A DNA stretch of 60,495 nucleotides, from positions 1-60,495 of the forward strand of contig CALVLA010000008.1 in assembly GCA_944336125.1 (NCBI GenBank), read 5' to 3'. The translations under genes were made by a program, and so were the position numbers. Below the pieces are notes generated by a model. That model made no database searches and was not told where the DNA came from. It saw only the letters and a list, made by a program, of their open reading frames with translations. Positions 1-60,495 of the stretch are shown here, piece by piece. The number at the start of each line of letters is the position of its first letter. Position 1 is the stretch's first letter. The stretch comes from an uncultured Clostridia bacterium. GTDB taxonomy: Bacteria; Bacillota; Clostridia; Christensenellales; CAG-314.

Positions 1-57
1 GGGGGCTTTTTTCAAAAAATAAAACACCCACCCTGAATCGCTCAAGATGGATGCTTT

Positions 58-80
58 ATAAAAATCGTCGAATGACGACC
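58..80 (-). terminator. Intrinsic terminator of tRNA-Gly
   Basis: On the minus strand, directly after the tRNA CCA end, TCGTC and GACGA form a short stem with a 4-nt loop, followed by a T run. The stem is short, so the call is moderate. Confidence 0.5.
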
Positions 81-82
81 AA

Positions 83-157
<75 letters not shown>

Positions 158-186
158 ATAGCCATCGTTTTCCGACGACAATTGGG

Positions 187-215
187 AGTATAGCACAGAT
201 AAACTTTTTACGCAA
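187..215 (-). promoter_or_regulatory. Sigma-A promoter of tRNA-Gly
   Basis: TTGCGT and TATACT are separated by 17 nt, with the -10 box about 30 nt upstream of the mature tRNA 5' end. Spacing is ideal and each box is close to consensus. Confidence 0.6.
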
Positions 216-278
216 GTGATTTCAGCAATATTTTCACAAAAAATGACAAATAATTGCTTTTACCGCAAAAGGTTCAAA

Positions 279-1640
279 TTACTTTTGAATTTTTTTGAGA
301 AGGTTAAGTTGATTTTTGTAAGGCGGATAACGAAGTTTGATATCCAGCGCCGTTGATTTGTCCACCACGCTTTTTCGGTGAGAAAACGTATCGAAACCGA
401 ATTTTCCGTGGTAACCGCCCATGCCGCTGTCCCCCGCTCCTCCGAAAGGCATGCGGGAAGTAGCAAGGTGAATGATTGTATCGTTTACGCAGCCGCCGCC
501 GTACTGCAACGACCTTATGACCTTATCCGAAATGCTTTTGTCCTCAGTAAACACATAAAGCGCCAAAGGATGAGGTTTTTCTTTCAAAAGAGAAATTATT
601 TCATCTATATTTTCGTATGTGATAAGCGGAAAAACAGGTCCGAAAATTTCCTCTCCCATTGCCTTGCTTTGCCAGTCGGCCTCGATAAGCGTAGGCTGAA
701 TTTTTAAAGTATTTTCGTCATAATTTCCGCCGAAAAGCACTTTTCCGTCGATAAGCCCTTTGACCCTGTCAAAGTGCTTTTTGTTTATGATTTTTGGAAA
801 ATCGTCGTTTGTCAAAGCGTTGTCGCCGTAAAACTCTTTTACCACTTTTTCCATTTCGGCAACAAGCGCGTCTTTTACGTCCTTGTGCACGAGCAAATAG
901 TCAGGCGCAACGCAAGTTTGACCCGCATTTAAAAATTTGCCCCACACGATCCTTTTTGCGGCAACAGATATTTTTGCAGACTTGTCCACTATACAAGGGC
1001 TTTTTCCTCCGAGTTCGAGACAAACCGGAGTTAGATTTGCAGAAGCCGACTGCATGACGGTTTTTCCGACGTTTACGCTGCCCGTAAAGAAAATGAAGTC
1101 AAACTTCCTTTTTAGTAAATCTGCGTTCTGCTCCCTTCCGCCGGTGATTACCGCAACGTATGACGGATCGAACAACTCATCCGCCATTTGTTTTAAAAGT
1201 TCGGACGTGGCAGGTGAATATGCCGAAGGCTTGACTACCGCGGTATTTCCCGCCGCAATCGCACATACGAGAGGCACTACCGCCAACTGGAAAGGATAGT
1301 TCCACGGCGACATAATGAGCGTTACTCCGTAAGGCTCGGAATAAATTTTGCTTTTTGATTTGAATTGCGTGATAGGAGTTTTCACCTTTTTAGGTTTGCT
1401 CCACTTTTTTACGTGCTTGAGTTGAAATTTAATTTCCTCTAGCGTAAGTCCCGTTTCGGTAGCATACGCCTCAAAAGGAGCCTTGTTTAAGTCGGATTTC
1501 AAAGCGGCGGCAATTTTGTCGTCGTTGCTTCTTATCCATTGCTGCAGATTTTTTAGCTGTTGAATTCTGAACGAAACGTCCTTTGTTTTGTCAGAGTTGA
1601 AAAATTCACGTTGCCTTTGAACTGTTTCTTCAATATTCAT
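279..1640 (-). CDS. NAD(P)-dependent aldehyde dehydrogenase, class 3-like
   Basis: Oxidises an aldehyde to the acid with NAD(P)+. The 453-aa protein is short and lacks the N-terminal extension of larger ALDHs, like the class 3/YwdH group of membrane-associated fatty or aromatic aldehyde dehydrogenases. Visible motifs are SPWNYPFQL, FFTGS of the cofactor site, the catalytic Glu in LELGGKSP (about residue 210) and the catalytic Cys in NAGQTCVAPD (about 244). The start lies 10 nt after the stop of the CorC-like gene, so the two are probably cotranscribed. The physiological substrate cannot be told; detoxification of lipid aldehydes is the usual inference for this group. Confidence 0.9.
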   Translation of the reverse strand: MNIEETVQRQREFFNSDKTKDVSFRIQQLKNLQQWIRSNDDKIAAALKSDLNKAPFEAYATETGLTLEEIKFQLKHVKKWSKPKKVKTPITQFKSKSKIYSEPYGVTLIMSPWNYPFQLAVVPLVCAIAAGNTAVVKPSAYSPATSELLKQMADELFDPSYVAVITGGREQNADLLKRKFDFIFFTGSVNVGKTVMQSASANLTPVCLELGGKSPCIVDKSAKISVAAKRIVWGKFLNAGQTCVAPDYLLVHKDVKDALVAEMEKVVKEFYGDNALTNDDFPKIINKKHFDRVKGLIDGKVLFGGNYDENTLKIQPTLIEADWQSKAMGEEIFGPVFPLITYENIDEIISLLKEKPHPLALYVFTEDKSISDKVIRSLQYGGGCVNDTIIHLATSRMPFGGAGDSGMGGYHGKFGFDTFSHRKSVVDKSTALDIKLRYPPYKNQLNLLKKIQK

Positions 1641-1650
1641 TTTAAACCTC

Positions 1651-2649
1651 TCATACAGCCTGTTCAGGATCGTATCTGTCGTCGATTTCGCCTACCAGCT
1701 GTTCTATAATGTCTTCCATTGTAATAAGTCCCGCCGTTTTTTGACTGTCCTTAACGATAGCCATATGAATTTTTGATTTTTGCATCTTTTTGAAAAGTTT
1801 CGAAATTTTTTCTTCCTTTTCGGTAAACAGAGGAACTTTAAGAACCGCGTTTAAATTTGTTCTGTTGTGAATAACCATTTCGTAAAAGTCGGCACGATAA
1901 AGTATGCCCACAATGTTATCAAGCGTTTTTCCGTAAACGGGTATTCTTGAAAAGTTTGTTTTTTCAAAAATTTCCTTTATCTCGTCGAAGTCGGTATCGG
2001 TGCAAACGGCAGTTATGTTTTCGGCGTCCGTCATGACGCTTTCCACCACCATTTCATCGTACTTAATTGTATTTTGAATTATCTCGTGCTCTATTTCGTT
2101 CAAAACACCTTCGTTTTTAATGTCTGTAACCATCATCTGAAACTCTTCTTCGGTGAGTGACGGTTTCTTTTTGTCAAGTCTGAAAATTTTGTTGAGCAGC
2201 CATTTCCAGCCATCGAAAATAAAGTTGAGAGGAGTGAAGATGATTGTAAAAACATAAAGCGGCCATGCGGAAAACATCGCAAAAGTTTCGGGCTTTTCCT
2301 TCGCTATTGTTTTCGGTGAAATTTCGCCGAAAATCAAAACGACTACCGTCATCACTATCGTTGAAAGCGTAACCCCTATTTCTCCGTAATAGTGAGTAAA
2401 TATAATAGTCGCGATTGATGCCGCCGAGATGTTGACTATGTTGTTGCCTATAAGAAGAGTTGACAACACCTTGTTGTAATTTTCGCTTAATCTTACCGCC
2501 AGCCTAGCGGATTTTTTTGTTTTGGCGAGGGTCTTCAATCTTACCGGGCTGAAGCTTGTGTATGCTGTTTCCGTCGCCGAAAAAAATGCGGAAAACGACA
2601 CCAGCACAGCCAAAGTCAAAATAAGCCATAAGGCACTCCCGTCGTTCAT
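1651..2649 (-). CDS. CNNM/CBS-domain membrane protein (HlyC/CorC family)
   Basis: Membrane protein of the hemolysin C/CorC/CNNM family, linked to Mg2+ or other divalent-cation transport. It has a DUF21/CNNM membrane domain over about residues 1-180, with several hydrophobic segments and the acidic motif FGEISPKTIAKEKPE, followed by two CBS repeats over about 195-325. At 332 aa it stops right after the second CBS repeat (VGEIDDRYDPE), so the C-terminal CorC_HlyC domain found in most ~430-aa relatives is absent. The start has a nearby AAGGAGA. It precedes the aldehyde dehydrogenase by 10 nt. 'Hemolysin' is a historical label and should not be taken as function. Confidence 0.88.
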   Translation of the reverse strand: MNDGSALWLILTLAVLVSFSAFFSATETAYTSFSPVRLKTLAKTKKSARLAVRLSENYNKVLSTLLIGNNIVNISAASIATIIFTHYYGEIGVTLSTIVMTVVVLIFGEISPKTIAKEKPETFAMFSAWPLYVFTIIFTPLNFIFDGWKWLLNKIFRLDKKKPSLTEEEFQMMVTDIKNEGVLNEIEHEIIQNTIKYDEMVVESVMTDAENITAVCTDTDFDEIKEIFEKTNFSRIPVYGKTLDNIVGILYRADFYEMVIHNRTNLNAVLKVPLFTEKEEKISKLFKKMQKSKIHMAIVKDSQKTAGLITMEDIIEQLVGEIDDRYDPEQAV

Positions 2650-2715
2650 AAAATCTCCTTTAAAAAAATATTTATATCATTTTGCCGAATAAGCAAAAAT
2701 GTATACTTTTGAAAA

Positions 2716-2743
2716 ACAAAAATAAGGCGCAAAACGCCTTATT
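2716..2743 (-). terminator. Intrinsic terminator of the cysteine hydrolase gene
   Basis: AATAAGGCG and CGCCTTATT pair around a 5-nt loop, followed on the minus strand by TTTTTGTTTTT. The stem overlaps the gene's stop codon. Confidence 0.85.
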
Positions 2744-3251
2744 CGATATCAATCTGACACATTTTCATTGCGGAAACCGCGTTAAGATGCGACGCGGGCG
2801 AAACGCCTGCGCAGCAATTTACCTTGACGGACACCTTTGTTTCGGGACACTTGGCCTTGATAATAATCGCGTTTGAAATGACGCAAATATCGGTACATAC
2901 GCCTGCCAGCAAAACAGAGGAAAAGTCGTTTTTGCTGACGTAATCGGCAAGCTCGAAACTGCCGAAAGTGTTTTTGTCGAAAACCTTTTGGGCAAAAGGA
3001 AGCAAGGAAGGAACAATCTGCCAACCGTCAGTACCCTTTAAGCAATGCTTGACGGGCAGTTTTTTCCCTTCCGACGTGTCAAGGTAATTTTCAAAATGTG
3101 TGTCGCGGGTAAAAACAACGTCCCATCCGTCGGACAACTTTTCCCTAACGAGTTTTTCGACGGCAGGAACAATCGCTACGGCCTCGGGCGTACCCAAAGC
3201 GCCGTCAACGAAATCGTTTTGCATATCGATTACCGCAAGTAAATTTTTCAT
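2739..3251 (-). CDS. Isochorismatase/nicotinamidase-family cysteine hydrolase
   Basis: Cysteine hydrolase of the nicotinamidase/isochorismatase fold, about 170 aa. The catalytic Asp is in AVIDMQNDFV at the N terminus and the nucleophilic Cys in LLAGVCTDICV. A metal-site-like DTHFENY follows TRD, and KNTFGSF supplies the conserved segment before the Cys. The pattern DTH...HC...GTDGWQIV suits nicotinamidase-like enzymes that salvage NAD, but other amidase substrates are possible. Two in-frame ATGs lie 9 nt apart. I chose the second because the protein then begins MKNLLAVIDMQ as family members do; neither has a strong ribosome binding site. It is a single-gene unit with its own terminator. Confidence 0.85.
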   Translation of the reverse strand: MKNLLAVIDMQNDFVDGALGTPEAVAIVPAVEKLVREKLSDGWDVVFTRDTHFENYLDTSEGKKLPVKHCLKGTDGWQIVPSLLPFAQKVFDKNTFGSFELADYVSKNDFSSVLLAGVCTDICVISNAIIIKAKCPETKVSVKVNCCAGVSPASHLNAVSAMKMCQIDIE

Positions 3252-3305
3252 ATTGTTCATATTACCAAAAATCGCAAGTCAGGTCAATAGCAAATCCCGA
3301 CTTTG

Positions 3306-5183
3306 TCAGTCAAGCTCAACGGCGCCGGTATAAAGCTGATAGTAAACTCCTTTTTTGTCGATAAGCTGATCGTGTGTGCCGCTTTCGATAATCCTGCCGT
3401 GATCCATAACCTTGATTTTGTCGGAGTTCCTTATCGTGGAAAGTCTGTGGGCGATGACAAAAACCGTTCTGCCCTTCATAAGGTTATCCATGCCGCGCTG
3501 AACGATTGCTTCGGTTCGCGTATCAATACTCGAAGTGGCCTCGTCAAGAATAAGCACAGGAGCGTTTGCCACAGCCGCCCTTGCTATTGAAAGAAGTTGT
3601 CTTTGACCCTGCGAAAGCTGTTCGCCGTCGCTTGAAAGCTCTGTCTGATAGCCGTTAGGAAGCCTTTGTATAAAGTCATCGGCATTTGCCAGTTTTGCCG
3701 CAGCGTAAACTTCCTCGTCGGTGGCGTTAAGATTGCCGTACCTTATGTTTTCCATAATAGTGCCGCTGAATAAGTGAGTATCCTGCAAAACCATACCCAA
3801 AGACCTTCGCAAATCGTCCTTTTTGATAATGCTTATGTCAATTCCGTCATAGGTAATAGTTCCGCCGTCAATTTCGTAAAACCTGTTGATAAGGTTTGTG
3901 ATTGTCGTTTTGCCGGCACCAGTACTTCCGACGAAAGCCACTTTTTCACCGGGTTCCGCAACAAGATTGATGTCTTTCAAAATTTGGTGACCTTTTTCGT
4001 AGCTGAAATTTACGTGGTCAAACACAACCCTTCCGCAAAGCTTTCTGTAAAAAGTTCCTTCTTCGGTAACTTTTTTCCAAGCCCAAACGCCGGTTCTTTC
4101 TTCGCACTCGGTAATATTTCCCTCTGCGTCTTCCTTGGCGTTTACAAGCGTAACGTAGCCGTTGTCCTCGTCAGGCTCGTTGTCGATAAGTTCGAAAATA
4201 CGTTTTGCGCCGGCAAGCGACATGATAATAGAGTTGAACTGCTGCGAAATTTGGCTGAAAGGCATGTTAAAACTTCTGGTATACTGCAAAAACGATGCGA
4301 TTTTACCTATGGTGAGTCCGCCGTAGCCGCTGATGAGAAGTATGCCGCCGAGAATAGCCGTCAATACATATTGCAGATAACCGATGTTTACCATGCAAGG
4401 CATAACCGTATTTGCATAGCTGTTTGCTTTCGTTGCGCTTACGCAAAGATTTTCGTTAAGTTCGTTAAACGCCTCTTTGGTCTGTTTTTCGTGGTTAAAC
4501 ACTTTTACGACCTTTTGCCCCGCCATTATTTCCTCTATGAAACCGTTGAGTTTTCCGAGGTCGCTCTGCTGGCTGATAAAGTAGCGCGAGCTTCTGCTTC
4601 CTATCAATCTCGTTGTCAAAACCATGATGATAACCATAACTACGGCAAGAACGGACAGTTCGAAACTGATGTAAAGCATTGCGCAGAAAATTGCCACTAT
4701 TGTAGTAATCGCCGAAAAAACCTGCGGAATACTTTGGCTTATCATCTGACGCAAAGTATCGATATCGTTGGTATAACGGCTCATAAGCTCGCCGTGAGTA
4801 TGAGTATCGAAATATTTGATTGAAAAAGTCTGCATTTTAGTAAACATTTCGTCACGTATGCGTTTTTGAACGCCCTGACCGATGTTTACCATAAGCCTGT
4901 TGTAAATAAAGGTACATATAACGCCCACATAATATATAGCGGCCATTACGGCAATAAGTCCGATGAGCGCAGAATAGTCAGGCGAAACCGAGTTAAGAAG
5001 CGGAGCGATGTAGTCATCGATAATAAGCATAATAAACATCGGTCCCGCGGCATTTGCAAGCGCGCTTATAACAATAGCTATAGTCGCCACGGCAAACTGC
5101 CATTTGCAAGTCGTCGTGATGTACCACAGCAACCTAGCGGCCGTTTTTCTTTTTTGAGCGGGTTTTTTAATTTTTTGCGACAT
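3306..5183 (-). CDS. Heterodimeric ABC exporter subunit, consensus ATPase site
   Basis: Type IV ABC exporter half: six membrane helices over about residues 30-320, then a nucleotide-binding domain. Walker A is GSTGAGKTT, the signature is LSQGQRQ, and Walker B is LILDEATSS with the catalytic Glu present and the H-loop His in IAHRLST. A linker of about 40 residues rich in E, W and K separates the two domains. The start is set at an ATG preceded by GGGGGTGAGG, which overlaps the end of the partner gene by 17 nt. With that partner it should form a drug or lipid exporter of the BmrCD/TM287-288 type, regulated by the MarR protein encoded first in the operon. The substrate is unknown. Confidence 0.92.
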   Translation of the reverse strand: MSQKIKKPAQKRKTAARLLWYITTTCKWQFAVATIAIVISALANAAGPMFIMLIIDDYIAPLLNSVSPDYSALIGLIAVMAAIYYVGVICTFIYNRLMVNIGQGVQKRIRDEMFTKMQTFSIKYFDTHTHGELMSRYTNDIDTLRQMISQSIPQVFSAITTIVAIFCAMLYISFELSVLAVVMVIIMVLTTRLIGSRSSRYFISQQSDLGKLNGFIEEIMAGQKVVKVFNHEKQTKEAFNELNENLCVSATKANSYANTVMPCMVNIGYLQYVLTAILGGILLISGYGGLTIGKIASFLQYTRSFNMPFSQISQQFNSIIMSLAGAKRIFELIDNEPDEDNGYVTLVNAKEDAEGNITECEERTGVWAWKKVTEEGTFYRKLCGRVVFDHVNFSYEKGHQILKDINLVAEPGEKVAFVGSTGAGKTTITNLINRFYEIDGGTITYDGIDISIIKKDDLRRSLGMVLQDTHLFSGTIMENIRYGNLNATDEEVYAAAKLANADDFIQRLPNGYQTELSSDGEQLSQGQRQLLSIARAAVANAPVLILDEATSSIDTRTEAIVQRGMDNLMKGRTVFVIAHRLSTIRNSDKIKVMDHGRIIESGTHDQLIDKKGVYYQLYTGAVELD

Positions 5184-6909
5184 CTTCCTCACCCCCTCTG
5201 TTTTGAGTGTAATAAATATCACGGTAAATTTCGTTTGTCTCAAGCATTTCCTTAGGCGTACCGAAACCTACCACCTTTCCTCCGTCAAGAACTATGATTT
5301 TGTCGGCGTTTTCGACTGAAGATATCCTTTGCGCGATAATAAACTTTGTCGTGTCAGGGATTTCCTCTTTAAATGCGGTTCTTATTAATGCGTCGGTTTT
5401 TGTGTCGACTGCGCTGGTTGAATCGTCAAGAATAAGAATTTTCGGCTTTTTGAGAAGCGCGCGTGCGATACCAAGCCTTTGCTTTTGTCCGCCCGAAACG
5501 TTGGTGCCGCCCTGTTCGATATACGTTTCGTATCCTTCGGGAAACTCTTTGATAAACGAGTCTGCCTGAGCGAGTTTGCAAACTCTGACCAATTCCTCAT
5601 TCGAGGCTTTTTCGTTGCCCCACCTAAGGTTTTGGGCGATTGTACCCGAAAACAAAACGTTTTTCTGCAAAACGACGGCAACCTGATCGCGCAGACATTT
5701 GAGGTCATACTTTCTGACGTCGACGCCGCCTACCTTGACGCAACCTTCGCTTACGTCGTAAAGACGAGGAATAAGCGACACGAGAGATGATTTGGAGCTG
5801 CCGGTACCGCCGATGATACCTACGACCTCACCTGATTTGATTTTGAGGTTTACGTCTGACAAAACGTATTTTTCCTGTTTGTCCGAATAAGCAAAGTTTA
5901 CATTTTCAAACTCTACGCTTCCGTCAGCCACTTCGCAAATGCAATCGTCGCAGTTTGTGAGGCTGCTTTTTTCTGTAAGCACTTCATAAATACGCTCTGC
6001 CGATGAACGCGCCATTAAAAGCATTACGTAAACCATCGACAGCATCATGAGGCTTGACAAAATCTGAGTTGCGTAAACAATCATGCTGGTAAGCTGTCCC
6101 GTGGTCATAGTTCCCTGAACGATGTAATGCGAAGCAAACCACGAAATCAAAATGATGCATGTGTATACGGCAAACTGCATGACAGGGCTGTTCCATGCGA
6201 CGATTTTTTCGGCGGCTCTGAATTGAGTGTAAACGTCTGACGAAATTTCCTTAAACTTTTTGTTTTCCTCTTCCTCACGGACGTAAGCTTTGACTACCCT
6301 TACGTTGGTTACGTTTTCCTGTACAACTGTGTTGAGTCTGTCGTAACGCTTAAATACCCTCTCGAAATAAGGAAAGGCTTTTGCCGCGATAAAAAACAAA
6401 GCAACGCCGAGTAACGGAGCAAGACACAGATAAATAAGCGCGAGGTTTGCGTTTACGCCAAAAGCCATGATCATGGCAAACAACATCATGATAGGCGACC
6501 TGATCGCAACCCTGATAAGCATCATATAAGCGTTTTGCACGTTTGTAACGTCGGTGGTCATACGAGTCACAAGACTTGCCGGCGTGAATTTGTCGATATT
6601 CGAAAAAGAAAACTTCTGAATATTGTCAAACATATCGTTTCTTAAATTTTTCGAAAATCCGGCGGCGGCTTTTGCGCCGAAACGTCCCGACATAACGCCG
6701 AAAAACAATGACGCTGCCGCCATGAGCAAAACGAAAATGCCCATTCGGACAATGTAATCGAGATCCTCCTTGTTTATGCCGAAGTCAATTATGTTTGAAA
6801 TCATGAAAGGTATCACAACTTCGAAAATAACTTCGACAATTACGAAAAGCGGCGTCAAAACGGAATATTTTTTGTATTCCCTAATTGATTTTCCAAGTTT
6901 TTTTATCAT
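5167..6909 (-). CDS. Heterodimeric ABC exporter subunit, degenerate ATPase site
   Basis: 580-aa ABC exporter half with an N-terminal six-helix domain and a C-terminal ATPase domain. Walker A is GGTGSSKSS (Ser in place of the usual Gly), the signature is VSGGQKQ, Walker B is ILDDSTSAVD with Asp at the catalytic Glu position, and the H-loop reads IAQRIS with Gln instead of His. These changes mark the non-catalytic half of a heterodimer; the next gene supplies the intact site. It starts with ATG after AGAGGT, 56 nt downstream of the marR-like gene, and overlaps the next gene by 17 nt. Confidence 0.92.
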   Translation of the reverse strand: MIKKLGKSIREYKKYSVLTPLFVIVEVIFEVVIPFMISNIIDFGINKEDLDYIVRMGIFVLLMAAASLFFGVMSGRFGAKAAAGFSKNLRNDMFDNIQKFSFSNIDKFTPASLVTRMTTDVTNVQNAYMMLIRVAIRSPIMMLFAMIMAFGVNANLALIYLCLAPLLGVALFFIAAKAFPYFERVFKRYDRLNTVVQENVTNVRVVKAYVREEEENKKFKEISSDVYTQFRAAEKIVAWNSPVMQFAVYTCIILISWFASHYIVQGTMTTGQLTSMIVYATQILSSLMMLSMVYVMLLMARSSAERIYEVLTEKSSLTNCDDCICEVADGSVEFENVNFAYSDKQEKYVLSDVNLKIKSGEVVGIIGGTGSSKSSLVSLIPRLYDVSEGCVKVGGVDVRKYDLKCLRDQVAVVLQKNVLFSGTIAQNLRWGNEKASNEELVRVCKLAQADSFIKEFPEGYETYIEQGGTNVSGGQKQRLGIARALLKKPKILILDDSTSAVDTKTDALIRTAFKEEIPDTTKFIIAQRISSVENADKIIVLDGGKVVGFGTPKEMLETNEIYRDIYYTQNRGGEEDVAKN

Positions 6910-6965
6910 ATATACCTCTTAAAATGTTGGCATGCTGACAAAAAGCCTAAATTTAATGGACGCCG

Positions 6966-7400
6966 TCAGGCATCCAGATTTTTTGACATTTTTTCGATTG
7001 TTTCAAAAAAATCTTCAAGCTGCCGCTGCGAAAGCCCCCTTGTCAAAATGCTTTCGAACCGCTCGATGTCTTTTTGAATAAGCGGGTGCAAATCTTTTGC
7101 TTTTTGCGTTACTTTGATTTGTTTAAGGCGCGCATCCGATTCGTCAGACACCCTTTCAATCATGCCTGCCTGTTCGAGGCGCATAAGATACTTGCTGGAA
7201 GTTGCCCTGCGTATGGTAAAGTTTTTTTCGATAACTTTCGGAGCTACCGCTTCGTCTTTGAAATTGAGCAGGAGAAAATGCAAAATTCTGCCCTGCATTC
7301 CTGAAATTTCGGGAGTCGAACAATGCATTTCAAAATATCTTTTGATTTGGTTGTTTATGGTGCCAAGCGCCTTGCCCGCATGTCTTTCTTCTTTTTTCAT
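6966..7400 (-). CDS. MarR-family transcriptional regulator
   Basis: 144-aa winged-helix regulator. The recognition region (FTIRRATSSKYLMRLEQAGM, about residues 67-86) and the wing RVSDESDARLKQIKVTQKA have the classic MarR pattern. It is the first gene of the operon with the two ABC exporter halves, so it most likely represses them and itself. An imperfect palindrome lies between its -10 box and start codon. No strong ribosome binding site is visible. The ligand that relieves repression is unknown, but the layout is typical of drug- or stress-inducible exporters. Confidence 0.9.
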   Translation of the reverse strand: MKKEERHAGKALGTINNQIKRYFEMHCSTPEISGMQGRILHFLLLNFKDEAVAPKVIEKNFTIRRATSSKYLMRLEQAGMIERVSDESDARLKQIKVTQKAKDLHPLIQKDIERFESILTRGLSQRQLEDFFETIEKMSKNLDA

Positions 7401-7410
7401 AATTGTCAGT

Positions 7411-7458
7411 TAGCTTACAATATGCTATTTATTATATAAAAATCACTTATTTTGTCAA
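7411..7458 (-). promoter_or_regulatory. Promoter and likely operator of the marR-ABC operon
   Basis: TTGACA (7453-7458) and TATAAT (7431-7436) are 16 nt apart. Just downstream lies an imperfect palindrome, TAGCATATTGTAAGCTA (7411-7427, minus strand), in the position expected for a MarR autoregulatory site. Confidence 0.65.
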
Positions 7459-7460
7459 AC

Positions 7461-7487
7461 AAAAAAAGGCAAAAATTTTTGCCTTTT
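7461..7487 (-). terminator. Intrinsic terminator of the ytr-like operon
   Basis: AAAGGCAAAAA and TTTTTGCCTTT pair, followed by a T run on the minus strand. It overlaps the permease stop codon. Confidence 0.75.
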
Positions 7488-8079
7488 AAAATTCTTTTTT
7501 TCGGTAAATTTTTACTGAAACAACGCAGGAAAAAATCATTGCCGCAACGCCCAACAAAGGCGAAAACATCAGTAGCGGCGACGACACGTTTTGTACGTAT
7601 GAAAAAGAGGCTATTACCAAAACTATCGAAATCAAAAATACTCCGGCAAATACAAGCCGTCCTTTTTCGGCCCCGAATTTTATCATAAGCGGAATGACCA
7701 ATGAGAAAACCGCCAGCATTAGAAAGAGCGAAACGAAAATCGGCATAGTCGCGTCGAGTGAAAAACTTCCCGAAAACAAAGGCGGAACAAAACCCAGCAA
7801 AAAAGCCAACACCGCTATCGTAAAGCTGAACACATAAAGCGGAAAAACATTTTGAAAAGCAGTCAATCCGATTCCCCTTGCAAACTTGTTCCAGCCGTCT
7901 TTTTCGTCAGAGTCCACAATTAAAGATGTTACGGAAATCCCCAAAAAGAACCCTGCGGCAATGCTTACCGAAAAATTTTCGGTAAAAACTCCGAATGCGG
8001 CAAAAATCAAAACACAAAAGAGATAAGTAAGACCGGCTCTTTTTAGCGTCAAAAAATCTTTTAAAAAAACTCCTTTCAT
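7486..8079 (-). CDS. ABC-2 type transporter permease
   Basis: 197-aa integral membrane protein with about five to six hydrophobic segments and a short cytoplasmic stretch (DSDEKDGWNKFARG) after the second helix, as in ABC-2 permeases encoded beside YtrA-type regulators. Its start overlaps the end of the ATPase gene by 4 nt (ATGA), implying translational coupling. It pairs with that ATPase. The substrate is unknown; related operons respond to cell-envelope antibiotics. Confidence 0.8.
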   Translation of the reverse strand: MKGVFLKDFLTLKRAGLTYLFCVLIFAAFGVFTENFSVSIAAGFFLGISVTSLIVDSDEKDGWNKFARGIGLTAFQNVFPLYVFSFTIAVLAFLLGFVPPLFSGSFSLDATMPIFVSLFLMLAVFSLVIPLMIKFGAEKGRLVFAGVFLISIVLVIASFSYVQNVSSPLLMFSPLLGVAAMIFSCVVSVKIYRKKEF

Positions 8080-8921
8080 AAATCGCTCCCCTTCGCGTAA
8101 AAAAGCATTATATCTTCCACAGAGGCGTTGTCTGCGTCCTTAAATTCATACGAACCGCTCCTTTTGACAAGCAAATCCGTACCGTATTCCCTCTTGATTT
8201 TTTTTACGACAAAACTTTTGACGCTTTTGACGGTATCTTCGTCCGCACCGCGTATCACTGCGTATCCGTAAAGCAATTTGTCTTTTTCCTCAAAAAAAAC
8301 TATCTTGCCTTTTTGTATAAAGGCAATGTAGTCGCACAATTTCTGCAAATCGCTGAGTATATGGGACGAAATTATTATCGACTTGTTTTCGTCCTGCATA
8401 TAGTCGTAAAAAAGTTCCAACATTTCGTCACGAACTACGGGATCAAGCCCTCCCGTTGGCTCGTCTAAAATCAGCAAATCGCTTTCGTGGGACAGAGCAA
8501 CGGCAATTGCGGCTTTCATTTTCATACCGCGCGAAAAATCTTTGATTGCTTTGTCCGGCGGCAAATTCGCCTTATTTGTCAAATACGCGAATTTATTTTT
8601 ATCCCAGCCCGCAAAAACGTTTGCCATAACTTTTTCCGTTTCGTAAAGATTGAGAGCCTGAGGCAGACATCCTTCGTCAAACACGACGCCTATTTTCTGC
8701 CTTTCCGTTTGCGTAAGCTCGGAAACGTCTTTTCCGAATATTTTTATTTCCCCGCCGTCAGGCTTAATCAGTCCCAGCACCGCTTTTAGCGTAGTTGTTT
8801 TTCCCGCTCCGTTTTCGCCGATAAACCCTACGACCGTACCCTGCGGTACTTCAAGGTCTACTCCGTCCAAAGTAAAGTTTTTGTATCTTTTAGTTAAATT
8901 TTTTATTTCAAGCGCTTTCAT
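8076..8921 (-). CDS. ABC transporter ATP-binding protein (YtrB-like)
   Basis: 281-aa stand-alone ATPase. Walker A is GENGAGKTT (about residues 34-42), the signature is DFSRGMKMK, Walker B is LLILDEPTGG, and the switch His is in ISSHIL. The C-terminal ~70 residues are an accessory domain common in ABC-2 ATPases. It begins 1 nt after the gntR-like stop and overlaps the permease gene by 4 nt, so the three genes form one operon. Confidence 0.9.
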   Translation of the reverse strand: MKALEIKNLTKRYKNFTLDGVDLEVPQGTVVGFIGENGAGKTTTLKAVLGLIKPDGGEIKIFGKDVSELTQTERQKIGVVFDEGCLPQALNLYETEKVMANVFAGWDKNKFAYLTNKANLPPDKAIKDFSRGMKMKAAIAVALSHESDLLILDEPTGGLDPVVRDEMLELFYDYMQDENKSIIISSHILSDLQKLCDYIAFIQKGKIVFFEEKDKLLYGYAVIRGADEDTVKSVKSFVVKKIKREYGTDLLVKRSGSYEFKDADNASVEDIMLFYAKGSDL

Positions 8922-8922
8922 A

Positions 8923-9294
8923 CTAACCTCGCAACAATATATTTACGCTTTCCAAAATTTCTTCGTCGCTCATTCCGCCTATCCTGTACAACTCTATACC
9001 CTCGGTAAATTTTTCCTCGGCTTTTTTTAGCGTCTCCTCTCTGAACAATTCTGCGTTTCGAGGCGCAACAAAACTTCCCTTGCCGACAACCGTATGTATA
9101 AAGCCGTCCCTTTCAAGATCACCGTATGCCCTCGACGTTGTAATTACGCTTATACGCAAATCCTTCGCCAAGCTCCTTATCGTCGGCAGCATCTCACCCT
9201 CTTTCAGCTTTCCTTCAAGTATCTGCCTCTTTATCTGATTGTATATCTGTTCGTACAGCGGTACACCGCCGTTAGTGTTTACGCTTAGGTTCAT
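8923..9294 (-). CDS. GntR-family regulator, YtrA subfamily
   Basis: 123-aa protein with an N-terminal winged helix (GVPLYEQIYNQIKRQI; recognition helix RISVITTSRAYGDLERDG) and a short C-terminal helical tail rather than a ligand domain. This is the YtrA type, which controls neighbouring ABC transporter genes. The start is the ATG after AGAGG; an upstream in-frame ATG lies inside the operator and is rejected. It is first in the operon, and the palindrome over its -10 box indicates autorepression. Confidence 0.9.
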   Translation of the reverse strand: MNLSVNTNGGVPLYEQIYNQIKRQILEGKLKEGEMLPTIRSLAKDLRISVITTSRAYGDLERDGFIHTVVGKGSFVAPRNAELFREETLKKAEEKFTEGIELYRIGGMSDEEILESVNILLRG

Positions 9295-9309
9295 TTGATA
9301 CCTCTTTAA

Positions 9310-9351
9310 ATTGTATATATTGATTATATACAATATTTTATTTAAGGTCAA
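9310..9351 (-). promoter_or_regulatory. Promoter and perfect palindromic operator of the ytr-like operon
   Basis: TTGACC (9346-9351) and TATAAT (9323-9328) are 17 nt apart. The -10 box lies inside a palindrome with perfect 10-bp arms, ATTGTATATA (9310-9319) and TATATACAAT (9325-9334), with a 5-nt centre. It resembles YtrA-type operators and would block polymerase when bound. Confidence 0.75.
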
Positions 9352-9404
9352 TTATTTTTATTTACAAATTTTTGCATTTTTTTTCAAAACAGCTCGTTTT
9401 TTTG

Positions 9405-9433
9405 TTGACACTCTTTTTCCGTTGTGATAAGAT
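9405..9433 (+). promoter_or_regulatory. Sigma-A promoter of the five-tRNA array
   Basis: TTGACA and TAAGAT with a 17-nt spacer, ending 17 nt before the first tRNA. Confidence 0.8.
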
Positions 9434-9450
9434 TTATGAGCATCGCGAGT

Positions 9451-9524
9451 GCGGGTGTAGTTCAATGGTAGAATACCAGCCTTCCAAGCTGGCCGCGTGG
9501 GTCCGATTCCCATCACCCGCTCCA
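9451..9524 (+). tRNA. tRNA-Gly (anticodon TCC)
   Basis: 74-nt cloverleaf, acceptor GCGGGTG, anticodon TCC in CTTCCAAG, encoded CCA. First of five tRNAs in one transcript. Confidence 0.95.
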
Positions 9525-9560
9525 AAATTGGCCTACACGACTAGGCACGATGAATGTTTT

Positions 9561-9637
<77 letters not shown>

Positions 9638-9641
9638 ATAT

Positions 9642-9719
9642 GGTGGGTATAGCTCAGTTGGTTAGAGTGCCAGATTGTGACTCTGGAGGTCGTGGGTTCA
9701 ACTCCCACTACTCACCCCA
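9642..9719 (+). tRNA. tRNA-His (anticodon GTG)
   Basis: 78-nt cloverleaf with the extra 5' G characteristic of tRNA-His, pairing with C73; anticodon GTG in ATTGTGAC; encoded CCA. Confidence 0.95.
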
Positions 9720-9735
9720 TTTTTGATTCATACTT

Positions 9736-9810
9736 AGGGGTGTCGCCAAGCGGTAAGGCACCAGACTTTGACTCTGGCATTCGTAGGTTCAAATCCTGCC
9801 ACCCCTGCCA
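9736..9810 (+). tRNA. tRNA-Gln (anticodon TTG)
   Basis: 75-nt cloverleaf, acceptor AGGGGTG pairing with CACCCCT, anticodon TTG in CTTTGACT, encoded CCA. Confidence 0.95.
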
Positions 9811-9821
9811 CAATTTTATAT

Positions 9822-9897
9822 GACCCATTAGCTCAGTTGGCAGAGCACTTGACTTTTAATCAAGGTGTCCCGCGTTCGAGTCGCGGATGGGTCACCA
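9822..9897 (+). tRNA. tRNA-Lys (anticodon TTT)
   Basis: 76-nt cloverleaf, acceptor GACCCAT pairing with ATGGGTC, anticodon TTT in CTTTTAAT, encoded CCA. Last member of the array. Confidence 0.95.
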
Positions 9898-9898
9898 A

Positions 9899-9926
9899 AA
9901 CACGAAACAAAAGTTTCGTGTTTTTT
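9899..9926 (+). terminator. Intrinsic terminator of the tRNA array
   Basis: AACACGAAAC and GTTTCGTGTT form a perfect 10-bp stem with a 4-nt A loop, followed by a T run, directly after the tRNA-Lys CCA. Confidence 0.9.
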
Positions 9927-9950
9927 CATTGTTTGAGCTTAAGCAAATTG

Positions 9951-9979
9951 TTGACAATTCAAAATTTATTTAATATAAT
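9951..9979 (+). promoter_or_regulatory. Consensus sigma-A promoter of tRNA-Lys(CTT)
   Basis: Perfect TTGACA and TATAAT with a 17-nt spacer, 12 nt upstream of the tRNA. The only evident promoter ahead of the downstream sugar kinase gene. Confidence 0.9.
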
Positions 9980-9991
9980 GCTTAAGCACAA

Positions 9992-10067
9992 GCACCATTA
10001 GCTCAGTTGGTAGAGCAATTGACTCTTAATCAATGGGTCCAGGGTTCGAGTCCCTGATGGTGTACCA
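9992..10067 (+). tRNA. tRNA-Lys (anticodon CTT)
   Basis: 76-nt cloverleaf with anticodon CTT in CTCTTAAT. The acceptor GCACCAT pairs with ATGGTGT through a G-U pair at the first position. CCA is encoded. Confidence 0.93.
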
Positions 10068-10101
10068 AAAATGCCTGTTGTTTCAACAGGCATTTTGTTT
10101 T
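10068..10101 (+). terminator. Terminator hairpin between tRNA-Lys and the sugar kinase
   Basis: AAAATGCCTGTTG and CAACAGGCATTTT form a perfect 13-bp stem with a 3-nt loop, then GTTTT. It starts at the tRNA CCA and ends about where the kinase ribosome binding site begins. Confidence 0.8.
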
Positions 10102-10111
10102 AAGGAGAAAA

Positions 10112-11029
10112 ATGGTTTTAAGCGTCGGTGAAATACTCGTCGATATGATGGGCGTAATAAAAAACGGAAAAACTACTTACGAAAGGAAAGCGGGCGGCGC
10201 CCCTTTCAACCTTGCCTGCGGAGTAAAAGCATTTGGTAAAAAAGCCGGATTTGTCGGAAGCGTAGGAGAAGATATTCACGGCGAATTTTTGTTAAATTTT
10301 GCAGTGTCCAAAAACTTTGACTATTTGCAAATCAAGACAGACCAAAAACGCAACACAACATTGGCTTTTGTCGAAAACGACGACAACGGCGAAAGACACT
10401 TTTGCTTTTATCGAAAAAATACGGCAGACGCTTTTCTTCCCGAAATAGATGACGAGGTTTTGAAAAGCGCCGACATAATTCACATTGGTTCGCTCATGCT
10501 AAGCGAAAAAGCGGGTTTAAAATATGCCGTGAAGCTTCTTAAAAAAGCCAAAGAACTAGGTAAAGAAGTAAGTTTTGACGTGAATTTCAGATCAGCCATT
10601 TTCAAAAACGAAAGACAAGCTATCGACGCTTACAAAAAAATCATCGAGTACGCTGACATCGTAAAGTTTTCCTCTGAAGAGGCTGAAATTTTCGGAAAAG
10701 ACTTTTTGACGGCGTTTCCTAAAAAATTAGTATTACTGACATTAGGTAAAGACGGAAGCAAATGGTTTTTTGAAGGAAAAAGTTCGTCAGTTCCTACTGC
10801 CGACATCTCCCCCGTCGATACCACGGGAGCAGGCGACGCGTTTTTTGCCGCTGTGCTTTCAAAACTTGACGGCGTTTCAAAATCCACATGGTCGGATGAA
10901 TTTTTAAACGACGCATTGCTTTTCGGCAACTGTGCCGGCGCGCTTAACACTTTGGGGAAAGGCGCGATAGATTTTTTGCCGTCCCTGCGCCAAATCGAAG
11001 AACTTAAAAAAACTATTGAAAAAAATTAA
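10112..11029 (+). CDS. PfkB-family carbohydrate kinase, fructokinase-like
   Basis: 305-aa ribokinase-fold sugar kinase using ATP. The N-terminal substrate motif is RKAGGAPFNLACGVKAFG and the C-terminal signature is DTTGAGDAFFAAV with the catalytic Asp and anion hole. Overall similarity is to bacterial fructokinases (EC 2.7.1.4), but a related sugar cannot be excluded. AAGGAGA sits at good distance from the ATG. Only about 10 nt separate the end of the upstream terminator hairpin from the start, so the gene appears to depend on read-through from the tRNA-Lys promoter. It converges on the alpha-oxoamine synthase gene and shares a terminator with it. Confidence 0.88.
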   Translation: MVLSVGEILVDMMGVIKNGKTTYERKAGGAPFNLACGVKAFGKKAGFVGSVGEDIHGEFLLNFAVSKNFDYLQIKTDQKRNTTLAFVENDDNGERHFCFYRKNTADAFLPEIDDEVLKSADIIHIGSLMLSEKAGLKYAVKLLKKAKELGKEVSFDVNFRSAIFKNERQAIDAYKKIIEYADIVKFSSEEAEIFGKDFLTAFPKKLVLLTLGKDGSKWFFEGKSSSVPTADISPVDTTGAGDAFFAAVLSKLDGVSKSTWSDEFLNDALLFGNCAGALNTLGKGAIDFLPSLRQIEELKKTIEKN

Positions 11030-11051
11030 AGCCGCAAAAGCGGCTTTTTTT
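11028..11051. terminator. Bidirectional terminator between convergent genes
   Basis: GCCGC and GCGGC pair around AAAA, with A and T runs on either side. It serves the kinase (plus) and the alpha-oxoamine synthase (minus). Confidence 0.85.
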
Positions 11052-12243
11052 AATTGTTTGGTTTTTTAATACCCAAAGTATCGATGACTTGTTTTATTTT
11101 AAGCATAGCTTCGTCCATCTGCTCTTTTGTGTGGGTTGCCGTATAAGAAGTCCTCAACAAAGCGTATCCAACAGGCGTAGCAGGCGAAACCACCGGATTG
11201 ACATAAACCCCCATTTCCAACAACATTTTGCAGGCAACAAAAGCATGCTCGTCTTTATAGACATAAATAGGTATTATCGGCGTATGACCTTCGATTATGT
11301 CAACGCCAAGTTTTTTAAGTCCCGAGCGCATATAATCGGCGATATCGTTTAATGCCTTTACCCTTTGCGGCTCTTCCCTCAAAATTTTCAGCGACTGTCT
11401 GGCACAGGCAACCGAAGCCGGCGTTATGCTTGCGCTAAATATGTAAGGCCTTGAACAATGTTTGACATATTCTACCACCCTTTCGCTGCTTGCCAGATAT
11501 CCGCCAAGCGACGCAAGCGATTTGCTGAAAGTACCCATGATAATGTCGACTTGGTCTTCAAGCCCGAAGTGCTCTGCGGTTCCCCTGCCGTTTTTTCCCA
11601 AAACTCCGAGTCCGTGCGCGTCGTCAACCATTACTCTCGCGCCGTATTTTTTTGCCAAATCCACAATTTCAGGCAGCTTGCATATGTCGCCGCTCATGCT
11701 GAAAACGCCGTCGGTAACTATCAAAATGCCTGCGTTTTCAGGCACGGTTTTGAGCTTTGTTTCAAGGTCGTTCATGTCGTTATGCTCATAACGAATCATT
11801 TTTGCATAACTGAGTTTTATTGCGTCGTAAATGCTCGCGTGATTTTCCTTGTCGCACAAAACCACATCGTGTCTGCCGCACAGCGCGCTGATAATGCCCA
11901 AGTTGCTTTGAAATCCCGTCGAAAAAGTCATGCACGCCTCTTTGTGCAAAAAGTCGGCAAGTTCCTTTTCAAGCTTTACGTGAATGTCAAGCGTTCCGTT
12001 GAGAAACCTCGAACCGCTGCAGCCGCTGCCGTATTTTTTTAAAGCTTCGATTCCGGCATTGACTACTTCGGGATGCGATGTAAGACCTAAGTAGTTGTTT
12101 GAGCCAATCATGATTGTTTTTTTGCCTTCCATGTCAACGACAGTGTTCTGTCCGGAACACAATTCGTGAAAATACGGATAAACTCCTTTTTCTTTTGCCG
12201 TATCGTAAATTTGTACTCCGGCGGTTTTTGCAAACAAATCCAT
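11050..12243 (-). CDS. PLP-dependent alpha-oxoamine synthase, serine palmitoyltransferase-like
   Basis: Condenses an amino acid with an acyl thioester with loss of CO2. The 397-aa protein has SNNYLGLTSHPEV, GSGCSGSRFLNGTLDIH (72-88), DDAHGLG (207-213) and the PLP lysine in TFSKSLASLGG (K241). The GSRFLNGTLDIH segment and the overall pattern match bacterial serine palmitoyltransferases more than E. coli Kbl or BioF, by recollection of those families. The ATG after GGAGAG is chosen; 45 upstream in-frame codons run into the SDR gene and lack family similarity. It follows the SDR gene by 11 nt, an arrangement that would fit synthesis and reduction of a 3-keto sphingoid base. Glycine C-acetyltransferase or 8-amino-7-oxononanoate synthase activity remain alternatives. 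Confidence 0.85.
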   Translation of the reverse strand: MDLFAKTAGVQIYDTAKEKGVYPYFHELCSGQNTVVDMEGKKTIMIGSNNYLGLTSHPEVVNAGIEALKKYGSGCSGSRFLNGTLDIHVKLEKELADFLHKEACMTFSTGFQSNLGIISALCGRHDVVLCDKENHASIYDAIKLSYAKMIRYEHNDMNDLETKLKTVPENAGILIVTDGVFSMSGDICKLPEIVDLAKKYGARVMVDDAHGLGVLGKNGRGTAEHFGLEDQVDIIMGTFSKSLASLGGYLASSERVVEYVKHCSRPYIFSASITPASVACARQSLKILREEPQRVKALNDIADYMRSGLKKLGVDIIEGHTPIIPIYVYKDEHAFVACKMLLEMGVYVNPVVSPATPVGYALLRTSYTATHTKEQMDEAMLKIKQVIDTLGIKKPNN

Positions 12244-12254
12244 TTTTTCTCTCC

Positions 12255-13037
12255 TCAATAAAGTTTGTAAACAATGTAATTTACCAATTTTTTTGGAAGC
12301 AATTTGGCAAGCACGCACAAAAATTTGTACCCGAATCCTACTGTGCAGACAAGAGGCGGATTGCGTTTTTTCATACATTTGTAAATTACTTTGGAAACCG
12401 AAACGGGATCTTTTCCTTTCATTTCGTCCTTTTCCATTTTGGCAACGCTTTTTTCAATTCTGTCGCCGTAAGCATCGTCAGTCACAGCATTTTTGACACG
12501 AGCCGCGGTAAATCCCGTTTTTGTGTCCCCGGGTCTGACACAGCATACTTTGACCTTTTGCGGTTTTACTTCGTTGCTTAACGCGAAAGAAAAACTTTCA
12601 ACCGCGGCTTTTGTCGCGCTGTAACACGCCTGAAAAGGAATAGGCACAACGCTTGCCACAGACGAAACGTTGATTATTCTCCCCTGAGTTTTTCTCAAAT
12701 ATTTAAGCGCCTCACCGCTGACATTGATTACGGCGTTTACGTTTACGTCAAAAATAGCCTCAACGTCTTTTTTCGGCGCATATTCGATGGCGCCGCTTAT
12801 TCCCATTCCGGCATTGTTAATCAAAACGTCTATTTGTCCTTCTTTTTGAAAAATGCTTTCAAAAACGCGTTTTACTTCCTCTTGGTCGCAAACGTCGCAC
12901 TTGATAAAGTTGAATTTTTCCGTTTCAAAATCTCTGCGCGACAATCCGTAAACAACATATCCCCTTTCCGCAAGAAAATTTGCCGTTTCATATCCTATTC
13001 CGCTGCTCGCGCCGCTTATCACGACTACTTTTTTCAT
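12255..13037 (-). CDS. Short-chain dehydrogenase/reductase
   Basis: 260-aa classical SDR. The cofactor motif is SGASSGIG at the N terminus, followed by NNAGMG and the catalytic Ser (NVSSVAS) and YxxxK (YSATK, about residue 150). The C-terminal 40 residues are hydrophobic and basic (LLPKKLVNYIVYKLY), which could bring the enzyme to the membrane. It lies 11 nt upstream of the alpha-oxoamine synthase, suggesting it reduces that enzyme's keto product, as 3-ketosphinganine reductase does; this is inferred from context. The start has GGAG about 10 nt upstream. Confidence 0.87.
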   Translation of the reverse strand: MKKVVVISGASSGIGYETANFLAERGYVVYGLSRRDFETEKFNFIKCDVCDQEEVKRVFESIFQKEGQIDVLINNAGMGISGAIEYAPKKDVEAIFDVNVNAVINVSGEALKYLRKTQGRIINVSSVASVVPIPFQACYSATKAAVESFSFALSNEVKPQKVKVCCVRPGDTKTGFTAARVKNAVTDDAYGDRIEKSVAKMEKDEMKGKDPVSVSKVIYKCMKKRNPPLVCTVGFGYKFLCVLAKLLPKKLVNYIVYKLY

Positions 13038-13167
13038 AAAGCTTTTGCTCCGTTAAAAATAAAAAAGATTTTAATTTTTTTCATTTTTGGGTATTATACA
13101 TTGTTTAAATCAAATTATCAATAAAAAATTTAAAAATTTTTAATAAAATTTTGTTAAATTTAAATCA

Positions 13168-13199
13168 TTGACAATTACAGTCATTTAATTTAATATAAT
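13168..13199 (+). promoter_or_regulatory. Probable promoter of tRNA-Leu, long spacer
   Basis: Perfect TTGACA (13168-13173) and TATAAT (13194-13199), but 20 nt apart rather than 17. A-T rich flanks. Possibly weak or activator-dependent. Confidence 0.45.
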
Positions 13200-13214
13200 C
13201 AATGCAAAGGGCAA

Positions 13215-13247
13215 TCACAAATGGTAAATCATTTGTGAATGTTTTTT
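13215..13247 (+). terminator. Hairpin plus T run in the tRNA-Leu leader
   Basis: TCACAAATG and CATTTGTGA form a perfect 9-bp stem with a 6-nt loop, followed within 3 nt by six Ts. It lies between the likely promoter and the tRNA, where it would act as an attenuator or processing signal. Confidence 0.5.
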
Positions 13248-13252
13248 ATTAA

Positions 13253-13335
13253 GCGGATATGGCGGAATGGCAGACGCGCCAGACTTAGGATCTGGTGTCC
13301 TAGACGTGGGGGTTCAAGTCCCTTTATCCGCACCA
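13253..13335 (+). tRNA. tRNA-Leu (anticodon TAG)
   Basis: 83-nt class II tRNA with a variable arm, acceptor GCGGATA pairing with TATCCGC, anticodon TAG in ACTTAGGA, and encoded CCA. The prophage-like island begins just after its 3' end, which suggests use as an attachment site. Confidence 0.95.
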
Positions 13336-13346
13336 AATCAAAAAAA

Positions 13347-13393
13347 CACAATGTATTGTATAGTAAAGCACAATTTTAACGCAATATATTGTG
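13347..13393. repeat. Imperfect inverted repeat downstream of tRNA-Leu
   Basis: CACAATGTATTG (13347-13358) and CAATATATTGTG (13382-13393) pair at 11 of 12 positions. Position beside the tRNA end suggests an att-region protein site. Confidence 0.4.
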
Positions 13394-13403
13394 GTTATTG
13401 ACT

Positions 13404-13425
13404 TTTAGGTACAATTTAGGTACAA
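13404..13425 (+). repeat. Tandem 11-bp repeat, candidate integrase arm sites
   Basis: TTTAGGTACAA occurs twice head to tail, 69 nt past the tRNA-Leu end. Short direct repeats beside a tRNA attachment site are typical arm-type sites of tyrosine recombinases. No integrase gene remains, so this is inference. Confidence 0.45.
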
Positions 13426-13429
13426 AAAA

Positions 13430-13458
13430 TAAAAAAACGAGGGCTTATCTGCCCCCGT
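13430..13458 (-). terminator. Intrinsic terminator of the 238-aa gene
   Basis: On the minus strand ACGGGGGC pairs with GCCCTCGT (one G-U), followed by a run of seven Ts. The stop codon lies in the loop. Confidence 0.75.
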
Positions 13459-14161
13459 TTTTGTTTACAAAATACTCGTCTGTTATGCCCATGCGCTTTG
13501 TGATGAGCAAGTTTTGATTTTCAAAAACCGCCGTTTTTCGCCGCAAAAAATAAACGGCGTTGTTGATTGCCGAGAACGTCGCCCCGACGAGCAGGAATGA
13601 GTTTGTAACAATTTCGTACACGATGCCCGTCCATGTCGGCGCCCAGCTGAATATCGTCATGAACGCAACGCCGACGAGAAAAAGCGCGGCCTTTGCAAGG
13701 TTTTGATTTCTAGTGATTTTTTTCGCATGAAATCTGACAGCGGTCGTCTTTTCAATGTCCTCGCCGAGCATGTCCAAAAGGTCGTCGCCCGTGAGTTCGT
13801 CGATTTGCACTTTGCCGTTAAGCACTTCAAGCACCACTTTTTTGAGCCGCTTTTTGTCCTTATCACTCAAAAGATACTTTTTTGCGGCGGAGTCAAGCCA
13901 CTCTTCAATGTTGACAATATCCGTCGGCAAGTCTTTAAAATCGAGCCTGACGGTCACTTTATGCATACGGCGCGAACATTCGGTCGCGTACCTTTCGGCG
14001 TTCTCTGCCTTAATGGCGGCGTCAAGCGCGTCGAATAGCTGCTCATCTTTTATTTTTTTTACCTTTTTTCGCTTTGTCTTCACCGCTACGCTGTATCGCG
14101 TGTTGTCGGCGTTTTTCCTGTTGTTTAGGTCAAGCGCAAAAATGGCGTTATAAATCACCAT
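13445..14161 (-). CDS. Unrecognised island protein with two C-terminal membrane helices
   Basis: I do not recognise this 238-aa protein. It has a basic N-terminal stretch (KTKRKKVKKIKDE), a charged helical middle with IEEWLDSAAKKYLL and a lysine-rich segment, and two hydrophobic helices at about residues 155-175 and 180-205, then a polar tail. The reading frame stays open upstream into the helix-turn-helix gene, and neither the ATG chosen nor a GTG 24 nt upstream has a ribosome binding site. It may therefore be the 3' part of a larger gene joined to the helix-turn-helix gene by a deletion. It lies next to the tRNA-Leu end of the island and has its own terminator. Confidence 0.5.
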   Translation of the reverse strand: MVIYNAIFALDLNNRKNADNTRYSVAVKTKRKKVKKIKDEQLFDALDAAIKAENAERYATECSRRMHKVTVRLDFKDLPTDIVNIEEWLDSAAKKYLLSDKDKKRLKKVVLEVLNGKVQIDELTGDDLLDMLGEDIEKTTAVRFHAKKITRNQNLAKAALFLVGVAFMTIFSWAPTWTGIVYEIVTNSFLLVGATFSAINNAVYFLRRKTAVFENQNLLITKRMGITDEYFVNKNGGR

Positions 14162-14372
14162 TGTGACGGCAAGGCGTACAAGCACGTTGAGCCAATGTTT
14201 TTTTTAGGATGTTAGAAAAGTCGGAAAACTGTTTTTTGTACTCTATAAAACTGTACCGGCTTATTCCCAGCCTTGCGGCCATTTCCTCCTCCGTTGCGCC
14301 GTTTCTACACCAGTCCTCGACTTCGTTAAGCCTGGGCAAAACGTGCGTTTCGTATTTTCCGGGTCTGCCCAA
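14148..14372 (-). CDS. Phage-type helix-turn-helix protein (small terminase-like), probably truncated
   Basis: 74-aa protein whose first 50 residues (GRPGKYETH..., then a helix-turn-helix in EEEMAARLGISRYSFIEYKK) match the N-terminal DNA-binding domain common in Firmicutes phage terminase small subunits and similar phage proteins. The start is TTG, 8 nt after AGGAGG; upstream GTG and TTG codons are too close to it. After SNILKK the sequence diverges to a cysteine-containing tail that looks non-native, suggesting a deletion. A second copy of its first ~20 codons lies at 15280-15354. It overlaps the next gene by 14 nt. Confidence 0.6.
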   Translation of the reverse strand: MGRPGKYETHVLPRLNEVEDWCRNGATEEEMAARLGISRYSFIEYKKQFSDFSNILKKTLAQRACTPCRHNGDL

Positions 14373-14411
14373 ACTCAACACCTCCTTTTTTGAACATAAA
14401 AAAAGACACTC
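14309..14411 (-). repeat. 103-bp direct repeat, copy 1
   Basis: Covers the downstream half of the cassette 1 terminator, the ribosome binding site and the first ~21 codons of the helix-turn-helix gene. It matches 15291-15394 except for one T in a homopolymer. Confidence 0.95.
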
Positions 14412-14422
14412 GCTTGAGTGCC
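14397..14422 (-). terminator. Terminator of cassette 1
   Basis: On the minus strand GGCACTC pairs with GAGTGTC around a 4-nt loop, then seven Ts. The distal arm and T run belong to the 103-bp repeat, while the proximal arm is unique to this cassette. Confidence 0.75.
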
Positions 14423-14434
14423 CTTTTTATTTTT

Positions 14435-14647
14435 TTATTGCTTTTTCAGCGGTTCGCCCCAAATGTCTTTTCCCTCGGCAACAAGTTTTTTTGCTTGATT
14501 TATTGATATCAAATTACATTCGTCCTTTTCATCTGGTTCAAGTTCATTTTCAAACCCTTCATACATCCAACCACAAACTGGGCATTCATCAAACGAACCG
14601 CCTTCAAATTCTGTATTACAGATAAAACATTTTACTTTATTTCCCAT
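14435..14647 (-). CDS. Zinc-ribbon/CPCC-like small protein, candidate immunity partner
   Basis: 70-aa protein with two CxxC pairs (C7/C10 and C22/C25: KCFICNTEF and CPVCGWMYEG) followed by an acidic linker and ISINQAKKLVAEGK. This is the pattern of cysteine-rich CPCC-type zinc-ribbon proteins (CPVC...W......SLNEAR). Its start overlaps the end of the upstream 170-aa gene by 16 nt, and AAGGAG lies 11 nt upstream inside that gene, so the two are translationally coupled. Small proteins placed like this after a toxin-like gene commonly neutralise it; here that role is inference. The terminator follows immediately. Confidence 0.65.
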   Translation of the reverse strand: MGNKVKCFICNTEFEGGSFDECPVCGWMYEGFENELEPDEKDECNLISINQAKKLVAEGKDIWGEPLKKQ

Positions 14648-15144
14648 AAGTTATCTTGCTCCTTAGTTCGAAAAAATCTTTTTTCAGTACAAAATTGATA
14701 GGTATGAATTATTCCTACTTCACTAGCAACGGCAAGTTCTTTTGTTTCTTTGTTGTATTTATAAAAACGTTTCCTTGCTTCAGAAAAATACATGTTTCCT
14801 TGCTTACTATTAAAAAACAATATAGCTCTTCTTATGTACTCTTTCTCATTTAGCCCCATTTCCTGCGCGTGCCTTAAATGATGTTTTGTCTTTGGCCTAT
14901 TAAAACCTATGGCTTGCGGAATTTTTTTCACATCTCGCTTAATACCGCTTGCCATGTCGGAATTATAGCGTTTTTCTAGTTTTTCTCTTTCTTCGGCTTT
15001 ATCGCCAGTCTTTGCGTCGTACCTTCCTGTTTTTCCTAACAGCTCATTGTATTTTTCTACCGCCTGCTCAGTCGTCATTTTGCTCGTGTCAACGCCTTTG
15101 TCTTTCAGAACGGCATAAACCATAGGTATAAAGTTTCCTGCCAT
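14632..15144 (-). CDS. Candidate phage-borne toxin with RNase-like C-terminal region
   Basis: 170-aa soluble protein with no signal peptide. Residues 1-60 are helical and charged (GVDTSKMTTEQAVEKYNEL), like phage-associated N-terminal regions. Residues ~85-160 carry HHLRHAQEMG, EYIRRAILFF, YNKETKELAVA and GIIHTYQF. The succession His/Arg-His, EY..A..F, 'F.YN.ET.E..V', 'G.I.TY' recalls the C-terminal nuclease region of polymorphic (LXG/MuF-type, BECR-like) toxins; this is pattern recollection, not a search. The start is set at the ATG after GAGGTGG. It overlaps the zinc-ribbon gene by 16 nt, sits in a cassette with its own terminator, and is preceded by a leader terminator. Alternative: an uncharacterised phage accessory protein. 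Confidence 0.5.
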   Translation of the reverse strand: MAGNFIPMVYAVLKDKGVDTSKMTTEQAVEKYNELLGKTGRYDAKTGDKAEEREKLEKRYNSDMASGIKRDVKKIPQAIGFNRPKTKHHLRHAQEMGLNEKEYIRRAILFFNSKQGNMYFSEARKRFYKYNKETKELAVASEVGIIHTYQFCTEKRFFRTKEQDNLWEIK

Positions 15145-15181
15145 TATTTTACCACCTCGCTTTTTAAAAGTAAATAGCAAT

Positions 15182-15208
15182 AAAAAAACGGCAGCCGCTT
15201 GCTACCGT
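15182..15208 (-). terminator. Leader terminator upstream of the candidate toxin
   Basis: On the minus strand ACGGTAGC pairs with GCTGCCGT (one G-U) around a 5-nt loop, followed by seven Ts. It lies between the cassette promoter (-10 at 15231-15236) and the toxin start, so it would release a short RNA or attenuate toxin expression. Confidence 0.6.
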
Positions 15209-15224
15209 AAATCTTTTTTTCCAC

Positions 15225-15289
15225 GATAGCATTATACCACGGTTTTTTGGCAAAAAAGTGCTGCACTTTTAAGAAATTTTTACCACCCC
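15225..15289 (-). repeat. ~62-bp repeat A: end of the phage regulator gene plus promoter
   Basis: Near-identical to 16131-16195. Reading on the minus strand it holds the last codons and TAA of the regulator gene, a palindrome AAAAGTGC-A-GCACTTTT (15254-15270), and a TATAAT (15231-15236) with an extended TG at the right distance. It is fused directly to repeat copy 2 of the helix-turn-helix gene. Confidence 0.85.
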
Positions 15290-15354
15290 AACCAGTCCTC
15301 GACTTCGTTAAGCCTGGGCAAAACGTGCGTTTCGTATTTTCCGGGTCTGCCCAA
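15280..15354 (-). pseudogene. Truncated 5' copy of the helix-turn-helix gene
   Basis: 24 codons starting at TTG after AGGAGG, reading MGRPGKYETHVLPRLNEVED and then W-L-G-W-stop, where the sequence passes into repeat A. It is the front of the gene at 14148-14372, left behind when a second cassette unit was joined. Confidence 0.75.
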
Positions 15355-15394
15355 ACTCAACACCTCCTTTTTTTGAACATAAAAAAAGACACTC
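15291..15394 (-). repeat. 103-bp direct repeat, copy 2
   Basis: Second copy of the 14309-14411 segment, about 980 bp away, one T longer. Confidence 0.95.
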
Positions 15395-15407
15395 AGTTGA
15401 ATGTCTT
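15381..15407 (-). terminator. Terminator of cassette 2
   Basis: On the minus strand AAGACATTC pairs with GAGTGTCTT (one G-U) around a 4-nt loop, then Ts. The distal arm is shared with cassette 1 through the repeat; the proximal arm differs but still pairs. Confidence 0.7.
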
Positions 15408-15420
15408 TCAATAATTATTA

Positions 15421-15705
15421 TTATTTTTTATCATGACTTTCCAATTGTGCTCTTATGATATTATTAATAATTTTAATAATATCGAGGCAGTCATATTTAT
15501 TTGATACAATAAAAGGCTTACTTTTAGATAAAAACTCCTGTAAAAATTCATCATCATCTTTTAATAAATCTTGCATAGTCTGATAAAAATTATCACGATA
15601 CTTTTCATCATAAATATCAGAAATATTTTGTTTAAAGTAATCTAAATAATTACCAGTAACATTTAAAACTTTTCGAAAAAACTGTTTTTTATTTTCACTT
15701 ATCAT
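15421..15705 (-). CDS. Unrecognised 94-aa AT-rich cassette protein
   Basis: I do not recognise this protein. It is 94 aa, soluble, mostly helical and rich in D, K and N (NYLDYFKQNISDIYDEKYRDNF, then LLKDDDEFLQEFLSKSKPF). It has a hydrophobic patch DIIKIINNIIRAQL near the end. It overlaps the upstream membrane-protein gene by 11 nt, so the two are coupled and likely act together. Base composition is much more AT-rich than the host genes. It lies in the position typical of phage accessory genes, where superinfection exclusion or other defence is a common role; no function can be assigned from the sequence. Confidence 0.6.
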   Translation of the reverse strand: MISENKKQFFRKVLNVTGNYLDYFKQNISDIYDEKYRDNFYQTMQDLLKDDDEFLQEFLSKSKPFIVSNKYDCLDIIKIINNIIRAQLESHDKK

Positions 15706-16042
15706 CTTGCAGGTTTTCCTTTATATTTGAATTGTTTTTAGTGACAAGTATTTGTTCTAACTCGGCCTGATCCTTCGAAACATCTATAAGTCTTAGCGAA
15801 TCATTGTTCTTTTGATGTAATGCATTATCAAAACGATTATTACCAATTGTAAGGCTTTGAATAAATGGTAATAAAAAGATTAATATCCAAAAACAAAATA
15901 TAATATTATATCCTGATAATACGACAAAATTCACACAATCATTCCAATTAAAGATAACAAATAATGAACTAGCAAGTAAAATAATTACCCAATAGATAAT
16001 TCTTACATTTAGTTCATTAAATTTGCCTTTTTTTTTGCTCAT
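15695..16042 (-). CDS. Small two-helix membrane protein of cassette 2
   Basis: 115-aa protein, not recognised. A short basic N terminus is followed by membrane helices at about residues 13-32 and 45-66, then a cytoplasmic tail with DVSKDQAELEQIL. GGAGAG lies just upstream of the ATG. It is AT-rich compared with the chromosome and is first in a two-gene unit with its own promoter and terminator. A membrane protein coupled to a small soluble partner inside a prophage cassette could be a superinfection-exclusion or abortive-infection pair; this is inferred from context only. Confidence 0.62.
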   Translation of the reverse strand: MSKKKGKFNELNVRIIYWVIILLASSLFVIFNWNDCVNFVVLSGYNIIFCFWILIFLLPFIQSLTIGNNRFDNALHQKNNDSLRLIDVSKDQAELEQILVTKNNSNIKENLQDDK

Positions 16043-16052
16043 AAATCTCTCC

Positions 16053-16093
16053 TATCCTTAGCATAGGATACATTGTAATTATTCTTTTGTCAA
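16053..16093 (-). promoter_or_regulatory. Promoter and possible operator of cassette 2
   Basis: TTGACA (16088-16093) and TATCCT (16065-16070) are 17 nt apart. The -10 box is one arm of a palindrome TATCCT-N6-AGGATA (16053-16070), so a repressor bound there would occlude it. Confidence 0.5.
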
Positions 16094-16130
16094 TTTTTAA
16101 GACTAAATATAAGTTTTGTCTTTTTCTTAT

Positions 16131-16195
16131 GATAGCATTATACTACGGTTTTTGGCAAAAAAGTGCTGCAACTTTTAAGAAATTTTTACCAACCC
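16131..16195 (-). repeat. ~62-bp repeat B: end of the phage regulator gene plus promoter
   Basis: Matches 15225-15289 with a few differences. It contains the real 3' end of the regulator fragment, the GTGC/GCAC palindrome region, and TATAAT at 16137-16142. Confidence 0.85.
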
Positions 16196-16346
16196 ATATT
16201 GTAGCCCGAGCATTACTGCGTATGTAATAACATCCTCAACCCACTCGAACAAGGCGCGCCGTGAAACATAAAGTTTCTCGCAAAGTCGCCACTCTCTTTG
16301 TCGTTCGAAGTACTTAAGCCGAACGAGCGTGTCTTTGCCCGTCCCC
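16175..16346 (-). pseudogene. 3' fragment of a phage late-transcription-regulator-like gene
   Basis: An open frame of about 56 codons ends in LQYGLVKIS-stop. It carries [20 protein letters not shown], a helix-turn-helix pattern like the C-terminal half of phage regulators of the ArpU/RinA sort, which often sit just before the small terminase gene. Its 5' part is missing because the sequence changes at about 16346 into the interior of a rubrerythrin gene on the other strand. The fragment marks the outer end of the island. Confidence 0.5.
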
Positions 16347-16723
16347 AAGGAACACGCAAAACTGTGGTTTAAGGAACTCAACGGTCTCGGAGATACTGCT
16401 GAAAATCTGCTCCATGCCGCAGAAGGCGAAAACTACGAATGGACAGACATGTACGATGGATTTGCAAAAACCGCCGACGAAGAAGGTTTTCCTGAATTGG
16501 CGGCAAAATTCAGATTGGTTGCCGCAATCGAAAAACACCACGAAGAACGCTACCGCGCACTTCTCAAAAACGTAAAAATGGCCGAAGTTTTTGCAAAAAG
16601 CGAAGTCAAGGTTTGGGAATGCAGAAACTGCGGACACATCATTGTAGGAACTGCCGCTCCTGAAGTCTGCCTACCTGCGCGCATCCTCAAAGCTTTTTTG
16701 AAATCAACTGCGAAAATTACTAA
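16347..16723 (+). pseudogene. Rubrerythrin, 5'-truncated and frameshifted
   Basis: Rubrerythrins reduce peroxide with a diiron centre and a C-terminal rubredoxin. Only the part from KEHAKLW onward remains, including the second helix pair ([26 protein letters not shown]) and the rubredoxin start CRNCGHII. About 70 N-terminal residues are absent. At 16670/16671 one base is missing: shifting frame restores [18 protein letters not shown]-stop, the normal ending, at 16721-16723. The missing 5' end coincides with the island boundary, so the prophage deletion probably destroyed this gene. No promoter is visible. Confidence 0.85.
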
Positions 16724-16782
16724 TCGCAAAAGTTAAGCAAATTTTATTTTAATATCCCCTTTAATTAAATACTTGCAAACAA

Positions 16783-16824
16783 TTTAAGCCTGCGCCTGTT
16801 TTAATAAACTGGCGCAGGCTTAAA
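16783..16824. repeat. Long near-perfect palindrome
   Basis: TTTAAGCCTGCGCC and GGCGCAGGCTTAAA are perfect 14-bp arms; between them GTTT and AAAC pair around TAAT. There is no strong T run on either side. It may be the old rubrerythrin terminator. The rest of 16724-16969 holds nothing I can recognise. Confidence 0.6.
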
Positions 16825-16969
16825 AATTGCCTTGTTCTTAATTAAACTGTCTTTAAAGTTATTTTTTACTTGCCGATTTCACTGTTGTTTGTTTAATTTT
16901 ACAGCAACAAAATGCAAGTCAAAACGGTATGAATTTATTTAGTAAAGCGGTTGCACGGCTTGTAAAAAT

Positions 16970-17542
16970 TTAAATTTTTTCAAGCAGATTTTTTATCGCT
17001 TTGGCTCTGTGGCTGACAGAGTTTTTTTCTTCGGCGCTTGCCACCCCAAAGCTTTTTTTAAGCTCGTCGGAGAAAAACATTACATCATATCCGAAACCGT
17101 TTTGCCCCTCTTCTTCCGTCATGATTTTTCCTTTTGTTTCGCCTTTGCCGAAAAACACCTTTTCGTCATGTGAGATAAAGGCAACGACGCTCACAAACCT
17201 CGCCTCGCGGTCAGAAACACCCTTTAACGCCGCAAAAAGCTTTTCCCTATTATCTTTATCAGACGCGTGTTCACCGGCGTAGCGGGCCGAATAAATGCCC
17301 GGCTGTCCGTTAAGTGCCTTTACTTCAAGACCGCTGTCGTCGGCAAGAACGCACAAATCTGTTTGATTTTTAACGTGCCTTGCTTTTAAAAGAGCATTTT
17401 CCTCAAAGGTTTTTCCCGTCTCCTCGACATCGCAGTCAAGCCCCAGTTCGGTAACGGAATAAACGTGTTCGAATTTGTCGCCCAGCATTTGTTTGAATTC
17501 TTTTAACTTTCCTTTGTTTCCGGTAGCAATTACAATATCCAT
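16970..17542 (-). CDS. rdgB: RdgB/HAM1-family non-canonical purine NTP pyrophosphatase
   Basis: Hydrolyses dITP, XTP and ITP to monophosphates, keeping them out of nucleic acids. The 190-aa protein has the N-terminal signature IATGNKGKLKEFK, FEENALLKARH, the catalytic LADDSGLEV, the GIYSARYAG loop, and the C-terminal FGYDVMFF and SHRAKA. Length is normal. No ribosome binding site is obvious, but the ATG matches the family start. It lies 48 nt beyond the spoIVA stop and the intervening terminator, so its transcription is likely separate. Confidence 0.95.
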   Translation of the reverse strand: MDIVIATGNKGKLKEFKQMLGDKFEHVYSVTELGLDCDVEETGKTFEENALLKARHVKNQTDLCVLADDSGLEVKALNGQPGIYSARYAGEHASDKDNREKLFAALKGVSDREARFVSVVAFISHDEKVFFGKGETKGKIMTEEEGQNGFGYDVMFFSDELKKSFGVASAEEKNSVSHRAKAIKNLLEKI

Positions 17543-17556
17543 AGAAAAATGATAAC

Positions 17557-17585
17557 AAAAAAACCGCTTTGTTTCAAGCGGTTTT
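17557..17585 (-). terminator. Intrinsic terminator of spoIVA
   Basis: AAACCGCTT and AAGCGGTTT pair on the minus strand, followed by seven Ts, just after the spoIVA stop. Confidence 0.85.
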
Positions 17586-17590
17586 TGTCA

Positions 17591-19057
17591 TCAAAGCAGA
17601 ATGCAAAGCAATCCGCCTTTGTTTTCGTTCACAACCCTTCCGACGGTTTTTCTCACCTTGTTTTGAACGTCGACAGGCATTGCCGAAACTTTGCTGCAAA
17701 GCCCTTCCTTTGCCAGTTCCGAAAGACTTTTGCCGAACATATTTGTGTTCCAAATTGATTTTGGATCTGCCTCAAAGGAACTTAACATATATTCGCTTTG
17801 CTGCTGCGAACCTACAATAGGCGAAACTGTTGTTTCGACGTCCACTTTCATAATGTGCAAAGTAGGTGCGCTTGCTTTAAGTTTAACGCCGAACTGCGAG
17901 CCTTGTTTCAAAAGTTCAGGCGTTTCGAGGTGCATAGTGTCGTCGTTTGGCATCACTATGCCGTAGCCTGTTTCTTCAGCCGCCTGTAATGCGCGGCTGA
18001 CTTTTTCGTATTCCTTTTTAGCAAAGGTCAGTTGTTTTACGTAATGCATGAGGCTGTATTCGTCGCCGATATCACAGTCTGCCTCTTCGGAAAGCATTTT
18101 GAAAAACAGTTCCGGACGAGCCTGAATTTCACACTCTGCAACACCCTTTCCCGCTTCGATGACCACACCTTTGCACGGATAAATGTTTTGAGAGCCTTCA
18201 AACATGTTTTCCAACAAATCACAGTCCTTCATTTTTTTGACCGCAAGCGATTTGTCCGAAACTTCCTTGATTATTTCTCTAATGACGCTGTTTGAAATGT
18301 CGAGAGTTCTCATCCATTTAGGAAGGTTTACCTTAACGGATGACACAGGAAACTCGCCCAAAACAGCTTCCATAATTTCAGCCACCGTATCCGCCGACAT
18401 ATTTTTCACGTCAACGGTAAGAGTAGTTACGTCATACTTTTCGGCAAGGGCGCTTCTGAGTTTTTCCGTTTCCTGCGATTCAGGACGCGAAGTGTTTAAA
18501 ATAAGCACGAAAGGCTTACCTAAAGCTTTGAGTTCATTAACTACCCTTTCCTCCGCAGGCACGTAGTTAGCACGAGGAATTTCGGTAATGCTTCCGTCGT
18601 TGGTAACCACAACGGCAATTGTCGAATGTTCGGAAACGACTTTTTTAGTACCAAGTTCGGCAGCCTGTTCAAAAGGCATTTCCTTTTGCGACCAAGGAGT
18701 TTTTACCAAGCGCTGTTTGTCGTCCTCGTAGGCCCCCGCAGCGCCGTCAACCATATAGCCGACACAATCGATAAGTCTGACGTTAAGCGACAAGTTGTCC
18801 TTAAGCTTGATGCCGACGCTTTCGGACGGAACGAATTTGGGCTGAGTGGTCATAACGGTTTTTCCGTCCGCCGACTGAGGAAGTTCGTCCACCGCCCTGT
18901 TTTTTTCGTTTTGTTCGGTAATATTGGGCAGTACCAGCGACTCCATAAATTTAGAAACGAAGGTGGATTTTCCGGTTCTTACCGGTCCCACCACTCCGAC
19001 GTAAATATCGCCGTTTGTTCTTTCAGCGATATCGCCGTAAATATCGTAATTGTTCAC
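17591..19057 (-). CDS. spoIVA: Stage IV sporulation protein A
   Basis: Coat morphogenetic ATPase that polymerises on the outer forespore membrane and anchors the spore coat and cortex assembly. The 488-aa length equals the family norm. Walker A is GPVRTGKST (24-32). DCVGYMVDGA, STIAVVVTNDGSI and the C-terminal DPKSIWNTNMFGKSL and GGLLCILL match the B. subtilis protein. The start is GTG with GGAGG 9 nt upstream. As in other spore formers it should be made in the mother cell under sigma-E, but I could not define a sigma-E promoter with confidence. It is a monocistronic unit. Confidence 0.96.
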   Translation of the reverse strand: MNNYDIYGDIAERTNGDIYVGVVGPVRTGKSTFVSKFMESLVLPNITEQNEKNRAVDELPQSADGKTVMTTQPKFVPSESVGIKLKDNLSLNVRLIDCVGYMVDGAAGAYEDDKQRLVKTPWSQKEMPFEQAAELGTKKVVSEHSTIAVVVTNDGSITEIPRANYVPAEERVVNELKALGKPFVLILNTSRPESQETEKLRSALAEKYDVTTLTVDVKNMSADTVAEIMEAVLGEFPVSSVKVNLPKWMRTLDISNSVIREIIKEVSDKSLAVKKMKDCDLLENMFEGSQNIYPCKGVVIEAGKGVAECEIQARPELFFKMLSEEADCDIGDEYSLMHYVKQLTFAKKEYEKVSRALQAAEETGYGIVMPNDDTMHLETPELLKQGSQFGVKLKASAPTLHIMKVDVETTVSPIVGSQQQSEYMLSSFEADPKSIWNTNMFGKSLSELAKEGLCSKVSAMPVDVQNKVRKTVGRVVNENKGGLLCILL

Positions 19058-19120
19058 AGGCAGTTTCCTCCGACTACATATAATTGCTAAAATATATTAA
19101 AAGAAAATGCCTTATAGAAC

Positions 19121-19147
19121 AAAAAAACGGCTCATAAGAGCCGTTTA
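19121..19147 (-). terminator. Intrinsic terminator of the radical SAM-der-plsY operon
   Basis: AAACGGCTC and GAGCCGTTT with a 4-nt loop, then seven Ts on the minus strand. Confidence 0.9.
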
Positions 19148-19151
19148 AAAT

Positions 19152-19871
19152 TCAAATTTTTTCGTCGGTATTGTTTTCTGAACTTGCCTTTTTCTTTTTG
19201 GAAAAAGCTTTTCTGATGCCCGTTTTGTTTTCGCAGCCGGTGACAAGTCTTTTAATGTTGCTTCTGTGGGCTATGATTACGGCAAGCCATACGATTGCCA
19301 TAACAACTATGAAAATCCAAATATACCCACACTCCGCGATAAACGGTTCGGTGAAAAACCTTACAGTATTCTGCACGAAAAGAGCGGTGGCAAAAAACAA
19401 GGCAAACACACTCATATAATCCCACGCTATGAGTAAAATCAAGCCAATTACAATAAAAATTGCCGTCCACATAGGTTGCAGTACCAAAAATGCCCCTATT
19501 GTTGTGGCAAACCCTTTGCCACCCTTGAACTTTAAAAACACGGGATAAATATGCCCCAGCACAGCACACATCGCAAAAAAGTAACCGGCAAACGCAATTA
19601 CCGCACTTTCTGCGCCCACTGCGTATTTGAAAATCAAAATACCGGCAAGCGCCGCAATAACGCCTTTTAAAGCGTCAAGCAAAAAGGTCATGACTCCGAA
19701 CTTAAATCCGAAAGTCCTAAGCATGTTTGTGGTGCCGGGATTGCCGCTGCCGCAAGTTCTGATGTCTTTTTTCATCTTAAACTTGGATATCAAAACGGCA
19801 TAGTTGACGTTGCAAAACAGATATACGGCTATACCGCCCAAAAGCAGCTGCCACCAAAAATCCAAAATCAT
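19152..19871 (-). CDS. plsY: Glycerol-3-phosphate acyltransferase PlsY
   Basis: Membrane enzyme that transfers an acyl group from acyl phosphate to glycerol-3-phosphate, the first step of phospholipid synthesis. It is 239 aa with at least five membrane helices. The three conserved cytoplasmic motifs are visible: GSGNPGTTNMLRTFG, GHIYPVFLKFKGGKGFATT, and a later basic loop (HRSNIKRLVTG). The C-terminal ~30 residues are a hydrophilic Lys/Ser/Glu extension. It starts 2 nt after the der stop, with AAGGAAG inside der. Confidence 0.95.
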   Translation of the reverse strand: MILDFWWQLLLGGIAVYLFCNVNYAVLISKFKMKKDIRTCGSGNPGTTNMLRTFGFKFGVMTFLLDALKGVIAALAGILIFKYAVGAESAVIAFAGYFFAMCAVLGHIYPVFLKFKGGKGFATTIGAFLVLQPMWTAIFIVIGLILLIAWDYMSVFALFFATALFVQNTVRFFTEPFIAECGYIWIFIVVMAIVWLAVIIAHRSNIKRLVTGCENKTGIRKAFSKKKKASSENNTDEKI

Positions 19872-19873
19872 CG

Positions 19874-21199
19874 TTAAACTTCCTTTTCGTCCTTGCTTCT
19901 GACGATTACTTTAATAGGCGTCCCGTCAAAGCCGAAAGCTTTCCTCAGGCTGTTTTCGAGATACCGTTTGTAAGAAAAGTGCATAAGCGACGCATCGTTT
20001 ACGAAGATGACGAATGTAGGCGGCTGAACCGCAGGCTGAGTCGCGTAAAGAATTTTAAGTCTTCTGCCCTTTTTTGCAGGAGGTTCCACCGTAAGCGTAG
20101 CGTCTGTTATGACGTCGTTCAAAACGCCCGTGGTAACTCGCAGCAAAGATTTTTGGTAAACGTAATTTGCCGTTTCAAGCAGTTTGTTTACCCTTTGGCC
20201 TGTTTTTGCCGAAACGGTGAGCGACTTAAAATACTCCATAAATGCCAAGTCGCATTTGAGTTTTTTGTTGTATTTTTCCACTGTAAAGGTGTCTTTTTCA
20301 ATTAAATCCCATTTGTTGAGAACTATTACGGAAGGCTTGCCCTGTTCATGTACGTAGCCAGCTATTTTCACATCCTGTTCGGAAAGCTCCTCCGAAGCGT
20401 CAAGCACAACCAAACATACGTCTGCGCGTCTTACTGCCGCCAGCGAACGCAAAATGCTGTAATACTCTACAGAGTCCTCGCCTATGCTTCTTTTTCTCCT
20501 TATTCCGGCAGTATCGATGATGAGGTACTTTTGTCCGTCAACCTCAAAAGGAGTGTCTATTGCGTCACGCGTAGTGCCTGCTATATTTGATACTATTGTA
20601 CGCTCAAATCCCAAAATTTTGTTTACAAGCGAAGACTTTCCGGCATTAGGCTTTCCAACAACGGCGATTTTTATTACGTCGTCGTCATCTTCATGCATAA
20701 TGTCCTCGTCGAAATGACTTACTATTTCGTCAAGCAAGTCACCCACGCCCTTCATGTGCTCGCTGGAAATCGGAATAGGTTCGCCCATTCCCAATTCATA
20801 AAATTCCGACAAGTCCTCTGCAGGGAAGTTGTCGATTTTGTTTACCACAAGCAGCACGCTTTTGCCTGAACGCCTCAAAAGGTTAGCCACGTCGTAGTCC
20901 TCTGCGGTAACTCCGTTTTTGCCGTCCACAAAAAACAAAATTACGTCGCTTATGTCCATGGCTATCTGCGCCTGCTTTCTGATATGTTTTGAAATTTCGT
21001 CGTTGTCTCCGAGAGAAATTCCGCCGGTATCTACCAATGTGAATTTGGCTCCGCACCATTCGACGTCAGCGTAAATCCTGTCGCGCGTAATGCCCGGCGT
21101 ATCAAGTACAATAGACTTTCTGTCTCCCGAAACTTTATTGAAAAAGGTTGATTTGCCTACGTTTGGTTTTCCTACCACGGCAACAAGCGGTTTAGACAT
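19874..21199 (-). CDS. der: Ribosome assembly GTPase Der (EngA)
   Basis: Essential GTPase with two tandem G domains that acts in 50S subunit assembly. The first domain has GKPNVGKST, DTPGITRD and NKID; the second (from about residue 180) has GKPNAGKSS, DTAGIRRK and NKWD. A KH-like C-terminal domain ends in a basic tail. Length is 441 aa, normal for the family. Its start overlaps the end of the radical SAM gene by 8 nt, and plsY follows 2 nt after it, so the three genes are one operon. Confidence 0.97.
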   Translation of the reverse strand: MSKPLVAVVGKPNVGKSTFFNKVSGDRKSIVLDTPGITRDRIYADVEWCGAKFTLVDTGGISLGDNDEISKHIRKQAQIAMDISDVILFFVDGKNGVTAEDYDVANLLRRSGKSVLLVVNKIDNFPAEDLSEFYELGMGEPIPISSEHMKGVGDLLDEIVSHFDEDIMHEDDDDVIKIAVVGKPNAGKSSLVNKILGFERTIVSNIAGTTRDAIDTPFEVDGQKYLIIDTAGIRRKRSIGEDSVEYYSILRSLAAVRRADVCLVVLDASEELSEQDVKIAGYVHEQGKPSVIVLNKWDLIEKDTFTVEKYNKKLKCDLAFMEYFKSLTVSAKTGQRVNKLLETANYVYQKSLLRVTTGVLNDVITDATLTVEPPAKKGRRLKILYATQPAVQPPTFVIFVNDASLMHFSYKRYLENSLRKAFGFDGTPIKVIVRSKDEKEV

Positions 21200-22499
21200 C
21201 TTTTTCTCCCTTCAACATTTTGCGGCAAAAATCCGCTCCGTCGTTTTCGACGGTTTCGACTTTTCTTCCAACTGCTTTTTTAAATTCGTCAAGCGTTACG
21301 TCGTCAAGAAATACATCCTTTATTTCCCTCAAAAGAACTCTCGGCAGTAGCACCGTGTCTCCAACCTCGGTTTTTGAAAGCGCAGCCAAAATATCCCTTG
21401 CAGTCAAAAGACCGCTTACCGTCACGCTTTTTCCGAAAAATTCGTTTTCTACCCTTATCACTTGGCACTTTACGCCAAACTTTTCTTTAAGTTCGTCTGC
21501 AAGGCTTTTTATGAAAGGATAAGCCGAAACTCCGGTCACCAAAGTAAAACTGCCTTCCTTTGCAGCCGAAAAGTTTTTTACGGCGTCGTCAAACTCCTTT
21601 TTAAACTTTGTGATAAGCCCCACGCCGTCTTCAATCTGGCTGAAACTGCCGTATTCTCCGTAAGTCGGGAAGTCTTTTTTTGCTTTAAGATAAAATTCGT
21701 CGGAGCAGTAAACAAATCTGCATCCGTTTTCCTCTTTGCACTTTTGTGCAAAACGATCTGTCATTTCAAGAACTTTTTTCGCGTCTTCTTCGTCAAGCGG
21801 TTTTACTTGTGTCAGACCGTCGCGGAATTTCGTAAGCCCCACAGGAACAACCGCAAGCGTGTTTACGTAAGGATAAAGCGCATAAAGGTCGTCCATGGTT
21901 TTTTGCAAAACTTCACCGTCGTTTACGCCGGGACACAACACTATCTGAGTGTGCATCGTAATGCCTGCGTCGGCAAACCTTTTCAAAAGCGGCATAATGT
22001 CCTGCGCCGTTTTGTTTTGCAGCATTGCCCTTCTTACGTTGTCGTCGGAAGCGTGTACCGAAACATAAAGCGGCGAAAACTTTTTTGAAAGTATCCTTTG
22101 AATTTCCTTTTCCGTCAGATTGGTAAAGGTAACGTAATTTCCCGCGGCAAAGGACATGCGCCAGTCGTCGTCTTTGAAATAAAGGGATTTTCGCATCCCC
22201 TTCGGCAACTGGTCGACAAAACAAAATATGCATTTGTTTCGGCATGCGCGGGATTTCAAATAAGCCGATTCGTCGAAAGTAAGCCCCAAAGTTTCGTCGT
22301 TATCCTTTTCGATGTCGACGTCGACTTTTTCGCCGTCCTTGGTAAGCACGGTAATACTGAAAGTTTCCTGCCCTTCGTAATATTCGTAATCGAGAACATC
22401 GACGGCTTCTTCCCCGTCAAAAGCCAAAATCGAATCGCCTTTTTCAAGACCTATTTCGGCTCCTACCGAATTTTCATCGACAAATAAAATTTTAAGCAT
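21192..22499 (-). CDS. PDZ-radical SAM protein of the DUF512 family
   Basis: 435-aa protein conserved in clostridia just upstream of der. It has an N-terminal PDZ-like segment (residues ~1-65, AEIGLEKGDSILAFDG), the iron-sulphur triad in ACRNKCIFCFVDQLPKGMR (CxxxCxxC), a radical SAM core with YVSVHASDDNVRR and VLCPGVNDG, and a C-terminal DUF512 region (TLVTGVSAYPF). It should use S-adenosylmethionine radical chemistry, but the reaction and substrate are unknown. Its place ahead of der and plsY suggests a link to translation or envelope growth; that is inference. Confidence 0.9.
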   Translation of the reverse strand: MLKILFVDENSVGAEIGLEKGDSILAFDGEEAVDVLDYEYYEGQETFSITVLTKDGEKVDVDIEKDNDETLGLTFDESAYLKSRACRNKCIFCFVDQLPKGMRKSLYFKDDDWRMSFAAGNYVTFTNLTEKEIQRILSKKFSPLYVSVHASDDNVRRAMLQNKTAQDIMPLLKRFADAGITMHTQIVLCPGVNDGEVLQKTMDDLYALYPYVNTLAVVPVGLTKFRDGLTQVKPLDEEDAKKVLEMTDRFAQKCKEENGCRFVYCSDEFYLKAKKDFPTYGEYGSFSQIEDGVGLITKFKKEFDDAVKNFSAAKEGSFTLVTGVSAYPFIKSLADELKEKFGVKCQVIRVENEFFGKSVTVSGLLTARDILAALSKTEVGDTVLLPRVLLREIKDVFLDDVTLDEFKKAVGRKVETVENDGADFCRKMLKGEKDV

Positions 22500-22548
22500 A
22501 TATTTTGATTATTAAACAACACACAAAAAAAGTCAATAGAGGCTTTTC

Positions 22549-22575
22549 AAAAAAAGACCCGCCGACAGGCGGGCC
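22549..22575 (-). terminator. Intrinsic terminator of the cyclophilin gene
   Basis: CCCGCC and GGCGGG pair around GACA with flanking partial pairs, followed on the minus strand by seven Ts. Confidence 0.85.
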
Positions 22576-22588
22576 TCAAAAAAGTCAA

Positions 22589-23371
22589 TTACATTTTGGC
22601 AACTTTTGCTTTTGAGTAATCGATGCCGAAAGTTTCAACGGTAACGTTAGTAAAAACGATGGAGTGCTCAGGAACGTTGGAAAGAGTTCCGCCGTCCTTG
22701 ACTGACCTTGATTCGGTAGAAACGTTAAACATATCGTTAACGAAACGCTGCCAAAGCCCCTCGCATACGACAGCTTCGCCGCCGTTGAGCGAACCCTTTG
22801 AGCTTACGATTTCGCCGAATACGCAGTAGTTGCCGTTTCTTTCGACGTTTTCGTTAAATACCATGTAAAACGCGGTAGAAGCCGTATCGAAAACAGCGCC
22901 GCTGCCTGAAATTCTGTCCATGGCAAGTACGCCGGGAACGTGCTTCATGTCGTTTTTGTCCCATTGGTTGGCTTCAAATTCGCCTTTGATGTAGTAGTTC
23001 TTTTTGTCGTTTACGATTTGATCGTTCTCGTCGATGTAGTACTGACCGCCTGTGATGTATGAAAGATTTTCGACGCTGCCGTCACCCATGTTTGCCGAGT
23101 GGATGATTTTGTTTTTGTAGTAACCCGACTGAACGAGCTGAACGAAGTTTGCCACAGTGCTCGGAGCCTTGTTGTAGTAAAGAACGTATGAAAGTTCAAC
23201 AATTCTTTTTCCGAGACCGTCGTTGTTGTCGTACTCAAGAGTAAAAGTAACGACAGGGTTTTTATCTTCGGGGACGTTGAGCATATCGTTATCAGACAAA
23301 AAGCCTGTTGAGCAGGCGGTAAGGCTGAAAATCATAACGACAGTCAACATCAACAAGAAAAATTTTTTCAT
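22589..23371 (-). CDS. Cyclophilin-type peptidyl-prolyl isomerase lipoprotein
   Basis: 260-aa exported protein with a lipoprotein signal (KKFFLLMLTVVMIFSLTAC, lipobox LTAC, Cys at about residue 20). The mature part has the cyclophilin order: KAPSTVANFVQLVQSGYYKNKIIH, then VPGVLAMDRISGSG, STAFYMVFNEN and YCVFGEIVSS. Some active-site residues differ from standard cyclophilins (no FH.R.. segment is evident), so activity may be weak. It likely helps fold proteins outside the membrane. Two adjacent ATGs exist; the second is better placed relative to AGAGG. It follows the Dabb gene closely. Confidence 0.85.
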   Translation of the reverse strand: MKKFFLLMLTVVMIFSLTACSTGFLSDNDMLNVPEDKNPVVTFTLEYDNNDGLGKRIVELSYVLYYNKAPSTVANFVQLVQSGYYKNKIIHSANMGDGSVENLSYITGGQYYIDENDQIVNDKKNYYIKGEFEANQWDKNDMKHVPGVLAMDRISGSGAVFDTASTAFYMVFNENVERNGNYCVFGEIVSSKGSLNGGEAVVCEGLWQRFVNDMFNVSTESRSVKDGGTLSNVPEHSIVFTNVTVETFGIDYSKAKVAKM

Positions 23372-23374
23372 CAT

Positions 23375-23668
23375 TTACCTCTGAATTTCGTAATCGCAGG
23401 AAACAGATTTTTCGACAACTGATTTAACGTATTGTTTGACAGGTTGGTGAACGGGATGATCCGCGTAAATTTTAAGATCCTCTTTGCTGTCGAAAAGACA
23501 TACGAGAGAAACGTCGGCACTCCTGTCCTCGCCCATAAAATCGACGCCTGTCTCAATGTCTTTGAGAACGTCGATTTTTCCTTTCATCGAAAGGAACTGA
23601 TTTGCAAGCGCCTGTTTTGACTCAGGGCTTTTGTCTTTGAGATAATACAATACAACGTGTCTAATCAT
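23375..23668 (-). CDS. Dabb-domain (stress-responsive A/B barrel) protein
   Basis: 97-aa single-domain dimeric A/B barrel protein. MIRHVVLYYLKD at the N terminus, the DVSLVCLFDSKEDLKIYADHPVHQ segment and VKSVVEK at the end match the Dabb family. Members include stress proteins and a few enzymes or heme-related proteins; the function here is unknown. Its stop is a few bases from the cyclophilin start, so they form an operon. Confidence 0.85.
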   Translation of the reverse strand: MIRHVVLYYLKDKSPESKQALANQFLSMKGKIDVLKDIETGVDFMGEDRSADVSLVCLFDSKEDLKIYADHPVHQPVKQYVKSVVEKSVSCDYEIQR

Positions 23669-23737
23669 AATTTCCCTATTATGCTAAAACATTATAATTC
23701 AAAAAAGAGTTTTAAGCAACTAAAAATAAAACGCTAA

Positions 23738-24571
23738 TTAAAAGGGCGGCGAAATTTTTATGAGTTTTGTGTTTAAGTAACTCAAAAAACTTTGCTCAGG
23801 AAGTTTAAACGTATACTGTACTGCGCAAAGCGCCTGATTTTTAAAAGGAAACTGCCTGTTGATTTCGTTTGACGAGTACTTTCCGTCCCCGAGTATCGGG
23901 TGCCCTATAAAAGCCAGGTGCGCCCTTATCTGATGAGTTCTTCCGGTGTGGAGCCTGACGGTAAGCCTTGTATAGTTTTTGTAAGTTTCCTTGACGGTAA
24001 ACTCTGTTTTAATAGGCACCGCCCCCTGTCTTTTTTGAGGATATATGTAAACCAACGATTTTTTAGCGTCTTTAAAAAGCCATGCCTCGAGCAGCGCGTG
24101 TTTTTGTTTTACGACGCCGTATACAAGCGTTTCGTAAAGCTTGTCCACCTGTCTGTTTTTGAAAGCGGAAAGAAGCTCCTCTTCCGCCTCATCGTTTTTG
24201 GCAAAACACACTATGCCCGACGTGTTTCTGTCAAGTCTGTTTACCGCCCTTATTTTTTGTCCTTCCTTTCCGAATTGTCTGTTAACCCTGCTTTCGAAGG
24301 ATTTTTCGCCAAGTACTTCAATGCCTTCGGGTTTTACGGCAAACAAAACGTTGTCGTCCTGAAAAACCACCTGAGTTTTAACTTCGTCGTCGGCGTAAAC
24401 CAAAACCGTTTCGCCGCCGCACAAAAAGGCGTCCTCTTTTTTTCGGACACCGTCCACTTTAACTTCGCCTTTTGAAATGAGTTTTTTGACCTTAAAAGGA
24501 CCGAAATCGGTATTTTTCAAAATAAATTCCGAAAGCAAAATTTTACCGCCGCAGTTTTTCAGTTCTTTCAT
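23738..24571 (-). CDS. RluA-family pseudouridine synthase
   Basis: 277-aa enzyme that isomerises uridine to pseudouridine in rRNA or tRNA. It has an N-terminal S4-like RNA-binding segment (FKVKKLISKGEVKVDG), the catalytic Asp in AVNRLDRNTSGIV, and LHTGRTHQIRAHLAFIGHPILGD. The RNA target cannot be predicted. Its start lies 29 nt inside the 3' end of feoB, with GGGGTG upstream, so it is the last gene of the feo operon though functionally unrelated. Confidence 0.92.
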   Translation of the reverse strand: MKELKNCGGKILLSEFILKNTDFGPFKVKKLISKGEVKVDGVRKKEDAFLCGGETVLVYADDEVKTQVVFQDDNVLFAVKPEGIEVLGEKSFESRVNRQFGKEGQKIRAVNRLDRNTSGIVCFAKNDEAEEELLSAFKNRQVDKLYETLVYGVVKQKHALLEAWLFKDAKKSLVYIYPQKRQGAVPIKTEFTVKETYKNYTRLTVRLHTGRTHQIRAHLAFIGHPILGDGKYSSNEINRQFPFKNQALCAVQYTFKLPEQSFLSYLNTKLIKISPPF

Positions 24572-26432
24572 TGACGCACCCCGCGCATTTGAAACATTTG
24601 CCTTTGTATTTTACCACAAATACGGGAATTAAGGCAACAAACAGACAAAATGCCGAAGCAGCAAAACCCAATACCGCCGAAACTGAAAACAGTTTGTAAA
24701 ATGTACAAAACAAAAAGCACACCGCATATGCCGCAAAAGTATTTATAAATACCGACAGCAATGCCGTTTTAGTTCCGCACTGCTTTTTTATCATGGCAAT
24801 CGTAGCGAAACAAGGCGTATAAAGGGAAACGAAAATCAGCGCCGACATTGCGGGCAAAAAAGACAGCGACGCTCCTCCCGCAAAAAGCAACGCCATAGTT
24901 CCCGCAACCACTTCCTTTGCGGTAAGTCCCAAAACAAGCGAAACGCAAATACGCCAATCGTTAATACCTATAGGCTTGAACAAAAAAGCCACGCTTTGCC
25001 CTATGGAATACAGCAGCGAGTTTTCCTGCTCACAAAAGTTGAGCGAAAAGTCGAAACTTTTTAAAAACCACACCAACGCCACGCAGAAAAACAGCATTCC
25101 CGCAAGGCGAAACATAAAGGAAAGAATGTTTTTCCAGATGTTTTTTGCTATACGTCTGAAAGATGGCAAGCGCATAGGCGGCAATTCCATGACAAATTTT
25201 TCCCTATGTTCGCAGCCCTCAAAGTTTTTCAAAATCAATGCCACGGCAAAAGCCGCCAAAAAGCACACCGCATACATCAAAAAAGCAAAAAACAGCTCGT
25301 TTCCGTCAAATGCCTGCCCCGCAAGCGACATTATCGTAAAATAAACCGGCATTTTTGCCCCGCACGGAAAAAACGGCGAAACAAGCAAAGTGTGCCTTTG
25401 AATACTTTTGTTTTCAAGGTTGCCCGAAACAGCCACGGCGGTGGTGTTGCACCCGAGGCTCAGTATGAGGGTAAAAACGCTTTTTCCGCCAAGCCCCGCT
25501 TTTTGCATAAGTCCGTCAAGCATAAATGCTATTCGCGAAATATACCCCGTGTCTTCAAGCATATTCAAAAACAACAAAAGCAGCGCAACCTGAGGGGTAA
25601 ACTTCGCGACGACGGCAACCCCCTCGAGAAGCACGTCTGACACGAAAGAGTTGAGCCAAAGCGGAGCGTCAACCTCCGAAAGCGACTGTCCGACGTAATT
25701 TTTGACATTGGCAAACACTCCGTCCAAAAACGACACCGCCCTTCCGCCGATACCGCCTTTGGCAAATACAAGCCAAAATACCGAAGCCAAAATTACGAAA
25801 AACAGCAAAAGCGAAAAAAATCTGCCGAAAAACAGTTTTTCGATTTTCGATACGCCCTCGTTGAAAATCAAAGAGTTTTTTACGACGCCGTCGATTTTTT
25901 CATATATCTTTTCCGCATCCTTTTTTACCGACACGGCAAGCAATTTTTGGGGCAAGTGTTTTTCAAGCAGATTTTTTAAAAATCTTTCGCACTGCCCTTT
26001 GTTTCTCGCGTCAACGACAAACACAGGTATTCCCAGTTCTTTCTCTATTTTTTCAGGATAAAAACTGCCGCCGCGTTTTTTCACTTCGTCTGCCATATTG
26101 ACGACAAGAAACGGTCTGAATCCCATTTCCAAAAGCTGCATTGTCAAAAAAAGGTTTCGGGACAGATTTTTGCATTCCACCACGTTGACAATGTAAGCGT
26201 CGGGATTGTTTTCCAAAAACTCTTTGGATTTTTCTTCTTCCAGCGAAAAACAGTCAAGTGAATAAATTCCCGGTAAATCGGTGAGGCTTACGTCATAGTT
26301 TTTAAGGTACGTCGACTTTTCACCCACCGTAACCCCCGCCCAGTTTCCCGTTCTTTCGTCAAGTCCGCTGAGTGAATTAAAAAAAGTCGTTTTTCCTACG
26401 TTTGAATTTCCGACAAGCACGACTTTTTTCAT
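24543..26432 (-). CDS. feoB: Ferrous iron transporter FeoB
   Basis: Main Fe2+ importer. The 629-aa protein has an N-terminal G domain with GNSNVGKTT, the G2 region NWAGVTV and G3 DLPGIYSL, then a helical spacer and a membrane domain from about residue 205 with the conserved gate segments SLGCNTTAV and FPCGAKMP. The C terminus has a small Cys pair (CFKCAGC). The G4 motif reads VNMADE where NxxD is typical, so it fits. feoA precedes it with a 4-nt overlap. Regulation by Fur or IdeR-type proteins is usual; no iron box was identified. Confidence 0.96.
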   Translation of the reverse strand: MKKVVLVGNSNVGKTTFFNSLSGLDERTGNWAGVTVGEKSTYLKNYDVSLTDLPGIYSLDCFSLEEEKSKEFLENNPDAYIVNVVECKNLSRNLFLTMQLLEMGFRPFLVVNMADEVKKRGGSFYPEKIEKELGIPVFVVDARNKGQCERFLKNLLEKHLPQKLLAVSVKKDAEKIYEKIDGVVKNSLIFNEGVSKIEKLFFGRFFSLLLFFVILASVFWLVFAKGGIGGRAVSFLDGVFANVKNYVGQSLSEVDAPLWLNSFVSDVLLEGVAVVAKFTPQVALLLLFLNMLEDTGYISRIAFMLDGLMQKAGLGGKSVFTLILSLGCNTTAVAVSGNLENKSIQRHTLLVSPFFPCGAKMPVYFTIMSLAGQAFDGNELFFAFLMYAVCFLAAFAVALILKNFEGCEHREKFVMELPPMRLPSFRRIAKNIWKNILSFMFRLAGMLFFCVALVWFLKSFDFSLNFCEQENSLLYSIGQSVAFLFKPIGINDWRICVSLVLGLTAKEVVAGTMALLFAGGASLSFLPAMSALIFVSLYTPCFATIAMIKKQCGTKTALLSVFINTFAAYAVCFLFCTFYKLFSVSAVLGFAASAFCLFVALIPVFVVKYKGKCFKCAGCVNERTEKLRR

Positions 26433-26674
26433 TTTACCCTCCGTACAAAAATATTTTCGGCGTCAGTCATACGCAGGCAAAATACGCTGTTTCGTATTTT
26501 CACCGCAACAGAGCTTTTTAGCACGTCGAAGCCCATAAGTATAATTTTACTGTTTTTGACAAAACCCAAATCAAAAAGCCTTTTTTGCGAATCGGTTTTA
26601 GGCGAAAAACTCGCTATCGAGTAAAGGCAAAAAAGTTCGGCTTTTGAAAGAGGTAAGATTTCCGCCTTGTCCAT
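26429..26674 (-). CDS. feoA: FeoA-domain protein
   Basis: 81-aa SH3-like protein that assists FeoB at the membrane. Recognisable elements are KRLFDLGFVKNSKI (corresponding to R+L.dlGl.pG..i), the central hydrophobic strand, and LRMTDAENIFVRR at the end. Its stop overlaps the feoB start by 4 nt (ATGA). It is the first gene of the feo operon and is divergent from glnN, from which it is separated by about 120 nt of A-T rich sequence. Confidence 0.9.
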   Translation of the reverse strand: MDKAEILPLSKAELFCLYSIASFSPKTDSQKRLFDLGFVKNSKIILMGFDVLKSSVAVKIRNSVFCLRMTDAENIFVRRVK

Positions 26675-26754
26675 ACGGCATTTTATTTAAAAAAGGACAA
26701 ATATATGACGCAGTGTTTTTTTATTTTGTTGCAAAACAAGCAAAATTTTGTTAA

Positions 26755-26760
26755 TATAAT
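26755..26760 (+). promoter_or_regulatory. Candidate -10 box of glnN
   Basis: TATAAT 33 nt upstream of the glnN ATG. The best -35 (TTGCAA, 26729-26734) is 20 nt away, so the promoter is either weak or activator-assisted. Confidence 0.4.
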
Positions 26761-26792
26761 TGACAATTAGTAGTAGATTTTCGGAGGTCGTT

Positions 26793-28901
26793 ATGAGCAA
26801 AGTAAACAACTTGTCCGCTATTTTCGGGTGCAATGTTTTCAACGACAGCGTTATGCGTTCAAAGCTGCCGAAAAACGTTTACATTTCGCTGAAGCAGACA
26901 ATTAAAGAAGGCGCGGAACTTGACAGCGCAATTGCGGAAGTTGTCGCAAGCGCAATGAAAGACTGGGCGATTGAACTGGGCGCAACACACTATTGCCACT
27001 GGTTTATTCCTCTCACGGGTTCGCCTGCGGAAAAACACAACGCGTTTTTGACACTCATAAGCCCCGACGAAGTAATTATGGAGTTTTCGGGCAAAAACCT
27101 CATAAAAGGTGAAGCCGACGCTTCGAGTTTTCCTAGCGGCGGACTCAGAGCAACCTTTGAAGCCCGCGGATACACGGCATGGGACTGCACAAGCCCGGCT
27201 TTCGTTAAAGACGGAACTCTTTGCATTCCTACCGTTTACACTTCTTATAACGGCGAAGCACTTGACAAAAAAGCGCCTTTACTCCGTTCGATGGAATGCG
27301 TATCCAACCAGAGCGTAAGACTTTTGAGGCTTTTGGGCGACAAACACGTTAACCGCGTTATGCCGTCTATCGGAGCGGAGCAGGAATACTTTTTGGTTGA
27401 CGAAAAATATCACAGCCAAAGGCTTGACCTCAAATTTGCGGGAAAAACTCTTTTCGGAGCAATGCCTCCAAAAGGACAGGAACTTGACGACCACTACTAC
27501 GGCAACCTCAAACAGCGCGTAAGCGAATTTATGGCAGACCTTGACGTAGAGCTTTGGAAACTTGGTATCACCAGCAAAACGAAGCACAACGAGGTTGCGC
27601 CCGCACAGCACGAGCTTGCCCCTATTTTTGAAATCGCGAGCGTTGCCTGCGACAGAAACCACCTCACCATGGAAGTCATGAAAAAGGTGGCGAAAAAGCA
27701 TGGCATGAGATGCATGCTCAACGAAAAACCTTTTGAGGGAGTAAACGGAAGCGGAAAGCACAACAACTGGTCGCTTTCCACCGACGCTGGGGAAAATCTT
27801 TTCAACCCTAGCTCCGACCTCAAAAACAACAAACGCTTTTTGCTTTTCTGCGCGGCTGTTATCCGCGGCGTAGACCTGCACGCAGATCTTTTGAGGTTTT
27901 CGGTAGCTTCTGCGGGAAACGACTGCAGACTTGGCGGACACGAAGCTCCTCCTACCGTAATCAGTATTTTCCTGGGCGATGACCTTACCAATACCTTTGA
28001 ACAGATTTGCACAGGTGTAAAAAACAACGACGTTCATCAGGCTTATCTCGATATGGGCATTAAAACCGTGCCTAACCTCAAGCTTGACTCGACAGACAGA
28101 AACAGAACAAGTCCGTTTGCCTTTACCGGCAACAAGTTTGAGTTCAGAATGCTTGGCGCCCCTACTTCGGTGGCAAGCTGCAACATTATGCTCAACACAA
28201 TCGTTGCGGAGTCGCTTGACTACATTTCGACAAGGCTTGAAAAGGCCGCTGACATTCAGCAGGAAATCGACAACGTAATAAAAGATATTTACGAAAACCA
28301 CAAACGCGTAATATTCAACGGAGACGGCTATTCGGAAGAATGGCGAAAAGAAGCAAAACGCCGCAAACTTCCTGAATTCAATGACACGGTAGACGTAGCT
28401 CCTTGCCTCACCAAAAAGGAAAACATCGAGTTTTTGGCAAATTACGGAATATTTACCCCTGTCGAACTTAACAGCCGATACGAAATTACTCTGCGCGTTT
28501 ACAACAAAACCAAAAACATTGAGGCAAAAACCATGATAGACATGACTGAAAAGCAGTTTTTGCCTGCCGGTTTCGAATACGCAAACTGCCTGTCGAAAGG
28601 TGTAAAAAATGCCAAAGAAGCAGGTATCGAAAGCGTATACGCTCTTGAAAAGAAAAAGGCAGAACAGTTCGGAGCAATTCTCAACGACATACAGTGTGCG
28701 CTTGACGAACTTAAAGCAAGCCTGCAGGAAGCTTACGACGTCAAATACGGTCAGACACTCAAACGCGCTACCGTTTACCGTGACAAAGTAGACTCCTCCA
28801 TGAAAAAGCTTCGCAAAGCTGTAGATACCATGGAAACGGTTATTCCTCGCAAACTTTATCCTGTACCAACTTACGTCGAACTGCTTTTCGGCGTGGATTA
28901 A
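26793..28901 (+). CDS. glnN: Type III glutamine synthetase
   Basis: ATP-dependent ligation of ammonia to glutamate. The 702-aa length and sequence identify the GSIII class (GlnN), common in clostridia and Bacteroides and larger than GSI. Visible parts are THYCHWFIPLTG, GAEQEYFLVD, HNEVAPAQHELAPIFE, NGSGKHNNWSLS and DRNRTSPFAFTGNKFEFRM. The start is the ATG after GGAGG; an upstream in-frame TTG has no ribosome binding site. It is monocistronic with its own terminator and divergent from feoA. Nitrogen regulation is expected, but no regulator site was identified. Confidence 0.97.
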   Translation: MSKVNNLSAIFGCNVFNDSVMRSKLPKNVYISLKQTIKEGAELDSAIAEVVASAMKDWAIELGATHYCHWFIPLTGSPAEKHNAFLTLISPDEVIMEFSGKNLIKGEADASSFPSGGLRATFEARGYTAWDCTSPAFVKDGTLCIPTVYTSYNGEALDKKAPLLRSMECVSNQSVRLLRLLGDKHVNRVMPSIGAEQEYFLVDEKYHSQRLDLKFAGKTLFGAMPPKGQELDDHYYGNLKQRVSEFMADLDVELWKLGITSKTKHNEVAPAQHELAPIFEIASVACDRNHLTMEVMKKVAKKHGMRCMLNEKPFEGVNGSGKHNNWSLSTDAGENLFNPSSDLKNNKRFLLFCAAVIRGVDLHADLLRFSVASAGNDCRLGGHEAPPTVISIFLGDDLTNTFEQICTGVKNNDVHQAYLDMGIKTVPNLKLDSTDRNRTSPFAFTGNKFEFRMLGAPTSVASCNIMLNTIVAESLDYISTRLEKAADIQQEIDNVIKDIYENHKRVIFNGDGYSEEWRKEAKRRKLPEFNDTVDVAPCLTKKENIEFLANYGIFTPVELNSRYEITLRVYNKTKNIEAKTMIDMTEKQFLPAGFEYANCLSKGVKNAKEAGIESVYALEKKKAEQFGAILNDIQCALDELKASLQEAYDVKYGQTLKRATVYRDKVDSSMKKLRKAVDTMETVIPRKLYPVPTYVELLFGVD

Positions 28902-28910
28902 AACAAAACA

Positions 28911-28938
28911 AAACGGACGGTTTCCCGTCCGTTTTTTT
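28911..28938. terminator. Bidirectional terminator between glnN and the RHH gene
   Basis: AAACGGACGG and CCGTCCGTTT form a perfect stem with a 4-nt loop, with A and T runs on either side. It serves glnN and, in reverse, the SPFH-RHH operon. Confidence 0.88.
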
Positions 28939-29107
28939 ATTTGTCATTTTTGTTTTTACGCTTGTTGACCGCCTGAGTCAGCAAGTATTCTATTTGTCCG
29001 TTGATTGACCTGAAATCGTCCTCCGCCCAACGACTTACGTCGTCGTACAAACTTTTAGACAGTCTGAGTAAAATTTGTTTTTTCTCGCCGTCGTTAGGTT
29101 TTGCCAT
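28937..29107 (-). CDS. Ribbon-helix-helix DNA-binding protein (Arc-like)
   Basis: 56-aa protein. KKQILLRLSKSLYDDVSRWA followed by EDDFRSINGQIEYLLTQAV is the Arc/MetJ-type ribbon-helix-helix pattern: a beta strand with alternating polar residues (QILLRL) and two helices, with the RSINGQIEYLL motif typical of Arc-like repressors. Its ATG overlaps the SPFH stop in TGATG, so it is translationally coupled and cotranscribed. It is the obvious candidate to bind the TGATATCA palindromes over the operon promoter and repress the operon. Confidence 0.85.
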   Translation of the reverse strand: MAKPNDGEKKQILLRLSKSLYDDVSRWAEDDFRSINGQIEYLLTQAVNKRKNKNDK

Positions 29108-30117
29108 CAGTAAATACTTCCGCTGTTGACGATAGGCTGAGCGTCTTTATTGCCGCAAAGTACGACAAGCAGGTTGCTTACCATCTGTGCTTTACGTTCC
29201 TCGTCAAGCTCGACGATTTCGTTTTTGCTCAGTTTTTCAAGCGCCATCTGCACCATTCCCACCGCGCCTTCGACAATCATCTGTCTTGCGGCAATAATTG
29301 CGCTTGCCTGCTGTCTTTGAAGCATTGCGGCGGCTATTTCAGGCGCATAGGCAAGATGCGAAATCCTAGCTTCGAGAATTTCGATACCGGCGATATCAAC
29401 CCTTCCCTGCAATTCCTGTTTAAGCATTTCGGCAATTTCCATACTGCTGCCTCTGAGAGATTTTTCGTCCCCTTCTTCCGAAACGTCGTAAGGATAAAGT
29501 CTTGCGACCTGTCTGATCGAAGCGTCCGCCTGCGTTGAAACAAAATCAAAATAGTCATCAACGTTAAACACTGCTTTTGCGGTGTTGATTATTTTCCAAA
29601 TGACGACAACGCCTATTTCAATCGGGTTGCCCTCAAGGTCGTTTACCTTTTGTTTTCCGTTAGTCAAAGTAATGGCTTTGAGCGAAAGTTTTTTCTTCGG
29701 AGCGGTAAAAGTAGATCCGAGTGCCGCGATTGTGTCTTCACCCATTTTTCCCGAAGGCGCAACACCTTTTGTTTTTGACGAAGCGTTAGCGCAGAAAGGA
29801 TTTACCCAATAAAAACCTTCCGTTTTTACAGAACCGACGTATTTTCCGAACAATGTCAAAACAATGGCTTCGTTAGGTCCCACGATTCTGAATCCCGCGC
29901 ACATAATCATGACGGCAAACATCACCAAAAATGCGCCTATAAACAAAACGAGGCTAGGCGCCGTAACGGCGTCCCCTTCCTGGGTAAGCCTGATAATTCC
30001 CACCACAAACATAGCAATGGCGGCAATACCCAGCAAAATAACCAAAAACAGCATTGCAAAACCGTTTTTCGGTTTAAGCTCCTTTTCCTGATATTCCTTT
30101 TTTACGTTTTCTGACAT
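29107..30117 (-). CDS. SPFH/band-7 domain membrane protein
   Basis: 336-aa protein with two N-terminal membrane helices (about residues 17-42 and 53-74) and then an SPFH domain ([67 protein letters not shown]). The end is a helical coiled region ([20 protein letters not shown]). SPFH proteins form ring-like scaffolds in the membrane, linked to lipid microdomains and stress resistance. No NfeD partner is present; its only operon partner is the small RHH protein. ATG follows AGGGGG at 4 nt. Confidence 0.9.
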
Positions 30118-30129
30118 AAGTCCCCCTTC

Positions 30130-30190
30130 GATATCGTATGTGATATCATTTTGATATCACAATAATATATCACTTTGAAAAATATGTCAA
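30130..30190 (-). promoter_or_regulatory. Promoter with TGATATCA palindromes controlling the SPFH-RHH operon
   Basis: TTGACA (30185-30190) and TATTAT (30162-30167) are 17 nt apart. Immediately downstream, over the likely start site, is a palindrome with perfect 10-bp arms TGTGATATCA and TGATATCACA around TTT (30139-30161). Further GATATC half-sites lie at 30130-30135 and GTGATATA across the -10 box. This is a strong repressor-type operator array. Confidence 0.8.
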
Positions 30191-30200
30191 CAGGCAAATA

Positions 30201-30227
30201 AAAAAAGCAGGCATAAAACCTGCTTTT
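30201..30227 (-). terminator. Intrinsic terminator of purA
   Basis: AAAGCAGG and CCTGCTTT pair around a 7-nt loop, with seven Ts after it on the minus strand. Confidence 0.85.
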
Positions 30228-30233
30228 TATTTT

Positions 30234-31529
30234 TTATAAGTCATAAGGGTTTTTGATAAGAATTGCCTCGTCGCGGTTAGGGCCTACGCCTATCATGCAA
30301 ACTTTTGCTCCGGTAACCTGTTCGATAGCCGCCACGTAATTTTTAACATTGTCAGGCAAATCTTCGAATTTGCGGATTTTCGAAATGCTGTCGTCCCAGC
30401 CGTCAAACTCCTTGTAAACGGGTTTGCACTTGGAAAGAGTTTCGAGGTCGGCAGGATAATGATCGATTATTTTTCCGTCAAGTTCGTAAGCTACGCAAAT
30501 TTTAAGTTTTTTGACGCCTGCAAGAGTATCAACTCTCGTCAAAGCAATTTGGTCCATACCCGAAATAAGCGCCGAGTGTTTTACGACTACAAGGTCAAGC
30601 CAGCCGATACGGCGAGGTCTGCCGGTAACGGTACCGAATTCCCCACCCTTTTCGCGGATGAAGTCGCCTGTTTCGTCAAACAACTCGGTGACAAACGGAC
30701 CTGCGCCGACACGCGAAGTGTAAGCTTTTACGACGCCTACCACGCTGTCGATTTTTTTAGGCGAAAGACCTGTACCTGAAGGCACTCCGATTGACGATGG
30801 GTGCGAAGAGGTAACAAACGGATATGTACCGAAGTCAATGTCAAGCAATGCGCCCTGCGCTCCTTCGAAAAGGATTTTTTTGCCTTGGCTTACCATGTCG
30901 TTAAGCAAGGTCACGGTGTCTCTCACGTAAGGTTTGAGCCTTTTTGCGAGAGCCGTGTATTCTTCAAGCAAAGCTTCGTAGTCGATAGGAGCTTCGCCGT
31001 AAACTTTTTGTATAAGTTCGTTTTTGGCTTCGACGTTCTTTTTCAAAAGCGAAGGAAATACGTTTTCGTTGACAAAGTCGCAGACTCTAATGCCCGAGCG
31101 TTCCTCTTTGTCCATATATGCAGGGCCTATTCCGTTTTTGGTAGTACCGATTTTGTCGGAAGCCGAACGCTTTGACTCACTGAGTTCGTCAAGTTTGTTG
31201 TGATAAGGAAATACGATGTGAGCTCTGTCTGAAACTACAAGGTTATCGCAGGAAATCCCATCTTTTTTGAGGTTGTCCACTTCTTTGAAAAGACCTTTTA
31301 CGTCAACGACCACGCCGTTTGCCACAACGTTCAAAACGTGAGGATAAAGTATTCCGCTAGGTATAAGCCTTAATTTAAAATACTTGTTGTCAACGGCAAC
31401 CGTATGACCGGCGTTGTTTCCGCCCTGAAACCTTACGACGGCGTCAGCCTGTGCCGAAAGATAATCGACAAAACGACCTTTTCCTTCGTCGCCCCATTGT
31501 GCACCGAATACCACGAGATTATTGTTCAT
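30234..31529 (-). CDS. purA: Adenylosuccinate synthetase
   Basis: Makes adenylosuccinate from IMP, aspartate and GTP in AMP synthesis. The 431-aa protein has GAQWGDEGKGRFVD at the N terminus, FQGGNNAGHTV, GTTKNGIGPAY, FEGAQGALLDIDFGTYPFVTSS, the guanine/ribose loop VTGRPRRIGWLD and C-terminal GVGPNRDEAI. The ATG after AAAGGAG is chosen; an upstream ATG 17 codons earlier has no support. It is a single gene between two terminators. Confidence 0.97.
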   Translation of the reverse strand: MNNNLVVFGAQWGDEGKGRFVDYLSAQADAVVRFQGGNNAGHTVAVDNKYFKLRLIPSGILYPHVLNVVANGVVVDVKGLFKEVDNLKKDGISCDNLVVSDRAHIVFPYHNKLDELSESKRSASDKIGTTKNGIGPAYMDKEERSGIRVCDFVNENVFPSLLKKNVEAKNELIQKVYGEAPIDYEALLEEYTALAKRLKPYVRDTVTLLNDMVSQGKKILFEGAQGALLDIDFGTYPFVTSSHPSSIGVPSGTGLSPKKIDSVVGVVKAYTSRVGAGPFVTELFDETGDFIREKGGEFGTVTGRPRRIGWLDLVVVKHSALISGMDQIALTRVDTLAGVKKLKICVAYELDGKIIDHYPADLETLSKCKPVYKEFDGWDDSISKIRKFEDLPDNVKNYVAAIEQVTGAKVCMIGVGPNRDEAILIKNPYDL

Positions 31530-31555
31530 AGTCAACTCCTTTGCATAAAAAACTA

Positions 31556-31593
31556 TACCATAAAACAGAAAAAAAATCATCTGTTTTATGGTA
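31556..31593 (-). terminator. Terminator hairpin after sigG-ymxH
   Basis: TACCATAAAACAG and CTGTTTTATGGTA are perfect 13-bp arms with a 12-nt A-rich loop, followed on the minus strand by TAGTTTTTT. Confidence 0.75.
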
Positions 31594-31605
31594 TTTTAAA
31601 AAGGT

Positions 31606-31911
31606 TTAGCCTTCGTCGCTGACCACGTAATCGCCCTGAGCTTCCTGACCGTTTACCGCCGCAAAAGACTGTCCGCAACGTGAATCGAAAAGCCTGACAA
31701 GAATAACGTCATCGCCTATTTTCACCACGTTGCGCCAAGGAATAAAAATGTCCTCCCTGTTTTTGAAAAACCTTCTGTCACTGGGAACGACAAGCCCTGT
31801 CACTTTGCAAGTGGCGCATGAGATCACCATATCGCAAATTCTCCCAAGTCTTTTTCCGTTTATGGTATTGACAACTTCCTTGCTTCTCAGTTCGTTGTAT
31901 GTTATGTCCAT
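31606..31911 (-). CDS. YlmC/YmxH-family PRC-barrel sporulation protein
   Basis: 101-aa PRC-barrel protein beginning MDITYNELRSKEVVNTINGKRLG, with VTGLVVPSD and DIFIPWRNVVKIGDDVILV, as in the YlmC/YmxH family. It lies 12 nt after sigG, the usual place of ylmC in Firmicutes. Its molecular role is not established. The last ~20 residues (DSRCGQSFAAVNGQEAQ) form an unusual extension. Confidence 0.88.
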   Translation of the reverse strand: MDITYNELRSKEVVNTINGKRLGRICDMVISCATCKVTGLVVPSDRRFFKNREDIFIPWRNVVKIGDDVILVRLFDSRCGQSFAAVNGQEAQGDYVVSDEG

Positions 31912-31923
31912 AAGCCCTCACCG

Positions 31924-32724
31924 CTAATTTATATGCGGTGCGGTTTCGTTTAATGACATCATCTGACGAATTCTGTCGAAAGCGCTTTTTTCAAGCCTTG
32001 ACACCTGTGCCTGTGATACTCCCACTTCAGCAGAAATTTCTGTTTGTGTTTTTCCCTCGAAGTATCTTTTTCTTAAAATTTGTTTTTCCCTGTCGTTAAG
32101 TTTTTCAAGTGCCTGACTTAACGATACGCTTTCGAGCCACCTCTCGTCGTTGTTTTTTTTGTCGCCTATCTGATCCATTACCAAAAGTGACTCGCTGTCA
32201 TCGTTAAAAACAGGTTCAAACAACGACACCGGTTCGCTTATCGCATCCAACGCATCCTTTACGTCGGCGTAAGGCAAATTTATTTCGTTGGCAATTTCCT
32301 GCAAACTCACTTGTCTTTCGGCGCCTTCTTCCAGTTTTTCCCTCGCTTTAAGGGCAAGGTAAGCCGTGTCTCTTGTACTTCTGCTGACATGTAAACTGTT
32401 TCCTTCCCTTAAAAGACGCCTTATCTCGCCTATTATCATAGGCACGGCATAAGTCGAAAACCTGAGATTGTACGACATATCAAAGTTATCCACCGCCTTG
32501 ACAAGGCCTACACACCCCGCCTGAAAAATGTCATCCATTGTTTTTACTCTTGCCGAATAACGCTGAACAACCGAAAGAACAAGCCGCATATTGCACATAA
32601 TGTACCTTCTGCGTGCAATTTTGTCCCCTTGTTTGACTTTTTTCATCAGTTCGTCGGATTCCTTTTTTGTTAGTTTCGGAAGCGTCGAAGTATCTATTCC
32701 GCAAATGGTAACCTTTTTTTTCAT
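31924..32724 (-). CDS. sigG: Sporulation sigma factor SigG
   Basis: Late forespore-specific RNA polymerase sigma factor. The 266-aa protein has the hallmark N terminus KVTICGIDTSTLPKL found in SigG, region 2 (NMRLVLSVVQRYS, FSTYAVPMIIGEIRR), EPVSLFEPVFNDD in region 3, and the region 4 helix-turn-helix KTQTEISAEVGVSQAQVSRLE. The start is the ATG after AGAGGTGGG; 26 upstream in-frame codons lack similarity. It is followed by the ymxH-like gene. spoIIGA and sigE, which precede sigG in most relatives, are not in this window. Confidence 0.95.
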   Translation of the reverse strand: MKKKVTICGIDTSTLPKLTKKESDELMKKVKQGDKIARRRYIMCNMRLVLSVVQRYSARVKTMDDIFQAGCVGLVKAVDNFDMSYNLRFSTYAVPMIIGEIRRLLREGNSLHVSRSTRDTAYLALKAREKLEEGAERQVSLQEIANEINLPYADVKDALDAISEPVSLFEPVFNDDSESLLVMDQIGDKKNNDERWLESVSLSQALEKLNDREKQILRKRYFEGKTQTEISAEVGVSQAQVSRLEKSAFDRIRQMMSLNETAPHIN

Positions 32725-32767
32725 ACCCACCTCTTTAGTTTTTATTAGTGTGTCAAATATCGGCAAA

Positions 32768-32796
32768 AAGTATACCCGACAGCAATTGACATACAA
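32768..32796 (-). promoter_or_regulatory. Candidate sigG promoter
   Basis: TTGTAT (32791-32796) and TATACT (32769-32774) are 16 nt apart, a sigma-A fit. The same -10 region reads GGGTATACTT, which also fits the forespore sigma-F/G -10 pattern GGNNANAMT, but a properly spaced -35 for those factors is not clear. Confidence 0.35.
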
Positions 32797-32814
32797 ATAC
32801 AATTGACATAAAAT
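32786..32814 (+). promoter_or_regulatory. Sigma-A promoter of the IlvD-like gene
   Basis: TTGACA and TAAAAT with a 17-nt spacer. CAATTGACATA occurs twice (32783-32793 and 32800-32810), 17 nt apart. Confidence 0.65.
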
Positions 32815-32831
32815 AAACTAAAGAGGCAGAA

Positions 32832-34478
32832 ATGTTAAATTTTTCCACATCGATTGAACAATTTACCGAGCAGCTTTCGCTTGAAGCGTTGGGGCTTAAT
32901 TTAAATAAAAAAACCGTTGCGATTGTTTCGGCTTACAACGAATTGTCTGTTTCCAACTCGGGACTTGACAAAATTTGCGAGCAAGTGAAAAAAGGTATTC
33001 TGTCAAAAGACTTCAATGCCATTACTTTCAATTTGCCAAATCTTTGCAGCGACCTCACCATGGGTTCCGAGGCGAACAAATACGTTTTGCCGCTAAGAGA
33101 CAACATAGCCGATTCGGTAGAAATGCTGGCGTCATTCCAGGCAATCGACGGCTTTGTTTTTGTGGCAAATGACGCCGCGACCGTTGCGGGAATGCTTATA
33201 GGATGTATGAGAGTAAACGTTCCTTCCCTGTTCATTGGCGGCGGAACAATGAAAACGGCACTCATAGGCGACAAAAAAATGGGATTTTATTCTGCCTATG
33301 AAACGCGCGGTCTTTTGAAAAGCGGAAAAATAAATTTGACCGACCTCGAAAAAATTCAGCACGACCTTATTCAGGGAAACGGAAACGCAAGCGACAACTA
33401 CCCAAGCAACAGTTCGCTTGTCATAGCCGAAGCAATGGGTCTCGCGCTGCCTAGAGTATCCACTTTGCCAGCCGACGACAAATCACGTTTTGAACTTGCG
33501 GAAAAAACAGGCGAAACAATTTGCACAATGATAAAAAACCTGATGACCCCTCGCTCAATCGCCTCAGCCGAAAGTATTAAAACGGCGGCTTGCGTGGATA
33601 TAGCCCTGGGTTCGTCATCCACAAGCGTAATCAACCTTATCGCCATATCCCACGAAACGGGAAACGACATCGACTTTTCATACTTTGACGAACTTTCAAA
33701 ATCTGTTCCGCGAATCGTCAACATATCTACAAGGCAGCAGTGCTTCATGGAAGATTTTGACAGCGCAGGCGGCGTTTATGCGGTAATAAAACAGCTTATC
33801 ACATGCGGAAAAGTTGACGGAATTTACAAAATATTTGACGGCACGCTTATGCGCGACAACATTGACAACATGGAGTTTGAACAAAGCGACGTCATAAAAA
33901 ACATGTCTAAGCAAAAGAAAAACTCCTTCACCGTAATGTACGGAAACATCGCGGAAGAAGGAGCGATAGGCTTTTTCAACGAAGTCGAAAGTTTTTCGGG
34001 ACCTGCCAGAGTTTTCGAAAACGAGGAAACCGCTTTGGACGCCATATCGGCAAAAGTAGTCAAAGCGGGCGACGTTGTTGTCATAAGAAACGAAGGACCT
34101 GTCAGCGGTCCGGGAATGCGGATAGTTTACCTCCCCCTTTCCATGCTTGTAGGTCTTGACCTTGACAAAAAGGTTGCGGTAATTACAGACGGACGTATTC
34201 CTGATATTTCGCGAGGCATTGCAATCGGCTGCGTAAACAAGGAAACAGCCGATAAAGACGGCGTCCTTGACGTAATCAAAAACGGCGACATCATAGAAAT
34301 AAACATGACAAAGCGCAGAGTCAACGTCAAGCTTAACGCAAGAGACATAGCAGTACGCAAAAAATACGTCGAGCCAAATATTCCCGAAGTGGGCGCGTTT
34401 TTGAAAAAGTATTCAAAAACAGTCTCCCCTTCAAATCAAGGCTGCATCACGGGGGTTGACAAAAAACAATCCGAATAA
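32832..34478 (+). CDS. IlvD/Edd-family protein lacking the iron-sulphur and catalytic residues
   Basis: 548-aa member of the dihydroxy-acid dehydratase/6-phosphogluconate dehydratase family by overall layout: SDLTMGSEANKYVLPLRDNI (73-92), NVPSLFIGGGTM, EAMGLALPRVSTLPAD, RNEGPVSGPGMR, VAVITDGRIPDISRG and DIIEINMTKRRVNVK. However the usual NCDKTTPG motif reads NDAATVAG (113-120), so the cluster Cys, the Mg-binding Asp and the active-site Lys are all replaced. The G.CGGM..N segment reads GNGNASDNYPSN (182-193), without its Cys. The first cluster motif is also missing. It is therefore unlikely to be a working dehydratase. It is complete, has a good promoter and a terminator, and is divergent from sigG. 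Confidence 0.8.
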   Translation: MLNFSTSIEQFTEQLSLEALGLNLNKKTVAIVSAYNELSVSNSGLDKICEQVKKGILSKDFNAITFNLPNLCSDLTMGSEANKYVLPLRDNIADSVEMLASFQAIDGFVFVANDAATVAGMLIGCMRVNVPSLFIGGGTMKTALIGDKKMGFYSAYETRGLLKSGKINLTDLEKIQHDLIQGNGNASDNYPSNSSLVIAEAMGLALPRVSTLPADDKSRFELAEKTGETICTMIKNLMTPRSIASAESIKTAACVDIALGSSSTSVINLIAISHETGNDIDFSYFDELSKSVPRIVNISTRQQCFMEDFDSAGGVYAVIKQLITCGKVDGIYKIFDGTLMRDNIDNMEFEQSDVIKNMSKQKKNSFTVMYGNIAEEGAIGFFNEVESFSGPARVFENEETALDAISAKVVKAGDVVVIRNEGPVSGPGMRIVYLPLSMLVGLDLDKKVAVITDGRIPDISRGIAIGCVNKETADKDGVLDVIKNGDIIEINMTKRRVNVKLNARDIAVRKKYVEPNIPEVGAFLKKYSKTVSPSNQGCITGVDKKQSE

Positions 34479-34481
34479 AAA

Positions 34482-34511
34482 AAGAGCGTCGTAACGACGC
34501 TCTTAATTTTT
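34482..34511. terminator. Bidirectional terminator between the IlvD-like gene and acpP
   Basis: AAGAGCGTCG and CGACGCTCTT form a perfect 10-bp stem with a 3-nt loop, flanked by A and T runs on both sides. Confidence 0.88.
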
Positions 34512-34742
34512 TTACTTTTGGCTTTTTTCGATATAGTCGACAACGTCTTTGATTGTCTTCATTTCCATGGCAACTTCGTCAGGAATAGTCAAATTGAATT
34601 CCGTTTCCAAAGCCATAATCATTTCGACAACGTCAAGAGAATCGGCTCCCAAATCGTTGATGATGTCGGATTCCATTTTAATTTCGTCTTCCGAAACGTT
34701 GATTTGAGCCGCAAGCATTTTTTTGATTTTTTCAAATACCAT
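34512..34742 (-). CDS. acpP: Acyl carrier protein
   Basis: 76-aa carrier of acyl chains in fatty acid synthesis. The phosphopantetheine serine is in LGADSLDVVEMIMALE, followed by FNLTIPDE. It stands alone between a RidA gene and a terminator, without fab genes in this window. ATG follows GGGGG at about 9 nt. It could also serve the serine-palmitoyltransferase-like enzyme at 11 kb, which in some bacteria uses acyl-ACP; that link is speculative. Confidence 0.95.
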   Translation of the reverse strand: MVFEKIKKMLAAQINVSEDEIKMESDIINDLGADSLDVVEMIMALETEFNLTIPDEVAMEMKTIKDVVDYIEKSQK

Positions 34743-34813
34743 GGTTATACCCCCTGTTTGAACATATTCACATTATAAACTAAAAATGAAAAATGTTCAA
34801 CACTTTTTTGCTT

Positions 34814-35194
34814 TTAGTCAGCGTAACCGATAGCTTCGATTTCGATAAGAGCGTCCATAGGAAGTCTTGCGATTTCGATGCAGGTACGAGCAGGGTAGTT
34901 TGAAGTGAAGTAAGTGCCGTAAATTTTGTTAACAGCCGCAAAATCGTTCATATCCTTAAGGAACACGGTAACTTTGATTACGTTTTCCAATTTGCTGCCG
35001 CCCTCTTCGAGAACTGCGATGAGGTTTTTGAAAGCAGCGTTAGTTTGTTCTTCGATGGAAGGACCGGCGAATTTACCGGTAGCAGGGTCAAGACCGAGCT
35101 GTCCGCTTGTAAACACCAAAGAATCAAATTTAAAGCCGTGTGAATAAGGGCCGATAGCAGCCGGAGCTTTTGAAGAAATAAGTGGTTTTTTCAT
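34814..35194 (-). CDS. RidA/YjgF-family enamine/imine deaminase
   Basis: 126-aa protein that hydrolyses reactive 2-aminoacrylate and related imines from PLP enzymes. GPYSHGFKFDSLVFTSGQLGLDP, EEQTNAAFKNLIAVLEEGGS, and the C-terminal signature NYPARTCIEIARLPMDALIEIEAI with the catalytic Arg are all present. Length and motifs place it in the archetypal RidA subgroup. AAAAGGGGGAT precedes the ATG. It is encoded upstream of acpP on the same strand, about 70 nt apart. Confidence 0.95.
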   Translation of the reverse strand: MKKPLISSKAPAAIGPYSHGFKFDSLVFTSGQLGLDPATGKFAGPSIEEQTNAAFKNLIAVLEEGGSKLENVIKVTVFLKDMNDFAAVNKIYGTYFTSNYPARTCIEIARLPMDALIEIEAIGYAD

Positions 35195-35265
35195 TATAAA
35201 ATCCCCCTTTTAGGTTTTATTTTATTGAGGGTATTATAACAAAAATACGATTGATTTGTCAACAT

Positions 35266-35406
35266 TCACAAGTCATCGGCGTCCTGCAAAGGATTTTTTT
35301 CATCCGAAGGAAGTCCCGTATAACTTCCGAGAGTATCCGTTTCGCTGTGAAAATTTTTAACTATTTCTTCAAGGAGTTTTTCAACCGATTTTTTGTGTTT
35401 TTTCAT
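35266..35406 (-). CDS. 46-aa conserved-looking small protein
   Basis: Short gene with GGAGG 6 nt before the ATG. The protein is a basic helix (KKHKKSVEKLLEEIVKNFH) followed by TDTLGSYTGLPSDEKNPLQ and ending in DADDL. I recall the pattern 'D.LGSYTG.P....P.QDADDL' from many short, unannotated clostridial proteins, but have not searched. The function is unknown. It lies between asnS and the ridA-like gene on the same strand, after the asnS terminator. Confidence 0.65.
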   Translation of the reverse strand: MKKHKKSVEKLLEEIVKNFHSETDTLGSYTGLPSDEKNPLQDADDL

Positions 35407-35452
35407 AAAGTACCTCCAACCACAGTTTTTGCATAAAACCAAATAAAATACA

Positions 35453-35480
35453 AAAAAAACGCAGGCTTGCCTGCGTTTTT
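35453..35480 (-). terminator. Intrinsic terminator of asnS
   Basis: ACGCAGG and CCTGCGT pair around a 4-nt loop, then eight Ts on the minus strand. Confidence 0.87.
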
Positions 35481-35489
35481 GGTTTTTTA

Positions 35490-36884
35490 TTAAAATTCTG
35501 CGTTTCCGACAGTACGAGGGAAAGGAAGCACGTCCCTTATGTTGTTTACGCCGGTGAGGTACATGACCATTCTTTCAAATCCGAGACCGTAACCGGCGTG
35601 TTTTGTTCCGCCGTATCTTCTGAGGTCGAGATACCACCAGTAGTCTTTTTCGCTGAGGTCAAGTTCCTTCATGCGACTTGTCAAAACATCGATACGTTCT
35701 TCCCTTTGGCTGCCGCCGATAAGTTCGCCGACGCCCGGAACAAGCATATCCATTGCTGCCACAGTTTTGCCGTCGTCGTTCATACGCATGTAGAAGGCTT
35801 TGATTTCCTTAGGGTAATCTGTAACAAAAACAGGTCCGTGATAAATTTTTTCGGTAAGATATCTCTCGTGTTCTGTCTGCAGATCACAGCCCCATGACAC
35901 TTTAAACTCAAAGTTGTCGTTGTTTTTCTCCAAAATTTTGACTGCCTCGGTATATGAAACCTGACCGAATTTACTATTGAGCAAATTGTTAAGTCTTTCT
36001 TTAAGACCTGTATCGACAAACTGATTGAAGAAATCCATTTCCTGCGCGCAGTTTTCCATAACGTAGGAAATAATGAATTTTACCATATCCTCGGCAAGCT
36101 TCATGTTGTCGTTGAGGTCGGCAAAAGCAATTTCAGGCTCAATCATCCAAAACTCTGCCGCGTGACGAGGCGTGTTGGATTTTTCCGCCCTGAAAGTAGG
36201 TCCGAATGTATAAACGTTTCCAAATGCCATTGCATAAGTTTCGGCATTGAGCTGTCCCGAAACGGTGAGGTTTGCCGATTTTTCAAAAAAGTCCTGTTTG
36301 TAATCGACGTTGCCGTCAGCGGTTTTAGGAACTTTTGCCATGTTCATGGTCGTTACTCTGAACATTTCGCCCGCGCCCTCACAGTCGCTGGCGGTAATAA
36401 TTGGAGTGTGAACGTATACGAAATTACTTTCCTGAAAGAATTTGTGAATTGCGTATGCGGCCACCGAACGGACTTTCATCACCGCATTAAACAAATTTGT
36501 CCTAGGTCTCAAGTGAGCTATTTCACGCAAAAACTCAACGCTGTGTCTTTTTTTCTGCAAAGGATAATCAGGCGTGGATTTTCCTTCAACTTCGATTTTT
36601 TCCGCCTTAAGTTCAAAAGGCTGTTTATTTTCGGGAGTAAGAACAAGCGTTCCCTCCACTCTTACGGCGCTTCCTACGTTAAGTTTTGAAATTTCGTCGA
36701 AATTGTCAATTTTTCCGTCTTCGAAAACGACTTGAAGGCATTTGAAGCAGCTTCCGTCGTTAAGCTCCATAAAGCCGAAAACTTTTGAGTCCCTTATCGT
36801 CCTTGCCCAACCGCAAACTTTGATTTTTTTGTCAGCGAAACTTTTTGAGTCCGCAAAAACCTGTTTAATGTATGTCCTGTCCAT
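35490..36884 (-). CDS. asnS: Asparaginyl-tRNA synthetase
   Basis: Class II aminoacyl-tRNA synthetase charging tRNA-Asn. The 464-aa protein has an N-terminal OB-fold anticodon-binding domain ([22 protein letters not shown]), motif 2 [24 protein letters not shown] and motif 3 [13 protein letters not shown] near the end. Length is normal. It lies 22 nt after ftsZ, as the last gene of the dcw transcript or nearly so, and ends in a strong terminator. No T-box leader is present. Confidence 0.97.
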
Positions 36885-36906
36885 TTTTTATTCACCAAGT
36901 AAAATT

Positions 36907-38127
36907 TTATTTTCTCATTTTTCTGAGGAACGGAGGAATATTGCTGTCCTCTTCCTGCTGCAATCTAGGGCTGAACGGATCTTCGTTTTGCCTGTATGAC
37001 TGCGGCTGCTCGTATGAAGGCTGAGCAGGTCTTTGCTGAGGCTGCGCCTGTTCTTCCTTCTTTTCGTGCTGAGCAAACACGAAATCTATCCTCTCGTGTC
37101 CCAAAAACGGACGAGCGGTGGTTTCGAATTTTTTAGGTTTTTCCTCACCGAAAGCTTCGTTTTTTTCGTTTTCGCTCTTGCCGAAGCCTGTAGCGATGAT
37201 TGTTACCTGAACTTCCTCTTCGAGGTCGTCGCGGATGTCCGCACCGAAAATAATGTTTGCCTTTTCATCTACTACTTCGTGAATAAGGCTTACCGCGTGC
37301 TGAACTTCACCCATAGTAAGGTCAACGCCGCCAGTAATGTTTACGATAACGCCGGTTGCGCCTTCGATTGTAGTTTCAAGCAGCGGACTGTACACGGCTT
37401 GTCTTATCGCGTCGATTGTGCGGTTTTCACCTCTGCCGACGCCAAGTCCCATGTGTGCCATGCCGGTGTTTTTCATGATTGTCCTGACATCAGCAAAATC
37501 GAGATTGATGAGCGCAGGGAAAACGATAAGGTCAGAAATACCTTGAATACCCTGACGCAAAACGTCGTCGGCTCTTCTGAAAGCCTCAACCATAGTAATG
37601 TCTTTGTTGAAGTTTTGGGTAAGTTTGTCGTTAGGAATGACTACAAGCGTATCGACGTTTTTCCTGAGGTTGGCAATTCCGAGGTCTGCGTTGGACATCC
37701 TTCTGCGCCCTTCGAAAGCAAACGGTTTGGTAACCACCGCTACCGTCAGTGCGCCCAGTTCCTTAGCGATTGCGGCAACAACCGGAGCAGCTCCGGTACC
37801 TGTTCCGCCGCCCATGCCCGCAGTAATGAAAACAAGGTCAGTACCTCTCAACGCTTCGGCAATCGCCTCTCTGCTTTCCTCAGCGGCTTGTCTGCCCACT
37901 TCAGGGTCAGCGCCCGCGCCCAAACCTTTTGTGAGTTTTTCACCGATTTGTATGCGCTGAGTAGCCTTTGAAAGATAAAGCGCCTGCTTGTCCGTATTGA
38001 TTGCGACAAAATTTGCACTTTTGATACCCGACAAAATCATGCGGTTTACGGCGTTGTTTCCGCCGCCGCCGATACCTACTACTTTTATTTGTGCGACTTG
38101 CGAACTGATGTTGATTTCAGAATCCAT
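36907..38127 (-). CDS. ftsZ: Cell division protein FtsZ
   Basis: Tubulin-like GTPase forming the division ring. The 406-aa protein has [13 protein letters not shown], the tubulin signature [10 protein letters not shown] (106-115), the T7 loop [11 protein letters not shown], and the conserved C-terminal peptide [11 protein letters not shown] that binds FtsA and other partners. The linker before it (about residues 340-392) is rich in Q, P and E. It starts 1 nt after ftsA. Confidence 0.98.
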
Positions 38128-38128
38128 T

Positions 38129-39289
38129 TTAACCTCCCAGACTCGACAAGAGTTTTTTGAAAAAGCCCACCTTTTCAGGTTTGCTTTGGCTTAAAGCGAT
38201 GCTAATCAAAGCGTAAGCCGAAGTATATTCCTGTTTGTCGTAAAGCGGCGAACTTGCGCTTGCGGCAAACAGTTGTTTTTCAAGACACTGCGAAAGATAA
38301 GTGAGTGCGCCTTTAACGTATGAAAAGGCTCCGCCTGTTACGTAATAAGGCATAGAGTTTGACAAAACGTGAGGACAACCCGAAAGGCATTTTTTAATGC
38401 TGTCCGCCATGTCTTCGATACGGCACCTAACGATTTCGTTTGCCTTGTCGGCGTTGACCTTAACTTTCGAGGAAGAAAGCTCGTCTGTTTCGGAATACTG
38501 CAAACCTACGTTGAGTTTGCCCAAAATTTCCTCCGCGTCGGAATAGTCGATTTCAAGGCACTGCGAAAGGTCGTCTGCCATCTGACCGCTTCCCACCGAA
38601 AAGGATTTTGCGTAAAGCACGCCGTCGCCCAACACTACGCTTACGGTTGTGGTAACAAATCCGCTGTCAATAAGTACGGCATAACCGTCCCTTACGTCAG
38701 GGCGAATGAGATACAACGCCTGAGCAAGGTTTTGAGCCACAAAATCGAAGTTTTTGACTCCGCACTCGCGTATTGCTTTTGAGACGAGATTTTTAAAATT
38801 GTTGTCAACAAAAATAAACGAAATTAAACCCGAAAGTTTTGTCGCAACTTCACCGATAGGGTCAATGACCTTTTTTTCGTCGTCTATAATGAAGTAAACC
38901 GACGAGCGTGAAATGGGAGAATAACCTTCAGGCTTGTCAAATCTGTCGGCATTTTGAAAGACTTCGCCGACGTTGTCTTTTGAAATTTTACGCGGCGCGG
39001 TAAAAATTGCGTCCGCCTGTTTAGTAACGTTTAAAGTAAATTCGCCCGGAACACCTACAAACACCTTTTCGAGTTTTGAGCCGGTTTTGTTTTCGAGCTG
39101 TTTGATAACGGAGGAAACCGCTTGCGACGCCTGAGCCTCGTCAATCCATTTTCCGTCATAGAAGGTACTGCATTTAATTTCAGCCTGAGCGACGATGTTG
39201 AAGTCGTCCCCTTCGACTTGAGAAGCGACAAAGCCGCAAATTTTCGAAGACCCGACGTCGATGACGGCGGCTGACGTAGTTTTAGGCAT
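38129..39289 (-). CDS. ftsA: Cell division protein FtsA
   Basis: Actin-like ATPase that tethers FtsZ to the membrane. The 386-aa protein has [16 protein letters not shown] at the N terminus, an SHS2 insert, the second phosphate region [15 protein letters not shown], the adenosine loop [14 protein letters not shown], and a C-terminal amphipathic helix [12 protein letters not shown] that would insert into the membrane. It is more divergent than average, but its place right before ftsZ is decisive. Confidence 0.92.
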
Positions 39290-39344
39290 AACTCCTCCTG
39301 TAAAGGTGATATTTTATTATATAATTTTAGCAGTCAAAAGTCAA

Positions 39345-39370
39345 TAAAGAAAGGCGGAAAAATCCGCCTT
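39345..39370 (-). terminator. Weak terminator between ftsQ and ftsA
   Basis: AAGGCGG and CCGCCTT pair, followed on the minus strand by TCTTTATT. The poor T run suggests partial termination. Confidence 0.5.
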
Positions 39371-39374
39371 GAAG

Positions 39375-40160
39375 TCATTGTACCGACGCGGTGTAATTAC
39401 CGTTTGCGTCCTTGATATTGTTTCTGTAAATACCGTTGGGAACCGAATCCTTTTTGTCGAGATAAAGTCCGTAAACCGCGCTGAATTTTTTGTCTAAGTC
39501 TATTGAAGGGCCCGAAATTTCGAAACGCGCTCCGTCATGAATGTAGCAAAGGATTTTTCCGCTTTGAAAATCGACATTTTTGATGAGAGCCGGAATCGAT
39601 TGATAGTCAAATCCCTCGTAGTTGTAAATTGTTTCAAAAAGCTTTTGAATGATATTATAGTTTTCAATGTTTGCAAAGCAGGACGAAACGTAACTTCCTA
39701 CTTCAGGAGCGGAAATTTCACCAAGTTCACCCGAAAGCTCGACAAGCGGCGGAAGCGAAGCAGGATTTTTTTCCATGACAAATCCGTCGTAAGAACAAAC
39801 GTAAACGTTCCCCTCCGACTCAATATAGTAAAGAGGAACCCTCACTTGCGCAAAAATTTTGACCTTGTCGGGAAAAACTTTTTCGATATATTTTACCTTT
39901 ACTTTTAAGTTTGCTTTTTCAAAATTTTGTGTGATTTTGTCTTTCGAAAGCAAAAAAATGTTGTTTCCGAACAAATCGGAAAAACAGTTTTTAGCGTCGA
40001 CAACCCCCGTATCATCTTCCGAAGGTTCAATCAGGTTGTTGCCGTCGTCAACAAAGTAAACTTCCGCCGAGCGGAAAGTAAAAATTGTACTGCTTAAAAT
40101 AACGACAAGCACAACCGCGACAAAAACGCAAAATATGATAATGAGTTTTTTGTTTTTCAT
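39375..40160 (-). CDS. ftsQ: FtsQ/DivIB-family division protein
   Basis: 261-aa bitopic membrane protein: a short basic N terminus (KNKKL), one membrane helix over about residues 6-28, and an extracytoplasmic POTRA-type domain (FRSAEVYFVDDG, KVFPDKVKIFAQVRVPLYYIE). In the divisome it links FtsL/FtsB and the septal synthase. Sequence identity in this family is low; position between murA and ftsA supports the call. Confidence 0.87.
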   Translation of the reverse strand: MKNKKLIIIFCVFVAVVLVVILSSTIFTFRSAEVYFVDDGNNLIEPSEDDTGVVDAKNCFSDLFGNNIFLLSKDKITQNFEKANLKVKVKYIEKVFPDKVKIFAQVRVPLYYIESEGNVYVCSYDGFVMEKNPASLPPLVELSGELGEISAPEVGSYVSSCFANIENYNIIQKLFETIYNYEGFDYQSIPALIKNVDFQSGKILCYIHDGARFEISGPSIDLDKKFSAVYGLYLDKKDSVPNGIYRNNIKDANGNYTASVQ

Positions 40161-40196
40161 CTAAAAAATTTTAACATATTTTTTACGCTTTTGCAA

Positions 40197-41453
40197 TTAA
40201 GATTGAATTCTTTTCACCGACGCACCTAAACTTGTCAAATCTTCTTCCAGTTTGTAATACCCTCTGTCAACGTGATGAATGTCTTCAACGATAGTAGTTC
40301 CCTCTGCCGCAAGTCCCGCAAGCACCAATGCCGCGCCGCCTCTTAGGTCGTGGGCAAACACCTGAGTACCGTAAAGTTTTTCGACTCCCCTGACTATTGC
40401 GTATCTGTCTTTTACTACAATTTCGGCACCCATTTTGATAAGTTCGCCTACGTGTTTGTATCTGGTTTCAAAAATATTTTCTACGATAAGGCTGGTTCCG
40501 TGTGAAATTGTCTGCAAAGCAAGCGTCTGCGCCTGCAAATCGGTAGGAAATCCCGGATAAGGCGAAGTTTCAATCATCATTACGCTTTGCGGCTTTTCAT
40601 ATCCTTTGACGAGTATGGTATCGTCGTTTGCAAGTATGTCGCAGGAAACGCCGTTGAGTTTGCTGATGAGCGAAGTGAGATCATTCGGACGGCAGTTTTT
40701 TATGTAAACTTTTCCCTTTGTCATTGCCGCCGCAATCAAATAAGTGCCTGCTAATATTCTGTCGGGAATAGGTTTAAACTCCACGCCGTGCAGTTTTTTT
40801 ACCCCCTCGATTTCAATTGTTCCCGTACCCGCCCCGTAAACTTTTGCCCCCATTTTGTTTAACATGTCCTGAAGGCAAACTATTTCAGGCTCTTTCGCCG
40901 CATTGCAAATTACCGTTCTGCCGTTAATGAGAACGGAAGCTAACATAATGTTTTCCGTAGCTCCGACCGACGGAAAGTCCAGATGTATCTTTTTGCCTCT
41001 GGCATTTTTTGCGTCGCACAAAATGTTTGCGCCCATTTCCTTTACGTCAATGTTGAGTTCGCGCAAACCTTTGATATGTAAGTCAATAGGCCTTAGTCCT
41101 ATGTCGCAGCCGCCGGGAAAAACCGCCTTGGCTTTTTTGAAGCGGGCAAGAATTGAACCCAGCATAAAAATAGACGACCTGATTTCCTTGCCGTAACTTT
41201 GAGGAATTTCATGGCTATAGACACCCAATGAATCGATAATTATGCTGTTTTCCTGCCAAACCACCTTTGAACCCAGCGCTTCCAAAATTTTTATCATATT
41301 GTACACGTCGCCGATTTTCGGACAGTCGGTCAAAATCACCTGTTCGTCGGTGAGTATCGACGCCGCAAGCAACGCCAAAACGGAATTTTTTGCCGAATAA
41401 ACATCAATTTCTCCGTCAAGTCTGGCACCGCCGTAAATTTGAAATTTATCCAT
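40197..41453 (-). CDS. murA: UDP-N-acetylglucosamine 1-carboxyvinyltransferase
   Basis: First committed step of peptidoglycan synthesis, adding enolpyruvate to UDP-GlcNAc. The 418-aa protein has SAKNSVLALLAASIL, the active-site loop AVFPGGCDIGLRPIDLH with the Cys that fosfomycin alkylates (so the enzyme should be fosfomycin-sensitive), and PYPGFPTDLQAQ. Many Firmicutes carry two murA genes; this copy sits in the dcw cluster between ftsW and ftsQ. Confidence 0.96.
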   Translation of the reverse strand: MDKFQIYGGARLDGEIDVYSAKNSVLALLAASILTDEQVILTDCPKIGDVYNMIKILEALGSKVVWQENSIIIDSLGVYSHEIPQSYGKEIRSSIFMLGSILARFKKAKAVFPGGCDIGLRPIDLHIKGLRELNIDVKEMGANILCDAKNARGKKIHLDFPSVGATENIMLASVLINGRTVICNAAKEPEIVCLQDMLNKMGAKVYGAGTGTIEIEGVKKLHGVEFKPIPDRILAGTYLIAAAMTKGKVYIKNCRPNDLTSLISKLNGVSCDILANDDTILVKGYEKPQSVMMIETSPYPGFPTDLQAQTLALQTISHGTSLIVENIFETRYKHVGELIKMGAEIVVKDRYAIVRGVEKLYGTQVFAHDLRGGAALVLAGLAAEGTTIVEDIHHVDRGYYKLEEDLTSLGASVKRIQS

Positions 41454-41483
41454 ATCTTTTCTCCCGATAAATATGTGTGTACT

Positions 41484-42614
41484 TTATGATATGGCACAAC
41501 TTTCATTTTGGTGTTTTCGCGAATTTCTGTCGATATTGATGAGAATTCCCGTTGCGGCAAGGAATACCACAAGCGAGCTGCCGCCGCTGCTTATGAAAGG
41601 AAGCGGAAGCCCGGTAGGCGGAATGGTACCCGTAACGACCGCCACGTTCAAAAGCGTCTGCACGGCTATTACGCAACTTATGCCGGCGGCGAGGTAACAC
41701 TCGAAACGTGTTTTTGCGTTTTTGGAAATTTTAATTCCTCTCCAAATCAAAAGCGCAAAAAGTGACAAAACGGCGATGCAGCCCACAAACCCTATTTCCT
41801 CGCCTATCACCGCAAAAATAAAATCACTTTCGGCAAAAGGTAAAAAATCAAACTTCTGCCTGCTGTTGAAAAGTCCCACTCCGAACCAACCGCCCGAACC
41901 CAAAGCGTAAAAGGACTGAATGAGCTGGTACCCCTCGCCTTTTGGCGAAGCCCACGGGTCCAAAAACGCCATAAGCCTTGCCATGCGGTAAGGCTCTGCC
42001 AAAATAAGAAGCGGGACGGCAAGAACGACCGGCAAAAGGCACATTGCCAAATGTTTTACTTTTGCGCCGCCGATAAAAATCATACACAAGGTTACCGCCG
42101 CCACGCACATGGTGATTGACATATTAGGCTCTAAAATAATAAGCAGGCAAACGACAAGTCCCATTCCTCCGACTATAGCAATGCCTCTGAATTTTTTCAT
42201 GAGCTCAGGCTTTTTTGCCATAAACGCCGACGCAAGCAAAACAAAAGCAAACTTTGCTATTTCCGACGGCTGAACGGAAAGGCTTCCCGATCCGAGCCAG
42301 CGTTTTGCTCCGTAGTTTTCGATGCCGATACCGGGAACAAAAACAAGCCCCAAAAGTACCAGTGAAAGCACAAAACAAGGCAACGCGGCTTTTTTTAAAA
42401 GCTCTGTCGGTAAAAACACGCATGCAAACATGCATACAAAACCCACCGCCGCGCCTATTGCCTGCTTAATTAAAAAATAATACTCGTTGTCAAAGTCCTT
42501 TTTTGCGCTGTACATACTGGCGCTGTAAACAAAAACAAGACCTATCGCAACCAAAACAATGACCACGGTCATAAGTACCGTATCGATATGTAAATTTTTG
42601 TTAACCTTTTTCAT
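41484..42614 (-). CDS. ftsW: FtsW/SpoVE-family lipid II polymerase
   Basis: SEDS-family membrane glycosyltransferase that polymerises lipid II with its partner penicillin-binding protein. 376 aa with about ten membrane helices; GLVFVYSAS near the N terminus, LGSGSLSVQPSEIAKFAFV, the catalytic-loop region, SFYALGSGGWFGVGLFNS, and GLPLPFISSGGSSLVVF are conserved. Its ATG overlaps the 3' end of murD by 14 nt. In spore formers the equivalent SpoVE also serves the cortex; this gene alone does not decide which. Confidence 0.95.
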   Translation of the reverse strand: MKKVNKNLHIDTVLMTVVIVLVAIGLVFVYSASMYSAKKDFDNEYYFLIKQAIGAAVGFVCMFACVFLPTELLKKAALPCFVLSLVLLGLVFVPGIGIENYGAKRWLGSGSLSVQPSEIAKFAFVLLASAFMAKKPELMKKFRGIAIVGGMGLVVCLLIILEPNMSITMCVAAVTLCMIFIGGAKVKHLAMCLLPVVLAVPLLILAEPYRMARLMAFLDPWASPKGEGYQLIQSFYALGSGGWFGVGLFNSRQKFDFLPFAESDFIFAVIGEEIGFVGCIAVLSLFALLIWRGIKISKNAKTRFECYLAAGISCVIAVQTLLNVAVVTGTIPPTGLPLPFISSGGSSLVVFLAATGILINIDRNSRKHQNESCAIS

Positions 42615-43929
42615 CTTTTAAACAGCGAAAAATCTCGCAGAATTTTTCACCCCTTTCGGCATAATTTTTAAAACAGTCAAAACTTGCGCAGGCAGGCGAC
42701 AAAAGTACCGTTCCGTCGGGTTTCGCGCTGTGGTAAGCAATTTCCACCGCATTTTTAAAGTCAGCCGCGAAAAACAGATTTTTGAAGCCGTATTTTTTTG
42801 CGCTTTCAAAAAGTTTGTTTTGAGTGTCTCCTGTTAAAACGCAGTATCTGACGTTTTCGGGCAAATCCTTAAACAGTTCGTCAAAGCCGCAGTTTTTGTC
42901 ACTTCCGCCGAGAATAACCGAAACCTTTTCAAAGGAAGCCATTGCAGGCAAAGCCGCCGCCGCATTTGTAGCTTTTGAATCGTCTACAAACAAAACGTCG
43001 CCTATTTTGCCCACTTTCTGCATTCTGTGAGGAGGCGGAAGAAAACTTTTCAAAGTTGCCGCCATTTGCTCGGCTGTTACACCCATTATTCCGCATACCG
43101 TCAAAGCGCAAAGTATGTTTTGGGCATTGTGCAGTCCTTTAAGGTTAATTTCCTCTTGACTCACAATAGGTTTTCCGAAAAGATAAAACACACCGTCTTT
43201 CAGATAAGCGCCGTCGGTTTTTTCCCTTACCGAAAACAAAAACAATTTTGACTTCAAGTTTTTTGAAATTTCAAGGCAAATTTCGTCGTCGGCGTTTATC
43301 ACCGCATAATCCGATTGGCTTTGATTTGCAAAAATTTTCTTTTTCGCATTGACGTAATTTTCCATACTGCCGTGCGAATCTATATGGTCAGCCTGTATGT
43401 TAAGCAAAGCTGCTATATGAGGACAAAACTTTTCCGTCGTGTCAAGCTGAAAACTTGACGTTTCCAAAACGCAGATGTCGTTTGAACCCAGTTTTTCGGC
43501 AACGTCGCAAAAAGGCGTGCCGATGTTTCCCGCCGCCACGCTTTTGAAACCGCTTTGTCTCAACATTTCGTCAATTAGCGTAACCGTAGTAGTTTTTCCG
43601 TTCGTGCCTGTGACCGCAACGGCAATTCCGTCAAAAAACGAAAAACCCAGTTCAATCTCTCCCGAAATTTTTACATTTTTTTGCCGCAGTTTTTTCACGT
43701 TTTCATTTAGAAGCGACACACCCGGACTTATCACGGCTGTGTCGAGTTTTGAAATAAGGTCGTCGCACAATTCGTCAAGCACTATCGCTCCGACAAACGA
43801 AAAATCGTCATATCTTTCCTTACTCAAACTTTTGTCGTCAAACACAAACACCCTGTTTCCCTTTTGAACAAGCAACTTAGCCGCGGACAGCCCGCTTTTT
43901 CCTCCGCCGTAAATTAAAACGTTTTTCAT
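42601..43929 (-). CDS. murD: UDP-N-acetylmuramoylalanine-D-glutamate ligase
   Basis: Adds D-glutamate to UDP-MurNAc-L-Ala with ATP. The 442-aa Mur ligase has an N-terminal Rossmann segment (VLIYGGGKSGLSAAKLL), the ATP loop VTGTNGKTTT, ILETSSF-type VLETSSFQL, and FVDDSKATNAAAA. I chose the ATG 1 nt after the mraY stop; a TTG three codons earlier is possible. murG, murC and murF are not nearby. Confidence 0.95.
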   Translation of the reverse strand: MKNVLIYGGGKSGLSAAKLLVQKGNRVFVFDDKSLSKERYDDFSFVGAIVLDELCDDLISKLDTAVISPGVSLLNENVKKLRQKNVKISGEIELGFSFFDGIAVAVTGTNGKTTTVTLIDEMLRQSGFKSVAAGNIGTPFCDVAEKLGSNDICVLETSSFQLDTTEKFCPHIAALLNIQADHIDSHGSMENYVNAKKKIFANQSQSDYAVINADDEICLEISKNLKSKLFLFSVREKTDGAYLKDGVFYLFGKPIVSQEEINLKGLHNAQNILCALTVCGIMGVTAEQMAATLKSFLPPPHRMQKVGKIGDVLFVDDSKATNAAAALPAMASFEKVSVILGGSDKNCGFDELFKDLPENVRYCVLTGDTQNKLFESAKKYGFKNLFFAADFKNAVEIAYHSAKPDGTVLLSPACASFDCFKNYAERGEKFCEIFRCLKDEKG

Positions 43930-43930
43930 A

Positions 43931-44923
43931 TCAACCAACCGTCAAAACCAAAATTCCCATAATAAGCGTAATTGCAGTATACACGCAAACTATTCTGGGT
44001 TCGCTCATACCTTTCATCTGCAAATGATGATGGTACGGCGCCATAAGAAAAAATCTTTTGCGCGTAAGTTTGAAACGCGCCACCTGCAAAATTACCGAAA
44101 CAACCGAAACGACGAACATCACTCCCACAAGAGGAATAAGCAAGCTGTTTTTGCTGAACGCCGCGACGCAGGCAACCGCTCCGCCGAGTGCCAGCGACCC
44201 TGTGTCTCCCATAAAAATTTTTGCAGGGAAAACGTTGAAAATGAGATAAGCCAGCAAAGCTCCGAAAAGAGAAAATGAAAACAAAGCCAAATTGAAATAT
44301 TCCTCGGCGTAAGTTATCATTCCTCCCGTATCGAAAGACACCGACGACACCGCCAGCAAAATCGCCATTACTCCGAAAAACACGCAGGACACACTTCCCG
44401 CAAGGCCGTCCATACCATCGGTCAGGTTTACGCCGTTTGTAGTTGCCAAAAACACAAACACTACGAAAAGAACAGTCCAAACCCCGAAGTTTACCGTAGC
44501 GTCTAAAAACGGAATTACGAATTCGCCGTCTATCAACGGATTGTTAAGGCAGAAAAATCCCACTATCAAAGCTACCGCAAGCTGCAAAGCCGCCTTTTGA
44601 TATGCGCGTAGCCCCAAGTTTCTTTTGAATTTAATTTTTATGAAGTCGTCGAGAAAACCAACTACACCATAACCTAAAGTTACCGCGAGGCTCATTAACG
44701 CAAGCGAGTTGCTACTGTCGCAAAAAAGCAGATATGCCGAAACAGCCGCCAGCAAAAAGGCTATCCCTCCCATTGTGGGAGTTCCTGCTTTTTGCTTATG
44801 CTCCTCAACGTATTTCAAAATTTCCTGCTTTGCCTGAGTCCTTTTTAGCCACGGAATAAGCAGTTTCAAAAACAAAAAGCTTAAAGCAAATGACGCGGCA
44901 AATACACACAAAATTTTTTCCAT
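43931..44923 (-). CDS. mraY: Phospho-N-acetylmuramoyl-pentapeptide transferase
   Basis: Makes lipid I by moving phospho-MurNAc-pentapeptide to undecaprenyl phosphate. The 330-aa protein has about ten membrane helices, with KAGTPTMGGIAFL near the N terminus, the catalytic GFLDDFIK, NLTDGMDGLAG, FMGDTGSLALGG, and APYHHHLQMKG with the His cluster. Confidence 0.97.
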   Translation of the reverse strand: MEKILCVFAASFALSFLFLKLLIPWLKRTQAKQEILKYVEEHKQKAGTPTMGGIAFLLAAVSAYLLFCDSSNSLALMSLAVTLGYGVVGFLDDFIKIKFKRNLGLRAYQKAALQLAVALIVGFFCLNNPLIDGEFVIPFLDATVNFGVWTVLFVVFVFLATTNGVNLTDGMDGLAGSVSCVFFGVMAILLAVSSVSFDTGGMITYAEEYFNLALFSFSLFGALLAYLIFNVFPAKIFMGDTGSLALGGAVACVAAFSKNSLLIPLVGVMFVVSVVSVILQVARFKLTRKRFFLMAPYHHHLQMKGMSEPRIVCVYTAITLIMGILVLTVG

Positions 44924-44934
44924 TTACACTCCGA

Positions 44935-46392
44935 TTATCTTGGACTTACCGAACACAAAAGTTCAAGCACAATTTCCGCGTCGCTGAAAGGAAGTTTTTC
45001 ACCCTTTATTTCCTGATACTTTTCGTGCCCCTTTCCAAGCACGGCAACGACGTCGTCTTTTTCCGCCTTGCCGATTGCCCTTGTGATAGCGGCTTTTCTG
45101 TCGCACATGAGTTCGTGATTGACGGAAAGCCCCTTTTCCGCCTCAAACATAATTTCATAAGGGTCCTCATATCTCGGATTGTCACTGGTAAGCACCGCGT
45201 AATCGGAATATTTTGAAACAGCTTCCGCCATGATTTTACGCTTTGATTTATCTCTGTTTCCGCCGCAGCCGAATACGGTGATGAGTTTTCCGAAAGTGCT
45301 TGCTTTCAGGTGCGACAAAATGTTTTCGATACCTTCGGGCGTATGGGCGTAATCTATCACGACTTTAAACCCCTGCGGAAAACGATATGCCTGATTTCTG
45401 CCTTCGATAAATTTTATTTTTCTTATACCTTTGCCAATTACGTCGGGTTTTATACCGAACACTCGGCAGGCGGTAGCCGCCGCAAGCGTATTGTATACGT
45501 TAAATTTGCCGGTGAGCGGATACTCCAGTTTGTAAACTTCGTCGTAAATGTTCATTATGTATGATGAAAAATCCTTTTCGCACTCCACGTCCATTGCAAA
45601 TACGTCGGAGGGATTGTCTATTCCGTAACTTACGGTAGGCACCTCGGCATTGAAAATAAGCTCCCTCCCTATTTTGTCGTCTGCGTTTACCACGGCTATT
45701 TTTGTTTTTCCCTTTTTGAAAAAACTCATTTTCGTGTCGGCATAGTTTTGCATGTTTTTGAAGTAATCGAGGTGATCCTGCGAAAAGTTTGTAAACACCG
45801 CAAGGTCTGCTTCGACCTGAAAGAGTTTTTCGCGCTTTATCGCGTGTGCCGACATTTCCATCACGCAAAAATTTACCTTTTGTTTTTGCATTTCGAAAAA
45901 CAGTTCGTAAAGCCTGCAAGGGCAAGGAGTAGTCATATCGTTTTTTTGATAATCTTCTCCTATCCAAATTCCGTTTGTCGAAATAAGTCCCGTTTTATAA
46001 CCCGCTTCCTTCAACACGGAATTTATGAGTACTGCCGTACTGGTTTTTCCGTTTGTGCCGACAACACAAATTATTTTAAGTTTTTTTGTAGGAAAGCCGA
46101 AAAAAGCGTTTGAAAAAGCCGCCTGAGCCTTGTCCGAATTGTCAACGATTATCTGACATACTTTCACGTCCAAATGCTTTTCGCAGACAACGCAAACGGC
46201 TCCGTTTTTTATAGCTTCAAAAGCAAAATCATACCCGTCGGCTTTTTCGCCTTTTACGCAAAAAAACATTGCTCCGTTTTTGACTTCAGACGAGCAAGAC
46301 GATACCGACGTAACTTCGCAGTCGCGAAAATTTTTAACTTCCTTGACGCAAATTTCAGTTTCGGAAAAACTCAACAACTCGGTTAAACGCAT
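44935..46392 (-). CDS. murE: UDP-N-acetylmuramyl-tripeptide synthetase
   Basis: Adds the third stem residue to UDP-MurNAc-dipeptide. The 485-aa Mur ligase has VVGTNGKTSTAVLI, MEMSAHAIK, FTNFSQDHLDYFK, and the substrate-selecting loop SDNPRYEDP. DNPR is the motif of enzymes using meso-diaminopimelate, so the wall is predicted to be DAP type. The ATG after GGAGGG is chosen rather than one 8 codons upstream. A hairpin separates it from the upstream penicillin-binding protein gene. Confidence 0.95.
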   Translation of the reverse strand: MRLTELLSFSETEICVKEVKNFRDCEVTSVSSCSSEVKNGAMFFCVKGEKADGYDFAFEAIKNGAVCVVCEKHLDVKVCQIIVDNSDKAQAAFSNAFFGFPTKKLKIICVVGTNGKTSTAVLINSVLKEAGYKTGLISTNGIWIGEDYQKNDMTTPCPCRLYELFFEMQKQKVNFCVMEMSAHAIKREKLFQVEADLAVFTNFSQDHLDYFKNMQNYADTKMSFFKKGKTKIAVVNADDKIGRELIFNAEVPTVSYGIDNPSDVFAMDVECEKDFSSYIMNIYDEVYKLEYPLTGKFNVYNTLAAATACRVFGIKPDVIGKGIRKIKFIEGRNQAYRFPQGFKVVIDYAHTPEGIENILSHLKASTFGKLITVFGCGGNRDKSKRKIMAEAVSKYSDYAVLTSDNPRYEDPYEIMFEAEKGLSVNHELMCDRKAAITRAIGKAEKDDVVAVLGKGHEKYQEIKGEKLPFSDAEIVLELLCSVSPR

Positions 46393-46410
46393 AATCCCTC
46401 CAAACAAAAA

Positions 46411-46430
46411 GTCCATACTTTTGTATGGAC
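46411..46430 (-). terminator. Hairpin upstream of murE, possible attenuator
   Basis: GTCCATAC and GTATGGAC form a perfect 8-bp stem around a 4-nt loop, followed on the minus strand by TTTTTG and then the murE ribosome binding site. Confidence 0.5.
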
Positions 46431-46459
46431 TAATATATTATTTTATTCGGACAATTATG

Positions 46460-48187
46460 TTATGCCACGCGAGGTATGTTTTTGTAATTTATGATTTGCT
46501 CAAAAATTATTTTTGCGTAAGGCGCGGCTACGGTTGAGCCGTAATGCTGTCCCACCGGTTCGTCAACTATTACTATCGCGGCGTATTTGGGTTTGTTTGC
46601 AGGAAAAAATCCCACGAAGGACGAAACGTATTTTCCTTCCGCGATATGTCCGTTTTCAAACTTCTGCGCGGTACCCGTTTTTCCTCCCACTCTGTAACCG
46701 TCGATATACGCCTGTTTGCCGCTTCCGTTTTTTGCGACGTCTTCAAGCATAAGAGCGATTTCTCTGCTGGTTCGCTCCGAAACAGCCCTGTTTTTAACCG
46801 TCGGCTGAAAACGCGCCGCAAGCATATCGTCTGATCTAATTTCCTTTACAAGGTAAGGCTGCATTACAAGTCCGCCGTTAACCGCCGCACCCACCGCAGT
46901 AATAAGCTGCAAAGCGGTGACTGCGATTGTCTGACCGAAGCCTATGCGCGCGAGGTCACCGTCGGTAACCGCCGACTCGGGAACGAGAAGTCCTGCCTGT
47001 TCCCCAGCAAAATCGATACCTGTCACGCTCCCCATTCCGAAAAGTTCAAGATAGTCATAAAAAGTTTGCTTGCCGAGACTCAAAGCAATGTCGGTAAAAA
47101 TCGGGTTGCAGCTGTTGTTCAATGCGTCGGACAAAGTTTGGTTGTAATGCTTTCCGTTTTTGTGCGAAGTCCAGCAACTTATTTTTGAGCCGTTTATGAC
47201 ACGGTAATTTGAATTTCCGAAAACATACGAAGGAGAAAAGGCTTTTTTGTTTCCGTTGTAATATTCTTCGAGGTTAGCCGCCGCGGTTATTATTTTAAAG
47301 GTAGAACCCGGCTCATAAATATCTGTGAGCAAAGTGTTTCTGCCGTTGTCCAAAAGAGTTTGCATGTCGTCTCTCGGCAGATTGTTTAGGTCAATGCCGG
47401 GAGTAATTCCCATGGCGAGTATTTCCCCCGTTTCAACATCGGTTACAATGCATTTTGCCGACTTAGGATTGTGCGTATGCATGATTAGGTTCAATACGTT
47501 TTCTACCACCGACTGAATTACGCTGTCTATGGTCAGCACTACGTCAAGACCGTCGATACCAGGTATGTAAATGGTTTCCCTGTCGGTAATTTCTGTTCCC
47601 ACCAAATCGCTTTGGGTCAAAATTTGCCCTTTGATTCCTTTGAGATATTTGTCATAATAAGCTTCTATGCCGGTTTGACCTTTGTTGTCCACCGAAACGT
47701 AACCCAAAACCTGCGACAAATAGTTGCCGTAAGTGTAAACTCTGTACGGTTCCGACGCCATATAAACTCCGTAAAAATTGCATTTTCTGATTTCGTCGGC
47801 AGATACTTCGTCCACCTGTCTTTTTAAAGTAGCTTCGGACACCCCTTTGTTTGATGCCTTTTGATAAACAGTTTCAAAATCGAGGTCAAGAATTTCGGAA
47901 AGTTTTTCGGCTACAGTAAGCGGATCGGTAACGCCTTTTGCCCTGACGTAAACGGTATATGCCGTCTTTGACGAAGCAAGGACATTTCCGTTGGTATCGA
48001 GAATTTCGCCGCGTTTCGGCGTAATGGGCAAATCTCTCGTCCACTGATCGACGGCTTTCGCCTGCAAGTCGCTGCCTTTAATTATTTGCAGCGAAAAAAG
48101 TCTGCCGAACAAAACAAACAAAACAAAAACAACGAAAAAAAACAAAGCGGAAAGCCGCTGTCCTGTCTGATAAGGTGAACTTTGCAT
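46460..48187 (-). CDS. Class B penicillin-binding protein (FtsI/SpoVD-like)
   Basis: Septal or cortex transpeptidase, 575 aa. One N-terminal membrane helix (FFFVVFVLFVLFGRLFSLQ, about residues 16-34), a pedestal domain (TPKRGEILDTNGNVLA), and a transpeptidase domain with the active-site Ser in EPGSTFKIITA, SNN-type NNSCNPIF, and KTGTAQ. No C-terminal PASTA repeat is present, unlike most SpoVD and PbpB proteins of Bacillus. AGGAGGG precedes the ATG. Partner of the FtsW protein in the same cluster. Confidence 0.93.
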   Translation of the reverse strand: MQSSPYQTGQRLSALFFFVVFVLFVLFGRLFSLQIIKGSDLQAKAVDQWTRDLPITPKRGEILDTNGNVLASSKTAYTVYVRAKGVTDPLTVAEKLSEILDLDFETVYQKASNKGVSEATLKRQVDEVSADEIRKCNFYGVYMASEPYRVYTYGNYLSQVLGYVSVDNKGQTGIEAYYDKYLKGIKGQILTQSDLVGTEITDRETIYIPGIDGLDVVLTIDSVIQSVVENVLNLIMHTHNPKSAKCIVTDVETGEILAMGITPGIDLNNLPRDDMQTLLDNGRNTLLTDIYEPGSTFKIITAAANLEEYYNGNKKAFSPSYVFGNSNYRVINGSKISCWTSHKNGKHYNQTLSDALNNSCNPIFTDIALSLGKQTFYDYLELFGMGSVTGIDFAGEQAGLLVPESAVTDGDLARIGFGQTIAVTALQLITAVGAAVNGGLVMQPYLVKEIRSDDMLAARFQPTVKNRAVSERTSREIALMLEDVAKNGSGKQAYIDGYRVGGKTGTAQKFENGHIAEGKYVSSFVGFFPANKPKYAAIVIVDEPVGQHYGSTVAAPYAKIIFEQIINYKNIPRVA

Positions 48188-48207
48188 TTGCCCTCCTATT
48201 ACAACAG

Positions 48208-48213
48208 ATTATA
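48208..48213 (-). promoter_or_regulatory. Candidate -10 box ahead of the penicillin-binding protein gene
   Basis: TATAAT 21 nt upstream of the start, just after the strong terminator that follows the ftsL-like gene. No good -35 is visible, so the call is tentative. Confidence 0.3.
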
Positions 48214-48235
48214 TTCTTTGGGTGTTTTTGATATG

Positions 48236-48280
48236 AAAAAAACAACAAAAGCCGCAGGAAAACCTGCGGCTTTTGTTGTT
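48236..48280 (-). terminator. Very strong terminator inside the dcw cluster
   Basis: AACAACAAAAGCCGCAGG and its exact reverse complement form an 18-bp stem with a 4-nt loop, followed on the minus strand by T residues. It lies between the ftsL-like and penicillin-binding protein genes. Confidence 0.88.
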
Positions 48281-48306
48281 TGATATGGGGAACTTTTAAA
48301 AGTGAA

Positions 48307-48996
48307 TTAACCGAATAATTTTGAAAGAGTATCGCAAAGGCTATCAAACCAGTTTGTGCTTACGTTTGCTTCGACGGGAGCCTTTGTTTCAGGCAAAGCA
48401 ACCGAACCCGAAATAACGCCTGCTGTCATACCCATTTCCTGTGCCTTTTCGATAACGGCGTCCGCGCTTCCCGCTGCTTCGATATCTTCGTCGAGAGTAG
48501 CGACTACAGCCTTTTCGGTGTTGAGAGTCGCTTCAAGCGCACTCACCTGCGAAAAGAGCGAAGCTACCGAAATAGTAGTAAGTGTTATGATAAGCGCCAA
48601 AGCGAGAACTACCGCGGCATAGCTTGCGATAAGAATTTTGCTCCTTGCCGTGTAGCGCTGTTTAGTAACTTCTTTTTGCTGAGCCTTTGCCGGCTGCTGA
48701 TAATACGGCGAACGCGTAATTTGCATCGTCGTAACGGACGGCATCAAATCAGGATCCGAAAAATCCTCGTTTGCGTTGTCCATGATATCGTATTCTTCGT
48801 TATAACTTGGACCGCAGAGTTTTTGAGCGAGTTCCGACCTGGACAGATAAGTTTCGGACGACACGTCGCTTTGAGACGAAAAGCGGTCTCTGAAATTAGT
48901 AGTTGTAGCCATTTGACCTTCTGAAAAATTTCTGAGCTGTCTGTTTTGAGTTATATCATAATCGTTGATAATTTCTCTTCTGGTAGTCGTCAACAT
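48307..48996 (-). CDS. FtsL-like bitopic protein
   Basis: 229-aa protein in the ftsL position between rsmH and the penicillin-binding protein. A long, low-complexity cytoplasmic region (1-118, rich in S, T, Q, N) is followed by one membrane helix at about 120-146 (ILIASYAAVVLALALIITL), a short coiled coil (SQVSALEATLNTEKAVVATLDEDI) and a C-terminal domain with EKAQEMGM, the FtsL/DivIC signature. FtsL is usually ~120 aa, so the cytoplasmic region is unusually long. The ATG after AGGAGG is chosen; an upstream in-frame start lies within rsmH. Confidence 0.75.
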   Translation of the reverse strand: MLTTTRREIINDYDITQNRQLRNFSEGQMATTTNFRDRFSSQSDVSSETYLSRSELAQKLCGPSYNEEYDIMDNANEDFSDPDLMPSVTTMQITRSPYYQQPAKAQQKEVTKQRYTARSKILIASYAAVVLALALIITLTTISVASLFSQVSALEATLNTEKAVVATLDEDIEAAGSADAVIEKAQEMGMTAGVISGSVALPETKAPVEANVSTNWFDSLCDTLSKLFG

Positions 48997-49015
48997 TTTC
49001 TGCCTCCTTCGTAAA

Positions 49016-49951
49016 TCAAATTTTTTCGCAGATGCGTAACTTTGCGCTTTCGCTGCGCGGATTTTGAGCCGCTTCTTCGGCATCCGCTTCGATAGGCTTT
49101 TTCGTGATCGGAATTAGTTTTGCCACTTTGCCGCAAATACAAACCGGAGTTTTAGGCGGACAAACGCAATCTTTTTCCAGCCACTTGAATTTTTGCTTGA
49201 CGATTCTGTCTTCAAGGGAATGGAAAGTGATTACTGCTATTCTGCCACCCTTATTGAGCATTTCGACAATCTGTTCGATAAATTCGCCCAGACCGTCAAG
49301 CTCGGCGTTTACTTCAATTCGTATTGCCTGAAAGGTCCTTTTGGCGGGATGACCGCCTGTTTTTTTAAACTTCGCGGGAATTGATTTGTCAATTATATCA
49401 ATCAGTTCGCCGGTGGTTTCAATAGGTTTTGTCTTGCGTGTTTCGCATATGTTCGCGGCTATTTTTTTTGCAAATTTTTCTTCGCCGTAGTCGCGAATGA
49501 CTTCAAAAAGTTTTTGTTCGGGATAGTCGTTTACGACTTCGAATGCCGACAGCTGTTGCTGAGCGTCCATTCGCATATCAAGCTTGCTTTCCCTGCTGCG
49601 ATAGGAAAAACCTCTGTCGAAATTGTCTATCTGCCAGCTTGAAACTCCCAAATCCATCAAAACTCCGTCGATGTTTTCTATACCGAGCTCTTTAAGTTTT
49701 TGAGGAGCTTCTTTGAAGTCGCTTTTTACGTAAGTGATTTTGTCGGAAAAGTCTTTGAGCCTTTGGGAAGCGAAATTCAACGCGTCGCTGTCCTTGTCGA
49801 AAGCGATTAGCCTTCCCCCTTTCAGCCTTTTTACGATTTGCTCGCTGTGCCCTCCGCCGCCCAACGTGCAGTCGACGTAAATACCGTCTGGCTTTATGTC
49901 AAGTCCGTCAATGCATTGACGAAGCATAATGGGCGTGTGACTGAATTGCAT
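49016..49951 (-). CDS. rsmH: 16S rRNA (cytosine(1402)-N(4))-methyltransferase
   Basis: Methylates C1402 in the ribosomal P site using S-adenosylmethionine. The 311-aa protein has FSHTPIML, YVDCTLGGGGHSEQI, FDKDSDAL, MDLGVSSWQID, RTFQAIRIEVN and VITFHSLEDRIVK. Start is the ATG 1 nt after the mraZ stop, which gives the usual N terminus; a longer frame would overlap mraZ. Confidence 0.97.
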   Translation of the reverse strand: MQFSHTPIMLRQCIDGLDIKPDGIYVDCTLGGGGHSEQIVKRLKGGRLIAFDKDSDALNFASQRLKDFSDKITYVKSDFKEAPQKLKELGIENIDGVLMDLGVSSWQIDNFDRGFSYRSRESKLDMRMDAQQQLSAFEVVNDYPEQKLFEVIRDYGEEKFAKKIAANICETRKTKPIETTGELIDIIDKSIPAKFKKTGGHPAKRTFQAIRIEVNAELDGLGEFIEQIVEMLNKGGRIAVITFHSLEDRIVKQKFKWLEKDCVCPPKTPVCICGKVAKLIPITKKPIEADAEEAAQNPRSESAKLRICEKI

Positions 49952-49952
49952 T

Positions 49953-50378
49953 TTAAACCCCGAATTTTCCGAGTTCACTCAAAACCGCGTCGAAATTATC
50001 GTAGGAATTGTATTTATCCCAGTTTTCCTCGCTCCAAATTTCCAAATGAGTGCCTGCGCCGATGATTACTACGTTTTTGCTAATGCCTGCAAAAGCTTTG
50101 AGGTTTTGCGGAAGCAAAAATCTGCCTTGATCATCGTTTTCAGCTTCGCTGGCCGCCGAAAACAACATTCTGATCGACCTTTGAGCCTGAACGTCACTGA
50201 TAGGAACGTTTTGCAATTTTGAGTAAAGATTTTCCATCATTCTGGAATTGAACACAAAAAGGCAGCCGTTGCTTCCCTTGGTGATGACAAACTTATCGCC
50301 AAGTTCGCTTTTGAGTTTAGCCGGTACTCTCAATCTGTTTTTGGCATCAATCTGATGTCTGTACTCGCCTAAAAACAT
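49953..50378 (-). CDS. mraZ: Transcriptional regulator MraZ
   Basis: First gene of the dcw cluster; a ring-forming DNA-binding protein of the AbrB superfamily that controls the cluster. The 141-aa protein has the two SpoVT-AbrB-like repeats (MFLGEYRHQIDAKNRLRVPAKL and AENDDQGRFLLPQNLKAFA). The ATG after AAGGAGG gives the canonical N terminus. Its operator repeats are seen upstream. Confidence 0.96.
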   Translation of the reverse strand: MFLGEYRHQIDAKNRLRVPAKLKSELGDKFVITKGSNGCLFVFNSRMMENLYSKLQNVPISDVQAQRSIRMLFSAASEAENDDQGRFLLPQNLKAFAGISKNVVIIGAGTHLEIWSEENWDKYNSYDNFDAVLSELGKFGV

Positions 50379-50401
50379 CCTCGTCCTCCTTGTGTATTGT
50401 G

Positions 50402-50484
50402 ATTGTAGCACACTTGCTGACCACTTTCAACCATTTTGCTCCACTTTTTTTGGAAAAGTTTAAAAAAAAGTTTTTTAAAACCAC
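50402..50484 (-). promoter_or_regulatory. dcw promoter with MraZ boxes
   Basis: TTGAAA (50425-50430) and TACAAT (50402-50407) are exactly 17 nt apart. On the minus strand GTGG, TGG and GTGG cores start at an exact 10-bp period (CCAC/CCA at 50421, 50431 and 50441), with a fourth at 50481. This is the MraZ repeat layout, here overlapping the -35 box, so MraZ binding should affect initiation. Confidence 0.8.
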
Positions 50485-50530
50485 TTTTTGGGCAAAAAAT
50501 CGACAATAATTTGAACAAATGTTCAAAAAT

Positions 50531-50557
50531 AAAAAACCCGACTTGAAAAAGTCGGGT
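50531..50557 (-). terminator. Intrinsic terminator of the phosphoesterase gene
   Basis: ACCCGACTT and AAGTCGGGT form a perfect 9-bp stem with a 4-nt loop, with a T run on the minus strand. Confidence 0.87.
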
Positions 50558-50569
50558 AAAAAACGGAAG

Positions 50570-51265
50570 TCAAAAAATCTGCGTAAGTTTGTGACCGACG
50601 AGGTCAGTCGAAGTCAAAAAAAATCTTATGCCGAATTTGGAAAAAAACAAATCGGCGCGACAGTCTTTTCCGTGGAGATGTCCGTAAACGACGGTATCGA
50701 CGTTGTAGCGTATTAAAAGCTTGGTGTACTCGCTGTCCTCTCGTCTGACGTTGAAGGGCGGAAAGTGAGTCATGCAGATAACCGTGTCGGAAGGAGTTCT
50801 TATTTTTTGAACCTCGTCGAGGGAAAGTTTGAGGCGCTGGGCTTCTCTTAGGTAAATTTTGTTGTCGTGCTCGGGAAGCTCCCCTCTGTCGGGACAGGTC
50901 CAGCCGCGCGAACCGCATACGATAAAGTTTTCAAACCGCATGCAGTCGTTTTGTATCGCAAACATGTTTTGAGGCAAAACTCCTCTTACTTTGCCGATTG
51001 TATTCCACCAGTAATCGTGGTTTCCTCTCAAAAGCACTTTTTTTCCTTTAAGTTCGGCAATTTCGTTGAGGTCAGGCAACGCTTCAGGAATTGTCATTGC
51101 CCAGCTTATGTCGCCGGGAATAAGCACCAAATCGTCGTCGGACACTTTTTCGCGCCAGTCTGCGCGTATAACGTCCCAGTAATCCGTCCAGCCGTCGCCG
51201 AAAATATCCATAGGTTTTGGCGAGGCGGAAGACAAATGTAAATCACTGATAGCAAAAACTTTCAT
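50570..51265 (-). CDS. Calcineurin-like metallophosphoesterase
   Basis: 231-aa cytoplasmic phosphoesterase with the two-metal motifs FAISDLHLS, LIPGDISWAM, LLRGNHDYWW, CMTHFPPF and VYGHLHG. It belongs to a group common in clostridia; the substrate (nucleotide, phosphoprotein or other) is not known. AAGG 8 nt upstream is the only ribosome binding site and lies within an inverted repeat. Confidence 0.9.
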   Translation of the reverse strand: MKVFAISDLHLSSASPKPMDIFGDGWTDYWDVIRADWREKVSDDDLVLIPGDISWAMTIPEALPDLNEIAELKGKKVLLRGNHDYWWNTIGKVRGVLPQNMFAIQNDCMRFENFIVCGSRGWTCPDRGELPEHDNKIYLREAQRLKLSLDEVQKIRTPSDTVICMTHFPPFNVRREDSEYTKLLIRYNVDTVVYGHLHGKDCRADLFFSKFGIRFFLTSTDLVGHKLTQIF

Positions 51266-51268
51266 AAT

Positions 51269-51308
51269 AAATACCTTATCATAAAAGTTAAGTTTTGATA
51301 AGGTATTT
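51269..51308 (-). promoter_or_regulatory. Inverted repeat covering the phosphoesterase ribosome binding site
   Basis: AAATACCTTATCA (51269-51281) and TGATAAGGTATTT (51296-51308) are perfect 13-bp arms with a 14-nt loop. The arm nearest the gene contains its AAGG. No T run follows, so it is not an ordinary terminator. Confidence 0.55.
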
Positions 51309-51324
51309 AAGCATAAAAATGTAT

Positions 51325-51546
51325 TTAATTGTCACAAGAATGGGCTTTCAGCCTTTTTTTTCGGCAGTGGCGACACATTTCCTCTCCGTCGACAAGAGGA
51401 TATTTTTCGCAAAAAGGACAAATGTCGCACAAAGAGTCGACAAAATCATCCTTTTCGCCCCTCATTTCGCGAAGACAAATGTCGCACAATTCCCTGTCAG
51501 CCGTAACATAGTTAAGCTGACACCGCGAGCATTTTTTGTAAATCAT
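51325..51546 (-). CDS. Small double zinc-ribbon protein
   Basis: 73-aa protein with Cys pairs CSRC, CDIC, CPFC and CRHC, giving two zinc-binding units separated by an acidic stretch (GEKDDFVDS). It resembles unnamed Cys-rich proteins similar to flagellar TIGR03826-type or YvyF-like proteins, but I cannot assign a family securely. It lies between the 208-aa gene and the phosphoesterase on the same strand. GGAG occurs 11 nt upstream, inside a hairpin. Confidence 0.65.
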   Translation of the reverse strand: MIYKKCSRCQLNYVTADRELCDICLREMRGEKDDFVDSLCDICPFCEKYPLVDGEEMCRHCRKKRLKAHSCDN

Positions 51547-51602
51547 TTATAAGCGTTCTCCATACTTGATGTATCGTATGAAGACGCTTTAAAAAGTGTT
51601 AA

Positions 51603-52229
51603 TCAGCCGTTTGCGGGAAAGAGCGGAAGTTCAAAAAATCCTTCGCAGACTTCCTGAGCAAAGTCCTGGCAAGGCGGAATTACCGCATAGCCGTAAGTAG
51701 GAACAATCAAATCCACTTTCATGACGATTTTAAGTATGATTGAAATGCAAGCTACGACGGAAAATTGGAAAGTAGTCGTACCCGACTGTGTTTCGGTTCC
51801 GAGATAAAAACCGTCAGGACATACCGTGCTTACAACCGCTTCAACTTCGTAAGGAACGATGGAAGGGTCAGGCAACGCCATGACGACATCCTCGTGAACG
51901 GTAAGGTCGCCTTTTCCGGTGCCCTCTGTGCCGTTTGCGTCGACAAAGGAAACTTCGACAGGAATTGTCACGTCGCACTGAACTCTGCCGTATTTTTGTT
52001 TGTCAGGCAGTCTGTCTACGACGAGATTTGTTACCACGCCGATGCTTGAAAGGCTTTTGCCGCTTACGAAAGTCAAAGGAGAAACCGGAGTAGCCGGCGA
52101 AGAATCGGTCAGCGTGAGAGTCACTCCTTCCTGCGTCATTTGTTTAAGGCAAGCGTCAAACACCTTGTGCGCCTGAATGCATACCTTATCGCAAGTGTTG
52201 GAACAATTTTCTATATTTGAAAACGCCAT
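51603..52229 (-). CDS. Uncharacterised clostridial protein, possible spore-surface component
   Basis: 208-aa protein. The start CSNTCDKVCIQAHKVFDACLKQ is Cys-rich, followed by a beta-rich middle (GRVQCDVTIPVEVSFVDANG, LTVHEDVVMALPDPS, YEVEAVVSTVCPDG) and a hydrophobic segment ACISIILKIVMKVDLIVPTYGY, ending PPCQDFAQEVCEG. I recall similar unnamed proteins in clostridia and see a loose likeness to SPOCS/DUF3794-type spore coat domains, but this is not proven. No signal peptide. A good AGGTG-type ribosome binding site precedes the ATG. Confidence 0.6.
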   Translation of the reverse strand: MAFSNIENCSNTCDKVCIQAHKVFDACLKQMTQEGVTLTLTDSSPATPVSPLTFVSGKSLSSIGVVTNLVVDRLPDKQKYGRVQCDVTIPVEVSFVDANGTEGTGKGDLTVHEDVVMALPDPSIVPYEVEAVVSTVCPDGFYLGTETQSGTTTFQFSVVACISIILKIVMKVDLIVPTYGYAVIPPCQDFAQEVCEGFFELPLFPANG

Positions 52230-52285
52230 AATTCACCTCCAAATGTTTACAATTATTTGTATGTTTACTTGAAGCTATTTGTGCA

Positions 52286-52315
52286 TAAAAAAAGGGACCG
52301 TTTTTTACAGTCCCT
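52286..52315 (-). terminator. Intrinsic terminator of engB and the lon operon
   Basis: On the minus strand AGGGAC and GTCCCT pair around an A-rich loop containing the engB stop codon, followed by seven Ts. Confidence 0.75.
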
Positions 52316-52913
52316 CGTTATTGTATGAATTTGCCGATAAAATTTGTTCCAGCTTGTCGAGAATTTCTTCCTTGCCCTTTTTGTCGGTTGACGAAACGGC
52401 AAATATGTTTTCGTACCCCAGTTTAAACATCGGAGCCAAATGCCGCAGTTGATTTTTGACTTTACTTTTAGGCAACTTGTCGCTTTTTGTAGCGATTAGG
52501 ATAAAAGGCAATCCGCATTTAAAAAGGTAATTGAACATAATGAGGTCGTCTTCCGTCGGGTCGTGCCTAATGTCGATTAAAAAACACACAACCTTGATGT
52601 TTTGTTCGGAATTGAGGTAATCCTCAATAAGTACCGACCATTTTTTCTTTTCGTCGCGTGACACTTTCGCAAAGCCGTAGCCCGGCAAATCGGTAAGTAT
52701 AAAGTCGTCGTTAAACAAAAAGTAGTTGATAAGTCTTGTCCTGCCCGGAAGTTTTGAAGTGCGGGCAAGCTTTGAGTCGTTTGCGAGATAATTGATAAAG
52801 CTGCTTTTTCCCACGTTTGACTTGCCCACCACCGCCACTTGCGGAAGGTCGGAAACTATTTTGTCTTTACCGCTGGCGGCGCTGGTAATAAAACTTGCCT
52901 TTTTGATTATCAT
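52305..52913 (-). CDS. engB: Ribosome biogenesis GTPase EngB/YsxC
   Basis: GTPase needed for large-subunit assembly. The 202-aa protein has [11 protein letters not shown] (G1), GRTRLINYF (G2), [10 protein letters not shown] (G3), TKSDK (G4) and AVSSTDKKG near G5. It directly follows lon with a 4-nt overlap (ATGA), the same order as in B. subtilis (lonA-ysxC). Confidence 0.97.
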
Positions 52914-55216
52914 AAATTCACCAATGATTTTTCAAACACCGTGGAAATGTCTTCCGCAAGCACTATGTCAAGCTTGTTTCTGACGTCCTCGGGAATTTCC
53001 TCGATGTCCTTTTCGTTTTCCTTAGGTATGATTACGGTTTTTATGCCCATTCGGTAAGCGGCGAGAGTTTTTTCTTTAAGTCCGCCTATCGGCAAAACTT
53101 TTCCCCTCAGAGTAATTTCACCCGTCATCGCCACTTTTTTGGAAACAGGCTTTTTGATAAACGCCGACAAAATGGCGGTTGCCATAGTAATGCCCGCGCT
53201 AGGTCCGTCTTTCGGAATAGCCCCTTCGGGAACGTGAATGTGAATGTCGGTTTTGTCAAAAATGTCCTCGTCAATGCCGTATTTGTCTGCAAGCGACCTG
53301 ACAAGACTTATTGCCGTTCTTGCCGACTCTTTCATGACGTCACCAAGCTGCCCCGTAAGCAAAACTTCCCCTTTGCCTTTGAAAAGCGTAACGTCTATTG
53401 CCAGAGTAGTGCCTCCGACAGGCGTCCACGCCAAGCCGGTGGCGGAACCCACTTCGTCCTCTTTTGTCAAAATGTCGTCAAGGTACTTGAACGCGCCGAG
53501 ATATTTTTTGACGTCGGTTTCCCCGACGTCCACCTTCTGCAAATTGTTTTCCAAAATTTCCAAAGCGGCTTTTCTGCAAACGGCGGAAATTTCTCTTTCG
53601 AGGTTACGCACACCCGATTCCCTCGTGTAGTGCGAAATGATATCGTTCAATGCGTCGTCGGAAATTGTAAGGTTTTCCTCTTTAAGTCCGTTGAGTTTTT
53701 TCTGCTTAGGCACCAAAAACTTTTTGGCAATCTGAAGTTTTTCGGCGTCGGTATACCCCGTAAGCTCTATCACTTCCATCCTGTCGTAAAGCGGCGCAGG
53801 AATGTCCTCTGCCGTGTTTGCCGTTGCCACAAAAAGTACTTTTGACAAATCGACGGGAACTTCCATGTAGTGATCGACAAAAGCGTTGTTTTGTTCGGGA
53901 TCCAGAACTTCCAGCATAGCGCTTGTAGGGTCGCCCCTGAAATCGCTTGCCATTTTGTCTATTTCGTCAAACAAAAACACAGGGTTCATGCATTCCGCCT
54001 GCTTTAACAGGTAAATGATTTTTCCTGGTATTGCCCCGACGTAAGTGCGTCTGTGTCCGCGAAGCTCCGCCTCGTCTTTAAGTCCGCCGAGGCTCATCCT
54101 CACGTATTTTCTGTCAAGTGCCCTTGCGATTGATTTAACTATAGACGTTTTGCCTACTCCCGGAGGCCCTACAAAGCACAAAATCGGCGCTTTGTTTTCC
54201 TCGGAAATATTCATGACCGCAAGATATTCCAAAATACGCTGTTTGATTTTTTCCATACCGTAATGGTCGGCATCGAGTATCTCACGGGCTTTTTTCATGT
54301 CTTTGTTGTCATCGGTATATACCGACCACTTCAAGTCGCAAAGCCAGTCGATATATGAACGCGAAACGTTTGCGTCAGGCGAGTTTGAACCCATTTTGCG
54401 AAGTCTGTTAAGCTCTTTCATGGCTTTGTTTTCAACTTCCTCGGGCATTTTCGCCTGCTTGATTTTTTCTACGTAAGTCTGAAATTCGTCGGCGTCGTCA
54501 CCCAGTTCGTCGCTGATTGCTTTCATCTGTTCACGCAGATAATATTCCTTTTGGCTTTTTTCAATTTGAACTTTTACTTTTTGCGAAATACGCTTGTCTA
54601 TTTTTGCAAGTTCCGTTTCGTGATTAAGCAGCGAACAAAGTTCCAAAAGCCTTTTTTCCGTATCTGTTTCTGCAAGCAGTTTTTGTTTTTGACTTACAGT
54701 CAAAAGCAATTCCGTCGCCAGTCTGTTTGCAAAAAGGTTTGCGTCGCCTTTTATTTCAGGCAGCCTTTCGACTCCCGTTTTTCCGCTCAAAATCGCAAAC
54801 TGTCTTGCCATTTCAAGACATTTGCGCGCCAAAACTTCCGACTCGATTGTGTCGGCGTTTACATACTCCTCCTCCGAAACGGAAACCTTAAAAAATCCCT
54901 CATTTTCGTGATATTGTATTATTCTTGCCGTTTTTATGCCCTGAACGACTACCCTTGCCATGGCGTTGGGAAGTTTCAAAATCTGTTTGATTTTTACAAC
55001 CGTTCCCACTTCGTAAATGTCGTCGTGCATAGGAACAACGATTTGCTGGTCTTTTTGAGCCGCAACAAAAAGCTCGCTGTGACTTTCAGCCGCAAATTCC
55101 AAAGCCGCGAGCGAAGCCTTGCGGCCGACGTCCACCGTCTCCGCCACTCCAGGCAAAACAACAAGCCCTCTCAAGGCTATCATAGGCAATATTTTTATGT
55201 TTTCGATATTTTCCAA
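52910..55216 (-). CDS. lon: ATP-dependent protease Lon
   Basis: Hexameric AAA+ protease for misfolded and regulatory proteins. Domains in order: N-terminal substrate domain ([15 protein letters not shown]), coiled linker, AAA+ module with GPPGVGKTS and LFDEIDKM, and a protease domain with the catalytic Ser in [14 protein letters not shown] and Lys in [11 protein letters not shown]. Start: the frame stays open upstream through the terminator array, but the best site is a TTG 6 nt after GAGGTG, giving about 768 aa, close to normal. A GTG three codons upstream is an alternative. Confidence 0.95.
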
Positions 55217-55269
55217 AATTTTCACCTCAAAGGGTATTTTATCAAAAAAACGCAAGCTAGGCAAGCCGA

Positions 55270-55364
55270 AAAAAAGGACGGGATTTTTCCCCCGTCCGTC
55301 AAGAAAAAAGGACGGGATTTTTCCCCCGTCCGTCAAGAAAAAAAGGACGGGATTTTTCCCGTCC
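55270..55364 (-). terminator. Three tandem terminators after clpX
   Basis: Three copies of a GGACGGG/CCCGTCC hairpin, each followed by six or seven Ts, at 55276-55297, 55310-55331 and 55345-55364, with a period of about 34 nt. Copies differ only by two extra Cs and the length of A/T runs. The array separates clpX from lon. Confidence 0.92.
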
Positions 55365-55365
55365 G

Positions 55366-56607
55366 TTAAGCCGATTTTTGGTCGTCTTCGTGAATGATTT
55401 GCGGCTTCGCATCCGAAACGATACAGTTTTTGTCAATGACGATTTTTTTGATTGTGTGGTCTTCCGGAGCGTCGTACATAAAGTCAAGCATGACGCTTTC
55501 GAGTATCGACCTCAAGCCTCTCGCGCCTGTTTTCCTTTCAAGCGTCTTTTTGGCAACGGCGACAAGTGCGTCCTCTTTGAATTCGAGGTCGATGTTGTCC
55601 ATTTTCATGAGCTTTTGGTACTGTTTTACCAGTGAGTTTTTAGGCTCAACCAAAATTTTGACAAGTGCCTGTTCGTCCAGCGGTTTGAGACCTACGACGA
55701 TAGGAACACGTCCCACAAACTCAGGAATAAGTCCATATTTGATAAGATCCTGAGGCTGAATTTGTTCAACCAATTCCGCAGCGTCCACTTCCTCTTTGTC
55801 TCTTACTTTTCCGCCGAAACCGAGAGAACACGATTCCGTACGCTGTTCGACGACTTTGTCAAGACCGATAAACGCGCCGCCGCAGATGAACAAAATGTTT
55901 GTTGTGTCAATTTGCAGACACTCTTGCTGCGGATGTTTTCTTCCGCCCTGAGGAGGAACCGAAGCAACCGTACCCTCGATGATTTTCAACAAAGCCTGTT
56001 GAACGCCCTCGCCCGAAACGTCACGGGTAATTGACATGTTTTCGCCTTTTGAAGCGATTTTGTCGATTTCGTCGATGTAAATGATGCCTCTTTCGGCTCT
56101 TTCGATATCGAAATCCGCGTTTTGAATGAGTTTAAGCAGTACGTTTTCGACGTCGTCGCCTACGTAACCGGCTTCGGTCAAAGTTGTTGCGTCTGCAATG
56201 GCAAACGGAACGTTCAAAAACTTAGCAAGTGTTTTTGCAAGCAAAGTTTTTCCGCTTCCCGTAGGTCCCAGCATAAGAATGTTGCTTTTTTCAAGTTCGA
56301 CGTCGTCGTCTCTGCCTTTTAGTTTTGAATTGATTCGTTTGTAGTGGTTGTAAACGGCGACAGAAAGAATTTTTTTGGCTTTTTCCTGTCCCACTACGTA
56401 TTCGTCAAGTTTTTTGTTGATTTCCGCAGGAGTAGGCAACTCAATCGCAGTGCTTTGAGCAATTTCTTCCTGCTGTTCGAGGACGTCAAGACATTGCTCG
56501 ATGCATTCGTTGCAGATGTAGTTGTTTGATGGACCCACAATCAGATTTTTGACTTCCGCTTTGGTTTTGCCGCAAAACGAACAACGTATCTCTTTTTTAT
56601 CGTCCAT
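55366..56607 (-). CDS. clpX: ATP-dependent Clp protease ATP-binding subunit ClpX
   Basis: AAA+ unfoldase feeding ClpP. The 413-aa protein has an N-terminal C4 zinc-binding domain ([20 protein letters not shown]), Walker [16 protein letters not shown], Walker [11 protein letters not shown], pore loop [26 protein letters not shown], and the ClpP-binding LGFGG. It follows clpP by 19 nt. Confidence 0.98.
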
Positions 56608-56626
56608 AATTCTCCTTAAAAACTAC

Positions 56627-57211
56627 TTATTTTCTCTCATAAAAGATTTGGTCGACAAGACCGTACTCTTTTGCTTCGGAGGCCGACATGTAGTAATCCC
56701 TGTCGACGTCCTTTGAAATTTTTTCGAGAGGCTGGTGGCAATTTTTTGCCAAAATGGAATTAAGTTTTTGCCTGATTTTCAAAATCTGTTCGGCCTGAAT
56801 GGCAATATCGCTTGCCTGTCCCTGAGCGCCGCCCAAAGGCTGGTGAATCATAATTTCGGCATTAGGCAAAGCAAACCTTTTTCCCTGAGCGCCGCTGGAA
56901 AGCAAAAACGCGCCCATGCTTGCGGCGAGTCCGACGCAGATAGTCGAAACGTCGCATTTGATGTAATTCATTGTGTCATAAATCGCAAATCCCGCAGACA
57001 CGCTGCCGCCGGGGCTGTTGATGTAAAGGCTGATGTCTTTTGTAGGGTCTTTGCCTTCGAGGTAGATAAGCTGAGCCACCACGATGTTGGCGGTAATGTC
57101 GTTGATTTCGCCTGTCAAAAAGATAATTCTGTCTTCAAGCAGACGGGAGTAAATGTCATACGACCTTTCGCCGCGTCCCGTTTGCTCGATAACCATAGGT
57201 ATCAAACTCAT
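56627..57211 (-). CDS. clpP: ATP-dependent Clp protease proteolytic subunit
   Basis: Serine peptidase that forms the barrel of Clp proteases. The 194-aa protein has [12 protein letters not shown], the nucleophile Ser in [12 protein letters not shown], the His in [14 protein letters not shown], and the Asp in [11 protein letters not shown]. It lies 31 nt after tig and 19 nt before clpX. Confidence 0.98.
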
Positions 57212-57242
57212 TTTAACCTCTTAAAAATTGTTTTTGGGTTTA

Positions 57243-58517
57243 TTAGTTGTTAGCTTTCAAAAAGTCAACCACTTTTTTGGAAACTACTTCGTTTTTGATG
57301 TAGTCCATTTCGGAAGAGTGGAAGTTCTTTTTAATTTCTTCGGCGGTTTTACCCATCTGAGCGGCGATTTCCTCGATACGTTTTTCGATTGATTCATCGT
57401 CTGCCTCGATGTTTTCCGCTTTTACAACAGCTTCGAGAACAAGTCTTGTCTTAACGGTTTTTTCTGCTCTTTCGGCATAAATTTTCCTGAGGTCATCAAT
57501 GCTGCTGTTGGTATATTTTACATAATCTTCCAGTTTTATTCCCTGATAAGACAATGTATATTCAAATTCCTGAATATATGAGTCGATCTGAGTTTCGACC
57601 ATGCATTTAGGAACGTCTACTTTAGCATTTTCGGTAACTTTGTCGATAATTTCGTTTTCAAATTTACGTTCAGCCGCTTCCTCGTTTTGTTTTTCGAGTT
57701 TTTGTCTGATGTCGTTTTTAAGCTGTTCGAGGCTGTCGAACTCGCTTACGTCTTTTGCGAACTCATCATCGATGACAGGAAGCTGTTTGTATTTGATTTC
57801 GTTGATTTTTACGGCAAATACGGCGTCCTTGCCTTTGAGGTTTTCTGCATGATAGTTTTCAGGGAACTTGACGTTGATGTCTTTTTCCTCGCCTGTTTTC
57901 ATGCCGACGAGCTGCTCTTCAAAACCCGGGATAAACCTTCCGCTGCCGATTTCGAGAGTTTGTTTTTCAGCAGTGCCGCCTTCGAATTTTACTCCGTCAA
58001 CCGAACCGGAATAATCAAGGTTGACTTCGTCACCGTTTTGAACGGCTCTGTCCTCTACGACAATCATGCGGGCATTTTTGTCAGCCATTTTATTGAGTTC
58101 GCTTTCGATATCTTTGTCTTCGACTTTTTCGACGTGTTTTTCGATTTTAAGGTTTTTGTATTCGCCGAGCTCAACTTCAGGTTTAACTGTTACGGTAGCG
58201 GTAAATTTTACGCCGCTGTCGTCGATGGATTTAACGTCGACGTCAGGTCTGTCAACAGGGAAAATCTGAGTTTCCTTGTCGAGGACTTCGTAGTAGTATT
58301 TAGGGAAAGCCTCGTTAAAAGCGTCCTCATAGAAAAACGCTTTTCCGTACGCGTTTTCCAAAACCTTGCGCGGAACGTGCCCTTTACGGAAACCGACGTG
58401 GCTGAATTTGCCCTTGGTTTTTTGGTAAACGCTTTCGATAGCCTGTTCCCATTCATCGGCAGAAATAGTGAAAGAAATGACAACCTGTCCTTTTTTATTT
58501 TCTACTTTGTACTTCAT
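57243..58517 (-). CDS. tig: Trigger factor
   Basis: Ribosome-bound chaperone and prolyl isomerase. The 424-aa protein has the ribosome-binding loop HVGFRKGHVPRKVLE near residue 45, a PPIase domain around 150-240 (VNLDYSGSVDGVKFEGGTAEK, RFIPGFEEQLVGMKTGE), and a long helical C-terminal domain. GGAGG precedes the ATG. First gene of tig-clpP-clpX. No CIRCE or CtsR operator is seen upstream. Confidence 0.97.
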   Translation of the reverse strand: MKYKVENKKGQVVISFTISADEWEQAIESVYQKTKGKFSHVGFRKGHVPRKVLENAYGKAFFYEDAFNEAFPKYYYEVLDKETQIFPVDRPDVDVKSIDDSGVKFTATVTVKPEVELGEYKNLKIEKHVEKVEDKDIESELNKMADKNARMIVVEDRAVQNGDEVNLDYSGSVDGVKFEGGTAEKQTLEIGSGRFIPGFEEQLVGMKTGEEKDINVKFPENYHAENLKGKDAVFAVKINEIKYKQLPVIDDEFAKDVSEFDSLEQLKNDIRQKLEKQNEEAAERKFENEIIDKVTENAKVDVPKCMVETQIDSYIQEFEYTLSYQGIKLEDYVKYTNSSIDDLRKIYAERAEKTVKTRLVLEAVVKAENIEADDESIEKRIEEIAAQMGKTAEEIKKNFHSSEMDYIKNEVVSKKVVDFLKANN

Positions 58518-58701
58518 AGAAATCCTCCAAAAAAGTATAACTCATAAAAATTATTTTAAATTGACGAACTGACGCAAAGGGTGAAATTTTTTGTCGAAAA
58601 ATGAAAAAACAAATCGACCGCAAAATTCACCTCATAATTCAGTATTTAAAATAATAACACAAAAAACATCATTTAGCAAACTAATTTGGCGGTAAATAAA
58701 G

Positions 58702-58730
58702 TTGAAAAATGGGCGAAAATGTTATAGAAT
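58702..58730 (+). promoter_or_regulatory. Sigma-A promoter of the NFACT gene
   Basis: TTGAAA and TAGAAT with a 17-nt spacer, 17 nt before the start codon. This leaves a very short leader carrying the AGAGG ribosome binding site. Confidence 0.55.
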
Positions 58731-58747
58731 TTCACAAAGAGGTAATT

Positions 58748-60436
58748 ATGCCGTTTGACGCAATAAATTTGTCGGTTTTGACCGAGGAACTAAAACAAAA
58801 ACTTATCGGCGGAAAGATAAACAAAATCAGCCAGCCCGAAAAAGACGAAGTGGTTTTAAACGTATTTAACAAAAAAAACTACAAGCTGTCGGTGTCGGCT
58901 TCGGGTTCGCTGCCTAAAATTCATTTGACGGAGCAAAACAAGCCCAATCCCGCAGTTGCCCCTTCCTTCTGCATGGTTTTGAGGAAGCACATTTTAAACG
59001 GAGAAATAACAAACGTTTTTCAGCAGCCTTTCGAAAGGGTTGTAGTGCTTGAAATTTTGTCGGGAAACGAACTTGGCGACAGCGAACACAAAAAACTCAT
59101 TTGCGAAGTCGTGGGAAAAAGCGCGAATATTTTCCTTACAAAAGGCGACTACACAATTATCGATTGTTTAAAGCGTATTCCGTTAAGCTCCCTTGCCGAC
59201 AGACCGACTGTACCGGGGCAAAAATTCGAGTTTTTAACCCAGGACAAAATCTTCCCCGACGACTTTGAAAAAATCAAAGCCGTGCTTGACGTCAATCAAA
59301 ATGCCGACCCAAACGAAATTTTGAAAAACAAGCTTTTGGGCGTGGCTTACCCCACCCTTGTGGAAATGACGGCAAAAGGCATTTCAGCCGAGGAAGTAAC
59401 AAACAATATAAAGGACTTTTTGATTAAACTGAAAACCCCTTGTCCTCAGCTTATCACCGACGAAAACGGAAAGCCTAAGGACGTTACCGCCGTCGAATAC
59501 GCATATTTAAACGGACAGAAAAAAAACTTCGAAAGTTTAAACGAAGCTTACGACAGTTATTACGGCGAGAAGGACGCTTTTCAGCGAAAAAACGAAAGGA
59601 CAAAATCACTTTCGACGGTAGTAAAACACGCGCTTAACAGAATAGAAAAAAAGACAGCCTTGCAGCTTGACACTTTGCTTGAAGCCAAAAACAACGAGCA
59701 AAACAAAATTTTCGGCGAAATCATTTTGTCAAACCTTTACAAAATGAAAAAAGGCGACGAAAGCCTTACCGCAATCAATTACTATGACAACAGCGAAGTT
59801 ACGATAAAACTCGACCCCCTTTTGACGCCTCAGCAAAACTCTCAAAAGTATTTCAAAAAATACGCAAAGCAGAAAAAAACAGTCGAGTACACAAAACAGT
59901 TGCTTGAGGAAAACAAAAAGCAAATCGAATATCTGAAGTCCATTATGCAGTCGCTAAACAGTCCCCTTGACGTTCACGACATCGAGGACATAACGGTTGA
60001 ACTTCAAAACGCAAAGCTCATCAAAAAGCCGCAGTTGAAAGGAAAGCAAAAACCAAAGCCGTCGCAGTCCAAACCCATGCAATACGAAATTGACGGTTGG
60101 ACAGTACTTGTCGGAAAAAACAACACGCAAAACGACAAACTCACTTTCGGAACGGCAAAACCCAACGACATTTGGGTACACACGCAAAACTTCACTTCCT
60201 GCCACACCATTGTTTTGAACCCCGAAAACAAACAGGTTCCCGACAAAGTCATCGAGCAGGCGGCGGAAATAACGGCGTTTTTTTCAGAAGCGGCAAATTC
60301 AAGCAAGGTAAGCGTTTTTTACACCGAAAAGAAAAACGTAAAAAAACCTCCGAAAAGTCCTTTGGGCTTTGTCAACATTTTAAGTTTCAAAACCTGCGTA
60401 GTCGACCCACATGAACACGCGGACAAAAGAAAATAA
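58748..60436 (+). CDS. NFACT-family protein (RqcH/FbpA homologue)
   Basis: Homologue of the ribosome quality control factor RqcH, which binds obstructed 50S subunits and recruits tRNA-Ala for alanine tailing; older annotations call it fibronectin-binding protein. The 562-aa protein has an N-terminal NFACT-N domain (PFDAINLSVLTEELKQKLIG, LTEQNKPNPAVAPSFCMVLRKHI), a coiled-coil middle, and the NFACT-R domain with VLVGKNNTQNDKLTF and DIWVHTQNFTSCHTIV. The ATG after AGAGG is chosen; an upstream ATG lies at the promoter. Monocistronic and divergent from tig. Confidence 0.92.
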   Translation: MPFDAINLSVLTEELKQKLIGGKINKISQPEKDEVVLNVFNKKNYKLSVSASGSLPKIHLTEQNKPNPAVAPSFCMVLRKHILNGEITNVFQQPFERVVVLEILSGNELGDSEHKKLICEVVGKSANIFLTKGDYTIIDCLKRIPLSSLADRPTVPGQKFEFLTQDKIFPDDFEKIKAVLDVNQNADPNEILKNKLLGVAYPTLVEMTAKGISAEEVTNNIKDFLIKLKTPCPQLITDENGKPKDVTAVEYAYLNGQKKNFESLNEAYDSYYGEKDAFQRKNERTKSLSTVVKHALNRIEKKTALQLDTLLEAKNNEQNKIFGEIILSNLYKMKKGDESLTAINYYDNSEVTIKLDPLLTPQQNSQKYFKKYAKQKKTVEYTKQLLEENKKQIEYLKSIMQSLNSPLDVHDIEDITVELQNAKLIKKPQLKGKQKPKPSQSKPMQYEIDGWTVLVGKNNTQNDKLTFGTAKPNDIWVHTQNFTSCHTIVLNPENKQVPDKVIEQAAEITAFFSEAANSSKVSVFYTEKKNVKKPPKSPLGFVNILSFKTCVVDPHEHADKRK

Positions 60437-60438
60437 AA

Positions 60439-60468
60439 AAACCGTCGGTTTACCGACGGTTTAATTTT
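60439..60468 (+). terminator. Intrinsic terminator of the NFACT gene
   Basis: AAACCGTCGG and CCGACGGTTT form a perfect 10-bp stem with a 4-nt loop, then AATTTTTG. Confidence 0.85.
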
Positions 60469-60495
60469 TGATTTTTAAAAAATCTTTCCGCAAAG

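Follow-up and report, generated by a model that had tools for sequence, protein, structure and literature searches.

The window analysed here is a stretch of 60,495 nucleotides from the genome of an uncultured Clostridia bacterium (G000). It contains an open reading frame of 548 aa, with an ATG start and zero internal stops, encoding a protein of the IlvD/Edd fold that is referred to below as IlvD'. This frame is divergent from a sigG-like gene, beside which lies a gene for a PRC-barrel protein, and it is followed by a terminator shared with a convergent acpP-like ORF. The features of the locus are listed in Table 1.

Table 1. Features of the IlvD' locus (window coordinates; residue numbers are those of the window protein).
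Feature	Position	Strand	Basis
PRC-barrel, YlmC/YmxH-like sporulation protein beside sigG	31606..31911	-	PRC match; YlmC/YmxH from family member
sporulation sigma factor, sigG-like, encoded divergently from IlvD'; the actual start is probably closer to 32724	31924..32802	-	
sigmaA-type promoter by consensus, TTGACA-N17-TAAAAT (11/12), with a counterpart in the same position at each of the 26 orthologous loci examined	32786..32814	+	
Cofactor-less IlvD/Edd-fold protein (IlvD')	32832..34478	+	ORF, Pfam, alignment, fold prediction
NDAATVAG, residues 113-120, replacing the NCDK cluster/Mg motif; Cys114, Asp115 and Lys116 lost	33168..33191	+	alignment
Residues 182-194, GNGNASDNYPSNS replacing SCGSCAGMFTANS; Cys183/186 and Thr191 lost	33375..33413	+	alignment
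Residues 452-462, TDGRIPDISRG replacing TDGRFSGATRG; Ser457 lost, Arg455 kept	34185..34217	+	alignment
Intrinsic terminator with a 10-bp stem that can act on both strands and also serves the convergent acpP-like ORF 34512-34742	34482..34504		

The consensus promoter and the strong terminator after the stop codon, both named in the original prediction, were recovered. In the window, the promoter ends 17 nt before the ATG, and a TTGACA-N17-TANAAT-like sequence ends 13-32 nt before the ATG in 26/26 loci examined, scoring 11/12 in 25 loci and 10/12 in one (2.8% of shuffled upstream sequences reached 10). Judged by its consensus, the promoter of IlvD' would be of the vegetative sigmaA type. On the sigG side of the intergenic region (window 32725-32831), and of the orthologous regions of many relatives, there is a recurring GTATA...GCTCAAAATAAC-like element that, by eye, resembles a sigF/sigG-type promoter. 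Elsewhere in the window, a FeoB-like ORF is encoded on the minus strand (24543-26674), with a FeoA-domain ORF (PF04023) just upstream.

The window protein gives full-length matches to PF00920 (234.1 bits) and PF24877 (143.2 bits), exceeding the cut-offs of 27 and 27.7, respectively. Its scores for the ilvD equivalog TIGR00110 (389.7 bits, cut-off 618.15) and for NF002068 (418.9, cut-off 644) are under the curated thresholds. Sequence matches in the PDB are exclusively IlvD/Edd proteins, the top match being a plant dihydroxy-acid dehydratase (DHAD). AlphaFold2 models were obtained for the window protein (pLDDT 85.9, pTM 0.89) and for a member of the core clade described below (L160; pLDDT 87.0, pTM 0.89). 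The top Foldseek matches of the window model are DHADs, with a TM-score of 0.90 to the holo structure 5ze4, and VIA-align superimposes the model on DHAD structures with Z-scores of 44-46 (46.4 for Mycobacterium tuberculosis IlvD, 6ovt, over 531 residues at 2.1 A). The two-domain fold is thus predicted to be intact, as had been claimed for the whole 548 aa, a fold match that carries no functional evidence. Matches to LacI/periplasmic-binding-protein-like structures (Z about 10-11) cover only about 130 residues and were taken to reflect a common alpha/beta arrangement. By fold and sequence, the window protein is a member of the IlvD/Edd superfamily; judged by its residues, its score and its pathway context, it is not a DHAD.

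Published work describes the Mg ligands of the IlvD/Edd family as fully or highly conserved and its catalytic Ser as fully conserved, and regards Mg binding as universal in it (PMC5770437, PMC9314677). For alignment of the window protein, canonical IlvDs from within its order were used, and the roles of residues were transferred by alignment from these two studies. C114, D115 and K116 are present in all 16 canonical proteins tabulated. In the window protein, the substitutions C114D and C186A remove cluster cysteines, and D73S, D115A and K116A remove three of the four Mg ligands, among them, at 116, the carbamylated Lys. The active-site Thr has become Pro (T191P), as has the catalytic Ser (S457P), and further cysteines of the canonical motif are also changed (C183N and, just before the second altered segment, C180I). 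Glu421, the sole remaining Mg ligand, is kept, together with Asp453, Arg455 and the GPxSGPGM loop. The original prediction had reported NDAATVAG and GNGNASDN (residues 182-189) at the sites of the canonical NCDK and CPTCGSC motifs, and the loss of the iron-sulphur ligands, the Mg-binding Asp and the active-site Lys; the alignment agrees on each point. Its list of losses was correct as far as it went and overlooked S457P, and its statement that DISRG is kept was mistaken: this segment sits where canonical proteins have FSGxTRG or FSGxSRG and itself marks the loss of the Ser.

The same losses extend through a subfamily. All 27 orthologues lack the cluster and the Lys/Asp ligands: position 114 is E/D/N/Q, position 115 is P/A/S/N/I/T and position 116 is N/A/I/C/Y in 27/27, Ser457 is lost in most members, the window protein included, and Glu421 is retained in 26/27. 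Cluster cysteines elsewhere in the protein would have spoken against a cofactor-less protein, and the subfamily alignment contains no such substitutes, the sole invariant Cys being the C-terminal C538. Among the 22 core proteins, E114, P115, N116, T185, D186 and G191 are fixed or near-fixed, and outside the core these replacement residues vary (Ala in place of D186 in the window genus, A/I/C/Y in place of N116 and P/E/D in place of G191). The core proteins also have near-invariant cysteines near the old site, at query positions 136 and 187 (G136 and S187 in the window protein), which, on the alignment, may leave room for another metal or cluster in these proteins. Conserved-but-changed sites are over-represented in the active-site loops, with 13/30 falling in loops that make up 77/531 positions. 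Conservation of the loops versus the rest is 0.83 vs 0.75 in the subfamily and 0.90 vs 0.68 in the canonical proteins, two sets unmatched for divergence. From these sequence patterns, we take the old site to be still important, but not to form a single new catalytic apparatus common to the clade.

A search of 151 relatives yielded a 63% orthologue in the same-genus genome G002 and relatives of about 35% through the family. An IlvD domain was found in 29/41 family genomes, of which 27 have the cofactor-less kind and two (G001 and G003) a canonical ilvD; the remaining 12/41 are without any IlvD, with intact flanks in some. The original prediction had proposed a phylogeny with the substitutions mapped, and in the tree the 27 cofactor-less proteins form a single clade (100/99 support) against the canonical IlvDs of the order, with a neighbourhood of its own. 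Scans of genome contigs found no relative with the window protein alone as query, and 36 loci with the core alignment as query, of which L142-L162 fall in the core clade. When 396 genomes of the order were searched with a core profile, scores above 890 bits occurred only within the family, and below about 530 bits IlvD' and canonical proteins were not separated, so the outer limit of the clade rests on the tree. The core clade comes from uncultured Clostridia metagenome-assembled genomes, several apparently from rabbit or roe deer gut by isolate name, and includes Candidatus Limihabitans stercoravium.

IlvD' is directly divergent from sigG in 24/27 genomes. One gene lies between the two in G024 and G035, and no sigG is present in the approximately 1 kb available upstream of IlvD' on the short contig of G040. 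The sigG side of the locus carries ylmC, rluA, a DUF512 radical SAM gene, der, plsY and spoIVA. On the far side, most genera have thymidine kinase (tdk) and formate-tetrahydrofolate ligase (fhs) genes, and some also have a nucleoside deoxyribosyltransferase-like gene; in the window genus, an acpP-like ORF, a RidA-like ORF and asnS are found instead, as read from their translations. IlvD' is seen only in genomes with sigG, yet not in every sigG genome: in the sister genomes G003, G034 and G004, the flanks are present, sigG adjoins the next gene and IlvD' is absent. No IlvD' remnants were found at these empty sites by tblastn, the best hits (E 0.003-0.004) being short and outside the site. The simplest reading is therefore that the family ancestor already had IlvD' at this site and that the gene can be dispensed with. 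In G029, a 452-aa protein (L136:5895-7253) that by eye appears to combine a TIR-like with a methyltransferase-like domain is encoded where IlvD' would be expected.

A canonical ilvD had been suggested as something to look for in the same genome; none is present, and there is no second PF00920 protein in G000. Ketol-acid reductoisomerase (KARI, IlvC) is likewise absent from the window genome, as it is from all 27 genomes with the cofactor-less IlvD', and within the family it was found in G001 and G003 only. TPP_enzyme_C matches in G000 include no full-length acetolactate synthase, the three matches lying in frames of 250, 305 and 1171 aa. The window genome is 94.6% complete, so these absences are not absolute. 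G001 and G003, which belong to the window genus, lack IlvD' and carry a near-identical leuA-leuC-leuD-leuB-ilvB-ilvN-ilvC-ilvD operon (L053, L054); the listed contamination of each assembly is 5%, and these contigs could therefore be foreign, with transfer and contamination as the two possible origins of the operon. Their ilvD was considered as an orthologue of IlvD' and dropped, given its operon and its placement among the canonical proteins in the tree. Most canonical ilvDs of the order have ilvB, ilvN, ilvC and leu genes around them.

The gene shows the marks of selection. Nei-Gojobori dN/dS is about 0.30/2.7 between the window protein and its orthologue in G002, and about 0.03-0.06 for core pairs with estimable dS, both rough values because dS is saturated; third-position differences predominate in every pair compared. 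IlvD' is thus under purifying selection, with a dN/dS of about 0.1 or less, and no signs of a pseudogene were found, neither a broken frame in the 27 genomes nor relaxed selection in the pairs compared. A lone decaying copy, the outcome that would have told against the original prediction, is not what these genomes contain, and its claim of a gene maintained for a new role is supported by the clade, the selection and the conserved promoter. The gene belongs to a clade-specific IlvD/Edd subfamily and has been vertically inherited and maintained.

Comparison with known relatives places IlvD' closest to DHAD (IlvD, TIGR00110), with which it shares the full-length two-domain fold (28-32% identity), the GPGM loop, Glu421, Asp453 and Arg455. 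Unlike DHAD, the window protein lacks the cluster Cys, the Mg Asp/Lys, Thr191 and Ser457, scores well under the curated cut-off, has no accompanying pathway and is encoded at a different locus. The sugar-acid dehydratases (L-arabinonate, D-xylonate) and 6-phosphogluconate dehydratase have the same fold (Z 31-43.5) at a lower identity of 21-24%; their Mg ligands, Lys and Ser are absent in IlvD', and no signs of sugar-acid metabolism were found in its neighbourhood. IlvD' resembles pseudoenzymes in general in keeping the fold, losing the catalytic residues and being maintained as a gene. A literature search for a cluster-less, regulatory or pseudoenzyme clade of IlvD/Edd proteins found no relevant report.

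IlvD' very probably represents a maintained non-DHAD subfamily. For such a subfamily, non-catalytic ligand binding or regulation appears reasonably likely, a new cluster-free enzymatic activity possible but on balance unlikely, and a purely structural or other role improbable; a non-catalytic ligand-binding role is favoured over a new enzyme. The branched-chain amino-acid pathway would have been lost first and the ancestral DHAD then kept, becoming a non-catalytic, probably metabolite-binding protein. IlvD' would be made in growing cells from its vegetative promoter, and its old cleft may still bind a ligand, without dehydration, via Glu421, Arg455 and the GPxSGPGM loop; candidate roles are those of a hydroxy-, keto- or sugar-acid sensor, or of a partner protein. 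As a new enzyme, IlvD' would have its cluster/Mg site rebuilt in a cluster-free form, from the acidic residue at 114, D186, E421, R455 and perhaps C187, and would use another metal or acid-base catalysis for a different elimination, an isomerisation or a hydrolysis. The near-invariance of E114-P115-N116 and T185-D186-C187 in the 22 core proteins, together with the enrichment of changed sites in the active-site loops, fits a new active or metal site, as do the acidic or amide residue at 114 throughout and the near-universal Glu421. However, D186, N116 and G191 change outside the core, leaving no common new catalytic set across the clade, and the excess of loop conservation is smaller than in canonical proteins. 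Old pocket positions differ between sub-clades, and a changed or relaxed chemistry fits better than one shared new mechanism. The fuller form of this idea, a family-wide cofactor-free subfamily with the site rebuilt as a carboxylate/thiol site with a new activity, and kept after loss of the whole branched-chain pathway, is doubtful.

Two further explanations concern the retention of the gene and its place. The absence of the pathway genes, and the 12 family genomes without any IlvD, could point to a decaying DHAD relic left by pathway loss, but frames intact in 27 genomes of several genera, the low dN/dS, the promoter in every locus examined and an intact predicted fold make this hardly credible. 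A regulator dedicated to sporulation and acting either on sigG or together with it would account for the conserved divergent pair, whose members are separated by one gene in two further genomes. Such a role is quite improbable, given that IlvD' has its own promoter of apparently vegetative type, that sigG persists where IlvD' is cleanly absent, that G040 has IlvD' with no sigG in the upstream sequence available, and that the neighbourhood may be inherited synteny.

The subfamily is maintained, repurposed and cofactor-free, and is not a product of decay; apparently, a family of small-genome gut Clostridia has found a new use for an old enzyme fold. The clade breaks the family-wide conservation of the Mg ligands and catalytic Ser in 27 genomes, with the fold and purifying selection kept, and offers a naturally occurring example of the conversion of an Fe-S/Mg enzyme into something different. 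The canonical proteins, the core genera and the window genus provide a graded series for testing that change. If such proteins were labelled 'dihydroxy-acid dehydratase' automatically, these auxotroph-like genomes would be credited with a pathway step in error.

Several odd sequences outside the cofactor-less clade form long branches in the tree. Three IlvD-like proteins on long branches, encoded by members of other families in the order, likewise lack NCDK; they adjoin a class I (ileS-like) tRNA synthetase gene (L043:8675-10288, G069), ispDF (L047:1700-3322, G129) and citramalate synthase genes (L048:8309-10123, G068). Another IlvD-like protein (L045:456-2123, G111) has kept Cys114 and Asp115, but Lys116 and Cys186 are missing; its genome encodes a canonical copy as well (L046), and it is a possible intermediate.
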